The translations under genes were made by a program, and so were the position numbers. Below, piece by piece: positions 1 through 46,555 of a stretch of 46,555 nt of DNA. Every line of letters starts with the position of its first letter. Position 1 is the stretch's first letter. Origin of the DNA: an uncultured Bacteroidota bacterium (GTDB taxonomy: Bacteria; Bacteroidota; Bacteroidia; Chitinophagales; Saprospiraceae). The stretch lies in contig CAIZLM010000115.1 of assembly GCA_903933805.1 (NCBI GenBank), forward strand, positions 1 through 46,555. Direction: 5' to 3'. Under the pieces are notes generated by a model. The model saw only the letters and a program-made list of their open reading frames with translations, had not been told where the DNA came from and searched no databases.

Positions 1-1080
1 GTACTGGAGATGCTTGTTAAAGAGTCTGATCCTTTTTTTCGTGCCCATCGGTACGAACGTCCGGAGGCCCAAATCGCCATGGTCGCGTTGCGGTCACTGT
101 TGTTTGAAAAAATTACAGAAGCCAATGCTGAAAAATATGTGGCACTTTTGTTGACAGAAGACTCAGAGATGCTCAGTAGCCTCTTGCCAATCTTGGGGCG
201 GTCTGGGCAGCGGTTGGTTTCCAAAGACACCCATTATTACAACCTGCTCCAGCTTTTTTTGGATACGTATTGTCAAATATTGTCGATACTCAACACCATA
301 CACCAGCACGACTGTCCCTTGCTTTACGTCGCTGTCAAGCAAGAGGCTGACATGCGAATGGCGCATATTATCCACGTGCTCGCTTTGGTGCATGACCGGG
401 AAATTATTGACAATATTCGAGCCCTCATGGCCACCCAGGAATCAGACGATCAGGTCATGGCCATTGAGATTCTTGAGTTGATTTTGGACGACCAGGAAAA
501 GGCGTGGCTGATGCCCATTTATCAGGAGTCAACACGCGCGGCTGTTCTGAAAAAACTGGAGCGTTTTTTTCCCGCAGCAATCCGTACGTTTCCCGACACT
601 TTGGAGTATTTAACAGCTCTAAGCCCCGCAAAACTGGATATCATTCCAAGATACTTGGCACTCGAACACTTAGTAGGAACCGGCATCTTGCATTACCAAC
701 AAGCCGTTGCAGCATGTTTTTCCAAAGAGTCATTGATCCAAGAGACTGCCCATGCTGCTTTGTTGCAGTTATTCCCGGCGCAATATGCAGCGGTAGCCCA
801 ACGAACCGGCTTTGTGGTGGCTACTCCCGCTGATGGGACAAGCGTTCATCGGACTGTGGAAGTATTGATGACCTTGGAAGTGCCGAATTATATTAAATCA
901 AAATTACAGCATTGTCTTGTGACGGATTTGCAGGGATCCAGTACTTTCACCGTCACAAATCCTGCATTGTTGGGTATGATTTTTGCCCATTATGGTGAAT
1001 ACAGCGATACGCTGGAGAAGGCCTTGTTTTCTGCGCCGTTGACGCAACACATCCGCAATAACCACGAAATTTTGGTGTAA
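1..1080 (+). CDS. HEAT-repeat protein, C-terminal part (5' truncated by window)
   Basis: The frame is open to the first base, so the ATG at 10 is probably internal and the gene starts outside the window. The visible ~360 residues are leucine/alanine-rich paired helices typical of HEAT/armadillo repeats. A segment around residues 140-165 (DDQVMAIEILELILDDQ) resembles the repeat pattern found in the C-terminal half of bacterial ATP/ADP-translocase-like MFS proteins that carry HEAT repeats; whether a transporter half lies upstream cannot be seen. No catalytic motif is visible. The TAA stop (1078-1080) is followed at once, in the same frame, by a GTG that opens the next gene, so the two could be coupled or one broken gene. 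Family assignment is moderate; function is unknown. Confidence 0.6.
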   Translation, partial: VLEMLVKESDPFFRAHRYERPEAQIAMVALRSLLFEKITEANAEKYVALLLTEDSEMLSSLLPILGRSGQRLVSKDTHYYNLLQLFLDTYCQILSILNTIHQHDCPLLYVAVKQEADMRMAHIIHVLALVHDREIIDNIRALMATQESDDQVMAIEILELILDDQEKAWLMPIYQESTRAAVLKKLERFFPAAIRTFPDTLEYLTALSPAKLDIIPRYLALEHLVGTGILHYQQAVAACFSKESLIQETAHAALLQLFPAQYAAVAQRTGFVVATPADGTSVHRTVEVLMTLEVPNYIKSKLQHCLVTDLQGSSTFTVTNPALLGMIFAHYGEYSDTLEKALFSAPLTQHIRNNHEILV

Positions 1081-2190
1081 GTGTTTCGATATGTATATTG
1101 GCCTGAGGGAATAGCCCAGGCATTGAACAGCGAGGTATTCCGATGTCATTTTCAGCTGCAGGTGGTTACGACCCTGGAGGATTTCTTGCTCGTGGAAGAA
1201 AGTCTGCACCAGCTGCAACAGCGGAATATCTTGGTAGAATTGGTGATCCGGGCAGAACAAAAGGATGGCTCTATTTACACGACCAATGCGTTGTTGCGAT
1301 TGGCATCTGGTGGGGCCCGGGTTTTTTGGCATCTACAACCCAGCCTTTCACCTGCAACAGAGCGTTTTTTTATCCTTGACAAGCAGGCGCTGTGGAGTAG
1401 CTTTGAAGTCAAGGATCTTGGCGAGTCGGGTATTGTCCACCATGTACTACAGCGCAACAAGTTGTTTGAGGATATCTGCTCGTCGTCTGAAAAGATAACC
1501 TTTAACCAAGGAAAAATTGACATCACTTTTCAGGCGTCGCGGGATTATGTACCGGTTGGCGAATTGGTTCAGTTGGCCTGGTCGGTTCAAAATGCTGAAA
1601 TTGTATTGTTAGAGCCCGATTATGGAGAGGTGGAGCACAAGAATACATGCGAACGGACGGTCACACAAGACACCCTTTTTAGAATCACAGCCAGGAATAA
1701 AACCAGCCTGGAAAGCAAGTCACTTTTTATAAAATCAATACCCGACCAGCCAATTGTGTTGGAGGTGTTGGCGTATGAATCAGATATTGACGCCTACATT
1801 CCGGTGCGGAGCCCTCGGGGTTTTGATGGATACTATGCCGCTTACAAGGGGCAGCAGATCAGGCTTACCTGGAATGCCGGCACGGTTGGTATATTGCGGG
1901 AAACAACCGCCGGCGACCTGCCCCTTCAAGGCGATTTATTGCTGACGATTGACCAGGATATGTCGCTTTTTTTTGAATTAAAGACCCTCTTTGGCACCAA
2001 CAGAATGGAGGTCAAATTTTTTGTTGTAGCGGAAATGGAGGAACCTGTATCCTTGGAAGAGTACGAACTTGAAGACGCGATGGACGTGTTGAAGCAAATG
2101 TCGGCGAGCAATCCTAACCGCTCATTTCATGCGATTTGGGCACTGATACTGCTTTTCTTTGCAAGACAAAAAAAACAGCGAAAAACATGA
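1081..2190 (+). CDS. Degenerate PLD-like / Ig-like domain protein
   Basis: 369 residues from a GTG start; no in-frame ATG offers a better start and the frame upstream is closed only by the previous gene's TAA. Residues ~1-110 follow the layout of a phospholipase D-like domain (a strand NILVELVIRAEQ, then LLRLASGGARVFWHL, then RFFILDKQALWSS), but the HxK catalytic signature is absent, so it would be inactive; this reading is inference. Residues ~145-225 look like an Ig-like domain of the bacterial type (VQLAWSVQNAEIVLLEPDYG ... LFRITARN). The C-terminus has a short hydrophobic stretch (AIWALILLFFA) followed by basic residues, possibly a weak membrane anchor. No signal peptide. It overlaps the next gene by ATGA, which implies translational coupling to the DUF4407 protein. 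Function unknown. Confidence 0.65.
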   Translation: MFRYVYWPEGIAQALNSEVFRCHFQLQVVTTLEDFLLVEESLHQLQQRNILVELVIRAEQKDGSIYTTNALLRLASGGARVFWHLQPSLSPATERFFILDKQALWSSFEVKDLGESGIVHHVLQRNKLFEDICSSSEKITFNQGKIDITFQASRDYVPVGELVQLAWSVQNAEIVLLEPDYGEVEHKNTCERTVTQDTLFRITARNKTSLESKSLFIKSIPDQPIVLEVLAYESDIDAYIPVRSPRGFDGYYAAYKGQQIRLTWNAGTVGILRETTAGDLPLQGDLLLTIDQDMSLFFELKTLFGTNRMEVKFFVVAEMEEPVSLEEYELEDAMDVLKQMSASNPNRSFHAIWALILLFFARQKKQRKT

Positions 2191-3317
2191 AAGAAGCAAT
2201 AAGAGTGTCAAAAATAGGCCAACTGTTGATTTTTTCTGCAGGTGTAAGCCGGGACATCCTCCGCAGCTGCCCCCATTCTGAGTATGTTAAATACAGCAGT
2301 ATGGGCGCCACGGTAGTATGTACGGCCTTGTTGGCGTTGCTTTCCTCTTATTTTGCCTTCTCGCTCATTTTTTCCGCAGACTGGCTTCGGTGGATGCTGG
2401 CCATCTTTTGGGCCGCCATCATTTATAACCTCGACCGGTATATCATCTCCAGCATGCGCAAAAAAGAAAAGCACGTACAGGAGTTTTTACAGGCTGTTCC
2501 ACGACTCTTGCTGGCAGGCGTTATCGCCATGGTGATCGCAAAGCCGCTGGAATTGAAATTGTTTGAATCTGAAATCAACCAATTCCTCGCCCAAGACAAA
2601 ATCGCCCAAGTTGCAGCCGTTGAAAACCAGTACGCGCCCCAACTAGCAGCCATTGAACAGGCAAAAAATGGAATAACAACAACCCTCCAGCAGCAATTTG
2701 ACCTGCGGGAGCGCTACTACCAAGAATACAAATGCGAATGTGACGGAACCTGTGGTACGGGAATTCGCGGTTCTGGTTCTGAATGTGACCGAAAAAGAGC
2801 AAAATATGAATCTTTTATGCGGGAGTACAACCAAAATAAAATTCAAGTGGAAAATGAATTGCAACAGTGGAGCCAACGTGGGACAACCATAAACGAAGCG
2901 GTAACTGCCCAAAAAACGGCGGTGGTTGCATCTTTCTCCGATGGATTGCTCGCGCGACTTGGCGCGTTAAGCCAACTGCCCGGAATGGCCTCATACGCCA
3001 TTATGTTGATCTTTCTGCTCATCGAAACCGCGCCCGTCGTAACCAAGCTCCTCTCCGCCAAAGGCCCCTATGACCATCTTCTCCAAGAAGCTGAATATGC
3101 GTACAAGGTGCGGTATCTTTCGGCCGTCGTTGAGCAAAACCAGGATTTTCACCGAACTCGACAGTTGAATGAACTGGAAACAACCATGCAGCTGAAAGAA
3201 AGGGCCGATGAACTGTACGCACAGCAAAAAGCCAAGGCGCTGGCCAAACAGAAAAAATTGGAACTGGAACTACACAAAATGCTCACCCGATCCAATCGCG
3301 ATGGTGCAAACAATTGA
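2187..3317 (+). CDS. DUF4407 membrane protein
   Basis: 376 residues from the ATG at 2187, chosen because it overlaps the previous stop as ATGA and starts just before the first conserved segment. Predicted membrane segments lie near residues 39-62, 66-82, 104-119 and 265-287. The short cytosolic link NLDRYIISSMRKKEKH after helix 2 is typical of DUF4407. Between helices 3 and 4 is a long, charged, helical, probably extracytoplasmic or coiled region containing four cysteines (about residues 183, 185, 189, 200; CECDGTCGTG). The last ~90 residues are a lysine/glutamate-rich coiled coil. DUF4407 proteins are widespread in Bacteroidota and have no established biochemical role. The neighbours suggest a multi-gene envelope module rather than a household function. 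Confidence 0.8.
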   Translation: MKEAIRVSKIGQLLIFSAGVSRDILRSCPHSEYVKYSSMGATVVCTALLALLSSYFAFSLIFSADWLRWMLAIFWAAIIYNLDRYIISSMRKKEKHVQEFLQAVPRLLLAGVIAMVIAKPLELKLFESEINQFLAQDKIAQVAAVENQYAPQLAAIEQAKNGITTTLQQQFDLRERYYQEYKCECDGTCGTGIRGSGSECDRKRAKYESFMREYNQNKIQVENELQQWSQRGTTINEAVTAQKTAVVASFSDGLLARLGALSQLPGMASYAIMLIFLLIETAPVVTKLLSAKGPYDHLLQEAEYAYKVRYLSAVVEQNQDFHRTRQLNELETTMQLKERADELYAQQKAKALAKQKKLELELHKMLTRSNRDGANN

Positions 3318-3340
3318 TCCAAAAACTTACGCCATAATAC

Positions 3341-4567
3341 ATGTCTCCTACCGTGCACGTGCTGTTGTTATCCCTTTTCCTGGTGCCATCGATGGCAGGG
3401 TCTGCTCAAGTCAATCTCGGCGAATTGGGTAAGGATGCTGGTGAAAAAATGGTCAAAGACGCCAAAAAAGAAATAAAAACACTGACCAATACCGCCGCTT
3501 GGCAAAAAAAAGCCGAGGAGGTTGTTTCCCGTAAAATGAGCATTGCGTTGGATAGCCTCACCAAAATATTGGTAGCCAAAGGGAAAGTTTGCCTGGATAC
3601 CGCCCAATACAGGCTCGCCAGCTTGTTGAAGTACCCACTGGAAGACAGTATCAACCTCGCCAATCTAACTTTTTCGGTGCCAGGGTCTAAAACACCCATG
3701 AGTTATCCCTATAAAGTGGAAGCAAATGATACCCTCGGTGTCCGTTTCGAACACACCAATGGTTGGGAAATGGAACAGTTCCGAATATCTGCGGATGGTG
3801 AGGTGGTATTTGCTGCAACGAACCTTAAAAAAGGGAGGGTGATTCAGGAGCGCGTGGTGGCAAAAAATGCCGGAACAATCATGATTGAAGTGGTCAACCG
3901 CGGTTATTTGCCAGCCCACGCCAAATTGTTGGTCACCCTGTTTAAAAAAAACAAGGAAACTGTCGTGGTGGAAAAATCAGATACCCTGTACGTGGAGGAA
4001 AAAGAAATGGTCACCCTGACGGATACCATCGCCGAATATTTCCTAGACAATACCCGCTCCATAAATCCTAAAATGGACATTACCCGCCCGCCAAACCTTC
4101 AATTCCAACTAACGTTCCCCAAATTGGATCAAACAATCGGCTGGGCCTATTGGGTGGGCGTCGGCAACCGTACCGCCACGCAATATTCGGCGGTGGCAGC
4201 AGGCGGAATGGATCCACTCGAAGCTTTCGCAAGGGGGCGCATCACCATGCTCCCCGAAAATAGAACCGCAGATGTCAAAATCGCCTTCTGCGACAAAAAC
4301 AACACCGATCGTTTTCTGCGCGGCACTGATTTCCAACCCTACCCCCTCGGTAAAAGTGCCAACTCCCGCGATCAGTATGCCTTTGTGAAAGCCAATACAG
4401 CAGATTATGCCAAACGCCCCATCCATTTCGCAGCAGTCAATACCTCATCACTGTACGACTATCCCGTTCTCGTAAAGGCCCTCGTACTCTATACCCAACA
4501 GAGCATCGTTGAAGTCAACCTGAAAAAACCCGTTATCCATAAATCTCTTGAAGTAACAACCCGATAA
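3341..4567 (+). CDS. Secreted protein of unknown family
   Basis: 408 residues. An N-terminal signal peptide (HVLLLSLFLVPSMAGSAQ, cleavage near residue 23) sends it out of the cytoplasm; no lipobox cysteine is present. After a helical, lysine-rich stretch (residues ~25-85) the rest reads as beta-rich. No known catalytic motif or domain was recognised. It starts 23 nt after the DUF4407 gene and stops 2 nt before the GH18-like gene, so all are probably on one mRNA. Codon use and base composition resemble its neighbours. A role as a periplasmic or surface partner of the membrane proteins in this cluster is inference only. Confidence 0.7.
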   Translation: MSPTVHVLLLSLFLVPSMAGSAQVNLGELGKDAGEKMVKDAKKEIKTLTNTAAWQKKAEEVVSRKMSIALDSLTKILVAKGKVCLDTAQYRLASLLKYPLEDSINLANLTFSVPGSKTPMSYPYKVEANDTLGVRFEHTNGWEMEQFRISADGEVVFAATNLKKGRVIQERVVAKNAGTIMIEVVNRGYLPAHAKLLVTLFKKNKETVVVEKSDTLYVEEKEMVTLTDTIAEYFLDNTRSINPKMDITRPPNLQFQLTFPKLDQTIGWAYWVGVGNRTATQYSAVAAGGMDPLEAFARGRITMLPENRTADVKIAFCDKNNTDRFLRGTDFQPYPLGKSANSRDQYAFVKANTADYAKRPIHFAAVNTSSLYDYPVLVKALVLYTQQSIVEVNLKKPVIHKSLEVTTR

Positions 4568-4569
4568 CA

Positions 4570-6306
4570 ATGAAATCTATTCGATGGTGGTGGCTCCTCT
4601 ATGGAGTTGCATTTGTCTTGTTCGCTGCATGCGGTGATACCTCTTATACTGAAATCCGACGCAGTGTACGAAAAACTCAAATGGGGATCAGAAACATTAA
4701 AGGGGACGCACGGATGGCAAAAAAGACAGTAGGCCTGGACGGAAAGCCTGTGGCGCCCACCGAGGATTCGACCCAGGCCGCCGATCCGAGGCTTGTATCG
4801 CCCATGGAGCAGAAAAACATGCTCAACCAATACAGCTATTTGTATGATTTTATCAACCCGGAAAGTGCCAATAAATTTTCTTCCGCCAATATCTCCTGGG
4901 ACTCTGTTCAGAACATTTATTACATTAAAAACGAAGCAAAACGAAAGCTGAATAGCAAATATGAAGTGTTTGGCTGGCACCCCTACTGGATGGGTTCCGC
5001 TTGGGAAAGCTATTCCTTCGACTTGCTGAGCACGGTGGCTTATTTTTGTTATAAGGTCGATCCAACGGATGGCTCTTATACCAATCCAGAGCAGATCCGA
5101 GAATGGCGAACCACCGCCATGATTGATTCCGCAAAAGCGCACCACTGTAGGGTGCTGCTTACCGTTGCCAGTCATGGCACAGAACAAAACACAACTTTTT
5201 TGTCCAACGAATCAGCTTGGAGCAACCTCATCGACTCCGTTGCACTGCTGGTCAATGCCAGAAAAGCCGATGGTGTTGACCTTAATTTCGAGCAGGTGCC
5301 CGAAGAATACAGCCGTGCACTCATCCTTTTTATAGAAAAACTGCGCTCCGAACTCGATCAAAAAATACTCAGTGGCCACGCTTTTATCTCCGCTTCGCTG
5401 CCATCTTTCAGCAACCGAACATCCTTTGACGTTGAGGCGATGCACCGATATTGCGACCAACTGGTCATTATGGGATACGCCTTCAATGCCGGACAACCAA
5501 TGACCGGAGCGGTATCGCCCCTTCGTTCAAAACAAGCGTCGGCCCCAAGTATTGTTGAATCCGTTGAATACTACCTGAAACACGGGCTCGATCCGCAGCA
5601 TACCGTATTGGCTTTGCCCTATTACGGCGCTCAATGGAAGGGTACCATCAACAAAGACGGGCTCTATGATACCCGTTATGACAAGGAAATCACTTACCGG
5701 GAAGTCATGCAACTGTACGATAAACAGTTTGTTCCGCAGTACGATCCCGTGAGTATGACAAACTACCACTTTATGGAGTTTCCGGACAGTACGTCGGTTG
5801 AATGTTGGTATGACGATGAATACACGCTGAACAAAAAATACGACTTTGCCCTGAGTAGAAACTTTAAGGGGATTGGAATATGGGCGTTGGGTTACGACAA
5901 TGGTTACACGGCACTTTGGAGCTTGATTGATAAAAAATTTACCAGCGACACCATCGCTGTCCGGGATCCCATTGCAGAAGCAGACGGGTATCCGATCCAA
6001 ATGGGGAATTTTTTACTTCGCTACCGGGATGTTTTTATGATTGCTTTTTTATTTTTTGCCATCAGTGTGGTGTTGGGCTTGTTGATTGCTTTTCAGGATT
6101 GGCGCGTCCGCGAGTCTGTTTTTGGCAATCAGTTGTTCCGGTACCTATTGCTGCTGATCATGACCATCCTGCTTGTGCCCTTGTTGGGCTTGTTACAGTG
6201 GTTTGGTGATGGCCGTTGGCAGTTTTTGATCGCTTTTTTATTGGGTGCTTTGTGTTTGTTTTGGGTCATGCGCGTCAATATTTCCTTTCATTCCGATCGG
6301 CCGTAG
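4570..6306 (+). CDS. GH18/YaaH-like lipoprotein with C-terminal membrane helices
   Basis: 578 residues. A signal peptide with lipobox (VLFAAC, Cys21) marks a lipoprotein. Residues ~130-465 form a glycoside hydrolase 18 barrel of the YaaH/SleL type: the strand-1 motif YEVFGWHPYWMG, the strand-4 motif DGVDLNFE (residues 234-241), and later VIMGYAFN and GIGIWALGYD. The consensus is DxxDxDxE; here the third Asp is Asn239 while the acid Glu241 is kept, so catalysis may be altered, although Asn variants occur in this subfamily. The last ~95 residues hold three hydrophobic helices, unusual for a lipoprotein and suggesting inner-membrane residence with the barrel in the periplasm. Likely substrate class is peptidoglycan or chitin-like glycan (family knowledge). 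Last gene of the cluster, followed by a terminator. Confidence 0.8.
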   Translation: MKSIRWWWLLYGVAFVLFAACGDTSYTEIRRSVRKTQMGIRNIKGDARMAKKTVGLDGKPVAPTEDSTQAADPRLVSPMEQKNMLNQYSYLYDFINPESANKFSSANISWDSVQNIYYIKNEAKRKLNSKYEVFGWHPYWMGSAWESYSFDLLSTVAYFCYKVDPTDGSYTNPEQIREWRTTAMIDSAKAHHCRVLLTVASHGTEQNTTFLSNESAWSNLIDSVALLVNARKADGVDLNFEQVPEEYSRALILFIEKLRSELDQKILSGHAFISASLPSFSNRTSFDVEAMHRYCDQLVIMGYAFNAGQPMTGAVSPLRSKQASAPSIVESVEYYLKHGLDPQHTVLALPYYGAQWKGTINKDGLYDTRYDKEITYREVMQLYDKQFVPQYDPVSMTNYHFMEFPDSTSVECWYDDEYTLNKKYDFALSRNFKGIGIWALGYDNGYTALWSLIDKKFTSDTIAVRDPIAEADGYPIQMGNFLLRYRDVFMIAFLFFAISVVLGLLIAFQDWRVRESVFGNQLFRYLLLLIMTILLVPLLGLLQWFGDGRWQFLIAFLLGALCLFWVMRVNISFHSDRP

Positions 6307-6327
6307 GCGCTTGTAACACGGCGATCT

Positions 6328-6368
6328 AAAACGGCGTTCCGAAACATACGGGGCGCCGTTTTTTTGTG
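6328..6368 (+). terminator. Rho-independent terminator of the first cluster
   Basis: A 9-bp stem (AAAACGGCG at 6328-6336 with CGCCGTTTT at 6354-6362) with a 17-nt loop runs into seven T's. It lies 22 nt after the GH18-like stop and closes the 1-6306 transcription unit. The rest of the gap up to 6706 holds mobile repeat copy A and the regulator promoter; 6369-6461 shows nothing recognisable. Confidence 0.75.
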
Positions 6369-6462
6369 GTCATTGCGGATGTGACGTGCTACTGCCTCCT
6401 TGACGCTTTTTTTCATTTTTAGGATACCCTACGAATGAGGGCAGAAGTGGGGTTAATAATAA

Positions 6463-6625
6463 GTAACTGGTTAGGTGGCACGCTGTCTGGCCAAAAAAGG
6501 CCCATTTTCCGTCCTACTTCGCAGATTTTTTTGACCGTAGCGCTGCTACGGCCTACAAAAATCCGCTTCGTCTGGCAAAAAATAGCCTCTTTTTTGTCTC
6601 AGACGCGACCACGCTAACCAGTTAC
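6463..6625 (+). mobile_element. MITE-like element family 1, copy A (long form)
   Basis: 163 bp with terminal inverted repeats GTAACTGGTTAG and CTAACCAGTTAC. Most of the element is one imperfect palindrome centred on CCGTAGCGCTGCTACGG. The flanking 8-mers AATAATAA and TAAAATAA match at 6 of 8 positions, possibly an aged target duplication in AT-rich sequence. No transposase is encoded. It sits between the terminator of the first cluster and the promoter of the GntR gene. Confidence 0.8.
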
Positions 6626-6645
6626 TAAAATAATTATACTTAAAA

Positions 6646-6676
6646 CTTGCTTAATTTCAAAACTAACTTACATTTG
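6646..6676 (+). promoter_or_regulatory. Promoter of the GntR regulator gene
   Basis: CTTG (6646-6649), a 19-nt spacer, then TACATTTG (6669-6676), matching the Bacteroidota pattern TTTG-N19-TAnnTTTG. Transcription would start near 6683, which excludes the upstream in-frame start at 6647 and supports ATG 6707 for the regulator. Confidence 0.6.
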
Positions 6677-6706
6677 CGTTATGTTCAAACATATAATCTC
6701 GCAGCG

Positions 6707-7432
6707 ATGAAGATTGATACAGACAGCAAGGGTCCACTACATCAAAAAGTGGAAAAAATGATGCGCGAACTCATCCTTCAACCCCGTTATCGGAACGGCG
6801 AGTTTTTGCCCAAGGAGGTGGATATTGCGGATCACTTGGGCGTTGCGCGCAACACGGTGCGACACGCTATTAGCAAGTTGGTGATGGAAGGGCTGCTGGT
6901 GCGAAAAAAAGGGGTTGGAACCAAGGTGATTGCCGGACGTATTCCAACAAGGTTGGACAGTTGGTGGAGTTTCACCCAAGAAATGAAACTCAAAGGTCTT
7001 GATGTCGTCAATTTTGAACTGGATGTACAAATCCTACCGGCAGATGAGGAGGTGGCGGAAGCCATGAACATAAAAAAAGGCACAAAAATGATTCGATTGT
7101 CTAGGCTGAGGGGCACGTCTGTGGGGCCAAGTTTGTTGTCGGTATCCTGGTTTCATCCCCGCCTGAAAATGACCGGTTGGGAGAATTTTACCAAGCCGCT
7201 CTATCAAATGCTGGAACAAGATTGCGGTGTTTTTGTCGCGGTGTCCAGAGAAGAAATCAGTGCCATTCGAGCCGAAAAATCGCTCGCCGAAAAATTTGGG
7301 GTTGACGAGGGCGCTCCGCTGCTTTTTCGACAGCGCATTGTCAGTGATACAGACGGACGATTGGTCGAGTACAACAAGGTGTACTACAAGGGCGATGGTT
7401 TCAACTATTCCATCGATATAGAACGAAGGTGA
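6707..7432 (+). CDS. GntR-family transcriptional regulator with UTRA effector domain
   Basis: 241 residues from ATG 6707, the first start downstream of the predicted promoter. Residues ~5-75 are the winged helix-turn-helix of GntR/HutC regulators (GEFLPKEVDIADHLGVARNT followed by LVRKKGVGTKV). Residues ~90-240 are the UTRA ligand-binding domain (LPADEEVAEAMNIKKGTKMI, LFRQRIVSDTDGRLVEYNKV). UTRA domains typically bind sugar phosphates or related small molecules. Its position just before susC in the same orientation, 54 nt apart, makes it the likely local regulator of the locus, probably a repressor relieved by a pathway intermediate such as a hexose phosphate; the ligand is inference. Confidence 0.9.
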   Translation: MKIDTDSKGPLHQKVEKMMRELILQPRYRNGEFLPKEVDIADHLGVARNTVRHAISKLVMEGLLVRKKGVGTKVIAGRIPTRLDSWWSFTQEMKLKGLDVVNFELDVQILPADEEVAEAMNIKKGTKMIRLSRLRGTSVGPSLLSVSWFHPRLKMTGWENFTKPLYQMLEQDCGVFVAVSREEISAIRAEKSLAEKFGVDEGAPLLFRQRIVSDTDGRLVEYNKVYYKGDGFNYSIDIERR

Positions 7433-7486
7433 TTTTTCTACCCAATAATTTGCAACAAATTAAAACAACTGTAAAATATCCTTAAT

Positions 7487-10400
7487 ATGAAGTATCGTCT
7501 CCTCTCTGTGGTCCTGTTTTTTGGCTGCTTCATGGCTTTACAGGCTCAAAATATTACCGGGAAAGTTTCCTCAGCCCAGGATCAGGTGTCGCTGCCGGGT
7601 GTCACGGTCAGCGTCAAGCGGACCAACCAAGGCACCATCACGGATGGCGATGGCAATTTCAAACTGTCTGCGTCAAAAGGCTCCACACTGGTATTTTCTT
7701 ATACCGGATTTGAAACCAAGGAGGTTGTACTGAACGATCAGTTGCTCCTAGACGTTGCGCTCGAACCCACCAACGCAGTACTCAAAGACGTGGTCATTGT
7801 TGCGTACGGTACGGTTAAAAAAAGCGACCTGACAGGCTCCGTTTCTTCTATTTCATCGGAAGATCTGAATCGGACGGCTCCTGTTTCGCTCGATCAGGCC
7901 TTGCAAGGGCGTGCGGCAGGTGTGCAGGTGACGCAGGTGAGCGGCCGGCCGGGAGGACAAACGTCGATTCGTATTCGGGGCAGCAGCTCGATCAATGCTG
8001 GCAATGAGCCCCTGTATGTGGTGGATGGCATGCTGATCACGAGCGACAACGGCGAAACCAATGCAGGTGGCATTGCAGGATCAGGGCTGAACGGACTTTC
8101 TGCCATCAATCCCGGCGATATTGAGCGCATTGAAATCCTGAAGGATGCTTCTGCTACAGCACTATATGGCTCCCGTGGCTCCAATGGTGTGGTACTGATT
8201 ACCACCAAACGGGGTAAATCGGGTAGGTCAAGTGTATCGTTCGACACCTATTATGGTGTACAACAGGTATCCAAACAACTCGAGATGCTCAACGGAGCGG
8301 AATTTGCCAATTACATGAATAACTACAGCAAAGAGTCTGGATTACCGCTCGACGCCCGCTATCTTATTCCTGAAAAAATTGGTGCTGGAACGGACTGGCA
8401 AGAAGCGATTTTCCGCCAAGCGCCCCTCCAAAGCTACCAATTAAGTGCCAATGGCGGCAGCGAAAACACCCACTACGCCATCAGCGGGGGCTACTACCAA
8501 CAAGATGGTGTTATCCTCAATTCGGATTTCGAACGCTTCAGCTTGCGTTCCAACCTCGACCAAAAAATAAACAGTTGGCTCAAAGTCGGCAGCAGCATTA
8601 GCCTGAGTAAGATATCCTCCAAGGGCGTATTGACAGGCGCTCAGAGTTCCGGTACAGGCACTTTGTTGCCCGGCGCTACAACCTCGGCCCTGCTCTTCCC
8701 CTCCACATTGCCGGTGTTGGATTCAACGGTCAGCGGTGGCTATACCTATGAAGACGACCGGGGCAGAAACATCGGCAATCCCGTTGCGGATGCCCTTGAA
8801 ACGGACAATATTTCAAACAATTTCCGTGCGATTGCCAACCTGTACGGCGTATTGACACTCGCTCCGGGCCTCGACTTTAAGGCCAGTGCCGGGGTGGATG
8901 GTTTCTCCGTCAAAGACAACCGCTTTGTGCCCAATTACCTGAAAAGATCCAAACCCAACAACGGAGATGCGGTGGTGGCCACTGTGGACGGCCAAAGTTG
9001 GTTGACAGAATTTACCCTCAACTATGCCGGTAAAATCGGAAAACGCCACACCTATGATGCCTTGATCGGCAATACATACCAGGGTTTTCACTCCGAACGG
9101 CTTTTTGCCTTTGCGCTGGATTTTCCAGACAACAGAACAGGCTGGCACAACCTCGGAAGCGCCCTCAATCCACAACCCGCCGGTACGGGAGAATCAAACT
9201 GGGGTATCATATCGTATCTCAGCCGCTTGAATTATGCCTTCGACAACAGAATACTGTTGACGCTCACCGGCAGGCTCGATGGCGCATCCAAATTCGGAAA
9301 AAACAACAAATACGGGTTCTTCCCCTCTGGATCCATCGCTTGGAAGTTGCATGAAGAAGAATTTATCCAAAAACTGGGGTGGTTCTATACCCTTAAAACC
9401 CGCCTGAGTTACGGCGTTATCGGAAACCAGGATATTTTCCCCTATGCCTCTCTCGCAACGGTCGGTACCATTGGCCAAGGCGCCTTCAACAACACAGAAG
9501 CTTACGTTGGTCAAGAACCATTGCGCTACCCGAATCCAAGCCTGAAATGGGAAAGAACCAATCAGTTTGACTTCGGATTGGATGCAGAATTTGCACAGGG
9601 CAGACTCGCAGCTACCTTTGATGTATATCAAAAACAAACAAAAGACCTGCTCTTGTACACCCCTTTGCCAACCACCACAGGGTTTAGCGGCGCGCTGTAC
9701 AACATCGGCGGTTTGCGCAACCGGGGACTGGAGTTGGCCCTCAACTCCCGCAACTTGACCGGAGCATTTTCGTGGCAAACAGACCTCAATTTCTCCACCA
9801 ACCGCAATGAAATCACCGAACTCTCGTTCGGAAAAGATATTCCTGTGCCGGGTGTGCTGACGGTGCCCTCCGGTTGGAGTATTCTCCGCGAAGGCGAGTC
9901 CATTGGCACCTTCTACGGCCTGCTGTCAGATGGCTTGTTTCAATCCGACGAAGAAGCCATGAGCAGCCCCCACCTTAAATCGCAAAATCCCAAAGCGGGT
10001 GATCGCAAATACAAAGACATCAACAGCCGCGATACACAGGGTAAACTAACCGGACAACCCGATGGTGTGGTGGATGAAGCGGATCGAACCATCATCGGCA
10101 ATGCCAACCCTGATTTTATCTGGGGGGTTACCAACAAGTTCTCTTGGAAGGGGATTGATCTCTCTGTGTTTATTCAGGGCGTTCAGGGCAACCAAATTGT
10201 GAATGCCTATCTGTTTGAAATTGCTTCCCTGAATGCAGAAACCAACGTGCTGAAAGAATTTTACGACAACCGGTGGACACCAGAAAACCCCAACAACATT
10301 TACCCTAAAATCAACCCGGCAGAACGCAATATTTTTAGCGACGCCCAAGTGGAAGACGGATCTTTTGTCCGCATCAAAAATATCACGTTGGGCTATACCC

Positions 10401-10603
10401 TTCCGGAAAAATGGTTGAAAAGGGGCAAATTCAGCAACTTCAGAATCTATGGAACCGTCAACAACCTGAAGACATTCACCGATTATAGGGGCTATGATCC
10501 GGAGGTAAACGCCTTCGGCCAAAGCCAACTCCTGCAGGGCATAGATTATGGCGGTTACCCCTTGGCAACGTCTTTCATCGGGGGCATTCAAATCGGATTT
10601 TAA
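7487..10603 (+). CDS. SusC/RagA-family TonB-dependent outer-membrane transporter
   Basis: 1038 residues. Signal peptide (ends near LQAQ), then a carboxypeptidase-regulatory-like domain (residues ~22-95, ITGKVSSAQDQVSLPGVTVS), a SusC signature (VVIVAYGTVKKSDLTGSVSS), a plug domain (~110-235, with RIRGSSSINAGNEPLYVVDG and LKDASATALYGSRGSNGVV) and a C-terminal 22-strand barrel ending in an aromatic residue (GGIQIGF). It imports glycans across the outer membrane with energy from TonB-ExbBD, capped by the SusD protein encoded 21 nt downstream. A TTTG at 7449 followed 19 nt later by TAAAATAT (7472-7479) is a weak promoter candidate. The GH92 enzyme downstream suggests alpha-mannosides as substrate (inference). 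Confidence 0.96.
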   Translation: MKYRLLSVVLFFGCFMALQAQNITGKVSSAQDQVSLPGVTVSVKRTNQGTITDGDGNFKLSASKGSTLVFSYTGFETKEVVLNDQLLLDVALEPTNAVLKDVVIVAYGTVKKSDLTGSVSSISSEDLNRTAPVSLDQALQGRAAGVQVTQVSGRPGGQTSIRIRGSSSINAGNEPLYVVDGMLITSDNGETNAGGIAGSGLNGLSAINPGDIERIEILKDASATALYGSRGSNGVVLITTKRGKSGRSSVSFDTYYGVQQVSKQLEMLNGAEFANYMNNYSKESGLPLDARYLIPEKIGAGTDWQEAIFRQAPLQSYQLSANGGSENTHYAISGGYYQQDGVILNSDFERFSLRSNLDQKINSWLKVGSSISLSKISSKGVLTGAQSSGTGTLLPGATTSALLFPSTLPVLDSTVSGGYTYEDDRGRNIGNPVADALETDNISNNFRAIANLYGVLTLAPGLDFKASAGVDGFSVKDNRFVPNYLKRSKPNNGDAVVATVDGQSWLTEFTLNYAGKIGKRHTYDALIGNTYQGFHSERLFAFALDFPDNRTGWHNLGSALNPQPAGTGESNWGIISYLSRLNYAFDNRILLTLTGRLDGASKFGKNNKYGFFPSGSIAWKLHEEEFIQKLGWFYTLKTRLSYGVIGNQDIFPYASLATVGTIGQGAFNNTEAYVGQEPLRYPNPSLKWERTNQFDFGLDAEFAQGRLAATFDVYQKQTKDLLLYTPLPTTTGFSGALYNIGGLRNRGLELALNSRNLTGAFSWQTDLNFSTNRNEITELSFGKDIPVPGVLTVPSGWSILREGESIGTFYGLLSDGLFQSDEEAMSSPHLKSQNPKAGDRKYKDINSRDTQGKLTGQPDGVVDEADRTIIGNANPDFIWGVTNKFSWKGIDLSVFIQGVQGNQIVNAYLFEIASLNAETNVLKEFYDNRWTPENPNNIYPKINPAERNIFSDAQVEDGSFVRIKNITLGYTLPEKWLKRGKFSNFRIYGTVNNLKTFTDYRGYDPEVNAFGQSQLLQGIDYGGYPLATSFIGGIQIGF

Positions 10604-10624
10604 AAAATATTTAAAAAGATCACC

Positions 10625-12118
10625 ATGAATAAGTTATATTTCCGATACGCTTTCTTATTCGCCATACTGGGTATGGGAATTGTTGCCTGTAAAAATCTGT
10701 TGGAAGAAGATCCCAAAGATCAGGTGTTCGTCGATAATTTTTTTCAAACGGAAAACGACGCCACCGCTGCGGTTAATTCTATCTACGCTATTCTCAATGC
10801 TACGAGTTCAGCGCCATCTTTTGGGGGCGTGTACTTTAGCACGTATTGGGTCGGCAGCGGACTCGCCTCCGATGAAATGGAAAACAGGCTCGTCGCAACC
10901 GATCTCGATCAGTTGGCAACTTTTACCCACCGACCTGTCAACGGCTTGCTCTATGAATTCTGGAGTCTGGCCTACAAAGGCATCAACAACGCCAATTTCG
11001 CCATCGGTGGAATTCCATCGGTGAAAGCAGATGCAACGTTCAAGAACAACCGCCTTGGTGAAGCGCACTACCTTCGTGCTATGTTGTATTTCGACCTTGT
11101 TCGGATGTTTGGGGATATCCCCCTGATCCTGCGGCTGGACGGCGAAACAACGCCTCCACGCAATGCTGCAGCGGAAGTATTCGCGCAAGTTGTCGCTGAT
11201 TTGCAGTTTGCCGAGCAAAATTTACCGGAAAGTTACCAAGCCAACAACGGTTTGGGCCGTGCAACCAAAGGCGCCGCCACCGGCCTCCTTGCCAAGGTGT
11301 ACCTTACCCTCGGAGAATGGCAAAAATGCGTTGACCAGTGTAATACCACCATCAATTCTGGTAAATATGGCCTCTATCAAGATTTCGCAGAGGCGTTCAG
11401 GGTGCCCAATGAAAACGGGAAGGAAACCTTGTTTGGCGTTGGCTTTGGCTCCGCCAACAACAGTATCTCTTTCTGGGAAGAAGGGCAGTTCAATGTCAGA
11501 CTGTTGCCCAAACAACTCACAGGCCAGATCCCTGGTGTGAATGCACAAGGCTGGCAGGTGGCTACCCAAAATCTCTACGACAGCTACCACCCGCAGGACC
11601 GCCGAAGGGAGGTGACGCTGCTCACCAAAATAAACAACACCGACGGCTCAACCACAACCGTTGAGCCCCATATCCAGAAATACTGGGATAAAGTCAATGA
11701 GCCACTGGCCGGTAATACCAGCCATGACTTTCCCTACCTGCGCTACTCTGATATTCTCCTGATGAAGGCTGAAGCGCTCAACGAACTCAACAACGGTCCA
11801 AACGCAGAGGCGTATGATGCCGTAAACCAGGTCCGCAAACGTGCCCGCTTCAATGGAACAGTTGATTTGCCCATCCTGCCCGATTTACAAGGACTTTCCT
11901 ACCAGGATTTTAAGGATGCGTTGTTGCTGGAACGCCGACACGAATTTGTAGCAGAAGGCCACCGATGGTTTGACCTCGTGCGCTTCAAAAAACTCGAAGC
12001 GCTTGTGCCATCCGCCAAACCGGGTGTGCAACCGCAGGCTTTTCACTACTTATTTCCCATACCACAGGGAGAAATTGATCTAAACCAGAACCTATTGCCC
12101 CAAAACGCAGGGTATTAA
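10625..12118 (+). CDS. SusD/RagB-family glycan-binding lipoprotein
   Basis: 497 residues. Lipoprotein signal with Cys22 (LGMGIVACKN), followed by the usual SusD start (LLEEDPKDQVFVDNFFQTEN), TPR-like helices and the typical C-terminal block (LLLERRHEFVAEGHRWFDLV ... FPIPQGEIDLNQNLLPQNAG). SusD proteins sit on the cell surface, form the lid of the SusC barrel and bind the oligosaccharide. The gene follows susC by 21 nt and precedes the ROK kinase by 29 nt, consistent with one operon. Length is normal for the family. No oddities seen. Confidence 0.96.
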   Translation: MNKLYFRYAFLFAILGMGIVACKNLLEEDPKDQVFVDNFFQTENDATAAVNSIYAILNATSSAPSFGGVYFSTYWVGSGLASDEMENRLVATDLDQLATFTHRPVNGLLYEFWSLAYKGINNANFAIGGIPSVKADATFKNNRLGEAHYLRAMLYFDLVRMFGDIPLILRLDGETTPPRNAAAEVFAQVVADLQFAEQNLPESYQANNGLGRATKGAATGLLAKVYLTLGEWQKCVDQCNTTINSGKYGLYQDFAEAFRVPNENGKETLFGVGFGSANNSISFWEEGQFNVRLLPKQLTGQIPGVNAQGWQVATQNLYDSYHPQDRRREVTLLTKINNTDGSTTTVEPHIQKYWDKVNEPLAGNTSHDFPYLRYSDILLMKAEALNELNNGPNAEAYDAVNQVRKRARFNGTVDLPILPDLQGLSYQDFKDALLLERRHEFVAEGHRWFDLVRFKKLEALVPSAKPGVQPQAFHYLFPIPQGEIDLNQNLLPQNAGY

Positions 12119-12147
12119 GCCCTTCGTAAACCACAAAATGAAGTATT

Positions 12148-13095
12148 ATGGCTGTTGTTGCGATAGACCTCGGGGGGACAAGAATCAAATTTGGCTTGGT
12201 TGAAAAAGGGCGGTTGCTCGATTCGGCCAATGTGACCGTCCCGTCAAGCGATAGTTTTGCCGCCGTACTGCCGGTGGTGGAGGAGCAGGTAGCGATGATG
12301 ATGCAAAAAGCAGGGGTAAATGCCATTGAGGGCATTGGTATGGCTTTCCCCACCATCGTGGACAGCGATCGCATGCGCCTCCTGTACAAATACGTAAAAT
12401 ACAACGATGCCAATGACCTTGATCTGCTTGGATGGGCGAGACAAAAATGGAATGCGCCTTTGGTCATGGAAAATGATGCTCGAGCTGCCCTCGTCGGGGA
12501 ATGGCAACAGGGCGCAGGAAAAGGAACAGACAATTTGGTGATGGTCACCATCGGCACAGGCGTAGGGTCGGCGGCGTTGATCAACGGCCGTCTGCTGAAA
12601 GGTAGTCACTACTTGGCAGGCAATCTTGGAGGTCACCAAATCATTCGTTTTGATGGGGTGCGCTGCAACTGTGGTAATGTTGGTTGCTTGGAAAGTGAAG
12701 CGTCTTCCTGGTCGTTACCCGAACGCATGAAAAGCGATTCGCGCTATGCGGAAAGCGCTTTCGCCCACAAGGACAACCAAGCACCGGCCAACGCAGATTT
12801 TGAAGCGGTGTTCAGCCGAGCTGAAGCAGGAGATGCATTTGCCCTCGATGTCCGCAACAGAAGCCTCGACGCATGGGCTGCAGGCATTCTCAACCTGGTG
12901 TATGCCTACGACCCCGAACGCGTGGTGATCGGCGGTGGGGTCATGCACAGCGCAGCGGTAATCCTGCCCTATATCCAGCAGTATATCAACCATGCTGCTT
13001 GGTTGCCCCAACAAGCGGTGGAAGTAGTGGCCGCGCAAAACCCAGATTGGGCGGGAGTGTTGGGCATGGGATACTTGGCAGAAACCCCTCTGTAA
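12148..13095 (+). CDS. ROK-family sugar kinase (likely mannose/glucose kinase)
   Basis: 315 residues. N-terminal phosphate-binding motif AIDLGGTRIKFGL, catalytic-site segment ENDARAALVGEW, second phosphate motif VTIGTGVGSA, and the ROK zinc-binding motif CNCGNVGCLE (His-Cys-Cys-Cys type) near residues 172-181. It phosphorylates a hexose with ATP in the cytoplasm. The next gene is a phosphomannose-isomerase-like enzyme and a GH92 mannosidase is nearby, so mannose to mannose-6-P is the best guess; glucose or N-acetylmannosamine cannot be excluded. No DNA-binding domain is present, so it is an enzyme and not a ROK repressor. Confidence 0.9.
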   Translation: MAVVAIDLGGTRIKFGLVEKGRLLDSANVTVPSSDSFAAVLPVVEEQVAMMMQKAGVNAIEGIGMAFPTIVDSDRMRLLYKYVKYNDANDLDLLGWARQKWNAPLVMENDARAALVGEWQQGAGKGTDNLVMVTIGTGVGSAALINGRLLKGSHYLAGNLGGHQIIRFDGVRCNCGNVGCLESEASSWSLPERMKSDSRYAESAFAHKDNQAPANADFEAVFSRAEAGDAFALDVRNRSLDAWAAGILNLVYAYDPERVVIGGGVMHSAAVILPYIQQYINHAAWLPQQAVEVVAAQNPDWAGVLGMGYLAETPL

Positions 13096-13168
13096 CGCAA
13101 AGACAAAAATTGAAAACTTCCAACGGCTACGCGGCTACCCGTGCGCGTTCAATAAAACCATTCAACAG

Positions 13169-14920
13169 TTGAAATCTAATTACAATAAATATCCGGCAGT
13201 AGCAATATCGGGCTTTGACAAGGAGTGTTGGGCCGGATGGGATGCTGTTATCGCGGGCTTACATGCCGCCATATCCGCGCTGGGAAAACAGACCACGGTC
13301 ATCGTGGTGGAATGCTACCCCGGGGTGGATGATTCGGAGCTGATACAGGCTTTTGAAAAAGAACTGAAACCAGATGCCTTCTTTTTAGCCAAAAACGCTT
13401 TTTTGACGGCGCCTGAAATTGACAAACTTACGTTGCCGGATGTTACGGAGGACCGTATTTTTGGCTACATGACCCGGCTGACCATAGACCAATTTTTTGA
13501 CAATGTTGGGTTGGAAACCATGCGCAACGCCGTATATCAGGCAACAGGTGTTGTGGTGGTGTACGGTACCGGTGCGTCGGTGGTGGTTGAAACACCTGAC
13601 ATCCTGGTCTATGCTGATATGGCACGCTGGGAAATTCAACAGCGCATGCGCCGACATCAGGTCGCCAATCTGGGGGTCAGCAATCACACGCTGGAGTTTC
13701 CCAGGATGTACAAACGCGCGTATTTTGTGGACTGGCGTGTGGCTGATCGACTGAAAAGGAAACGGATGAATCACTGTGATTTTGTCTTGGATACCAACAC
13801 CAATGGTTTTCCCAAAATGGCAACGGGCCGGGCGCTCAAAGCAGCCCTCCTTCAGACAACGCAGCAGCCTTTCAGGGTTGTGCCGTTGTTTGACCCGGGG
13901 CCCTGGGGGGGGCAATGGATGAAGGAGGTGTGCGACCTTGATCGCTCGGCAGTCAACTATGCCTGGTGCTTTGACTGTGTACCCGAAGAAAACAGTTTGC
14001 TGTTCAATTTTGGTGCTGTTTGTTTGGAAATTCCCGCCATCAATCTTGTCTTCGCACAGCCCCTTCCCTTGTTGGGTGAAAAAGTATTTTCCCGCTTTGG
14101 CGCTGAGTTTCCCATCCGTTTCGATTTTCTCGATACCATGGACGGCGGCAACCTGAGCCTGCAAGTGCACCCGCTGACTGAATATATCCGCGAGCATTTT
14201 GGCGTTGCTTACACCCAAGATGAGAGCTACTATATGCTGGATACCCAGGATGACGCCTGTGTTTATCTGGGCTTGAAAGCGGGTGTTCAACCCGAGGTGA
14301 TGATCGCAGATCTGGAGTCCGCTCAAGCGGGTGCCGAGCCTTTCGACGCCGACAAACACGTTGAACGATGGTCTGTAAAAAAACACGACCACGTACTTAT
14401 TCCTGCCGGTACGGTACACTGTTCGGGAAAAAACAGCATGGTGCTGGAAATCAGTGCAACCCCCTATATTTTTACCTTCAAACTTTGGGATTGGGGAAGA
14501 AACGGCCTCGATGGACTGCCGCGACCCATCAATATTGGCCACGGAAAAGAAAATATTGATTGGTCAAAAACAACCAATTGGGTGCGCCAAAACCTACTCA
14601 ACCGGTCACAAACAATAGCAGAAGGGGATGGCTGGAGAGAGGAACATACCGGCTTGCACGAAACGCAATTCATTGAAACACGGCGCCATTGGTTTACCAA
14701 AATTACCCACCACCATACGGAAGGCAACTTAAATGTGCTCAATCTCGTGGAGGGTCGGGAGGTGTTGGTAGAAAGCCCCGCGGGTGCTTTTGAGCCATTC
14801 GTTGTGCACTACGCAGAAACTTTTATTGTCCCGGCATCGTTGGGCGCTTACACCATTCGCCCTTGTGGTGAAAGTGAAGGGTCTGAATGTGCCACCATAA
14901 AGGCCTTTGTCAAGGCTTAA
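13169..14920 (+). CDS. Class I mannose-6-phosphate isomerase-like protein with extra N-terminal domain
   Basis: 583 residues, about 1.5-2 times the size of a simple phosphomannose isomerase. The start is a TTG; no nearby in-frame ATG fits, so the exact start is uncertain. Residues ~225-583 carry the cupin-fold isomerase: FDPGPWGGQWMKEVC, the metal site SLQVHPLTEYIREHFG with the following ESYYML, and the C-terminal PAGTVHCSGKN. Residues ~1-220 (YPAVAISGFDKECWAGWDAV ... VVVVYGTGASVV) resemble the alpha/beta fold of nucleoside/uridine-type kinases but lack a GxxxxGK P-loop. The enzyme should interconvert mannose-6-P and fructose-6-P. The N-terminal domain's job is unknown. It lies 73 nt after the ROK kinase and 38 nt before the transporter. 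Confidence 0.85.
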   Translation: MKSNYNKYPAVAISGFDKECWAGWDAVIAGLHAAISALGKQTTVIVVECYPGVDDSELIQAFEKELKPDAFFLAKNAFLTAPEIDKLTLPDVTEDRIFGYMTRLTIDQFFDNVGLETMRNAVYQATGVVVVYGTGASVVVETPDILVYADMARWEIQQRMRRHQVANLGVSNHTLEFPRMYKRAYFVDWRVADRLKRKRMNHCDFVLDTNTNGFPKMATGRALKAALLQTTQQPFRVVPLFDPGPWGGQWMKEVCDLDRSAVNYAWCFDCVPEENSLLFNFGAVCLEIPAINLVFAQPLPLLGEKVFSRFGAEFPIRFDFLDTMDGGNLSLQVHPLTEYIREHFGVAYTQDESYYMLDTQDDACVYLGLKAGVQPEVMIADLESAQAGAEPFDADKHVERWSVKKHDHVLIPAGTVHCSGKNSMVLEISATPYIFTFKLWDWGRNGLDGLPRPINIGHGKENIDWSKTTNWVRQNLLNRSQTIAEGDGWREEHTGLHETQFIETRRHWFTKITHHHTEGNLNVLNLVEGREVLVESPAGAFEPFVVHYAETFIVPASLGAYTIRPCGESEGSECATIKAFVKA

Positions 14921-14958
14921 GGTCATTCATTTTTTCAACATCACTCAACGAAAAGAGC

Positions 14959-16335
14959 ATGCCAACAACAAGTACTTCTCCCGACACCACCAACATGCGT
15001 ACCGTATATATGCTTACAGCCGTTGCGGCGCTCGGTGGCCTGCTTTTCGGTTACGACACGGCGGTTATTTCTGGCGCCATTGGTTTTTTGAAAATCAAAT
15101 TTCAGCTTTCCGCCGCCATGGTGGGCTGGGCAGCATCGAGCGCCATCATCGGTTGTATTTTCGGCGCCATGTTTGCCGGTTGGGCGAGTGACAAGCTCGG
15201 GCGCAAGCGGGTATTGGTGTACACGGCCATCTTGTTTGCTGTTTCGGCCATCGGCGCTGCATTTCCAGCAAACCTGACGCAGTTTGCCATCTTCCGCTTC
15301 ATCGGCGGTTTGGGTATCGGCGCGGCCTCCATGGTATCGCCGTTGTACATCACGGAACTGGCACCCGCCAAAATTCGTGGCAAATTGGTTTCATACTACC
15401 AATTGGCAATTGTCATCGGAATCCTGGTTATTTTCTTTGTCAATACCCTCATACAAGGCTCCGGTGACGAAAGTTGGAATGTTGAATATGGATGGCGCTA
15501 TATGATGGCATCCGGCGTACTACCAGCAGTGCTCTTCCTCGTCGCCTTGTTCTTTGTCCCTGAAAGTCCCCGTTGGCTCGCCAAAGAGGGGCGTCAAAAA
15601 GAAGCACTGGGTATCCTTTCAAGCATCAATGGCGCCGAAAAAGCCGGCGAAATCCTCCGGGAGGTCATGGATACGCTGAACGAAGAACAGGGCACACTCC
15701 GCGAACTTTTTACCGGGCGATTCAAAAAAGCAATCTTTGTAGGCATTGTGCTCTCTGTTTTTTCTCAGGTGCAGGGGATCAATGCCATCATGTATTACGC
15801 GCCTGAAATTTTTAAAGCAGTCGGTACCGGAACAGACGCCGCTTTTCAACAAACGGTGATCATCGGCATCATCAATGTGCTTTTTACATTCGTCGCCATA
15901 CAGTGGGTGGACAAGCAGGGACGAAAGTCGTTGTTGCTCTTTGGCGGTGCTGGTATGGGTCTGAGTTTGATCATGGTGGGCCTGGCCTTTCATTTTGGCT
16001 GGACAGGCTACGGATTGCTCGGTTTTATTCTGTTGTACATCGCTTCTTTTGCGGCTTCCTACGGACCTGTTACTTGGGTCGTGATCTCAGAAATTTTTCC
16101 CATCAAAATGCGCGGAGTTGCCATGTCTGTCGCCACACTGGCCCTCTGGATCGCTGTTTATGTGGTTACTCAAATGTTCCCCATTTTGCTTGAACAAGCA
16201 GGCCCTGCCGTCACGTTCTGGATTTTCGGAGCAATGTCGCTGCTTGCATTCCTATTTGTTTTGTTCCAAGTGCCTGAAACAAAAGAAAAAACCCTTGAAG
16301 AAATTGAACAAGCATGGATGAATGATGGGCTCTAA
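14959..16335 (+). CDS. MFS sugar/proton symporter (sugar porter family)
   Basis: 458 residues from ATG 14959; an open frame extends up to 14887 but overlaps the preceding gene and lacks conserved residues. Twelve membrane helices with sugar porter signatures: GGLLFGYDTAVISGA in helix 1, DKLGRKR in loop 2-3, RFIGGLGIGAASMVSPLYI, PESPRWL before the central loop, QVQGINAIMYYAPEIFK in helix 7, and PETKEKTLEEIE at the C-terminus. The relatives are XylE/GalP/AraE, which carry xylose, galactose, arabinose or glucose with protons. Here it most likely brings mannose, released by the GH92 enzyme in the periplasm, into the cytoplasm for the ROK kinase (inference from order). Confidence 0.93.
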   Translation: MPTTSTSPDTTNMRTVYMLTAVAALGGLLFGYDTAVISGAIGFLKIKFQLSAAMVGWAASSAIIGCIFGAMFAGWASDKLGRKRVLVYTAILFAVSAIGAAFPANLTQFAIFRFIGGLGIGAASMVSPLYITELAPAKIRGKLVSYYQLAIVIGILVIFFVNTLIQGSGDESWNVEYGWRYMMASGVLPAVLFLVALFFVPESPRWLAKEGRQKEALGILSSINGAEKAGEILREVMDTLNEEQGTLRELFTGRFKKAIFVGIVLSVFSQVQGINAIMYYAPEIFKAVGTGTDAAFQQTVIIGIINVLFTFVAIQWVDKQGRKSLLLFGGAGMGLSLIMVGLAFHFGWTGYGLLGFILLYIASFAASYGPVTWVVISEIFPIKMRGVAMSVATLALWIAVYVVTQMFPILLEQAGPAVTFWIFGAMSLLAFLFVLFQVPETKEKTLEEIEQAWMNDGL

Positions 16336-16385
16336 TTGATCTGAAGACCACCCTCTATCCTCTAATACACACCTTTACGCTGCTC

Positions 16386-18740
16386 ATGAAAAAAATATTT
16401 TTCGCCCTATTCCTCGCCACCACATGCCTAGGCCAAGCGCAAACGGCCAAGCAAAAGCTACCCGTAGATTACGTGGACTGCATGATCGGCAACCACGACA
16501 GCCGCTGGATGCAGTTCCCAGGCGCTTCCATGCCTTTTGGAATGGTGAAACTCAGTCCCGACAACCAACGCCAAGGCTGGAAAGCCGGCTATGAGTATGA
16601 GGTCAACAGTATCTCTGGGTTCAGCCACATACACTCTTGGACAATGGACGGACTGCTTATGATGCCAACCCTCGGGCCTTTGCAAGTAGAACCTGGCAAG
16701 GAAAATGACCCTGATGGCGGCTACCGCTCCCGTTTTCGCCACGAAACAGAAGTGGCCACCCCGGGTTATTACGCCGTGACCCTCGATGATACCAAAATAA
16801 AAGCTGAAATTACAGCAACCACCCGCGCTGGATTCCAGCGTTATACCTTCCCCAAATCGGACAGCGCTCGCGTCATGATCGACTTGCAAATTGAGTCGGA
16901 ATACGGAACGGAATTGTACGATGCACACATCACCAAAGTATCAGACACCGAAATTGAAGGCTATACCCTGCAACAAAGCCTTCGAGGCGCAGGCTGGAAT
17001 GAATACCAGTTGTTTTTTGTCATCCGTTTCAATAAACCCTTTAACAATATGGGGGGGTGGAACCGAGATGGGATAAAACGCAATGTGGATTCCCTGTTCT
17101 CCGGTTGGAATCACACCGATTTTGGCGCTTTTGTACAGTTTAAAACCAAAGAAAATGAACAGATACTCGTGCAAACAGGTATCTCTTTCGTCAGCCGCGA
17201 ACAAGCACGTCTCAACCTCGACACGGAAATTACCAAACCCTTCGGCTGGAACTTCGACGCAGTGCACAACAACGCCCGTAAAGTATGGAACGATCTGCTC
17301 AAAGTGATCGAAGTGGAGGGCAAAGACGAGGTCGATAAAAAGAAGTTTTACACCAACCTCTACCGAGTCTATGCAGGCCGCACCATTTACAGCGATGTAA
17401 ATGGAAAATACGTGGATATGTACGAAAAAGTACAACAACTCAAAAACCCCGATTTGCCCATGTATGGCGGCGATGCCTTCTGGAATACCTTCTGGAATCT
17501 CAACCAGGTGTGGACGCTCGCCACACCCGACCTCGCCGACAAATGGGTGGCATCGCTGCTCGAGTTTTATGATAAAGGCGGCTGGCTTTGTAAAGGCCCG
17601 GAAGGACTTGAGTATTCCGGTATCATGGTGGCATCCCATGAAATTGAACTCATCGTCAGCGCGTATCAAAAGGGTATTCACAAGTTTTATGACCCCGAAC
17701 ACGCCTATACTGCCATGAAACACAACCAAACAGAGCAGGGCGTCGCACACCGTGGTGGTGGCTTCGCTGGCAACCGATGGCTCGACGAGTACTTGAAATT
17801 CGGATTTGTCCCCTATGAATACGGCCCTACATCCAATACCCTGGAATACGCCTACGACGACTGGGCGGTCAGCCAAATGGCCAAAAAATTGGGCAAAACC
17901 GACGACTACTGGTACTTCAAACGCCGCGCCTACAACTATAAAAATATCTGGGATGACAGTGTCGGTTATATGAACCTCCGCTTGGCTGATGGCACTTTCA
18001 AAAAGCCATTTCAACCCTACTGCTGTACCACTTTCCTGGGATCCGGCTGGGTAGAGGGAAATGCTTGGCAATACAGCTGGTTTGTACCCCAAGACATGAA
18101 AGGTCTCATCTCCCTGATGGGAAAAGATGAATTCAACCGTCGATTGGAAGAAGGGTTCGTTACGTCCAGAAAATGGAAATTTAACTCCGAATATACCAAT
18201 GAAAACAGCCTTTTTGCCATGGGGGTACTGCCCATCAACCACGGCAACCAACCCAACATGCAGGCTGCTTACCTCTACAATTACTCTGGAAAACCTTGGC
18301 TTACCCAAAAATGGGCCCGGGAAATTATGGAGGTGTACTACGGAAGCGGTCCAATGGACGGTTGGCCCGGCGACGAAGACCAAGGGCAAATGGGCGGCTG
18401 GTACGTGATGAGCGCCATGGGACTTTTTGAAATGCGCGGCGGCTGCGACGTAGAACCAACCTACGAAATTGGTAGCCCATTGTTCGACAAGGCAACCATT
18501 CACCTCGATCCAAATTACTACTCCGGAGGCACTTTTACCATAGAGGCGGTTAATAATTCAAAGGACAACCATTACGTGCAGTCCGCAACCCTCGACGGAA
18601 AACCACTGACCAAACCCTGGTTCTACCACAAAGATCTGGTGGATGGTGGCAAATTGGTGCTCGTAATGGGCCCCAAACCCAACGAAAATTGGGGCAGTAA
18701 AGATGGCGATGCGCCACCCTCAATGTCTGACGAAAACTGA
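16386..18740 (+). CDS. GH92 family alpha-mannosidase, secreted
   Basis: 784 residues with signal peptide (MKKIFFALFLATTCLGQAQT). The N-terminal beta-sandwich begins with the family block DYVDCMIGNHDSRWMQFPGA and PFGMVKLSPDNQ. The (alpha/alpha)6 catalytic domain contains the acidic motif GDEDQGQMGGWYVMSAMGLF near residues 660-680, the place of the catalytic aspartates in calcium-dependent GH92 enzymes. These are exo-alpha-1,2/1,3/1,4-mannosidases acting on N-glycans and mannans. The GFSHIHSWTMDG block differs from the usual GFSH-T-x-L-S-G form, so it probably belongs to a less studied subgroup. Linkage specificity cannot be told. Probably periplasmic; 9 nt separate it from the next gene. Confidence 0.92.
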   Translation: MKKIFFALFLATTCLGQAQTAKQKLPVDYVDCMIGNHDSRWMQFPGASMPFGMVKLSPDNQRQGWKAGYEYEVNSISGFSHIHSWTMDGLLMMPTLGPLQVEPGKENDPDGGYRSRFRHETEVATPGYYAVTLDDTKIKAEITATTRAGFQRYTFPKSDSARVMIDLQIESEYGTELYDAHITKVSDTEIEGYTLQQSLRGAGWNEYQLFFVIRFNKPFNNMGGWNRDGIKRNVDSLFSGWNHTDFGAFVQFKTKENEQILVQTGISFVSREQARLNLDTEITKPFGWNFDAVHNNARKVWNDLLKVIEVEGKDEVDKKKFYTNLYRVYAGRTIYSDVNGKYVDMYEKVQQLKNPDLPMYGGDAFWNTFWNLNQVWTLATPDLADKWVASLLEFYDKGGWLCKGPEGLEYSGIMVASHEIELIVSAYQKGIHKFYDPEHAYTAMKHNQTEQGVAHRGGGFAGNRWLDEYLKFGFVPYEYGPTSNTLEYAYDDWAVSQMAKKLGKTDDYWYFKRRAYNYKNIWDDSVGYMNLRLADGTFKKPFQPYCCTTFLGSGWVEGNAWQYSWFVPQDMKGLISLMGKDEFNRRLEEGFVTSRKWKFNSEYTNENSLFAMGVLPINHGNQPNMQAAYLYNYSGKPWLTQKWAREIMEVYYGSGPMDGWPGDEDQGQMGGWYVMSAMGLFEMRGGCDVEPTYEIGSPLFDKATIHLDPNYYSGGTFTIEAVNNSKDNHYVQSATLDGKPLTKPWFYHKDLVDGGKLVLVMGPKPNENWGSKDGDAPPSMSDEN

Positions 18741-18749
18741 TCATTGTCA

Positions 18750-21700
18750 ATGGCTTTTAAGCATTCATTCCTACTACTACCGATGCTCTTCTGCACCTGC
18801 AGAAAAGCGTCACCGGTATTGTTTGAATTGCTCGACCCAGCCCAAACAGGGATTGATTTCGCCAACAAACTCTCGGAAGGGGATAGCCTGAACATTCTAA
18901 ACTATGTTTATTACTACAACGGCGGCGGGGTAGGCATCGCAGACTTCAACAACGACGGACTCGAGGATGTCTTTTTTTCTGGCAATGAATCATCGTGCCG
19001 GCTCTACCTAAACAGGGGCAATCTCCATTTCGAAGACGTTACCCAACAAGCCGGCCTCACCACAACCCAATGGTGTACCGGTGTCGCAATTGCCGATGTC
19101 AACAGCGATGGCTGGCTGGATATGTACGTCTGTACTGCCGGCTACCCTCAACCGGAACGCAGAAAAAATTTGCTGTTCATCAACCAAGGCCAGTCCAATG
19201 TGGTATTTTCAGAAAAAGCCGCCGCATTTGGGGTGGCTGATACAGCCTACTCTACCCAAGCCGCATTTTTCGACTATGACCACGATGGGGACCTTGACCT
19301 CTATGTATTGAACCACGCCAATGAACGCGAAACATTGAACACACCACTGCCCAAAAAAAACAATGGAGAGGGCAGTAGCACCGATCATTTGTACCGCAAC
19401 AATGGGAACTTGACGTTTACCAATGTTTCCGATGACATGGGCATACAAACGGAAGGGTATGGCCTCGGCCTCGCCATCGCGGATGTCAACAACGATGGCT
19501 GGGAAGACATATACACGTCCAATGACTTTATTTCCAATGACTTATGCTATATAAACAAGCAAGGAAAGGGGTTTTCCAATCAAATTTCCTGTTTTTTTAA
19601 ACACCAATCGTACAACGGCATGGGCTGCGACTTCGCGGATGTTAACAACGATGGCCGCCCGGATCTCGTGGTCGCGGATATGCTGCCGGAAACTGACTAC
19701 AACCGCAAAACAATGGCTGGGGCCATGAGTTGGGATAAATCGCAAATCATCCAACAGGCAGGGTACGAACCCCAATATATGCGCAATACCCTGCAACTGG
19801 CCGTAGATGGACAACCCCAACACCAGGAGGATGTACCCAACGCTGCACCGCCGACTGTTTTCGCTGAAATAGGGCAATTGGCCGGCATCGCTGCCACAGA
19901 CTGGAGTTGGGCGCCCCTGTTTGCAGACTTCGACAACGATGGATACAAAGACCTCTTTATCACCAATGGCTACCTCCGCGATATCACGGACAAAGATTTT
20001 TTGGATTACTCCGCCAATCTCGCCATGTTTAAAAGCAAGGGTGATGCCAACCACGATTTATTGCCAAAAATTAGGCAATTGAAAGGCAAAAAACTGCCAA
20101 ATCGTATTTTTCACAACAACAGGGACTTGACTTTTTCTCCCGGAAATGAGGCTTGGGGGATGACACAGCCTGCTTGTTCAAATGGCGGCGCCTATGCCGA
20201 CCTCGACAACGATGGCGACCTCGATCTTGTGGTCAACAACATCAATGAACCCGCTTTTCTGTATAAAAATAACGCCAATAACGCCAACACCAACCATTAT
20301 ATTGGCATACGCCTGGAAGGGCCTCCCGGAAATACCTCGGGCGCTGGAGCGGCCGTCACCCTCGTTTCTGGCGGACAACGGCAATACCTTGAACAACACA
20401 CAACGAGGGGCTTTATGTCCGCTGTTTCCGCGGTATTACACGTCGGACTGGGCGCTAACACCACAATAGATACCCTTGTGGTGCGTTGGTGCGGTGGTAA
20501 GACACAATGCTTGACGGGAGTCATGGCCAATCAAACCCTGACGCTTAAAGCCTCTGCGGCAAAAGACGCGACATTGCAAAATAACATTGCGACCAATACG
20601 TTGTTGCAGGACGTGACGGCTTGGTCAGGTATTGACTTTTCACACCGCGAATCGGTGTTCAACGATTTCCAATATCAGCCCTTGTTGCCCCACGGATTTT
20701 CTCAAAATGGGCCGCCCCTTGCTGTCGGAGACCTCAACGGCGATGCTTTAGACGATTTTTATGTCGGTGGAGCAAAAGGCCAGTCGGGTCGCCTCTATTT
20801 CCAGCAACCGGATGGCCGTTTTACTTGGAAAGATTTGCCAAAAGATGTAGATACGGAAGATACCGCCAGCGTGATCTTTGACGCCAATGGAGATGGATAC
20901 AACGACCTGTACGTCGTGGGTGGCGGTTGTGCTTGGCCTGTCGCCAGTCCTCAATACCAGGACAGGCTTTACGTCAATGATGGACAGGGGAATCTCCACT
21001 GGGAAATCAATGCATTGCCACCCATGCCAACGCCGGGCGCTTGCGTTTCAGCAGCCGACTTCGACGCAGATGGCGACCTCGACCTGTTTGTCGGTGGAAG
21101 TGTTCGTCCCATGCAGTATCCATTGCCAGCCAGCAGCTACTTGCTTCAAAACAACGGTGGGCAATTTACAGATGTAACGTCCGCGTTGGCCCCCGAATTG
21201 CAAAATATTGGTATCGTGACCGACGCACGCTGGGCGGACATTGACCGTGATGGCGTCCCCGACCTTGTGCTGGTGGGAGAATGGATGCCCATGACCATTT
21301 TCTCCAACAACCGTCGTAAATTGGTAGATGTTACCGCCAAATATGGCTTGGATCATACCAACGGTTGGTGGAATACGTTGGCCATACAAGACCTTGATGG
21401 GGATGGCGACTTGGATATGGTGGCTGGAAACTTGGGGCTAAACGCCCCGTACAAAGCATCGCAACAGTCTCCCATAAAGGTGTATGCCAAAGATTTTGAC
21501 CACAATGGCACCCTAGACGCCCTGATAACCCGCGTCGAAGGAGGTCGGGAAAAGCCCATACACCAACGGGACGAATTGCTGGCACAGATCAATGGACTTG
21601 CCAAAAAATACCCCCGCTATGCCCGTTATGCCGCGGCCACGCTACCGGAAATATTCGGTGAAAACGCGCTTTTGGACGCATATTCTAAAACGTGTAATAT

Positions 21701-22082
21701 CTTAGAATCAGCTTGTTTTTTTCAACAAAATGGCCGATTTTTGGTTCAACCATTGCCCTTGTCAGCCCAAATAGCCCCAGTCAAAGCAATGCTTTGTGCA
21801 GATTTCAATGCCGATCATTTACCAGACATCTTATTGTCGGGCAATGACTATGCTGCCAATATCGCCACGGGGCGATACGATGCTTCCACTGGAGCGTTGC
21901 TCTTGGGTGATGGCCACGGCCATTTCAGCAGCTTGGGTGCCGCACGCAGCGGTTTTTGGGTAGATGGGGTGGGAGCGCGCTTGATGTATATCCAATTGAA
22001 GTCAGGGCAACAAGGTGTCTTGTCCGGAGAAAACAACGGAGCCCTGCGCTTGTTTCAAACCCCGACAGGCAACCTTTATTAA
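18750..22082 (+). CDS. FG-GAP/VCBS-repeat lipoprotein with ASPIC/UnbV domain
   Basis: 1110 residues from ATG 18750; a TTG six bases earlier is a less likely start. Signal peptide with Cys near residue 16 (LPMLFCTC), probably a lipoprotein. At least twelve calcium-binding FG-GAP/VCBS motifs of the form DxNxDGxxD are spread along it, for example DFNNDGLEDVF, DVNSDGWLDMY, DYDHDGDLDLY, DLDNDGDLDLV and DLDGDGDLDMV. They make two beta-propellers, one on each side of an ASPIC/UnbV domain at ~525-610 (GNTSGAGAAVTLVSGGQRQY, LHVGLGANTTIDTLVVRW). Such proteins recur beside SusC/SusD pairs in Bacteroidota and are thought to bind glycans or proteins at the surface; an enzymatic role is not established. 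Same operon as GH92. Confidence 0.88.
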   Translation: MAFKHSFLLLPMLFCTCRKASPVLFELLDPAQTGIDFANKLSEGDSLNILNYVYYYNGGGVGIADFNNDGLEDVFFSGNESSCRLYLNRGNLHFEDVTQQAGLTTTQWCTGVAIADVNSDGWLDMYVCTAGYPQPERRKNLLFINQGQSNVVFSEKAAAFGVADTAYSTQAAFFDYDHDGDLDLYVLNHANERETLNTPLPKKNNGEGSSTDHLYRNNGNLTFTNVSDDMGIQTEGYGLGLAIADVNNDGWEDIYTSNDFISNDLCYINKQGKGFSNQISCFFKHQSYNGMGCDFADVNNDGRPDLVVADMLPETDYNRKTMAGAMSWDKSQIIQQAGYEPQYMRNTLQLAVDGQPQHQEDVPNAAPPTVFAEIGQLAGIAATDWSWAPLFADFDNDGYKDLFITNGYLRDITDKDFLDYSANLAMFKSKGDANHDLLPKIRQLKGKKLPNRIFHNNRDLTFSPGNEAWGMTQPACSNGGAYADLDNDGDLDLVVNNINEPAFLYKNNANNANTNHYIGIRLEGPPGNTSGAGAAVTLVSGGQRQYLEQHTTRGFMSAVSAVLHVGLGANTTIDTLVVRWCGGKTQCLTGVMANQTLTLKASAAKDATLQNNIATNTLLQDVTAWSGIDFSHRESVFNDFQYQPLLPHGFSQNGPPLAVGDLNGDALDDFYVGGAKGQSGRLYFQQPDGRFTWKDLPKDVDTEDTASVIFDANGDGYNDLYVVGGGCAWPVASPQYQDRLYVNDGQGNLHWEINALPPMPTPGACVSAADFDADGDLDLFVGGSVRPMQYPLPASSYLLQNNGGQFTDVTSALAPELQNIGIVTDARWADIDRDGVPDLVLVGEWMPMTIFSNNRRKLVDVTAKYGLDHTNGWWNTLAIQDLDGDGDLDMVAGNLGLNAPYKASQQSPIKVYAKDFDHNGTLDALITRVEGGREKPIHQRDELLAQINGLAKKYPRYARYAAATLPEIFGENALLDAYSKTCNILESACFFQQNGRFLVQPLPLSAQIAPVKAMLCADFNADHLPDILLSGNDYAANIATGRYDASTGALLLGDGHGHFSSLGAARSGFWVDGVGARLMYIQLKSGQQGVLSGENNGALRLFQTPTGNLY

Positions 22083-22134
22083 CCATGTAATGCCAATAAA
22101 TAAACATATTATTCACAAACAAAATTGTTTCACA

Positions 22135-22947
22135 ATGAAGTCTAACAAAGTTCTCTATCTCTTTTTTATGGGTTTGCTCGCAACGGCATCCCTTACAGTG
22201 TACTCCTGCAAGGATAAGGAGGAAACATTCCCAATTCCAACGGTTACCCTTTCCGCAACTACGTACAGTGGAAAAATTGGCCAAACAGCATCTGTAACAG
22301 CGTCTGTTTCAGCGCCAGGTGGCTTGAAATCTCTGACCATCACCAAGTACAACGGAACTGATGTTGATGTTTCTTTCGGAACCAATGGCTCTGAAACGTT
22401 GACTGATCTGACGCACACGCACACGTACGTGCTGTCTGAAGAAGGTCTGACGACCCCAATTCGCTTCAAATTTACCGCAGAAGACGAAAAAGGACAGACC
22501 GGCACAGCTGACTACATCATCACAACGGAGCCTAGTGTTTCTTACTTGTTGACAAAGTACGACTGGCTGTGGAAATCCAAACTCGGCAAATGCCTTGCCA
22601 GTGATCCTGAAACAGAGCAAATCCTCGACTGCGAAAAGGACAACTACTTTTCTTTCAAAGCAGACGGAACGTACCAACTCAACTTTGGCGCCATCACCGG
22701 CTCCGGCGGCGGTACTTGTGACTTCGACGGATTCGCAGTTCCTACTACCTGGAGCTTGAACGCCGACGAAACGGAACTGACCATCAAAACGTCTAACGCT
22801 TTTGATCCAACTTCCATCACGACTGAAGTGTACAAAATCACCAGCGCAACCAATGCTTCCATCAAATCGAAACAAACCATCGACTTGTCTGTCTTTGGTT
22901 GTGTCGTGTACGACTGGGGTTTTGAGTGGACCGCTAAACCGAAATAG
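22135..22947 (+). CDS. Small lipoprotein of the utilisation locus, unknown family
   Basis: 270 residues from ATG 22135; the frame is open further upstream into the previous gene but the signal peptide sets this start. Lipobox LTVYSC with Cys25. Residues ~35-120 look like an Ig-like beta-sandwich (TVTLSATTYSGKIGQTASVT ... FKFTAEDEKGQTG); residues ~130-270 look like a lipocalin-like or similar beta domain common in Bacteroidota lipoproteins (WLWKSKLGKCLA, YFSFKADGTYQLNFG, TTWSLNADETELTI). By position it may be an extra surface glycan-binding protein (SusE/F-like role), which is inference. It is the last gene of the operon and is followed by a strong bidirectional terminator. Confidence 0.75.
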   Translation: MKSNKVLYLFFMGLLATASLTVYSCKDKEETFPIPTVTLSATTYSGKIGQTASVTASVSAPGGLKSLTITKYNGTDVDVSFGTNGSETLTDLTHTHTYVLSEEGLTTPIRFKFTAEDEKGQTGTADYIITTEPSVSYLLTKYDWLWKSKLGKCLASDPETEQILDCEKDNYFSFKADGTYQLNFGAITGSGGGTCDFDGFAVPTTWSLNADETELTIKTSNAFDPTSITTEVYKITSATNASIKSKQTIDLSVFGCVVYDWGFEWTAKPK

Positions 22948-23017
22948 TGACGGTGCTGTAGGTGGGCAGCTTTTCAGGATGAATTCCTGTCAACCGAAAG
23001 CGACATAATCACTGAAC

Positions 23018-23076
23018 AAAGTGACCGGTAACGTTTGGGCGTAATTGCCCCGACTGTTTACCGGTCACTTTTTTTG
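23018..23076. terminator. Bidirectional terminator between convergent operons
   Basis: A perfect 14-bp stem (23018-23031 with 23058-23071; core GTGACCGGTAA / TTACCGGTCAC) has an A-run on the left and a T-run on the right, so it can stop transcription from both sides. The stop codon of the minus-strand gene (23065-23067) lies inside the stem. Confidence 0.8.
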
Positions 23077-24243
23077 TGTCCATTTCAGCCGAATAAATCT
23101 TGGGCGATAGATATGGGCGTTTTGCTGGATGTCACGCCAAAAGTCGGGGGTGATGGTGTTGTAACTGATCAGCAATTCTCCCGGATTAGACAGGTTCGGG
23201 TGGGCCTTTGCGTTGTAGCAAAATAGACCTTCGTCTGCTTCCGGGGTGCGCCATATTTCCTGAATCGCCCCAAACGGACCCACGGGGCTGTCGCCAATGC
23301 GCATTCCGACTTTGTCAGACAAGCCCATTACCTGAAAAATCAAGGCAAATCGACCATCCGGTAAGGCCGTGACGCTCAATTCGTTGGAAACAGCATTGGT
23401 GATGCCTTTCAATTGCGCAATGTCGGCTGTCCAGTGACTACCATTCCAGTATTGCCAACGCTTAAAATTTTCAAAATACCGAGGTTTTACCCTTGCGGCA
23501 ACAAGGTTTTTGTCAGCTCCGATACAAGCATACACATATACATATCCATCTGGGTGTGGCGCTCCGGCCCACGTCGTATTCACCAAAATACCAGCGCCGA
23601 AATTCCCTTCCCCAAGGCCCGGAACCTTGATGTGTAGCGGTGTTTTGAGTTGTCGCTGTTGTTCAAAAGGTGGCCTGCTGCCAGATGGCAATGCCAGCAG
23701 CGATACATCATGTTCGGCAAAATCAAATACGCCGGCGCCTGTTACTTCGATGTGATAGGCAAAAAGATACAAAGTGTTGTTGCGATCACGGTTTACAAAA
23801 CCATCGCCTAGCCAAAAATGCTCTTTTCTTGCACCGCTGTCTTGTGGGACAAAGAACGTCTGTGGCGTGCCATGTATGTCTTTCTTGTAGTAAAATTGAA
23901 TGCTGTCCGGGTGTGCACTACGACCCTTTACCATAGCCACCGTATTGTTGACCATTTTGTTGTCCGGACGGGGTTTGTCCCCATCCACCGTTCCAATATA
24001 GGTATCGCTGAACAACAACATGGTTTCCGAGTTGCCCTCGTTGCCCACCTTGTCCACGCCACTCAATGGTATCGAAAAAATACCGTCTGCCCCAAACCAT
24101 CCGGAATTCCTATAAAAAAGACTTGTCCACTCGGGTGCCGCTTCCACGGTGTAAGACAAATCTTGGTGGGTTACGGCCACGGCAGGTTTTACGGCACAAG
24201 CACCCAACAGTAGGCAGGAAAGAAACAGCAGAAATTTATGCAT
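23065..24243 (-). CDS. DUF4185/DUF5005-like propeller lipoprotein (copy 1)
   Basis: 392 residues from the ATG at 24243 (MHKFLLFLSCLLLGACAV), chosen because it gives a clean lipobox with Cys17; the frame upstream to 24306 overlaps the preceding gene. The body reads as a five-bladed beta-propeller like those of GH43/DUF4185-type proteins: GWFGADGIFSIPLSG, MLLFSDTYIGTV, and the C-terminal block NAKAHPNLSNPGELLISYN followed by NAHIYRPRFIRLK. It is clearly homologous to the protein encoded at 26671-27822, which shares GELL-SYN and YRP-F-R-K. Probably a surface or periplasmic glycan-binding or glycan-cleaving protein; no catalytic residues could be assigned. Third gene of a minus-strand operon. Confidence 0.75.
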   Translation of the reverse strand: MHKFLLFLSCLLLGACAVKPAVAVTHQDLSYTVEAAPEWTSLFYRNSGWFGADGIFSIPLSGVDKVGNEGNSETMLLFSDTYIGTVDGDKPRPDNKMVNNTVAMVKGRSAHPDSIQFYYKKDIHGTPQTFFVPQDSGARKEHFWLGDGFVNRDRNNTLYLFAYHIEVTGAGVFDFAEHDVSLLALPSGSRPPFEQQRQLKTPLHIKVPGLGEGNFGAGILVNTTWAGAPHPDGYVYVYACIGADKNLVAARVKPRYFENFKRWQYWNGSHWTADIAQLKGITNAVSNELSVTALPDGRFALIFQVMGLSDKVGMRIGDSPVGPFGAIQEIWRTPEADEGLFCYNAKAHPNLSNPGELLISYNTITPDFWRDIQQNAHIYRPRFIRLKWTQKK

Positions 24244-24283
24244 GGTGGGTAAGTTGTTTACGGGCAATAGATGATCTAATGGG

Positions 24284-26620
24284 CTATAACACCACGAGTT
24301 TGCCACATTGAATCAACGCCTTGTCGTCCGATAGGGTGTAGAGAAAAACGCCTTTTTGGAACAAATAGTAGTCGAATTTTGAGGACTTAGTTGTTATGTC
24401 AAAGCGGTCAATAACTTTTCCGGTTACATCATAAACCGCCATTTGTAAAAATTCTTTGTTGTCGGGAAGCCCTTCAAAATGGAAAGTGCCGCTCCCGGGG
24501 TTGGGAAAACAATGGAATGGCACATCCCCGCCCGACGGTGTCACATCCGATACCATTGGGGCACAATTTCCGGGTATATTTTCGTCCAGCCATTGTAAAC
24601 GCAGGGTAATCCAGGCTTTTAGCGTATCGAGTTCGGCATCGTAGGTGGTCGCAATAGCACCGATTTCAGGCGCAGGGCCACTCTTGCCAAGTATGGGCCA
24701 TTTTTGAAAATGCCTTTTCTGGGCGTGTTGCACAAGGGTTCTGATGCTGTCGATATAGCCAAAAATATACGTCGTGTCAAAAATGGTGTGCCTGTAATTT
24801 TCGTATGCACACCGCAGTTCATCGTTGAAAGTGCTATCCTGTTGCAAACGAATATACCACCCGGTTGAATAATTGTCCGTCGGACAATCATTGACCAAAT
24901 GGGCCCAACCAGCGCCATTGTAATTGTTGAAATAACTGCAATTGTCGAGATTTTTCCAAGCCCAGTCAAAATCCCAAACAGGTCCTGCTTGTAGTTTTCC
25001 ACCATTGGAATATTTGTCTTTGTGAAAAAACACACTCTTCTTGAAACCATCCGCGTTGCGCGACAATTCATTGATCAAAAAATAGTCAATGAAGGATGGT
25101 ACATCCAGGTATTTTCGGTACCCAGTCACAGGATCAGCAAAATTCTGACGGTAGAGCGCATTTTCCAAACTGTCAACATACAAACGGATGTATTCTTTCT
25201 GTTCTCCGGCCATGGAGTCCGGTTTCGGATATTCATACACAAAGTGTACATCAAAACCAGGGTGGTCTATGGGGGAATAGTTTGAGGTAAAACTATTGTT
25301 GGCGTCCCAGTAGTTTTGCTGAAGCATGTAGCCGCCGGTCAGGTCGTTTCCAATGGTATCAGCGGCACTCAGTTTGGCTATGTTGACCCTGTTCTTGTCC
25401 CGTTTTATTTTTTCGCCCAGTACATAAATGCCCTTGTAAATGCTGTCGATTAAGACCTCGCACAGGCTTGTTCGAACGCTGTAGTGGCCCATCTCACCAA
25501 ACAATTTGTGGGAAAGGGTGTTCCGAATGAGCGAACGATCATTGAAATTAGACAATAGTACCCAGTCGTTTTCTTCCGGCATACCCAACAAGGATACGTT
25601 GTTGTTTTTTCCGGTTGAGTCTTGTGTCTCAAACCCATACGCCGGCTGTGGATACCCGGCAGAAGTAGCCCCACGAATTTCTATGCCTATGTTTCCACTG
25701 TATATATTGGCATCGTCCCCCACGTACGTAATACTGTTGGGACCATTGTATTTTATGTCCATCAAACAATTCACTTTGGCATCGACCACGATTTTGTTGC
25801 CCAAGGTATTGATGACGACAATGGGAAGTTCTGAACTGTCGAGGACTACAGTACCCAAGTCGGTCACGCAAAGTTGAAAGGTGCCTGTTTCACCGCCATA
25901 ACCCCAAACTTGTACAAAAATCATTTGATTGGGGGTTAGCTCATACAAAGGCAGAAAAGAATGATAGCCGTTGCCACCGTCATCGTCACAGCCCAAAAGA
26001 TGCGGATTCATACACGTACTGTCAGCCCAAACTGCTACACCTGTATCATTGATGCTGCCGTTGTCAGTTTCAAAACTTAGGTTCCCGGAAAGCGGTACGC
26101 GCATGACAAACCAATAGTCCCCTCCTGTATAATTGGCGCAATTCGGGGTTATCCCGGACCCCGGGTATCCCGTATTGTTTCCCACAAGACATTGACCGGT
26201 ATCAATGGTAACTGCTGTACAGGGGTTGCTACCCGGTATGGCCATGCCCAAACAATTGCCCGTGCTTGAATAAACGTTGCCTGTCTGGGGTGTCGGCCCG
26301 CCTTGGTATAGCAGATTCCACAAACCGTCATACAACTGGTAGGTATTCTCGTTTTCATAGTCCCCAGCGCTGTAAACAAGAACCAGTGAATCACCCTGAC
26401 ACACTTGAAGGGTGTCAATGCTGCTATAATTTTCCCCGCTGAAAGTACCCGCTAATACAGTGTTGACATACACCTGCAAGTGCCCGCCGTTCCAGCCGTC
26501 ACCGTAGCTGTCCTGCATGCGCAAGGTGTACGTACAACAGGGTGACTGGGCGAACGCACCAAAAGACATTGTCAATAAAAATACTATAAATATAGCGTTT
26601 TGAAACAAAAACCGTATCAT
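24284..26620 (-). CDS. CotH kinase family protein with type IX secretion sorting domain
   Basis: 778 residues from the ATG at 26620; signal peptide MIRFLFQNAIFIVFLLTMSF then GAFAQ. Residues ~25-260 are two beta-rich repeats of extracellular type (MQDSYGDGWNGGHLQVYVN). Residues ~300-640 form a CotH domain: RGATSAGYPQPAYGFE, LGMPEENDWVLLSNFNDRSL, LGEKIKRDKNRVNIAK, and the metal-binding GPVWDFDWAWKN. CotH proteins are atypical kinases; spore-coat CotH phosphorylates coat protein serines. The last ~70 residues are a Por-type sorting domain (FPNPGSGTFHFEGL, VYDVTGKVIDRF), so the protein should be exported by the type IX system and attached to the surface. It lies between two propeller lipoproteins of one family, 40 nt and 50 nt away. 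Substrate unknown. Confidence 0.88.
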   Translation of the reverse strand: MIRFLFQNAIFIVFLLTMSFGAFAQSPCCTYTLRMQDSYGDGWNGGHLQVYVNTVLAGTFSGENYSSIDTLQVCQGDSLVLVYSAGDYENENTYQLYDGLWNLLYQGGPTPQTGNVYSSTGNCLGMAIPGSNPCTAVTIDTGQCLVGNNTGYPGSGITPNCANYTGGDYWFVMRVPLSGNLSFETDNGSINDTGVAVWADSTCMNPHLLGCDDDGGNGYHSFLPLYELTPNQMIFVQVWGYGGETGTFQLCVTDLGTVVLDSSELPIVVINTLGNKIVVDAKVNCLMDIKYNGPNSITYVGDDANIYSGNIGIEIRGATSAGYPQPAYGFETQDSTGKNNNVSLLGMPEENDWVLLSNFNDRSLIRNTLSHKLFGEMGHYSVRTSLCEVLIDSIYKGIYVLGEKIKRDKNRVNIAKLSAADTIGNDLTGGYMLQQNYWDANNSFTSNYSPIDHPGFDVHFVYEYPKPDSMAGEQKEYIRLYVDSLENALYRQNFADPVTGYRKYLDVPSFIDYFLINELSRNADGFKKSVFFHKDKYSNGGKLQAGPVWDFDWAWKNLDNCSYFNNYNGAGWAHLVNDCPTDNYSTGWYIRLQQDSTFNDELRCAYENYRHTIFDTTYIFGYIDSIRTLVQHAQKRHFQKWPILGKSGPAPEIGAIATTYDAELDTLKAWITLRLQWLDENIPGNCAPMVSDVTPSGGDVPFHCFPNPGSGTFHFEGLPDNKEFLQMAVYDVTGKVIDRFDITTKSSKFDYYLFQKGVFLYTLSDDKALIQCGKLVVL

Positions 26621-26670
26621 GAATGGTCGTTTTGAAAAAAGGTAACTGGTTACAAGAAACACCCATGCGC

Positions 26671-27822
26671 TTACTCCCGCCATCCCTTTACCCGCACAAA
26701 AAACGGCCGATAATTGTCTGCATTTCTGAATAAATCGGCAAATACGGAACTGTTGACGTTGTAGGATACCAGCAGTTCGCCGTTGCCTGAAAATTCCGGA
26801 TGGGCAAAAGCGTTGTAGGTAAAAAGGTTGCCTTCATGGGATTGAGGCGTGCAGTACAAGGTCTTTTTGTGGCTGAAACCGATGGCAGGGTTGTCGGAAT
26901 CGTACAAGTATATTTCGCCGCCAAAAATATGGTGCTGTGTCAGTAGAAAGAACTGTTCTCCATCCTTAAACACCGAAAACTGGTCGGATACGTTGGCAAA
27001 AACACGTGCGCTTCCGTTTGGGTCGGTCGTCCAGGCTGTTCCGGTGAAATATTCCCATGCACCGTTCAAATCATGGCCTTTCACCCTTGCAACGTGTAAG
27101 AATTTCGAAAAACCCACTTTTTCTGATCCGTACATATACGTATAACCGCCGTCCTCCAGCAGACAAGCGCCGTAATTGGTAGCAGGATCGGTCACCTTGC
27201 GCTCAAGCGAAAGCAACGAAAAACTGGGCAATAGGAACGTTGCCACGTCCACACTGGCATAGGCGAAGTCCCAAGCGCCACCACTGCCGGTTGACTTAAA
27301 ACCAAACATGACGACCTGTAAGGTGTCGCCGTGGGCAATACCATGCCCCGGCCAGTACCACCATCCCGCCTCGGAAGGTTCCAGGTAGGCAGTAGCACCA
27401 CCGGTTAGGGTTGTGAGGTCGTTGCCCTGCTGTACCACAAATGCGTTTCGCTGAAAGGGGCTGCCGGCGCGACTGCGGTCCGGCTTTACGGTCCCCATAA
27501 AACTATCGCCGAAAAGCCACAGCACCCGGCCATCGGGGAGTGGTATGGAATAGGTAGCGTCCCCCCCCGTCCAGCCACCGCCACTGCGGGTAAACAACTG
27601 GTTGAAATCGCCAGCCTTGGTCACCGAAATCGGCGCTTTCCAGCAATCCGGAATGAGTGCCGTGGTGTCGTGTGTTGTCGTGTCCGGCGTGACCGTTCCC
27701 GGATCAATAGGATAAAAATTGCCGGATGTGAAGTCGTCACGCTCGTCTTTGCAGGCAACACAACAGCAGGTCGCCAAGAGCAGGAGCAGTGGAAAAGTAA
27801 ACTTGAAATGGGTCGAAATCAT
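26671..27822 (-). CDS. DUF4185/DUF5005-like propeller lipoprotein (copy 2)
   Basis: 383 residues from the ATG at 27822, the start that places a signal peptide and lipobox (LLLATCCCVAC, Cys ~24) at the N-terminus. The fold reads as a five-bladed beta-propeller: GGGWTGGDATYSIPLPDGRV, LWLFGDSFMGTV, and the terminal block NAFAHPEFSGNGELLVSYN with ADNYRPFFVRVK. The GGDATYSIPLPDGR--WLFGDSF block is shared with DUF4185/DUF5005 and resembles the first blade of GH43-like enzymes. It leads a three-gene minus-strand operon with CotH and a homologous lipoprotein. Likely a surface glycan-interacting protein; catalytic residues not identified. Divergent from uxuA with a 203-bp intergenic region. Confidence 0.75.
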   Translation of the reverse strand: MISTHFKFTFPLLLLLATCCCVACKDERDDFTSGNFYPIDPGTVTPDTTTHDTTALIPDCWKAPISVTKAGDFNQLFTRSGGGWTGGDATYSIPLPDGRVLWLFGDSFMGTVKPDRSRAGSPFQRNAFVVQQGNDLTTLTGGATAYLEPSEAGWWYWPGHGIAHGDTLQVVMFGFKSTGSGGAWDFAYASVDVATFLLPSFSLLSLERKVTDPATNYGACLLEDGGYTYMYGSEKVGFSKFLHVARVKGHDLNGAWEYFTGTAWTTDPNGSARVFANVSDQFSVFKDGEQFFLLTQHHIFGGEIYLYDSDNPAIGFSHKKTLYCTPQSHEGNLFTYNAFAHPEFSGNGELLVSYNVNSSVFADLFRNADNYRPFFVRVKGWRE

Positions 27823-27904
27823 AGGGCAAGATAAGTGTTTTATGACATTCCTCAAGGTCCGATGAAAATCGTTGGCAGGTCATGTAGAAAAAATTGTTTG
27901 GTTG

Positions 27905-27935
27905 TTTGTTGACCCTCCATTAATTGGTATGTTTG
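27905..27935 (+). promoter_or_regulatory. Promoter of the mannonate dehydratase operon
   Basis: TTTG (27905-27908), exactly 19 nt, then TATGTTTG (27928-27935): a perfect match to the Bacteroidota pattern. Transcription would begin near 27942, giving a leader of about 84 nt before the ATG at 28026. Confidence 0.65.
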
Positions 27936-28025
27936 TCGCCCACAACGGGGTTTTCAAGTAACTTTCCCCGCTCATCTATTAACCAATGTACCCAGTATTA
28001 GAAGCGATTTATTTCGATTATACCT

Positions 28026-29102
28026 ATGATTCATCTTGGCTTAGGACTTTACAAAAGTTTGTTGAACGACCAAAATTTTCGCTTTGCAAAGCAGTGTGGC
28101 GCTACCCACATCGTGGTGCAATTGGTTGATTATGTGAAAGGAGGTGACAGTCCAACCCTCACCCAAAACTACCTCAATGGCTGGGGCGTTACTCAAAACC
28201 AGGGCAAACTCTGGGAGCTTGATGAACTGCTTTCTCTGAAAAAACAAATGGAAGCACACGGTCTTACCTGGGCGGCCATTGAAAATTTCGACCCTGCGCA
28301 TTGGTATGATATTCTCTTGGACGGCCCTTTAAAGTACCGGCAAATGGAGGATTTGAAAACAATGATCCGAAACATCGGGAAGGCAGGTATCCCAGTGATG
28401 GGGTATTACTTTAGTTTGGCGGGTGTTTGGGGATGGTCCAGTGGCCCTGCCGGTAGGGGAGCCGCAATGTCGGTCGTATTTGACCAGGACAATATTGATG
28501 TTAATACGCCCATCCCAAAGGGTATGGTGTGGAATATGGTGTACGATACAGCACCTTCGACGGGGGTTGTGTCGCCCGTTTCACGCACAGAAATGTGGGA
28601 ACGGCTACAGTGGTTTCTGGCGGAACTATTGCCCATAGCCGAGGAGTGCGGTGTTCGATTGGTGGCGCATCCAGACGATCCGCCGTTGCCGGAAATGCGC
28701 GGCACGGCTCGTTTGTTCCATAATTTTGAGGCGTATGAGCGCTTATTGGCGGTGTCTGATAGCCCCGCCAATGGTTTTGAGTTTTGTATGGGCACCTTAC
28801 AGGAAATGCCGGATGGAGATCTTTATGAGCTGTTGGACAAACACGCTGCTGCCGGTAACATCGGCTACATACATTTCAGAAACGTGGTGGGCAAGGTGCC
28901 CCATTATCGTGAAGCCTTTGTGGACGAGGGGGATATTGACATGGTAAAGGCCCTGCAGATTTTGAAAAAAAACAACTATAATGGTGTGATTATTCCCGAT
29001 CACACCCCCGAAATGACGTGTAACGCCCCTTGGCATGCCGGAAAGGCCTTTGCTTTGGGGTATATGCGCGGCATACTACAAGCAATCCAACAGCAACCAT
29101 GA
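28026..29102 (+). CDS. uxuA: D-mannonate dehydratase
   Basis: 358 residues. Recognised by the TIM-barrel UxuA blocks GLGLYKSLLNDQNFRFAKQ, HPDDPPLPEMRG, FCMGTLQEMP, YIHFRNVVGKVPHY and IIPDHTPEM; the His, Cys, His and Asp of these blocks line the metal site in UxuA structures. It dehydrates D-mannonate to 2-keto-3-deoxy-D-gluconate, using Mn or Fe, in the cytoplasm. It is shorter than the Escherichia coli enzyme (394) but within the range of the Bacteroidota/Firmicutes group. The stop overlaps the start of the next gene as ATGA. No uronate isomerase (uxaC) or fructuronate reductase (uxuB) lies beside it, which is unusual for a hexuronate pathway. Confidence 0.93.
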   Translation: MIHLGLGLYKSLLNDQNFRFAKQCGATHIVVQLVDYVKGGDSPTLTQNYLNGWGVTQNQGKLWELDELLSLKKQMEAHGLTWAAIENFDPAHWYDILLDGPLKYRQMEDLKTMIRNIGKAGIPVMGYYFSLAGVWGWSSGPAGRGAAMSVVFDQDNIDVNTPIPKGMVWNMVYDTAPSTGVVSPVSRTEMWERLQWFLAELLPIAEECGVRLVAHPDDPPLPEMRGTARLFHNFEAYERLLAVSDSPANGFEFCMGTLQEMPDGDLYELLDKHAAAGNIGYIHFRNVVGKVPHYREAFVDEGDIDMVKALQILKKNNYNGVIIPDHTPEMTCNAPWHAGKAFALGYMRGILQAIQQQP

Positions 29103-30151
29103 ACACTCCTGTAGCATTCCCAACCGGAAAATGTACCATTTCTGACGACTGGACGTACAAAAATATGCCCGTCATTTGGATGGAAAACGACTTCCTACGC
29201 ATCGGCATCCTCGCCGGGCGCGGCAGTGATATTTTTGAATTTCGCTACAAGCCGAAAGATGTAGATTTCATGTTGAGGCTTGCAAAAGGCATCGTCAATC
29301 CCAACATAGATTTTTCCCAGCAGCGCGGCACGAACAACCAGTTTGAGGATTATTACTACGGTGGTTGGCAAGAAATTTTGCCCAATAGCCCGGCATTTCA
29401 CTATCGGGGCGCTGCGCTCGGCCAGCACGGCGAGGTATCGCTCACGCCCTGGAAACATGCTATACTGGAAAATACGCCCGAACGGGTTTCCGTCAAACTC
29501 TGGACGCGTCCACTTCGAGTGCCCATTCTGATTGAAAAAACACTCACCCTGGAAGCAGGTAAATCCACGCTCTTTATCCAAGAAAAACTCACCAACGAGG
29601 CCAATACCCCCTTGGAGGTGGTTTGGGGGCATCACATTGCTTTTGGATTGCCTTTTTTAAACGAAGGCGCTAAAATCACCACCAACGCCCGTACTTTTTA
29701 CGCCGAACCACTCATGCCTCCCAACCGACGCTTTCAACCCGGTATTGTAAGCGACTTCCCCCACGCTTTGAACATCGATGGTGCTGTTGATGATGCCAGT
29801 ATTGTACATCCTGTGTCTGAACCGCCCTACAGTGATATGGCGTATCTCTCCGATTTTGATGACAAAGGGTATTATGCCTTGAAAAATGAAGCAAAAAACG
29901 TCGGGTTTGCCGTGGCTTGGGATGCCCGTGTTTTCAAACATGTTTGGTATTGGCTCGAACGATACGGTACCCAGGACGCCCCATGGTGGGGCAGCGCTTA
30001 CGCAGTGGCCTTGGAACCCTGGACCAATCGGTGGCGCCCCGATCCTCAAACCGGCATAGATGCGGGTGAATGGCTTCGCCTGGAAGCCGGGGCAGTGATC
30101 ACCACTGCGCTCGAGGCATCCGGATTTGAAGGCGATTATTTGCCACAATAA
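29099..30151 (+). CDS. DUF4432 / aldose 1-epimerase-like protein
   Basis: 350 residues from ATG 29099, which overlaps the uxuA stop as ATGA; an in-frame extension to 29030 lies inside uxuA and is rejected. The protein is a galactose-mutarotase-like beta-supersandwich: NDFLRIGILAGRGSDIFEFR at the start, GGWQEILPNS, GQHGEVSLTPW, and WGHHIAFGLPFL carrying the conserved histidine pair. DUF4432 members are thought to be mutarotases or epimerases for sugars or sugar acids. Translational coupling to uxuA points to a substrate in the mannose/mannonate or hexuronate route. Repeat copy B follows 25 nt after its stop. Confidence 0.85.
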   Translation: MNTPVAFPTGKCTISDDWTYKNMPVIWMENDFLRIGILAGRGSDIFEFRYKPKDVDFMLRLAKGIVNPNIDFSQQRGTNNQFEDYYYGGWQEILPNSPAFHYRGAALGQHGEVSLTPWKHAILENTPERVSVKLWTRPLRVPILIEKTLTLEAGKSTLFIQEKLTNEANTPLEVVWGHHIAFGLPFLNEGAKITTNARTFYAEPLMPPNRRFQPGIVSDFPHALNIDGAVDDASIVHPVSEPPYSDMAYLSDFDDKGYYALKNEAKNVGFAVAWDARVFKHVWYWLERYGTQDAPWWGSAYAVALEPWTNRWRPDPQTGIDAGEWLRLEAGAVITTALEASGFEGDYLPQ

Positions 30152-30176
30152 ACCACCCAAAAGCCATTGAAATTAT

Positions 30177-30254
30177 GTGACTGGTTGGGTGGCACGCTGT
30201 CTGAGACAAAAAATGGCCACTTTTTGTCTCAGACGCGACCATCTAACCAGTTGC
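30177..30254 (+). mobile_element. MITE-like element family 1, copy B (short form)
   Basis: 78 bp with ends GTGACTGGTTG and CTAACCAGTTGC. It lacks the central palindrome of the long form, leaving arms CTGTCTGAGACAAAAA and TTTTTGTCTCAGACG that make a perfect hairpin core. Flanking 8-mers GAAATTAT and GAAACTTT agree at 6 of 8 positions. It separates the DUF4432 gene from the SMP-30 gene and could act as a partial terminator between them. Confidence 0.75.
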
Positions 30255-30289
30255 GAAACTTTGTTTTCCAAACAAACAACATTATACCC

Positions 30290-31135
30290 ATGTCATTGCT
30301 GGATAAGTCAATTGTTTTTGCCGATGGTCTAGACCATCCTGAATGTGTAGCGGTTCACCCTGATGGTACTGTGTGGGCCGGAGGGGAAGCTGGTCAGATC
30401 TACCGTATTGCTGCCGATGGCGCTCATGTCGAGGAAGTAGCCAATACTGGCGGTTTTATTCTGGGCATCGCCTTTAGTCCGGATGCGGCTTGGTTGGCCA
30501 TTTGTGATTCGGGCCACCATTGCGTTTGGCGGCTTGATACCAAGACAATGCAGTTGGAGCGCTTTGCAGACGGCGCAGCAGGCCATGCGTTCAACATTCC
30601 AAATTATGCTGTTTTTGACAAAAAAGGCCATTTGTATGTCAGTGAAAGCGGCGCTTTTCGCGCTGTTACGGGCAAAATTTTAAAGTTTACACCCGAAGGA
30701 AAGGGTGAAATATGGCATGAAGGGCCCTTCGATTTTGCCAATGGTTTGGCACTGGGTCCTGATGAGACGTACCTCTGCGTCGCAGTTTCTTTTTTGCCCG
30801 GTGTGGAGTGCGTGGCCATTCAGCCCGACGGCAGTGCGGGTGCGCGTTCGCTGTATTGCACGCTGCCTGAAACTGTCCCCGACGGACTCGCTTTTGATGT
30901 CGAGGGCAATTTGTATGTATCTTGTTATGCGCCCAATAAGATTTTTAAAGTGACCCCAGCAAAAGCCGTGTCGGTGCTGATAGACGATTGGGAGGCGCAT
31001 ACAATCTCAAACCCAACCAATATTGCCTTTGGAGGCAGCGCGCTAGATCAGCTTTTTGTAGCGAATATTGGCCGTTGGCACATTACCAAAATTGATGCGG
31101 GAATCACTGGATTGCCATTGTCGTCACACCGTTGA
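30290..31135 (+). CDS. SMP-30/gluconolactonase/LRE family lactonase
   Basis: 281 residues from ATG 30290; an in-frame extension to 30167 would run through the mobile repeat and is rejected. A six-bladed propeller with the metal-site residues of the family: Glu in HPECVAVHPDG, Asn in NIPNYAVFD, Asn in FANGLALGPDE and Asp in VPDGLAFDVEG. It hydrolyses sugar-acid lactones in the cytoplasm (no signal peptide). With uxuA and the DUF4432 gene it could open mannono-1,4-lactone to mannonate (inference). The last two bases of its TGA stop coincide with the first two of a mobile-element remnant, so the C-terminus may have been trimmed by an insertion, though all four metal ligands remain. Confidence 0.88.
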   Translation: MSLLDKSIVFADGLDHPECVAVHPDGTVWAGGEAGQIYRIAADGAHVEEVANTGGFILGIAFSPDAAWLAICDSGHHCVWRLDTKTMQLERFADGAAGHAFNIPNYAVFDKKGHLYVSESGAFRAVTGKILKFTPEGKGEIWHEGPFDFANGLALGPDETYLCVAVSFLPGVECVAIQPDGSAGARSLYCTLPETVPDGLAFDVEGNLYVSCYAPNKIFKVTPAKAVSVLIDDWEAHTISNPTNIAFGGSALDQLFVANIGRWHITKIDAGITGLPLSSHR

Positions 31136-31152
31136 CCACGCTAACCAGTTAC
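31134..31152 (+). mobile_element. Family 1 remnant, right end only (copy C)
   Basis: 19 bp, GACCACGCTAACCAGTTAC, identical to the last 19 bases of copy A. No left end is adjacent. It begins within the SMP-30 stop codon. Confidence 0.55.
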
Positions 31153-31197
31153 CGCAGGTATTTGGCTGGTTTTTCCACGAGACAATTTTTACGGAGC

Positions 31198-31232
31198 AAA
31201 AAAAAGGAGCCATGCTACAGCATGACTCCTTT
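31198..31232 (-). terminator. Terminator of tRNA-Leu
   Basis: On the minus strand a 14-bp stem (AAAGGAGTCATGCT with AGCATGGCTCCTTT, one mismatch) with a 2-nt apex runs into eight T's, starting 8 nt after the tRNA 3' end. Confidence 0.75.
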
Positions 31233-31240
31233 AAAATGCG

Positions 31241-31324
31241 TGCGGGAAAGGAGAGTCGAACTCCCACACCCTTACGGGCGTACGCCCCTGAAACGTATGC
31301 GTCTACCAATTCCGCCATTCCCGC
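31241..31324 (-). tRNA. tRNA-Leu (anticodon CAG)
   Basis: On the minus strand the 84-nt sequence folds as a class II tRNA. The 7-bp acceptor stem is GCGGGAA/TTCCCGC, the D-arm reads GGCGGAATTGGTAGACGC, the anticodon loop TTCAGGG sits in a 5-bp stem TACGT/GCGTA, there is a variable arm, and the T-arm is GGGAGTTCGACTCTCC. Positions 34-36 of the loop are CAG, and the long variable arm and D-loop fit leucine. The 3' CCA is not encoded. It lies alone, with its own terminator downstream and mobile copy D upstream. Confidence 0.95.
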
Positions 31325-31407
31325 GTCGATTTTAATAATCGGCTGCAAATGTAACCCCGTTTCCTTTTTTCCCAAGTATTATTTTAAAAAACTCATCTTT
31401 TTACTGA

Positions 31408-31571
31408 GTAACTGGTTAGCGTGGTCGCGTCTGAGACAAAAAAGTGGCCATTTTTTGCCAGAAGAAGCAGATTTTTGTAGACCGTAGTAGCGCTACGGTC
31501 AACAAAAATCTGCGAAGTATGGCGGAAAATAGGCCTTTTTGGGCCAGACAGCGTGCCACCTAACCAGCTAC
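31408..31571 (-). mobile_element. MITE-like element family 1, copy D (long form, 8-bp target duplication)
   Basis: 164 bp, ends GTAACTGGTTAG and CTAACCAGCTAC (plus-strand reading gives the reverse orientation of copy A). It is flanked on both sides by TTTACTGA (31400-31407 and 31572-31579), a perfect 8-bp target duplication. The centre GACCGTAG-TAGCG-CTACGGTC is a perfect hairpin. It is 83 bp upstream of tRNA-Leu. Confidence 0.85.
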
Positions 31572-31595
31572 TTTACTGAAATGAGTATCTGGCTA

Positions 31596-31701
31596 GTGTC
31601 GCGTCCAGTTAATGGCCCATGAATTGGGGCGGCAAACTTTTCCTTCATCAAGGCGTGAGGAGGACTCAATACGGGATATTGTAACCGACGAACAACGCAG
31701 A
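31596..31701 (+). mobile_element. Inverted-repeat element family 2, truncated copy J
   Basis: About 106 bp, starting GTGTCGCGTCCAGT, that match the reverse complement of 40840-40945 with about five differences. The second end present in the other copy is missing, so this is a fragment. The 31702-31940 stretch that follows is AT-rich and shows no gene. Confidence 0.7.
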
Positions 31702-31943
31702 TTGTGGTGGACTGGGCAAGACTGCGCAGATTCCGCGGTCTAATGGCTACCATATTAAGTCGCAAGGCACCGGCGAATTGTTCGATTAAACGGTAGTGTT
31801 TTGAAAAGAAGCGGTACCGGATCTTTATTTTACGGTAAATTGTAAAAATAACATGAATTATAAAAATTTACATATTTTCTATAAAAAAGACGGTATTGCA
31901 ATGTTAAAATTTATAAAAGTTCGTTTTGTTTATAAATATAATA

Positions 31944-31991
31944 AAAAAAACGTGTTTTTTTTGACTATAATTTACTAAAAAAACGTGTTTT
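31944..31991. promoter_or_regulatory. Twin near-palindromic sites upstream of a candidate small RNA
   Basis: AAAAAAACGTGTTTT occurs at 31944-31958 and again at 31977-31991. The start-to-start spacing is 33 bp, about three helical turns, in otherwise very AT-rich DNA. The arrangement resembles paired binding sites for one regulator; no regulator is identified. Confidence 0.3.
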
Positions 31992-32006
31992 ATTAATTGT
32001 TGCTTT

Positions 32007-32037
32007 ATTGACTGTAACTACCGAATAAATAAATTTC
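32007..32037 (+). promoter_or_regulatory. Candidate promoter of a small RNA
   Basis: ATTG (32007-32010), 19 nt, then TAAATTTC (32030-32037) approximates TTTG-N19-TAnnTTTG with one mismatch in each box. The predicted start near 32044 is about 180 nt before a strong terminator. Confidence 0.35.
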
Positions 32038-32043
32038 GCATAT

Positions 32044-32226
32044 TTGTGAGCGAAACGCGGTGGCACGGTTCTTGAATAGTCGTACTGTCGCCAATAAAAT
32101 TCGAATACAGAAAATAGGCCGCTGGCCACATAGCAGGAAAAAATACGCTCGTCCGAGCAAAGAAAACCGAAGGCGGGGGCCCTCCGACTCTTTCAAACGA
32201 GAAAGGGTGGAGGGCTATTTTTTTGT
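32044..32226 (+). ncRNA. Candidate small RNA, ~180 nt
   Basis: No convincing protein is encoded between a promoter-like pair at 32007-32037 and a terminator at 32179-32226. The stretch is GC-richer than the AT-rich DNA before it and contains short hairpins, for example GCTCGTCCGAGC near 32146 and GGCCGCTGGCC near 32118. One frame is open for about 60 codons but has no ATG and runs through the terminator, so I do not call it a gene. It does not match what I know of SRP RNA, tmRNA or RNase P RNA; a 6S-like role is possible by size only. No gene lies downstream on this strand, so it is not an obvious leader. Confidence 0.35.
32179..32226 (+). terminator. Rho-independent terminator of the candidate small RNA
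   Basis: Stem GCCCTCC (32179-32185) with GGAGGGC (32209-32215), extended inside by CTCTTTC/GAAAGGG-type pairing around a short loop, followed by TATTTTTTTG. The T-run doubles as the left target duplication of mobile copy E. Confidence 0.75.
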
Positions 32227-32304
32227 GTAGCTGGTTAGCATGGTCGCGTCTAAGACAAAAAATGGGCCTTTTTGGGCCAGACAGCGTGCCACCTAACCAG
32301 TTAC
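32227..32304 (-). mobile_element. MITE-like element family 1, copy E (short form, 8-bp target duplication)
   Basis: 78 bp, ends GTAGCTGGTTAG and CTAACCAGTTAC. It is flanked by TTTTTTGT on both sides (32219-32226 and 32305-32312), a perfect 8-bp duplication, although a T-run makes chance agreement easier than for copy D. It inserted in the T-tract of the preceding terminator. Confidence 0.8.
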
Positions 32305-32396
32305 TTTTTTGTAACGACTTGGATGGCCCACCGTCCTGTCTAAAAAGCCCACTTTTCTCTCCGGTACAACGCTTACCTACCGTTGCAGGTATGTTT

Positions 32397-32449
32397 GAAA
32401 ACAAAAGCCGTATGGCCCATTTAGTCTGGGCCATACGGCTTTTGTTTTC
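32397..32449 (-). terminator. Terminator after the site-2 protease gene (perfect 23-bp inverted repeat)
   Basis: Positions 32397-32419 and 32427-32449 are perfect inverted repeats (core GCCGTATGGCCCA / TGGGCCATACGGC) with a 7-nt loop. They lie 17 bp past the stop of the minus-strand protease gene. The arms end in T-rich sequence on both strands, so it can work in both directions. Confidence 0.7.
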
Positions 32450-32466
32450 AAGGGTGGGGCAGCATC

Positions 32467-33600
32467 TTACCCATTACGGGCTTCCAGCCGTACAAAGTTG
32501 GTTAGTCCGCCTTCGTCAACAACACCGATCAGCTTGTTTTCGTCCATGACGCCGATGATCCCGAATCCTTGCTGTCGAATAAGGTGGTAAACTTTCAACA
32601 AAGAATCGTCAACGGAGACGACTTCCGCGGGGTGCAAGTGTTGGCCTATTTCAGAACTCATGTTTGATTTTCGGATGGCGAGGATGATTTCGTCTTCTTC
32701 CAGGGTACCCACCAATTGGTCGTTGAAGTCAAAAACCAAAAAATGGCGTTCCAATCCGTGGCGCAGCAACTCGATGGCAGATTGCATCCAGTCGTTGGTG
32801 TGGAGTCGGTTGAACTGAGGTCGCACGACGTCACGCACTGTAAAACGGCTCAATAAATCCTCCATTTGCACCATTTCGTTTTCGCTTCTGGCCGCATAAA
32901 TGACGAATATGCCCAGAATAGCGAGCATAAACCCATCGCTCCAAAGGCCGTACCCGACGAGCATCAGGGCGATGGCCTGTCCTACCCAAGCTGCTATGCG
33001 AGTGGCTTTTGCGCGGCCGGTGCGCATCGACAACAGGGCTCGGAATACGCGCCCCCCGTCCATTGGAAAGGCTGGGATCATATTGAACAGCACCAATGCG
33101 ATGTTGGTAGCAGCCAGGTTGAGGGCAAACTGCAACAGTTGCGGAATTTCTTGCAATCTTTCGTCAAGTACTTCTTCGCCGGAAGATTGGAGGACGGCAT
33201 CTTTCAAGACTTCGAGGTAGGCGGGGTCGGCAAAAATCCCGATGAGGATCAGGATTATGGTTGCGATGACGACGTTGACCATGGGACCTGCGATGGCCAC
33301 GACGAATTCCTGTATGGGTTTTTCTGGCATACGTTCGAGGCGTGCTACGCCTCCGATGGGCATCAGCACGATGTCGCGTGTTTTGACGCCGTAGCGCCGT
33401 GCGGTCAGGGCGTGGCCATATTCGTGCAACAGCACGCAAAGAAACAGGGCCATGAAGAGGCCTGTGAGCCAAAAGGTGTCTATCACAGACATTTCATTGC
33501 TTTGGGCGTGCCAAAGGATGTAAACAAAAATCAACCCGAAAGTCCAATGAAGGAAAACAGGGATACCAAACCAAGTAAAAAGTTTTAATGCGCCGCGCAT
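32467..33600 (-). CDS. Site-2 protease family membrane metalloprotease with CBS domains
   Basis: 377 residues. Membrane helices ~15-33 and ~42-58 are followed by the zinc-binding HEYGH (residues 59-63) and the partner motif FPMDGGRVF (~178-186), both intact, as in SpoIVFB/Rip1-type S2P. Two more helices lie at ~103-122 and ~208-232. Residues ~240-375 form a pair of CBS domains that may bind adenosine nucleotides and regulate activity. It cleaves substrates within the membrane; targets often include anti-sigma factors, but none is adjacent. It is downstream of the lipoprotein methyltransferase gene by 33 nt, probably one operon, and ends at a strong terminator. Confidence 0.93.
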
Positions 33601-33633
33601 ACTGTTATTTTTGTGCCTGTTGAGGGCGGTTTT

Positions 33634-34365
33634 TTAAGGTGCTGACGCGATGACGATGTACTGATAGTCAAGCGCGTCTTTGTCAATTTTATCAATCCTG
33701 AAGCCTGCCGAAACAAGCTCCCTTTCTACTTCGTCTAAAGCAACTTTGAAATGGTCAGGAGGCCCCACTGGCAGGTTATTTTTCTTAAAATCAATGATGA
33801 GTAATCGGGCTCCCGAAGACATACCTTTGCGGAGGGTACGCAGGTATTGAATGCGGTTGTCCAAGTAACCATAGGTGTTGACGATCACAACGGCATCGGC
33901 TTCTCCGGGGCGCAGTAGGGGGTCGTTGGGCAAGGAAAGCCTGGTTTCAAAGCGCTTCTGGTAAATTTCCGGCAGGCGAACTTTCATACTGTCCAGGAAG
34001 GAAATAAACCGTGGGTCTATGTCTATACCGATCACCCGTTTTGCTTTTGGCACCAATCGAAAGGTGAAATAGCCAGTTCCTGCACCAATATCGGCCACCG
34101 TCTTGTTGTCTAAGTCCCCCAAAAGAGAGATCACCATATTGGGTTTTTGCCAGATGCCGCGGTCTTTGTTTTCGCCATCGGCGACGAGGCTTTCAAAATT
34201 GCCCGATCCTCCGGAAGAAGGGGTTGTTTGCGCTGAAAAGGTCGCTGTGGAGGCGGGTTTTTCTTGAAAAAGAGCCGGATCGTTTGAGCCGGATGGCGAT
34301 TCGTTGCGACAAGCAAAAAACGTCAAAACCCCGAAGCAGTAAAGTGTGGTGGCGGTGCGCGTCAT
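33634..34365 (-). CDS. Putative exported SAM-dependent methyltransferase (lipoprotein)
   Basis: 243 residues from the ATG at 34365; the frame extends to 34392 but the later start gives a proper signal peptide (TTLYCFGVLTFFACRN, possible lipid-modified Cys19). A serine/threonine-rich linker leads to a class I methyltransferase fold: motif I VADIGAGTGYF (90-100), GIDIDPRFI, AVVIVNTYGYLDN and LLIIDFKKNNLPVGPP. Similar signal-peptide-bearing methyltransferases exist in Bacteroidota and Planctomycetota. Because SAM is made in the cytoplasm, an exported enzyme is puzzling; it may bind another ligand. Substrate unknown. First gene of a two-gene minus-strand unit with the site-2 protease. Confidence 0.8.
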   Translation of the reverse strand: MTRTATTLYCFGVLTFFACRNESPSGSNDPALFQEKPASTATFSAQTTPSSGGSGNFESLVADGENKDRGIWQKPNMVISLLGDLDNKTVADIGAGTGYFTFRLVPKAKRVIGIDIDPRFISFLDSMKVRLPEIYQKRFETRLSLPNDPLLRPGEADAVVIVNTYGYLDNRIQYLRTLRKGMSSGARLLIIDFKKNNLPVGPPDHFKVALDEVERELVSAGFRIDKIDKDALDYQYIVIASAP

Positions 34366-34403
34366 ACGAGTGGTGAGAAGAGAACACCACAAATGTAGTG
34401 AAG

Positions 34404-34434
34404 TTCGGTGAAATGGGTTAGTGGTCTATCTTTG
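34404..34434 (+). promoter_or_regulatory. Promoter of the O-antigen ligase/polymerase gene
   Basis: TTCG (34404-34407), 19 nt, then TATCTTTG (34427-34434), a perfect -7 box with an imperfect -33 box. The expected start near 34441 leaves about 29 nt before the TTG start at 34470. Confidence 0.5.
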
Positions 34435-34469
34435 TCCCGTCTGATCATGTTCAATACGCTGTATTTACT

Positions 34470-35765
34470 TTGAAAGTCAATATTTTAAAACCGATACAAA
34501 CGCCTTCGGCCCTCTTGTTCAGCAGTGCATGCCTGATGGTAGTCAGCATGGTGTTGTCGCCGTTTTTGTTGTCCATCAGTATGTGGGGCATGGCTGCGGC
34601 TGCGTGGTGGCATGTAATGGATACGGTGCGGGCTGAATCCACGTCGGTGGTGCGGCGCTCCGGGGCTGTGTGGGCATTGGCGGTGGTGCGATCGTTCAAG
34701 AATCTGTGGAAAAACCGGGAGCTGTCTGTCCTGACCTTGCTGCTGCTGGCGCCAGCGGTGAGTATTTTTTGGAGTGAGGATTGGGGCTATTGGCTCCGGG
34801 TGACACGGGTTCGGCTTCCATTTTTGGTCCTGCCCTGGGTTTTTGTCAATGTACCGCGGTTGCGTCAATCGGATTATCAGCGTGTTCTGTACTTGTTGGT
34901 ATGGTTCATGGTGGTGGCGTGTGTGTGTGTTGGCGCGAATTTTTTGCTGCACTACGATGCGGTGATGGAGGGTCTTGGGCGCGGACAGCCCATTCCGGTA
35001 CCAAGGCAGCACGTGCGGTTTAGCTTGGTTTTGGCGACGGCCATTGTGGCTGGGGTATGGCTGTGGCGCCGGCGTTTTCGGCTGAAGTACCGTTGGGAAC
35101 AACCTGCGTTGGCTGCTGCGGTGGTGTTTCTTTTTCTTTTTATCCATGTGCTTTCCGTGCGGGGAGGCTTGGCGGTTCTGTACATGGCACTGGTGGTGTC
35201 TGTCGTTTGGTATGGTTGGCACACCAGGCGTTGGGCGACGGGGTTGCTCATTCTTGGAGCGCTTGTCGCGTTGTTGTGGGGGGGCATCAATGTTATTCCG
35301 AGTCTTCAACAGCGGGTTGCATACATGCGATACGATTGGGCGCGTTACAAGGCGAATGACGGGGCTTTGTACTCCGATGCGGCAAGATGGACGTCGCTTA
35401 AGGTGGGTTACCGTATTTGGAAGGAAAACCCAATCCTTGGAACGGGGGCGGGGGACTTGTTGTCCGAAGTGAAACGCGTTGCTGCTGCGGACTACCCCGA
35501 CTACGCCAAAGATCCAAAATTGCCGCACAACCAATGGATACACACCATGGCCAGCACTGGGCTGCTGGGTTTGTTGCTGAGTATGCTGGCTTTTTTGACC
35601 CCGTTTTTTGCACATAAATATCGCGCTAATTATCTTTTTACGGCATTTCAGGCGATGGCTTTTGTCACTTTTATCATTGAATGTACCATCGAAAATGCCA
35701 TTGGGGTATCGTGGTATTTGTTTTATACGTTGTGGTTTGCTGCGATGGCGGAACAAGACGGTTAA
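34470..35765 (+). CDS. O-antigen ligase / Wzy-type polymerase family membrane protein
   Basis: 431 residues from a TTG start that fits the promoter distance; the next in-frame ATG is ~22 codons later and would cut into the first helix. About ten or more membrane helices are separated by a larger periplasmic loop near residues 285-365. That loop carries the Wzy_C signature WTSLKVGYRIWKENPILGTG followed by LPHNQWIHTMASTGLLGLLL, with the conserved HN pair. Members join glycan chains to lipid A core, polymerise O-units or glycosylate proteins. No other polysaccharide synthesis gene is next to it, so the acceptor cannot be told. It is divergent from the methyltransferase gene and 38 nt ahead of rsmA. 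Confidence 0.85.
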   Translation: MKVNILKPIQTPSALLFSSACLMVVSMVLSPFLLSISMWGMAAAAWWHVMDTVRAESTSVVRRSGAVWALAVVRSFKNLWKNRELSVLTLLLLAPAVSIFWSEDWGYWLRVTRVRLPFLVLPWVFVNVPRLRQSDYQRVLYLLVWFMVVACVCVGANFLLHYDAVMEGLGRGQPIPVPRQHVRFSLVLATAIVAGVWLWRRRFRLKYRWEQPALAAAVVFLFLFIHVLSVRGGLAVLYMALVVSVVWYGWHTRRWATGLLILGALVALLWGGINVIPSLQQRVAYMRYDWARYKANDGALYSDAARWTSLKVGYRIWKENPILGTGAGDLLSEVKRVAAADYPDYAKDPKLPHNQWIHTMASTGLLGLLLSMLAFLTPFFAHKYRANYLFTAFQAMAFVTFIIECTIENAIGVSWYLFYTLWFAAMAEQDG

Positions 35766-35803
35766 ATTTTTAGAAGCGCCACACCGGTGGCAAAAAAACT
35801 ACT

Positions 35804-36619
35804 ATGGCTAAAATACACGCTAAAAAATCTTACGGGCAGCACTTTTTGAAAGATGAACACATCGCAGAGCGGGTGGCGGAGGGCTTGTTGCAGGCTGGCA
35901 AAACGGGACGTGTGCTGGAGGTAGGTCCGGGAATGGGGATGTTGACCAAATACCTGTTGTCCCATGCGGAGTACGAAACCTATGCCGTGGAGGCAGACCG
36001 AGATATGGTGGATTTTCTGGGAAAAAACTATCCGGATTTTGCACCGGCACGCGTGGTATTCAAGGATTTTCTAGATTTTGACCCAAAAACAGTGTTTGGC
36101 GACCAAGAATTTTCGCTGATTGGCAATTTCCCCTACAATATTTCAACACAGATTCTTTTCAAGTTGTTGGTTTGGCGTGATCAGATTCCGGAAATGGTTG
36201 GTATGTTCCAAAAAGAAGTCGCCGATCGGATTGTGTCCAAGCCGGGCTCGAGGGTATATGGGATCACCAGTGTGCTCGCACAGGCATTTTATGACACGGA
36301 ATACCTGTTTACGGTAGAGCCGGGTGCGTTCAGCCCTCCCCCCAAGGTGCTGTCCGCTGTGATTCGCTTGACGCGAAAGGACGGGTTTGTCTTGGGTTGC
36401 GATGAAGACCTGTTCAGAAAAATGGTGAAAACGGCCTTCAATCAGCGTCGAAAAATGCTGCGCAATACGCTCAAACCTTTCTTTCCAAGCGATTTGTTGA
36501 TGGAAGACCCTTATTTTCAAAAAAGACCGGAACAACTTGGTTGGGCAGAATATGAGCAGTTGGCACAAAAAGTGTCGGGAACTGTAGATATTCCGGAGCT
36601 GCCCGATACAGCGGAATAA
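35804..36619 (+). CDS. rsmA: 16S rRNA (adenine1518-N6/adenine1519-N6)-dimethyltransferase
   Basis: 271 residues, normal length. KsgA/RsmA family: KKSYGQHFLKDEHIAERV at the start, SAM motif I VLEVGPGMGMLTKYL, motif IV IGNFPYNIS, MFQKEVADRIVSKPGSRVYG, GAFSPPPKVLSAVIRL and the C-terminal FNQRRKMLRNTLKP. It adds four methyl groups to two adjacent adenines near the 3' end of 16S rRNA, a late quality step in 30S subunit assembly. It sits between the O-antigen ligase gene and an alkyltransferase-like gene on the same strand, spaced 38 and 10 nt. Confidence 0.97.
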   Translation: MAKIHAKKSYGQHFLKDEHIAERVAEGLLQAGKTGRVLEVGPGMGMLTKYLLSHAEYETYAVEADRDMVDFLGKNYPDFAPARVVFKDFLDFDPKTVFGDQEFSLIGNFPYNISTQILFKLLVWRDQIPEMVGMFQKEVADRIVSKPGSRVYGITSVLAQAFYDTEYLFTVEPGAFSPPPKVLSAVIRLTRKDGFVLGCDEDLFRKMVKTAFNQRRKMLRNTLKPFFPSDLLMEDPYFQKRPEQLGWAEYEQLAQKVSGTVDIPELPDTAE

Positions 36620-36629
36620 CAACCATACG

Positions 36630-36989
36630 ATGAAACCAATGACAACTGTACATCCTACGTATTATGAACTTGTGTACGCCGTGGTGCGTCGCATTCCACG
36701 AGGCCGCGTAACAAATTATGGGGCCATAGCAGATTTCCTGGCCCTTGGATCAGCCCGCATGGTGGGCTGGGCGCTGAACAATTGTCACCATATCGGCGAT
36801 GTGCCTGCCCATCGTGTGGTGAACCGGAAGGGCGAACTGAGTGGCCGAAACCACTTTGGCACGCCTGTTATGATGCAGCAGTTGCTTGAAAATGAAGGCG
36901 TTGCGGTACAAAACGATCGAGTAGTTGCCTTTGATCAATTGAGCTGGCATCCCCAAGAGCTCGGCGACGACTGGGATATTTTGTGCTGA
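36630..36989 (+). CDS. atl: Alkyltransferase-like protein (MGMT family, no active-site Cys)
   Basis: 119 residues (ATG 36630; ATG 36642 is an alternative). DNA-binding domain of O6-alkylguanine-DNA alkyltransferases: PRGRVTNYGAIADFLALGSA, VGWALNNCHH with the arginine-finger region before it, then PAHRVVNRKGELSGRNHFG. In true MGMT the motif is PCHR; here the reactive cysteine is alanine, the defining trait of ATL proteins. ATLs bind and flip O6-alkylguanine and hand it to nucleotide excision repair. The length (~110-120) also matches ATLs. Probably cotranscribed with rsmA. It is convergent with rsmG, with 24 nt between stops. Confidence 0.9.
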   Translation: MKPMTTVHPTYYELVYAVVRRIPRGRVTNYGAIADFLALGSARMVGWALNNCHHIGDVPAHRVVNRKGELSGRNHFGTPVMMQQLLENEGVAVQNDRVVAFDQLSWHPQELGDDWDILC

Positions 36990-37013
36990 GAAACAAGCAG
37001 GTGTTATTAACCA

Positions 37014-37652
37014 TTAACCCTGCACATACACCACCGATTTTTCCTCAAAAAAAGGCTCTGTAAAAAACTCTTTGATGGGAAAGACGTCTGTATAGCTTTT
37101 CCCTTTGCCGGGCAGCGCCTTAATTTCTGCCCGTAGATCGCCGCCTTTCAGGGCCAGGATGCCGTTGGGGAGTGCGTGAAAATGCTTTTTCTTGAGAAAT
37201 TTTTGTCCCCAAACCATCAGCTTGTCCAGTGGTGCCACGCCACGGGACAGCACAAAGTCAAACTGCCCGAGCATTTTCAGGTCTTCTGCCCGGGTGTGGA
37301 TGGCGGTCACATTCTTCAAATCCAGTGCATCGGCAACCTCCTGTACCACCCGGATCTTTTTTCCGGTGGCATCCACGAGGGTGAACCTTGTTTCAGGAAA
37401 AAAAATTGCCAGCGGAATGCCGGGGAAACCGCCTCCGGTCCCCAGGTCCAATATTTGCGCTTCCGGGCCAAATCCAATGACCCGTGCAATGGCGAGGGAG
37501 TGCAGCACGTGTCGCTCGGAGAGGTTTTCAATATCCTGTCTGGAGATCACATTTATTTTTTCGTTCCATTCGCGGTAAAGCGGCTCAAGTTGTTCAAATT
37601 GAGCTGCTTGCGTGGCCGAAATTTTTGGAAAGTATTTTTTTATTAAGTCCAT
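37014..37652 (-). CDS. rsmG: 16S rRNA (guanine527-N7)-methyltransferase
   Basis: 212 residues. RsmG/GidB family: FEQLEPLYREWNEKINVISR, HVLHSLAIARV, SAM motif ILDLGTGGGFPGIPLAIFFP, FTLVDATGKKIRVVQEVADA, HTRAEDL, FDFVLSRGVAPLDKLMVWG and LKGGDL. It methylates G527 of 16S rRNA; loss gives low-level streptomycin resistance in many species. The gene begins 18 nt after the stop of the upstream ECF-like/TPR gene on the minus strand, so the two may be cotranscribed. Length is normal and all main motifs are intact. Confidence 0.97.
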   Translation of the reverse strand: MDLIKKYFPKISATQAAQFEQLEPLYREWNEKINVISRQDIENLSERHVLHSLAIARVIGFGPEAQILDLGTGGGFPGIPLAIFFPETRFTLVDATGKKIRVVQEVADALDLKNVTAIHTRAEDLKMLGQFDFVLSRGVAPLDKLMVWGQKFLKKKHFHALPNGILALKGGDLRAEIKALPGKGKSYTDVFPIKEFFTEPFFEEKSVVYVQG

Positions 37653-37670
37653 TGTTCTGTGTATGCCCTT

Positions 37671-38918
37671 TTACCGGGCGAGTTGTTCGAGCATTTTGGC
37701 TGCTTGGCTGCGTCGTTCGGGCACTTCCGTGTTGGAGCGGGCGCGTTCAACAGCACGTCGTGCGATATCGCGTCGTGCGGGGTTTTGTTCGGCAATCTTG
37801 ACGAAGGCCAGTGCCTGGTACCAGTATAAATCTTCACCAAAGCGGTCGAGGTCGGGAATTTTGGCAAGGCATTGCACCGTAAGCTCGGGTTCGTTCAGTT
37901 GTAATCCAACGATAGCCAAGTAGTAAAGCGCCTCCGAGTTACAGTCTTCCATATCACTTCCGATCATGGTGTAGAGTACAGCGGCGGTTTCTCGGTAATC
38001 CTGTCGTTGGTATGTTTCATCGGCGGTTTCAAAAAGTTGTTCGCAAGTTTCCACCCGCGTCATCGGGCTTGTATCCCGTGCAAACCGGTCGGCTCTATCG
38101 GCCATGATACTGGTTGGCGGTTTGAAATTTTCGGCGTACACCGCTTTGGGAGAGGTTGACACGCTGAAAAAATCCCAAATGCCATAAGCAGCCACCAACA
38201 GGATCAAGGCCATCATCACGTTGCGGGTCACCTTGCTTTCCCGACGTTCGCCGGATGATTGGCCCATGGATAGGCGGCCTTCCACGGCGTCTACGGCAGC
38301 CAAAGCCTGCTGAAAATGGGTGTCTGTGAGCGCCGTGACCGCCCAAGCAGGAGCCAAGTTCGGCCATGCATCGGCGGGTTCTCCGAGGCTTTTTCGGTAT
38401 TTTTCGAGGCAGGTGGCTGTGGTAGTGTTGCGCTGTTGGGCATCAGATATACCCAATGCTGCATCTTGCGCCCAAGCCTGGATTGTTTTTCGGCAACCGC
38501 TTTCAAGCCTTGAAAACTGTTTTTTTGCGCGGATGCGTTGGCGACATTCCAGCCTGGCTTCAGTACTTGGGACGGCCATTAAACAAGCCGTTTCTGCTTC
38601 CGACAGCGGTGGCGGTGCAGGCAGTTCCAAGTTTTTTTCGGTCGCCCAGTCGCGGAAATGGCAGATGGCCAGTGTTTGTAACCACGGGAAAACGGCGATG
38701 GACGTATCTGGCTGCCCATCGCGGGCCAAAGTAGATGCGTGTATCAAAGCCACCCTGAAAAAGGTAGAGCCATCGGCCCGTGAGCCACCAGCAGCTTCCA
38801 CCGCTCGGATGATAGGCCTTCGAAATGCGGTGTACAGGTTTTGGATAGCGCCGGCGTCGATGGTACGCAGTCCCTCAAAATACTGTTCGTTGGGAAATGA
38901 TGCCGTTGGGTCTGTCAT
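37671..38918 (-). CDS. Membrane-anchored ECF-sigma-like protein with TPR domain
   Basis: 415 residues from the ATG at 38918 (MTDPTASFPNEQYFEGLRTI); the frame is open to 39038 but that part overlaps a terminator. Residues ~12-95 follow sigma-70 region 2 of ECF factors (FEGLRTIDAGAIQNLYTAFR ... VEAAGGSRADGSTFFRVALI), and residues ~135-180 resemble region 4 (CRKTIQAWAQDAALGISDAQ ... CLEKYRKSL) in weakened form. One membrane helix lies at ~233-253 (NVMMALILLVAAYGIWDFFS). The C-terminal ~150 residues are TPR-like (TADETYQRQDYRETAAVLYT). A sigma-like head facing the cytoplasm and TPRs in the periplasm is inferred. Function unknown; it may be a regulator or a scaffold that reuses the fold. Upstream of rsmG. 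Confidence 0.7.
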   Translation of the reverse strand: MTDPTASFPNEQYFEGLRTIDAGAIQNLYTAFRRPIIRAVEAAGGSRADGSTFFRVALIHASTLARDGQPDTSIAVFPWLQTLAICHFRDWATEKNLELPAPPPLSEAETACLMAVPSTEARLECRQRIRAKKQFSRLESGCRKTIQAWAQDAALGISDAQQRNTTTATCLEKYRKSLGEPADAWPNLAPAWAVTALTDTHFQQALAAVDAVEGRLSMGQSSGERRESKVTRNVMMALILLVAAYGIWDFFSVSTSPKAVYAENFKPPTSIMADRADRFARDTSPMTRVETCEQLFETADETYQRQDYRETAAVLYTMIGSDMEDCNSEALYYLAIVGLQLNEPELTVQCLAKIPDLDRFGEDLYWYQALAFVKIAEQNPARRDIARRAVERARSNTEVPERRSQAAKMLEQLAR

Positions 38919-38995
38919 GGATCGTGTGTGGCTACAAAGGTCGTTAAGATGCAGCAATTTTCGCTGAAAATGTGTAGCAGGTGGTTTAGACTGCG

Positions 38996-39029
38996 ACAAA
39001 AAGGGCCGAGGCATTGACTGCCCCGGCCC
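38996..39029 (-). terminator. Terminator serving hsp20 (minus strand)
   Basis: On the minus strand, GGGCCGGGGCA (39029-39019) pairs with TGCCTCGGCCC (39013-39003) around a 5-nt loop, followed by TTTTTGT. It is about 205 bp past the hsp20 stop because mobile copy F lies between them. Confidence 0.7.
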
Positions 39030-39066
39030 TGAAAACACCTAAAACCCTATTATCTTGTCAAAAAGT

Positions 39067-39228
39067 CAAACTGGTTAGGTGGTCGCGACTGAGACAAAAA
39101 AGAGGTCGTTTTTTGCCAGACGAAGCGGATTTTTGTAGGCCGTAGCAGCGCTACGGTCAAAAAAATCTGCGAAGTATGGCGGAAAATGGGCCTTTTTGGG
39201 CCAGACAGCGTGCCACCCAACCAGTTGC
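39067..39228 (-). mobile_element. MITE-like element family 1, copy F (long form)
   Basis: 162 bp in the same orientation as copy D, ends CAAACTGGTTAG and CAACCAGTTGC. The central palindrome is kept (CCGTAGCAGCGCTACGG). Flanking 8-mers CAAAAAGT and AATCAAAT agree poorly, so the target duplication is lost or the ends are shifted. It sits 7 bp past the hsp20 stop codon. Confidence 0.78.
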
Positions 39229-39235
39229 AATCAAA

Positions 39236-39697
39236 TTAACCGAGGAGAATTTGTTTGCTCTGTGGTTTTGCTTCCTCTTTCTTGGGGATCGCCACAGACA
39301 AAATACCACCTTCGTACACTGCGCGAATGGCCTCAATATTGACACTTTGAGGAAGCTTGAAGGAGCGTTTGAAGGATTCATAGCGAAATTCTCTGCGCAA
39401 GAAGCGCGTGGTTTCCGGGCTTTTTTCTGCGCCTTCTGCGTTTTCGGTCGTCCGTTTGGCTTCTATCACCAAGTGGTCGTTTTCAACCTGCAGCGAAAAA
39501 TCTTTTTTCTCAAAACCCGGAGCAGCCAGTTCTATTTCAAACGCATCAACCGTTTCTAATACGTTGGTGGATGGTTGGCTCAACACCGAATCACTGCCCA
39601 CAAAATCGGCAACGCCGCGGTGCAAGAACTCATTTAAAAAACCATTGGTGAAGCTTTTGGTAACAGGGTAGGGGCGAACTTTTACGAAATTGGTCAT
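39236..39697 (-). CDS. Hsp20/alpha-crystallin small heat-shock protein
   Basis: 153 residues, typical size. The alpha-crystallin domain covers residues ~45-140: PSTNVLETVDAFEIELAAPG, FEKKDFSLQVENDHLVIEAK, then the block FKRSFKLPQSVNIEAIRAVY followed by EGGILSVAIPKKE. The C-terminal tail carries the short KQILLG (I/V-x-I/V-like) sequence used for oligomer contacts. It holds unfolding proteins in an ATP-independent way. Single gene; its 3' untranslated region is interrupted by mobile copy F before the terminator at 38996-39029. Confidence 0.95.
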   Translation of the reverse strand: MTNFVKVRPYPVTKSFTNGFLNEFLHRGVADFVGSDSVLSQPSTNVLETVDAFEIELAAPGFEKKDFSLQVENDHLVIEAKRTTENAEGAEKSPETTRFLRREFRYESFKRSFKLPQSVNIEAIRAVYEGGILSVAIPKKEEAKPQSKQILLG

Positions 39698-39810
39698 TTT
39701 TTTATGATTTTAATCAGGTGAATTGGATGGAGATTGTTTCGTGCCGGTTGTTTTGCCAACGGGGCACATAACCCCTTGCTCAATCTGTGTACCAACTGCC
39801 TTTTTATGTT

Positions 39811-39847
39811 TTTTTGACAGCCTAAACATTTAATTAGATGTCAAAAA
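39811..39847. promoter_or_regulatory. Inverted repeat upstream of hsp20
   Basis: TTTTTGACA (39811-39819) and TGTCAAAAA (39839-39847) form a perfect 9-bp inverted repeat with a 19-nt spacer, about 115 bp upstream of the hsp20 start. It could be an operator or a weak terminator; it is not the CIRCE sequence. Nothing else is recognised in 39698-39967. Confidence 0.25.
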
Positions 39848-39967
39848 GTCATGCATTGATAATACGAAATGCCATTTTGGCATATACACTTTTCGGACGT
39901 ATGGGATTGGTCGGCGGGTATTTCACAGCGTGCCATTTAACGTAAAAAAAAACCGTACTTTGTATCC

Positions 39968-40789
39968 ATGAATCATTGGATCTTAACAACACGATTTGTC
40001 TTGTTCCTGGTGGGTTGGGTGGGGTACTTGTCGGCCCAAGCGCCTGATAGCATGCATTTCCAGCGGTCAATTTCTGTCGATGCCACCTTCGTCACGAGCG
40101 ACAACCTTGCCAATACGTATCTCATAACCGCTGCCAATGCTGTTGTAAAATTGGATTCTGTGGGTGGGAAAGTGGCATCCTATACCAACAATCGCCTTGG
40201 ACGAGCAGCGGCGCTTGATGCCACCAATCCCTTGAAGCTGCTGGTATGGTACCCGGACTTCCAAACAGCGGTGGTCTTGGACAGAACCCTCACTGAACTG
40301 GGGCGCCTTTCTTTGGCGGCGGTGGGCCTGTACGCCGTTCGAGCTGTTGCCATGGCTTTTGATGGAAACATTTGGGTGTATGACGATGTACGGTCCAAGG
40401 CGTTGAAAATCCGCCTCGATGGTGCTGTATTGCTTGAAAGCCCTCCCCTTCAGGGGTATTTCCCCGGCCGTTTTGCGGTCGCGAAAATTCGGGACAGCGG
40501 GCAGCGGGTCTATCTGAACGACCCTGAGAGCGGTCTGTGCGTGCTCGATCAATATGCCAATTTGGACAATCTGTACAACGCTTTTCGTCTGATTGACATA
40601 GATACCGATGGTGCTTGGCTGCTATGCTTGGAAAAGGACCGGTTGTATTTTCGACATCAGTTGGATATGCGCTTGTGGAGTGTACCGCTGCCGCCCGCAG
40701 CCCGCGTGCCCGAAACGGGCATCTGGCTGTGTAAGCATGGCCTGTTTTTGCAGCGCGGACGAGCGTTGGAGCAATACTCCTGGGACTAG
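39968..40789 (+). CDS. Secreted beta-propeller-like protein of unknown function
   Basis: 273 residues with a signal peptide (ends near GYLSAQ). The rest is beta-strand-rich with a repeated pattern suggestive of a beta-propeller (NTYLITAANAVVKLDSVGGK, DGNIWVYDDVRSKALKIRLDG, DGAWLLCLEKDRLYFRHQ). No catalytic motif and no sorting domain. Its TAG stop (40787-40789) shares its last base with the first base of inverted-repeat element K, so the natural C-terminus may have been changed by the insertion. It stands alone, convergent with pdxH. Confidence 0.7.
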   Translation: MNHWILTTRFVLFLVGWVGYLSAQAPDSMHFQRSISVDATFVTSDNLANTYLITAANAVVKLDSVGGKVASYTNNRLGRAAALDATNPLKLLVWYPDFQTAVVLDRTLTELGRLSLAAVGLYAVRAVAMAFDGNIWVYDDVRSKALKIRLDGAVLLESPPLQGYFPGRFAVAKIRDSGQRVYLNDPESGLCVLDQYANLDNLYNAFRLIDIDTDGAWLLCLEKDRLYFRHQLDMRLWSVPLPPAARVPETGIWLCKHGLFLQRGRALEQYSWD

Positions 40790-40945
40790 TGCCGCGTCCA
40801 GTCAATGGCTCATGCCTGTGGTGGTCCAATTTTTCCGTCCTCTGCGTTGTTCGTCGGTTACAATATCCCGTATTGAGCCCTCCTCACGCCTTGATGAAGG
40901 AAAAGTTTGCCTCCCCAATTCATGGGCCATTACTGGACACGGCAC
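40789..40945 (-). mobile_element. Inverted-repeat element family 2, complete copy K
   Basis: 157 bp with imperfect terminal inverted repeats of about 26 bp: GTGCCGCGTCCAGTCAATGG on the left and GTGCCGTGTCCAGTAATGGC as the reverse complement of the right end. About 106 bp match truncated copy J at 31596-31701. No full transposase gene is present. It fills nearly all of the 166 bp between the stop codons of the propeller-like gene and pdxH. Confidence 0.75.
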
Positions 40946-40955
40946 ACAACATGCA

Positions 40956-41600
40956 CTAGGGCGCCAATCGCTCGATATGCCATTGGTTGCCTTCCAGGGT
41001 GTATGCCACGCGATCATGCAGGCGGCTCTCACGGCCTTGCCAGAATTCAAACCAAACGGGGGCCAGGCGGAAACCGCCCCAGAAAGGCGGAATGGGCAGC
41101 GGCGATACGCCGTCAAATTCCAATACACGCGCTGCTTGGCTGGCTTCCAGCACACCTCGAGCGCTGATTTTGCGGCTTTGTGGGCTTGCCCAAGCGCCGA
41201 TTTGGCTTTCCCGAGGGCGACTTTGAAAGTACTCCAGCGATTCTTCGGCACTGGTCTTTACCACGGTCCCTTCCATTCGAATTTGGCGCTGGAGGTCGAG
41301 CCAGGTAAATAAAATGGCGCCATTGGGGTTGGATATCAATTCTACCCCTTTGCGACTTTCGTAGTTGGTGTAAAATACAAATCCTTGATGGTCAAATCCT
41401 TTCAGCAATACAGTCCGTACACTTGGGCGCCCTGCAAGGTTGGTCGTGGCAAGCGAAAAAGCATTGGGCTCCAAGACCTGACTTTGTAGGGCCTCGTCAA
41501 ACCACAGGCCAAACTGATCAAATGGATTGGCTGCAACGTCTGCCTCAGACAGGGATTGTAGGGCATAGTTTTGGCGGAGTGCGGCAATATTGGTCAACAT
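40956..41600 (-). CDS. pdxH: Pyridoxamine 5'-phosphate oxidase
   Basis: 214 residues from the ATG at 41600, the usual length; a longer frame to 41717 would add 39 residues without family similarity and overlaps a repeat remnant. PdxH blocks: RTVLLKGFDHQGFVFYTNYE, SRKGVELISNPNGAILFTWL, LQRQIRMEGTVVKTS, SRPRESQIGAWASPQS and the C-terminal RLAP. It uses FMN and oxygen to turn pyridoxamine- or pyridoxine-5'-phosphate into pyridoxal-5'-phosphate, in the cytoplasm. Single gene, divergent from metK. Confidence 0.96.
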   Translation of the reverse strand: MLTNIAALRQNYALQSLSEADVAANPFDQFGLWFDEALQSQVLEPNAFSLATTNLAGRPSVRTVLLKGFDHQGFVFYTNYESRKGVELISNPNGAILFTWLDLQRQIRMEGTVVKTSAEESLEYFQSRPRESQIGAWASPQSRKISARGVLEASQAARVLEFDGVSPLPIPPFWGGFRLAPVWFEFWQGRESRLHDRVAYTLEGNQWHIERLAP

Positions 41601-41715
41601 GTGTGCGTCGTATAAACGGTGAATAAATCGTGTGTTTCTTTTTGGATAATTTGGTTGAGCGTATGTTGGGGACTTCTTTACCGGGTCAAGTGCGATCCTT
41701 TTTTTGCCATTTTTC

Positions 41716-41753
41716 ACCTTTTTGGCCCAAACAGCGTACCATCTGACCAGTTA
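41716..41753 (-). mobile_element. Family 1 remnant, degraded (copy H)
   Basis: TTTTTGGCCCAAACAGCGTA followed by CCATCTGACCAGTTAA corresponds, with several mismatches, to the right end of copies D-F. The left part is not recognisable. It lies in the pdxH-metK intergenic region. The remaining metK leader (41787-41878) shows no riboswitch I can recognise. Confidence 0.4.
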
Positions 41754-41878
41754 AACTTTTTTTAAGCCAAGGAAAACCTACCTTTACCCCGCAAAATTCG
41801 GCATGCCCCGCCGTATTAACGCTGTAAGGGTATCCCTTATTTACAAAAACTCAACATTCATAATTCATCTATTCATCA

Positions 41879-43135
41879 ATGGCATACCTATTTACCTCAG
41901 AGTCTGTTTCCGAAGGACACCCGGATAAAGTGGCCGACCAAATCAGCGACGCTATTCTCGATGCTTTTCTCCGCCAGGATCCCAATGCTAAAGTCGCTTG
42001 CGAAACACTGGTGACCACCGGTCTTGTGGTCGTAGCAGGTGAAGTGCGCTCTGCTGCCTATGTGGACGTACAAGAAGCCGCTCGCAGTACCATTGAACGC
42101 ATCGGCTACACCAAAGCCGAATACCAGTTTGATGCCAAATCCTGCGGCATTCTTTCTGCCATTCACGAACAAAGTGCTGACATCGCCCAAGGGGTTGATG
42201 TGGGTAAAAAAGAAGAAGAACAAGGCGCTGGTGACCAAGGTATGATGTTTGGATACGCCACCAACGAAACGGAAAATTATATGCCGCTGGCCCTCGATTT
42301 GGCACACTTGCTGCTGCGCGAACTGGCAGCGATCCGCAAGGAGGGCAAACAAATGAAATACCTGCGTCCAGATGCCAAAAGCCAGGTGACCATCGAATAC
42401 ACGGACAAGCATGTGCCCAAAAAAATTGACACCATCGTCATCTCTACTCAACACGACGACTTTGATGAAGATACCCGTATGCTGGCCAAAATCGCATCGG
42501 ATGTGCAAAGGGTACTCATTCCCCGTGTGAAAAAACTGCTGCCTGCCCGGGAAGCACGCCTCTTTACCAGTGAAATCAAATACCACATCAACCCAACCGG
42601 TAAATTCGTCATCGGTGGACCGCACGGCGATACCGGCCTCACCGGACGTAAAATTATTGTGGATACCTATGGCGGAAAAGGCGCCCACGGCGGCGGCGCT
42701 TTCTCCGGTAAAGATCCCTCTAAAGTGGATCGGTCGGCAGCCTACGCCACCCGACACATTGCCAAAAACCTCGTCGCCAGTGGCCTTTGTAGCCAGGTGC
42801 TCGTACAGGTAGCCTATGCCATTGGGGTCGCTGAACCAGTCGGACTGTATGTCAATACCTACGGATCCTGTAAAATAAAGGGCATCTCCGATGGCGATAT
42901 CGCCCAAAAACTGCACGAAGTGTTCGATCTGCGCCCGGCAGCTATTGTACGCCGCTTCGGCCTGAAAAACCCGATTTTTTCCGAAACAGCCGCTTATGGC
43001 CACTTTGGACGGGTGCCAGAGAAAAAAACCGTCATGATTGGCCTCAACGGCGACGCCAAACCCGTGGAAGTGGAAACCTTTACGTGGGAAAAATTAGACG
43101 CCGTGGATGATGTGAAAAAAGCCTTCGGAATCTGA
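41879..43135 (+). CDS. metK: S-adenosylmethionine synthetase
   Basis: 418 residues. All MetK signatures are present: [56 protein letters not shown], the P-loop-like [18 protein letters not shown] and [20 protein letters not shown]. It makes SAM from methionine and ATP, with Mg and K, as a cytoplasmic tetramer. It is about 30 residues longer than the Escherichia coli enzyme (384), which is usual in Bacteroidota. A TACCTTTA box at 41779-41786 may be part of its promoter. It is followed by a clear terminator. Confidence 0.98.
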
Positions 43136-43191
43136 TCATACTGCCCCGCAGTTGTCCATCAACCTGCTTTTCTTCCCAATTGAAGTGATAC

Positions 43192-43222
43192 GCCACCCCA
43201 AAATGCTGGGGTGGCTTTTTTT
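43192..43222 (+). terminator. Rho-independent terminator of metK
   Basis: A perfect 9-bp stem GCCACCCCA (43192-43200) / TGGGGTGGC (43207-43215) with a 6-nt loop and seven T's, 56 nt after the metK stop. The T-tract is shared with a half copy of mobile family 1. Confidence 0.85.
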
Positions 43223-43251
43223 GTCTCAGACGCGACCACCCAACCAGTTAC
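43216..43251 (+). mobile_element. Family 1 remnant, right half (copy I)
   Basis: The sequence from the T-tract through GTCTCAGACGCGACCAC to CCAACCAGTTAC matches the right end of copies A and B. The left half is absent and its place is taken by the metK terminator stem. It lies between convergent metK and acyltransferase genes. Confidence 0.55.
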
Positions 43252-43278
43252 CTATTTTTTTGCTGCTCCACGCATCAC

Positions 43279-44406
43279 CTACGTGGTTGCCCGTTTCTTT
43301 AATTTCAAAAAGGGTTGCTCTATCAGTATCCAACTTACCCGAGCCAGCAGGTACGTGCCAGCAAAAGCCAGCAAGATAAAGATGGTCTGCCCCAACACCG
43401 GCGGAAGTCCGCTTTCCAGCAAACGGACGCCAAATCCGTTCCGCCAAGTGTACTCAAACATGTGGTGGAATACATAAAGCCCATAGCTGTATTGGCCCAT
43501 GTGCTGCAAAAATTTATTCTCGCACACACGGCGCGTGATGGCGCGTGGGTGCGGGTTGAGCGCCAGGAACAACAAGGCCGCAAACAGTATGGCCGAAAGG
43601 GTATAAAGGCTTTGCTTGGTGCCGCTGATAAAGTTGTCGAAGACCATCAAGCCTGCCCCCACAAAAAGAACCCTTGCTATCCAATTGTGGTAGGGTAGCT
43701 TTTGCAGCCACTCCAGTCGAAGTGCTACCGCCAGAAAACTGCCCGCAGCAAGCCCATCCATCCGGCAAAAAGGCAAAGTGTACGACGATATGGAGAGTTT
43801 TGTGCCGACCATATCGTCGGTCAGGTGGCGCAATCCGGTTCCCATGCAAATCAGGATGAGGCACAGTATCGCCAGCGAACGCATGGGCACGTACCGCACA
43901 ATCAACGGCCAAAACAAGTAGAACTGCTCCTCTATGGCCAAAGACCACAGGTGGTTCAGGTTGAAAATGTGGCTGTGGTAGAGGTAGTCGTTCTTTAAAC
44001 CCATGGCAATGTTGGGTGTGAACGTGAAAAACCAGACAAAAGCATCGTACCCCTGCAACCGTTCCGGTGCTCGCTCGACCAACAGGATGGTAAGCCACGT
44101 GACCACCACCACGAAATAGTAAAGGGGGAGGATGCGCAGGGCCCGCCGGCGGTAAAAATTGCGCCAGTAATGCGCGTTCCGTTTAGAATCAAGCAAAATA
44201 CCGGTGATCAAAAAACCCGACAACACGAAAAAAAGATCGACACCGATCCACCCGAATTGGGTGATGAAATAGACCCGTTCATCCTGAAAATAGCCGCGCA
44301 ACATAAAATGACTCATCAATACCAGCAAGATAGCAATGCCCCGCACGCCGTCGAGTGCCGGAAGGTGGCCGCGAAAATAAATGGTATCTTGCTCCTGCGT
44401 ATTCAT
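43279..44406 (-). CDS. Acyltransferase family 3 membrane protein (OafA/YrhL type)
   Basis: 375 residues, about ten membrane helices. The first helix region has the conserved PALDGVRGIAILLVLMSH with the catalytic-site histidine, then LDSKRNAHYWRNFYRRRALR (the R/K-rich loop of the family) and LWSLAIEEQFYLFWPL. Such enzymes transfer acetyl or other acyl groups to cell-surface sugars, for example O-antigen or peptidoglycan, across the inner membrane. It lacks the extracytoplasmic SGNH domain of the longer OafA form. It follows the HlyD-like gene by 22 nt on the minus strand and may be cotranscribed. The acceptor is unknown. Confidence 0.92.
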   Translation of the reverse strand: MNTQEQDTIYFRGHLPALDGVRGIAILLVLMSHFMLRGYFQDERVYFITQFGWIGVDLFFVLSGFLITGILLDSKRNAHYWRNFYRRRALRILPLYYFVVVVTWLTILLVERAPERLQGYDAFVWFFTFTPNIAMGLKNDYLYHSHIFNLNHLWSLAIEEQFYLFWPLIVRYVPMRSLAILCLILICMGTGLRHLTDDMVGTKLSISSYTLPFCRMDGLAAGSFLAVALRLEWLQKLPYHNWIARVLFVGAGLMVFDNFISGTKQSLYTLSAILFAALLFLALNPHPRAITRRVCENKFLQHMGQYSYGLYVFHHMFEYTWRNGFGVRLLESGLPPVLGQTIFILLAFAGTYLLARVSWILIEQPFLKLKKRATT

Positions 44407-44428
44407 GGATATCGGTACATCAAACGGG

Positions 44429-45496
44429 TTAGTTTTTTCGGATTACCTGGACGCGCGCACCACTGCTGAGGCTCAGCTGTCCAGTGAGGACGACCGCATC
44501 GTGCGGCAATAACCCGCCAACGACTTCTACTTTGTCGCCGTAGAGCCCCCCAAGGGTGATGGGACGCAATTCCGCAAGGGAATCTTGCACCACCACAAAT
44601 ACCTTTGGATCCTGCAGACTGCCCGAAATCGTTTTCCGCGGTATCGTCAGACCCTGGCGGTTGGCGTTGAACGTAAACGCTGCCTTGGCGTGCATGCCCC
44701 CGCGCAGGGGCGCAGATTTTGGGTTGATGACCTCTATTTCAATATCGTAGGTGAATGCGTTGTCTGCCCGAAGCCCAATGTTGGTGACTTTGCCGGGGAT
44801 GTTGGCGCCGGGGTACACATCCGCAACCACACGCACCAATTGGCCCTTTTGCACATTCAGCACGTCCCGCTCGGTGACTTTCACCATGAGGAAGAGTTTC
44901 TCCAGGTTGGTCATCTGCCCGACCTGAATGCCGGGCCCAATGACACTGCCCCGTTCGATGAACCGCAAGCCCAGGGTGCCGGTCATGGGCGCTTTGATGC
45001 TGGTGTTGGCGATTTGCTTTTTAAGTCCCTTCTCCTTGGCCTCCGCAGACAGGATGCCCAGTTGCAGGTCTTCAATTTTGTTTTTGGGTGCGGCCTCTCC
45101 TTCAATAAGGTTGGCGATGCGCTCTTGGTCCTTGCGCAGTTTGGCAAGGTTGGCTTGGGTTGCGTCCAGTTCGATGCGCAGCAGCTCATCGTCCACCTTG
45201 GCAATGACCTCGCCTTCACTCACCCATTCACCCTTGTTTTTAAAGACCTCCAGAACCCGACCTGCTGTTTCAGAAATAATGAACATTTCTTTGGCCGGCA
45301 GGAATATTCCGTCGGCTTCCAGGTGGTTGGCGAGGGTTTCCAGTTTGGGTTCTATGACCTCAACGGGAACGAATGCTCGGGTAATTTTGGAGAGTTGGGC
45401 CTCTTTTTCCAATTCTTTTTTGTTGGACGAAAGTTTCCAAATCGTGAGCGCCACGATGACAGCGAGTGTTAACCAAAGGTAGATCCTGTTGCGCAT
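44429..45496 (-). CDS. RND-type periplasmic adaptor (HlyD/AcrA family)
   Basis: 355 residues. N-terminal membrane anchor (IYLWLTLAVIVALTIW), then a lipoyl/barrel-sandwich domain (FIISETAGRVLEVFKNKGEW ... NTSIKAPMTGTLGLRFIERG) split by a coiled-coil hairpin (LDATQANLAKLRKDQERIAN), a beta-barrel (MTNLEKLFLMVKVTERDVLN) and a membrane-proximal domain at the C-terminus (GGLLPHDAVVLTGQLSLSSG). It would link an inner-membrane RND pump to an outer-membrane channel. No pump or TolC-like gene is adjacent: upstream lies a plus-strand gene and downstream an acyltransferase, so it is an orphan within this window. Confidence 0.93.
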   Translation of the reverse strand: MRNRIYLWLTLAVIVALTIWKLSSNKKELEKEAQLSKITRAFVPVEVIEPKLETLANHLEADGIFLPAKEMFIISETAGRVLEVFKNKGEWVSEGEVIAKVDDELLRIELDATQANLAKLRKDQERIANLIEGEAAPKNKIEDLQLGILSAEAKEKGLKKQIANTSIKAPMTGTLGLRFIERGSVIGPGIQVGQMTNLEKLFLMVKVTERDVLNVQKGQLVRVVADVYPGANIPGKVTNIGLRADNAFTYDIEIEVINPKSAPLRGGMHAKAAFTFNANRQGLTIPRKTISGSLQDPKVFVVVQDSLAELRPITLGGLYGDKVEVVGGLLPHDAVVLTGQLSLSSGARVQVIRKN

Positions 45497-45564
45497 ACCA
45501 GAGTTGATTGATCGCCTCCCCCAACGGGGTGAAGCGCCACAAAAATACGCAAAGCAAAGGCGGT

Positions 45565-45596
45565 TTTGATCAACTGATTTTGTCGATGTACTTTTG
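45565..45596 (+). promoter_or_regulatory. Promoter of the TrpF-like gene
   Basis: TTTG (45565-45568), 20 nt, then TACTTTTG (45589-45596) match the Bacteroidota pattern. The start near 45604 gives a leader of about 42 nt and supports ATG 45646 over the upstream open frame. Confidence 0.55.
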
Positions 45597-45645
45597 TGGG
45601 GTCAGTCGCGGCATTTTGGCATGCTTCGCGCGGCAAAGATTCCCC

Positions 45646-46260
45646 ATGTTACTCAAAGCTTCCAGCGTCACCAACCTCACAGACGCCCGCTATTATGCGG
45701 CAAAAGAGGTTGATTATCTTGGTTTTAACCTTGAAGAGGGCACAGAAGGCTTCCTCGACCCGGTGTATATGAAGGCCATCCGAGAATGGGTGACAGGTCC
45801 TTTTATCACGGGTGAATTTTCACGGTCGCCAGTCGCCCACGTGGCCGCCGCCGCAGAATTTTTTGGACTGGACGTGGTTCAGTTGTCGGCAGAACACCAC
45901 CTCGACCACCTCGCAGACCTCCGCAGCTTGGATATTTTGCTGCACGTACAGGCATCCGCTGACATGGCATCCCTGGAGCAGGTGTTCCACACAGCATCGC
46001 CTTTTGTGTCGTGTTTCATCCTTGATTGCTCCAACATAGACCACTGCGAGCCGCTGCTGTACCACAACAAGGCATCCTGGAACGCGCTGCTGGGCCTTCG
46101 TCCCACCCTGCTACAAGCCAACCTGTTGGCAGGACCAATATCAGCATTGTTTCAACAACTGGATTTTGCCGGGCTCAGTTTGGTCGGGGGAGAAGAAGAA
46201 CGGGTGGGCGTGAAGTCCTTTGACCAAATCGAAGAGATTTTAGAGGCGATAGGGCGGTAG
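45646..46260 (+). CDS. Phosphoribosylanthranilate isomerase-like protein (TrpF homologue)
   Basis: 204 residues from ATG 45646; an open frame to 45508 precedes the predicted promoter and is rejected. TIM-barrel with the TrpF layout: KASSVTNLTDARYYAAKEVD at strand 1, GFNLEEGTEGF, VVQLSAEHH (family VQLHG), SCFILDCSN (the strand holding the acid Asp in TrpF) and GLSLVGGEEERVGVKSFDQI at the phosphate-binding end. In true TrpF strand 1 reads K(I/V)CG(I/L)T with the general-base cysteine; here that position is serine and the Gly is also changed, so isomerase activity is doubtful. No tryptophan gene is adjacent. Such paralogues occur in Bacteroidota; role unknown. Confidence 0.75.
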   Translation: MLLKASSVTNLTDARYYAAKEVDYLGFNLEEGTEGFLDPVYMKAIREWVTGPFITGEFSRSPVAHVAAAAEFFGLDVVQLSAEHHLDHLADLRSLDILLHVQASADMASLEQVFHTASPFVSCFILDCSNIDHCEPLLYHNKASWNALLGLRPTLLQANLLAGPISALFQQLDFAGLSLVGGEEERVGVKSFDQIEEILEAIGR

Positions 46261-46406
46261 GGCTTTGTGGGCATGCGGCCCCACCGTTGGAGTTCGCCAC
46301 AGGCCTTTCTGCCCGCTGGGGTTGGGTGAAAACGCCAACTGCGGCGGAGCATTGGTATTGAACTATGCTGTCCCTAAATTTTCGTTATTCACCAGTTACT
46401 TTATTT

Positions 46407-46555
46407 GTAACTGGTTAGGTGGCACGCTGTCTGGCCAAAAAAGACCCATTTTCCGCCATACTTCGCAGATTTTTTTGACCGTAGCGCTGCTACGGCCTAC
46501 AAAAATCCGCTTCGTCTGGCAAAAAATGGCCTCTTTTTTGTCTCAGACGCGACCA
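46407..46555 (+). mobile_element. MITE-like element family 1, copy G (long form, cut by window end)
   Basis: 149 visible bases from GTAACTGGTTAGGTGGCACG to the GTCTCAGACGCGACCA typical of the right arm; only the last ~15 bases fall outside the window. Central palindrome CCGTAGCGCTGCTACGG is identical to copy A. Seven bases upstream a lone CCAGTTAC (46392-46399) faces it. Nothing else is recognised in 46261-46406. Confidence 0.75.

Follow-up and report, generated by a model that had tools for sequence, protein, structure and literature searches.

The 164-bp sequence at positions 31408–31571 (copy D) of the window, the 46,555-nucleotide stretch of Saprospiraceae DNA analysed here, is probably a MITE moved in trans by an IS66 transposase of the ISBst12 type, and its body probably belongs to an order-wide hairpin chassis that has switched transposase families. 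The MITE and IS66 part of this explanation is based directly on the ends, the 8-bp target duplications and same-ended IS66 elements in two related genomes. The switching part is based on homologous cores, unlike ends and matching duplication types, from which we infer switching by descent.

In the proposed mechanism, a single-ORF DDE transposase of the ISBst12 type (IS66 family) would read the GTAACTGGTTAG ends in trans and insert copy D with an 8-bp staggered cut. The body would be a hairpin chassis of ~162 bp with a conserved core, and in other species the ends and duplications of this chassis resemble two kinds of IS5-type element. The presence of the same chassis with IS66-like or IS5-like ends in different species suggests that it changed transposase family several times, with its length and core kept. 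The full-length palindrome may make such switching possible, because hairpin-templated correction would copy a change in one end to the other, and the two ends would shift jointly until they were accepted by another transposase. After insertion, a deletion between internal direct repeats may remove the core, and copies of 78 bp, 32 bp and possibly 12 bp would remain.

Copy D and its sister copies in the window

Copy D has the ends GTAACTGGTTAG...CTAACCAGCTAC, is flanked on both sides by a perfect TTTACTGA (31400–31407 and 31572–31579) and is an imperfect palindrome from end to end, the folding of which gives z values of −11.6 (DNA) and −12.7 (RNA) against 200 shuffles. Its core contains a terminal stem (CCGTAG..CTACGG), A/T runs and the right strand of an internal loop (CGAAGTAT). 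The features of copy D and of the other sites are as follows.

31400–31407, no strand: left target duplication TTTACTGA, read directly; its offset and length were checked in 67 copies
31408–31571, plus strand: copy D, full-length hairpin element of the 163/164-bp class
31470–31540, plus strand: conserved core of copy D, bounds approximate, homologous to the cores of other end classes
31572–31579, no strand: right target duplication TTTACTGA
6463–6625, minus strand: full-length copy, 163 bp, duplication 6/8
30177–30254, minus strand: copy of the 78-bp class, core absent, duplication 6/8
31134–31152, minus strand: solo end remnant (GACCACGCTAACCAGTTAC)
32227–32304, plus strand: copy of the 78-bp class, perfect TTTTTTGT duplication (8/8)
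39067–39228, plus strand: full-length copy with decayed ends, duplication 4/8
41717–41754, plus strand: one-end remnant
43216–43251, minus strand: one-end remnant
46407–46555, minus strand: full-length-type copy, cut by the contig end

The initial annotation had described a 164-bp element within a perfect 8-bp repeat, at one of nine related sites that lack a transposase gene. All nine are present (five further copies and three remnants besides copy D), and 164 bp is indeed too short for such a gene. Apart from the remnants, the sites fall into two classes, of ~163 bp (6463, 39067 and 46407, besides copy D) and 78 bp (30177 and 32227), and only copy D and the copy at 32227 have a perfect 8-bp duplication.

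Other features of the window are a tRNA-Leu (CAG) gene at 31240–31324, between the solo end remnant and copy D, and a second dispersed repeat, a 92-bp inverted pair (31610–31701 and 40841–40932) with 98% complementarity. A stretch like this 92-bp repeat is also seen by eye upstream of an IS66 relic in the related genome G025 (L133). Six diverged 45-nt repeats at 18938–21097 lie within a long ORF (18744–22082) that appears by eye to be calcium-binding and FG-GAP-like.

Copies and target duplications in the source genome

Copies in the source genome (G000) were analysed in a sample of 725,380 bases, consisting of 14 contigs on which matches had been listed, plus the window. A profile built from 46 full copies gives 202 non-overlapping matches in this sample, of which 78 span 150 or more positions; the matches make up 2.7% of the sample, a density that may be high because the contigs were chosen for having listed matches. 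In the whole genome, a 22-base asymmetric core word with up to three mismatches has 257 matches (128 + 129), and its reversed control has none. The element is thus present in hundreds of copies, with shorter, core-deleted copies in addition.

Tabulation of the flanking 8-mers, as suggested with the initial annotation, reveals a sharp peak in the length of the duplication. Among 67 both-ended copies in the sample, the 8-bp repeat is perfect in 26 and has at most one mismatch in 35; perfect flanking repeats of 3, 4, 5, 6, 7, 8, 9, 10, 11 and 12 bp number 3, 3, 0, 0, 2, 26, 0, 0, 0 and 0, respectively. The 8-bp duplication exceeds chance genome-wide.

Compared with mechanically called ORFs, 63 of the 78 full copies lie between ORFs and 15 inside one. 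A role as a terminator was considered and receives no support from orientation counts, as the neighbours are convergent for only 10 of the 62 full copies having two. At three places (C37:1145–1478, C198:12997–13327 and C198:30950–31282; L092, L073 and L074), two full copies follow each other in tandem with the same orientation, 7–8 bp apart, as if one element had entered the duplicated target of another.

Short forms and probable loss of the core

Facing end pairs with repeats agreeing at 7 or more of 8 positions occur at ~163 bp (33 pairs), 68–80 bp (18) and 32 bp (1); a 98-bp pair that overlaps and a 1608-bp pair flanked by T runs make up the rest. In the range of 66–84 bp there are 49 end pairs, 18 of which have a repeat of at least 7/8 and 9 a perfect one. 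When the short class is compared with the full-length consensus, the junctions are scattered, and many lie along a pair of imperfect direct repeats on either side of the core, as expected if the core was lost repeatedly by deletion after insertion. From these size classes and junctions, the 78-bp, 32-bp and possibly 12-bp copies would be products of core deletion that remain between 8-bp repeats, and the short form may also be independently mobile.

The 12-bp GTAACTGGTTAC footprints are rare, with five exact occurrences, two of which have 7/8 repeats of low complexity. Possible deletion footprints are a miniature of 32 bp flanked by a perfect 8-bp repeat (C258:9705–9736) and a 12-bp GTAACTGGTTAC with a 7/8 repeat (C72:44826–44837). 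Short forms of 48–71 bp with GAGCATG ends, resembling the 78-bp class, are present in G020 and G024 (e.g., L185, L200 and L203), with a 3-bp repeat in two of the five examined.

IS66 elements with related ends

The hallmarks of IS66 named in the initial annotation, ends that start with GTAA and 8-bp duplications, are found in the MITE copies, which had been attributed to an IS66-type transposase elsewhere in the genome. The source genome has three PF03050 loci: a classical three-gene IS66 (L057) with ends GTAAGCCTCCCACG and a perfectly duplicated 8-bp CACCGGGA; a single-ORF element (L059) with ends GTAACTATCCAGCC, whose flanks are alike at 3/8 positions, with no duplication seen; and a remnant for which no ends were found (L058). 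The GTAACTGGTTAG ends were seen at none of these three loci, and the partner may be missing from the assembly because it consists of 336 contigs. Of 268 facing end pairs 700–6000 bp apart in the 725-kb sample, just one has repeats of at least 7/8 (C109, 1608 bp); it was rejected as a transposase-bearing element, since with its T-run flanks it looks like two separate short elements. The source genome also contains a DDE_Tnp_1 element (L245 1360–2632, on C216) with ends CAGGGCA(A/G)ACGCATGAA, flanked on both sides by runs of eight C.

PF03050 matches are present in 11 of the 42 genomes of the genus, and two of these genomes contain IS66 elements whose GTAACTGGTTAGCC ends share 12–13 bp with the MITE ends. 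The element of G025 (L133, on C5) is 1050 bp long, with GTAACTGGTTAGCC at both ends, flanks alike at 6/8 positions and an internally shortened IS66 ORF. That of G009 (L145, on C1) is 3130 bp long, with TTTTCAGA duplicated at 8/8 positions and a 458-aa IS66 ORF that is interrupted by other insertions on both sides. Two copies of another insertion, with ORFs of 187 and 134 aa that appear IS1-like by eye, lie at L145 691–3595.

Ends are also common to MITEs and IS66 elements elsewhere. A multi-copy single-ORF IS66 element of G007 has ends GTAAAAACTTAG, several copies being with perfect 8-bp repeats and several without, and its GTAAAAACTTAGCC ends are common to MITEs in G003 and G012. The GTAACTATCCAGCC end of L059 is likewise found at one end of a G012 MITE, the other end of which shares 12 bp. 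All five IS66 proteins compared match NF033517, L133 below the cut-off, and the family of the presumed partner proteins is that of NF033517 and PF03050. The published element ISDge4 of the ISBst12 group has the TIRs GTGACTACTCAGCA and GTAACTGCTCAGCA and an 8-bp repeat (PMC12898284).

Because the ends and duplications match, an ISBst12-type IS66 transposase is well supported as the mover, and mobilisation by it would account for the copies. An intact matching transposase was found together with the MITE in no genome (the G025 ORF is shortened and the G009 ORF interrupted). No PF03050 match was found in three genomes with GTAA-ended chassis, namely G003, G012 and G014, although two of these assemblies (G003 and G014) are fragmented and that of G014 has a completeness of 77%. 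The attribution to an IS66-type transposase is thus retained, on the strength of the anatomy, the 8-bp duplications and the same-ended elements that a search for full IS66 elements retrieved from G025 and G009 (12–13 bp in common, damaged ORFs). As to its placement in the same genome, the 336 contigs of the source genome, from which a partner may be missing, yielded no such element. The partner is refined to the single-ORF ISBst12 type.

A conserved chassis across the order

A nucleotide search of 60 genomes gives matches in the source genome and nine others, which outside G000, G025 and G014 mainly cover the middle of the element. The matching elements that can be bounded are palindromes of 161–163 bp, and those outside the same three genomes have other ends. 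Variants of the chassis of 185–186 bp were also seen (G003:C692:790–974 and G012:C45:181357–181542). Before any model was used, BLAST linked elements of G000 with those of G003, G012, G023 and G008 (E 5e-16 to 5e-10). A covariance model (R1) built from 11 sequences matches 36 of the 42 genomes of the genus, with no match in G002, G011, G018, G035, G036 or G062. In 248 genomes sampled from the order, the 11 best candidates of each being scored, it has matches in 44, representing 35 of 125 genera, and none in the other 204. This order-wide hairpin, with IS5-type-like ends in other species, was missed in the first reading of the body.

The cores were compared across end classes against 300 shuffles that keep composition and mirror pairing. 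No shuffle scores as high in 84 of 130 cross-class comparisons, 73 of them at z > 5 and some reaching z values of 10–25, and at least one does in the remaining 46. Twenty-four of 26 elements have at least one cross-class comparison at 0/300, and G009 and G060 have none. Of the order-level elements, 22/23 match one or more of four references at 0/300 and z > 5. The likeness of the cross-species loci is somewhat selected because they were found with a model partly built from such elements and are the best of many candidates.

The outer 28-bp arms behave differently from the cores. In 45 pairs compared with 300 shuffles, no cross-class pair is at 0/300, and each of the four pairs that exceed all shuffles stays within one end class. 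For the nearest pairs from different classes, 9 and 18 of the 300 shuffles score as high, and within the broad GTAA class the number for the pair G000/G003 is 55. When the cores are arranged in a tree, nine changes are required to account for the four labelled end classes (54 of 64 rows), the minimum being three; the resolution of this tree is weak (88 columns, 10 of 61 inner branches starred).

End types, duplication types and IS5-type elements

The type of duplication goes with the type of end. Among 13 examined GTAA-ended relatives in other species, the 8-bp repeat is 8/8 in five and 7/8 in four. The 20 GAGCATG-ended elements (G016, G020, G024 and G028) have a 3-bp repeat in 18 cases, TTA in 11 and TAA in 7. 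For the AGACTTG-ended elements of G009, a TA-type (IS630-like) duplication was considered and rejected, because a 3-bp repeat, mostly ATT, with one more base in the element and the boundary accordingly one base outward, fits better (13/15). The TA-type duplication is the better fit for the same class in G008, G022 and G023 (2-bp TA in 6/7 vs a 3-bp repeat in 3/7). For AAGTACC ends, no clear duplication was seen by eye.

Two kinds of IS5-type element have comparable ends. That of G009 is 903 bp long, matches NF033580 and has ends GA(G/C)CATGTTC (GAGCATGTTC or GACCATGTTC); of its 14 examined copies, 13 have a TTA or TAA duplication. The other, seen once in G020 (L251), is 880 bp long with a split ORF, matches NF033581 and has ends AGACTTCTTGCG and a duplicated ATT. 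These ends have ~9–11 bp in common with those of the chassis, fewer than in the IS66 case, and therefore point to the family and not to the exact partner. In G020, no autonomous partner with the 20-bp ends of its own chassis was seen at IS distance in a listing read by eye; a facing pair of ~1 kb (C12, 174962–175973) was rejected as being made of two neighbouring short elements.

Covariation and the fold

In the 11-sequence model, 41 of 55 pairs have changes on both sides. Among 54 copies of the source genome there are 11 compensated double changes, compared with a shuffled mean of 4.1 and 0/300 shuffles as high, a small excess at nine pair sites, eight of which involve a single copy. Of 267 single changes in these copies, 176 break a pair. 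The double changes and the pair-breaking single changes fit arm-to-arm correction plus free decay.

Apart from the A/T runs, several of the best-conserved letters of the model structure are located in an internal loop (AgGC / cG.Ag). The same letters are conserved among 54 loci outside the training set, all of which were found with the model and some of which are of the same families. The conserved loop hints at a function of the folded strand, as far as the modelled structure indicates. The best Rfam score for positions 31350–31650 of the window is 23.1 bits, far below the gathering score, which is 116.6 for that family.

A tentative extension of the explanation, which we regard as possible and no more than that, is that an ancient hairpin of nearly fixed length (~162 bp), with a conserved internal-loop core that has a function of its own when folded, persists across the order by exchanging its ends so as to exploit whichever IS66- or IS5-type DDE transposase is available, with the full-length palindrome enabling the two ends to change in concert. 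Joint drift of the ends assisted by the palindrome and a function of the core are both directly testable.

Alternative explanations

The end classes might represent unrelated MITEs, each derived from its own IS, with a likeness that arose by convergence of A/T-rich palindromes and was picked up by the structure model. In favour of this explanation are the fact that the model rewards any hairpin of the right length, the 46/130 cross-class comparisons that fail to beat all shuffles (G009 and G060 never do) and the 1/23 order elements without z > 5. However, the core z values of 10–25 were obtained against shuffles that preserve composition and pairing, none of 300 scoring as high, the BLAST links of G000 with G003, G012, G023 and G008 are model-free, and 204/248 order genomes have no match among the 11 best candidates scored, so that we consider convergence unlikely. 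More weight, although still well short of probable, is given to the hairpin being primarily a functional fold, either a structured RNA or a folded DNA single strand, that acts for the host or selfishly and that transposition merely disperses. Covariation is consistent with this, as is the conservation of the internal loop in the 54 non-training loci, but the copies decay freely, no Rfam match comes near the gathering score, and compensatory changes can also result from arm-to-arm correction.

Two further alternatives concern the mover of the MITE. The classical IS66 of the source genome, L057, belongs to the same family, starts with GTAA and has a perfect 8-bp repeat (CACCGGGA); its ends differ from those of the MITE beyond GTAA, whereas the single-ORF elements share 12–13 bp, which makes L057 a very improbable mover, and it was rejected as the partner. 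Least credible is a palindrome of the REP/REPIN or IS200/IS605 kind moved by a Y1 tyrosine transposase. The high copy number, the palindromic form and the location of 63/78 full copies between ORFs would suit such an element, but the boundaries are sharp, with fixed 8-bp or 3-bp target duplications, and elements with a DDE transposase and the same ends exist. Y1 elements are not known to make such target duplications.

Relation to known elements

MITEs are usually viewed as derivatives of one transposon, sharing its fate. Copy D and its relatives have the features of a MITE: a length of 163–164 bp, no transposase gene, matched inverted ends and a fixed 8-bp duplication, with ends in common with the transposase-bearing elements of G025 (L133) and G009 (L145), both with damaged ORFs; none was found in G000. 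Copy D is not itself an IS66 insertion sequence, as its 164 bp encode no transposase. A MITE with IS66-type ends is a further case of an already known kind.

The ISBst12 group of IS66 (e.g., ISDge4; PMC12898284) has GTAAC..AGC ends and an 8-bp duplication like the MITE, and the presumed partners are single-ORF elements; the MITE lacks an ORF, and on informal inspection its body did not resemble the interior of the IS. Prokaryotic MITEs (PMC10969869) are likewise short and non-coding, with terminal inverted repeats, target duplications and truncated variants, but here the palindrome extends over the full ~162 bp and the core is common across genera while the end type changes. Rickettsia palindromic elements, according to the same source, are also palindromic, ~150 bp long and present in many copies; they insert in genes and encode peptides, whereas 63/78 full copies here lie between ORFs. 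REPs and REPINs are likewise high-copy extragenic palindromes but measure 20–40 bp and are attributed to RAYT tyrosine transposases (PMC3733652), in contrast to the 163 bp and target duplications observed here. The IS5 family (NCBIfam IS5_3 and IS5_4) has ends and 3-bp duplications like those of the chassis in G016, G020, G024, G028 and G009, but such ends are not found on the window copies.

No report of MITEs that keep their body while changing transposase family was found in the open-access literature searched, the coverage of which was partial. As far as this partial search reaches, there is also no description of a homologous chassis that keeps a near-constant length across an order while its ends are those of different transposase families. 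If this is true, a body that outlives its transposase by adopting the ends of another family would amount to another mode of existence and could help to explain the long persistence of gene-less repeats. Because it occupies 2.7% of the sampled sequence and some matches lie at contig edges (e.g., C2:1–163), the element is relevant to how genomes of this group assemble and evolve. Among the matches listed, the left end word also occurs on two short MAG contigs (L100 and L101) labelled Rhodobacteraceae and Flavobacteriales, the binning of which is doubtful.
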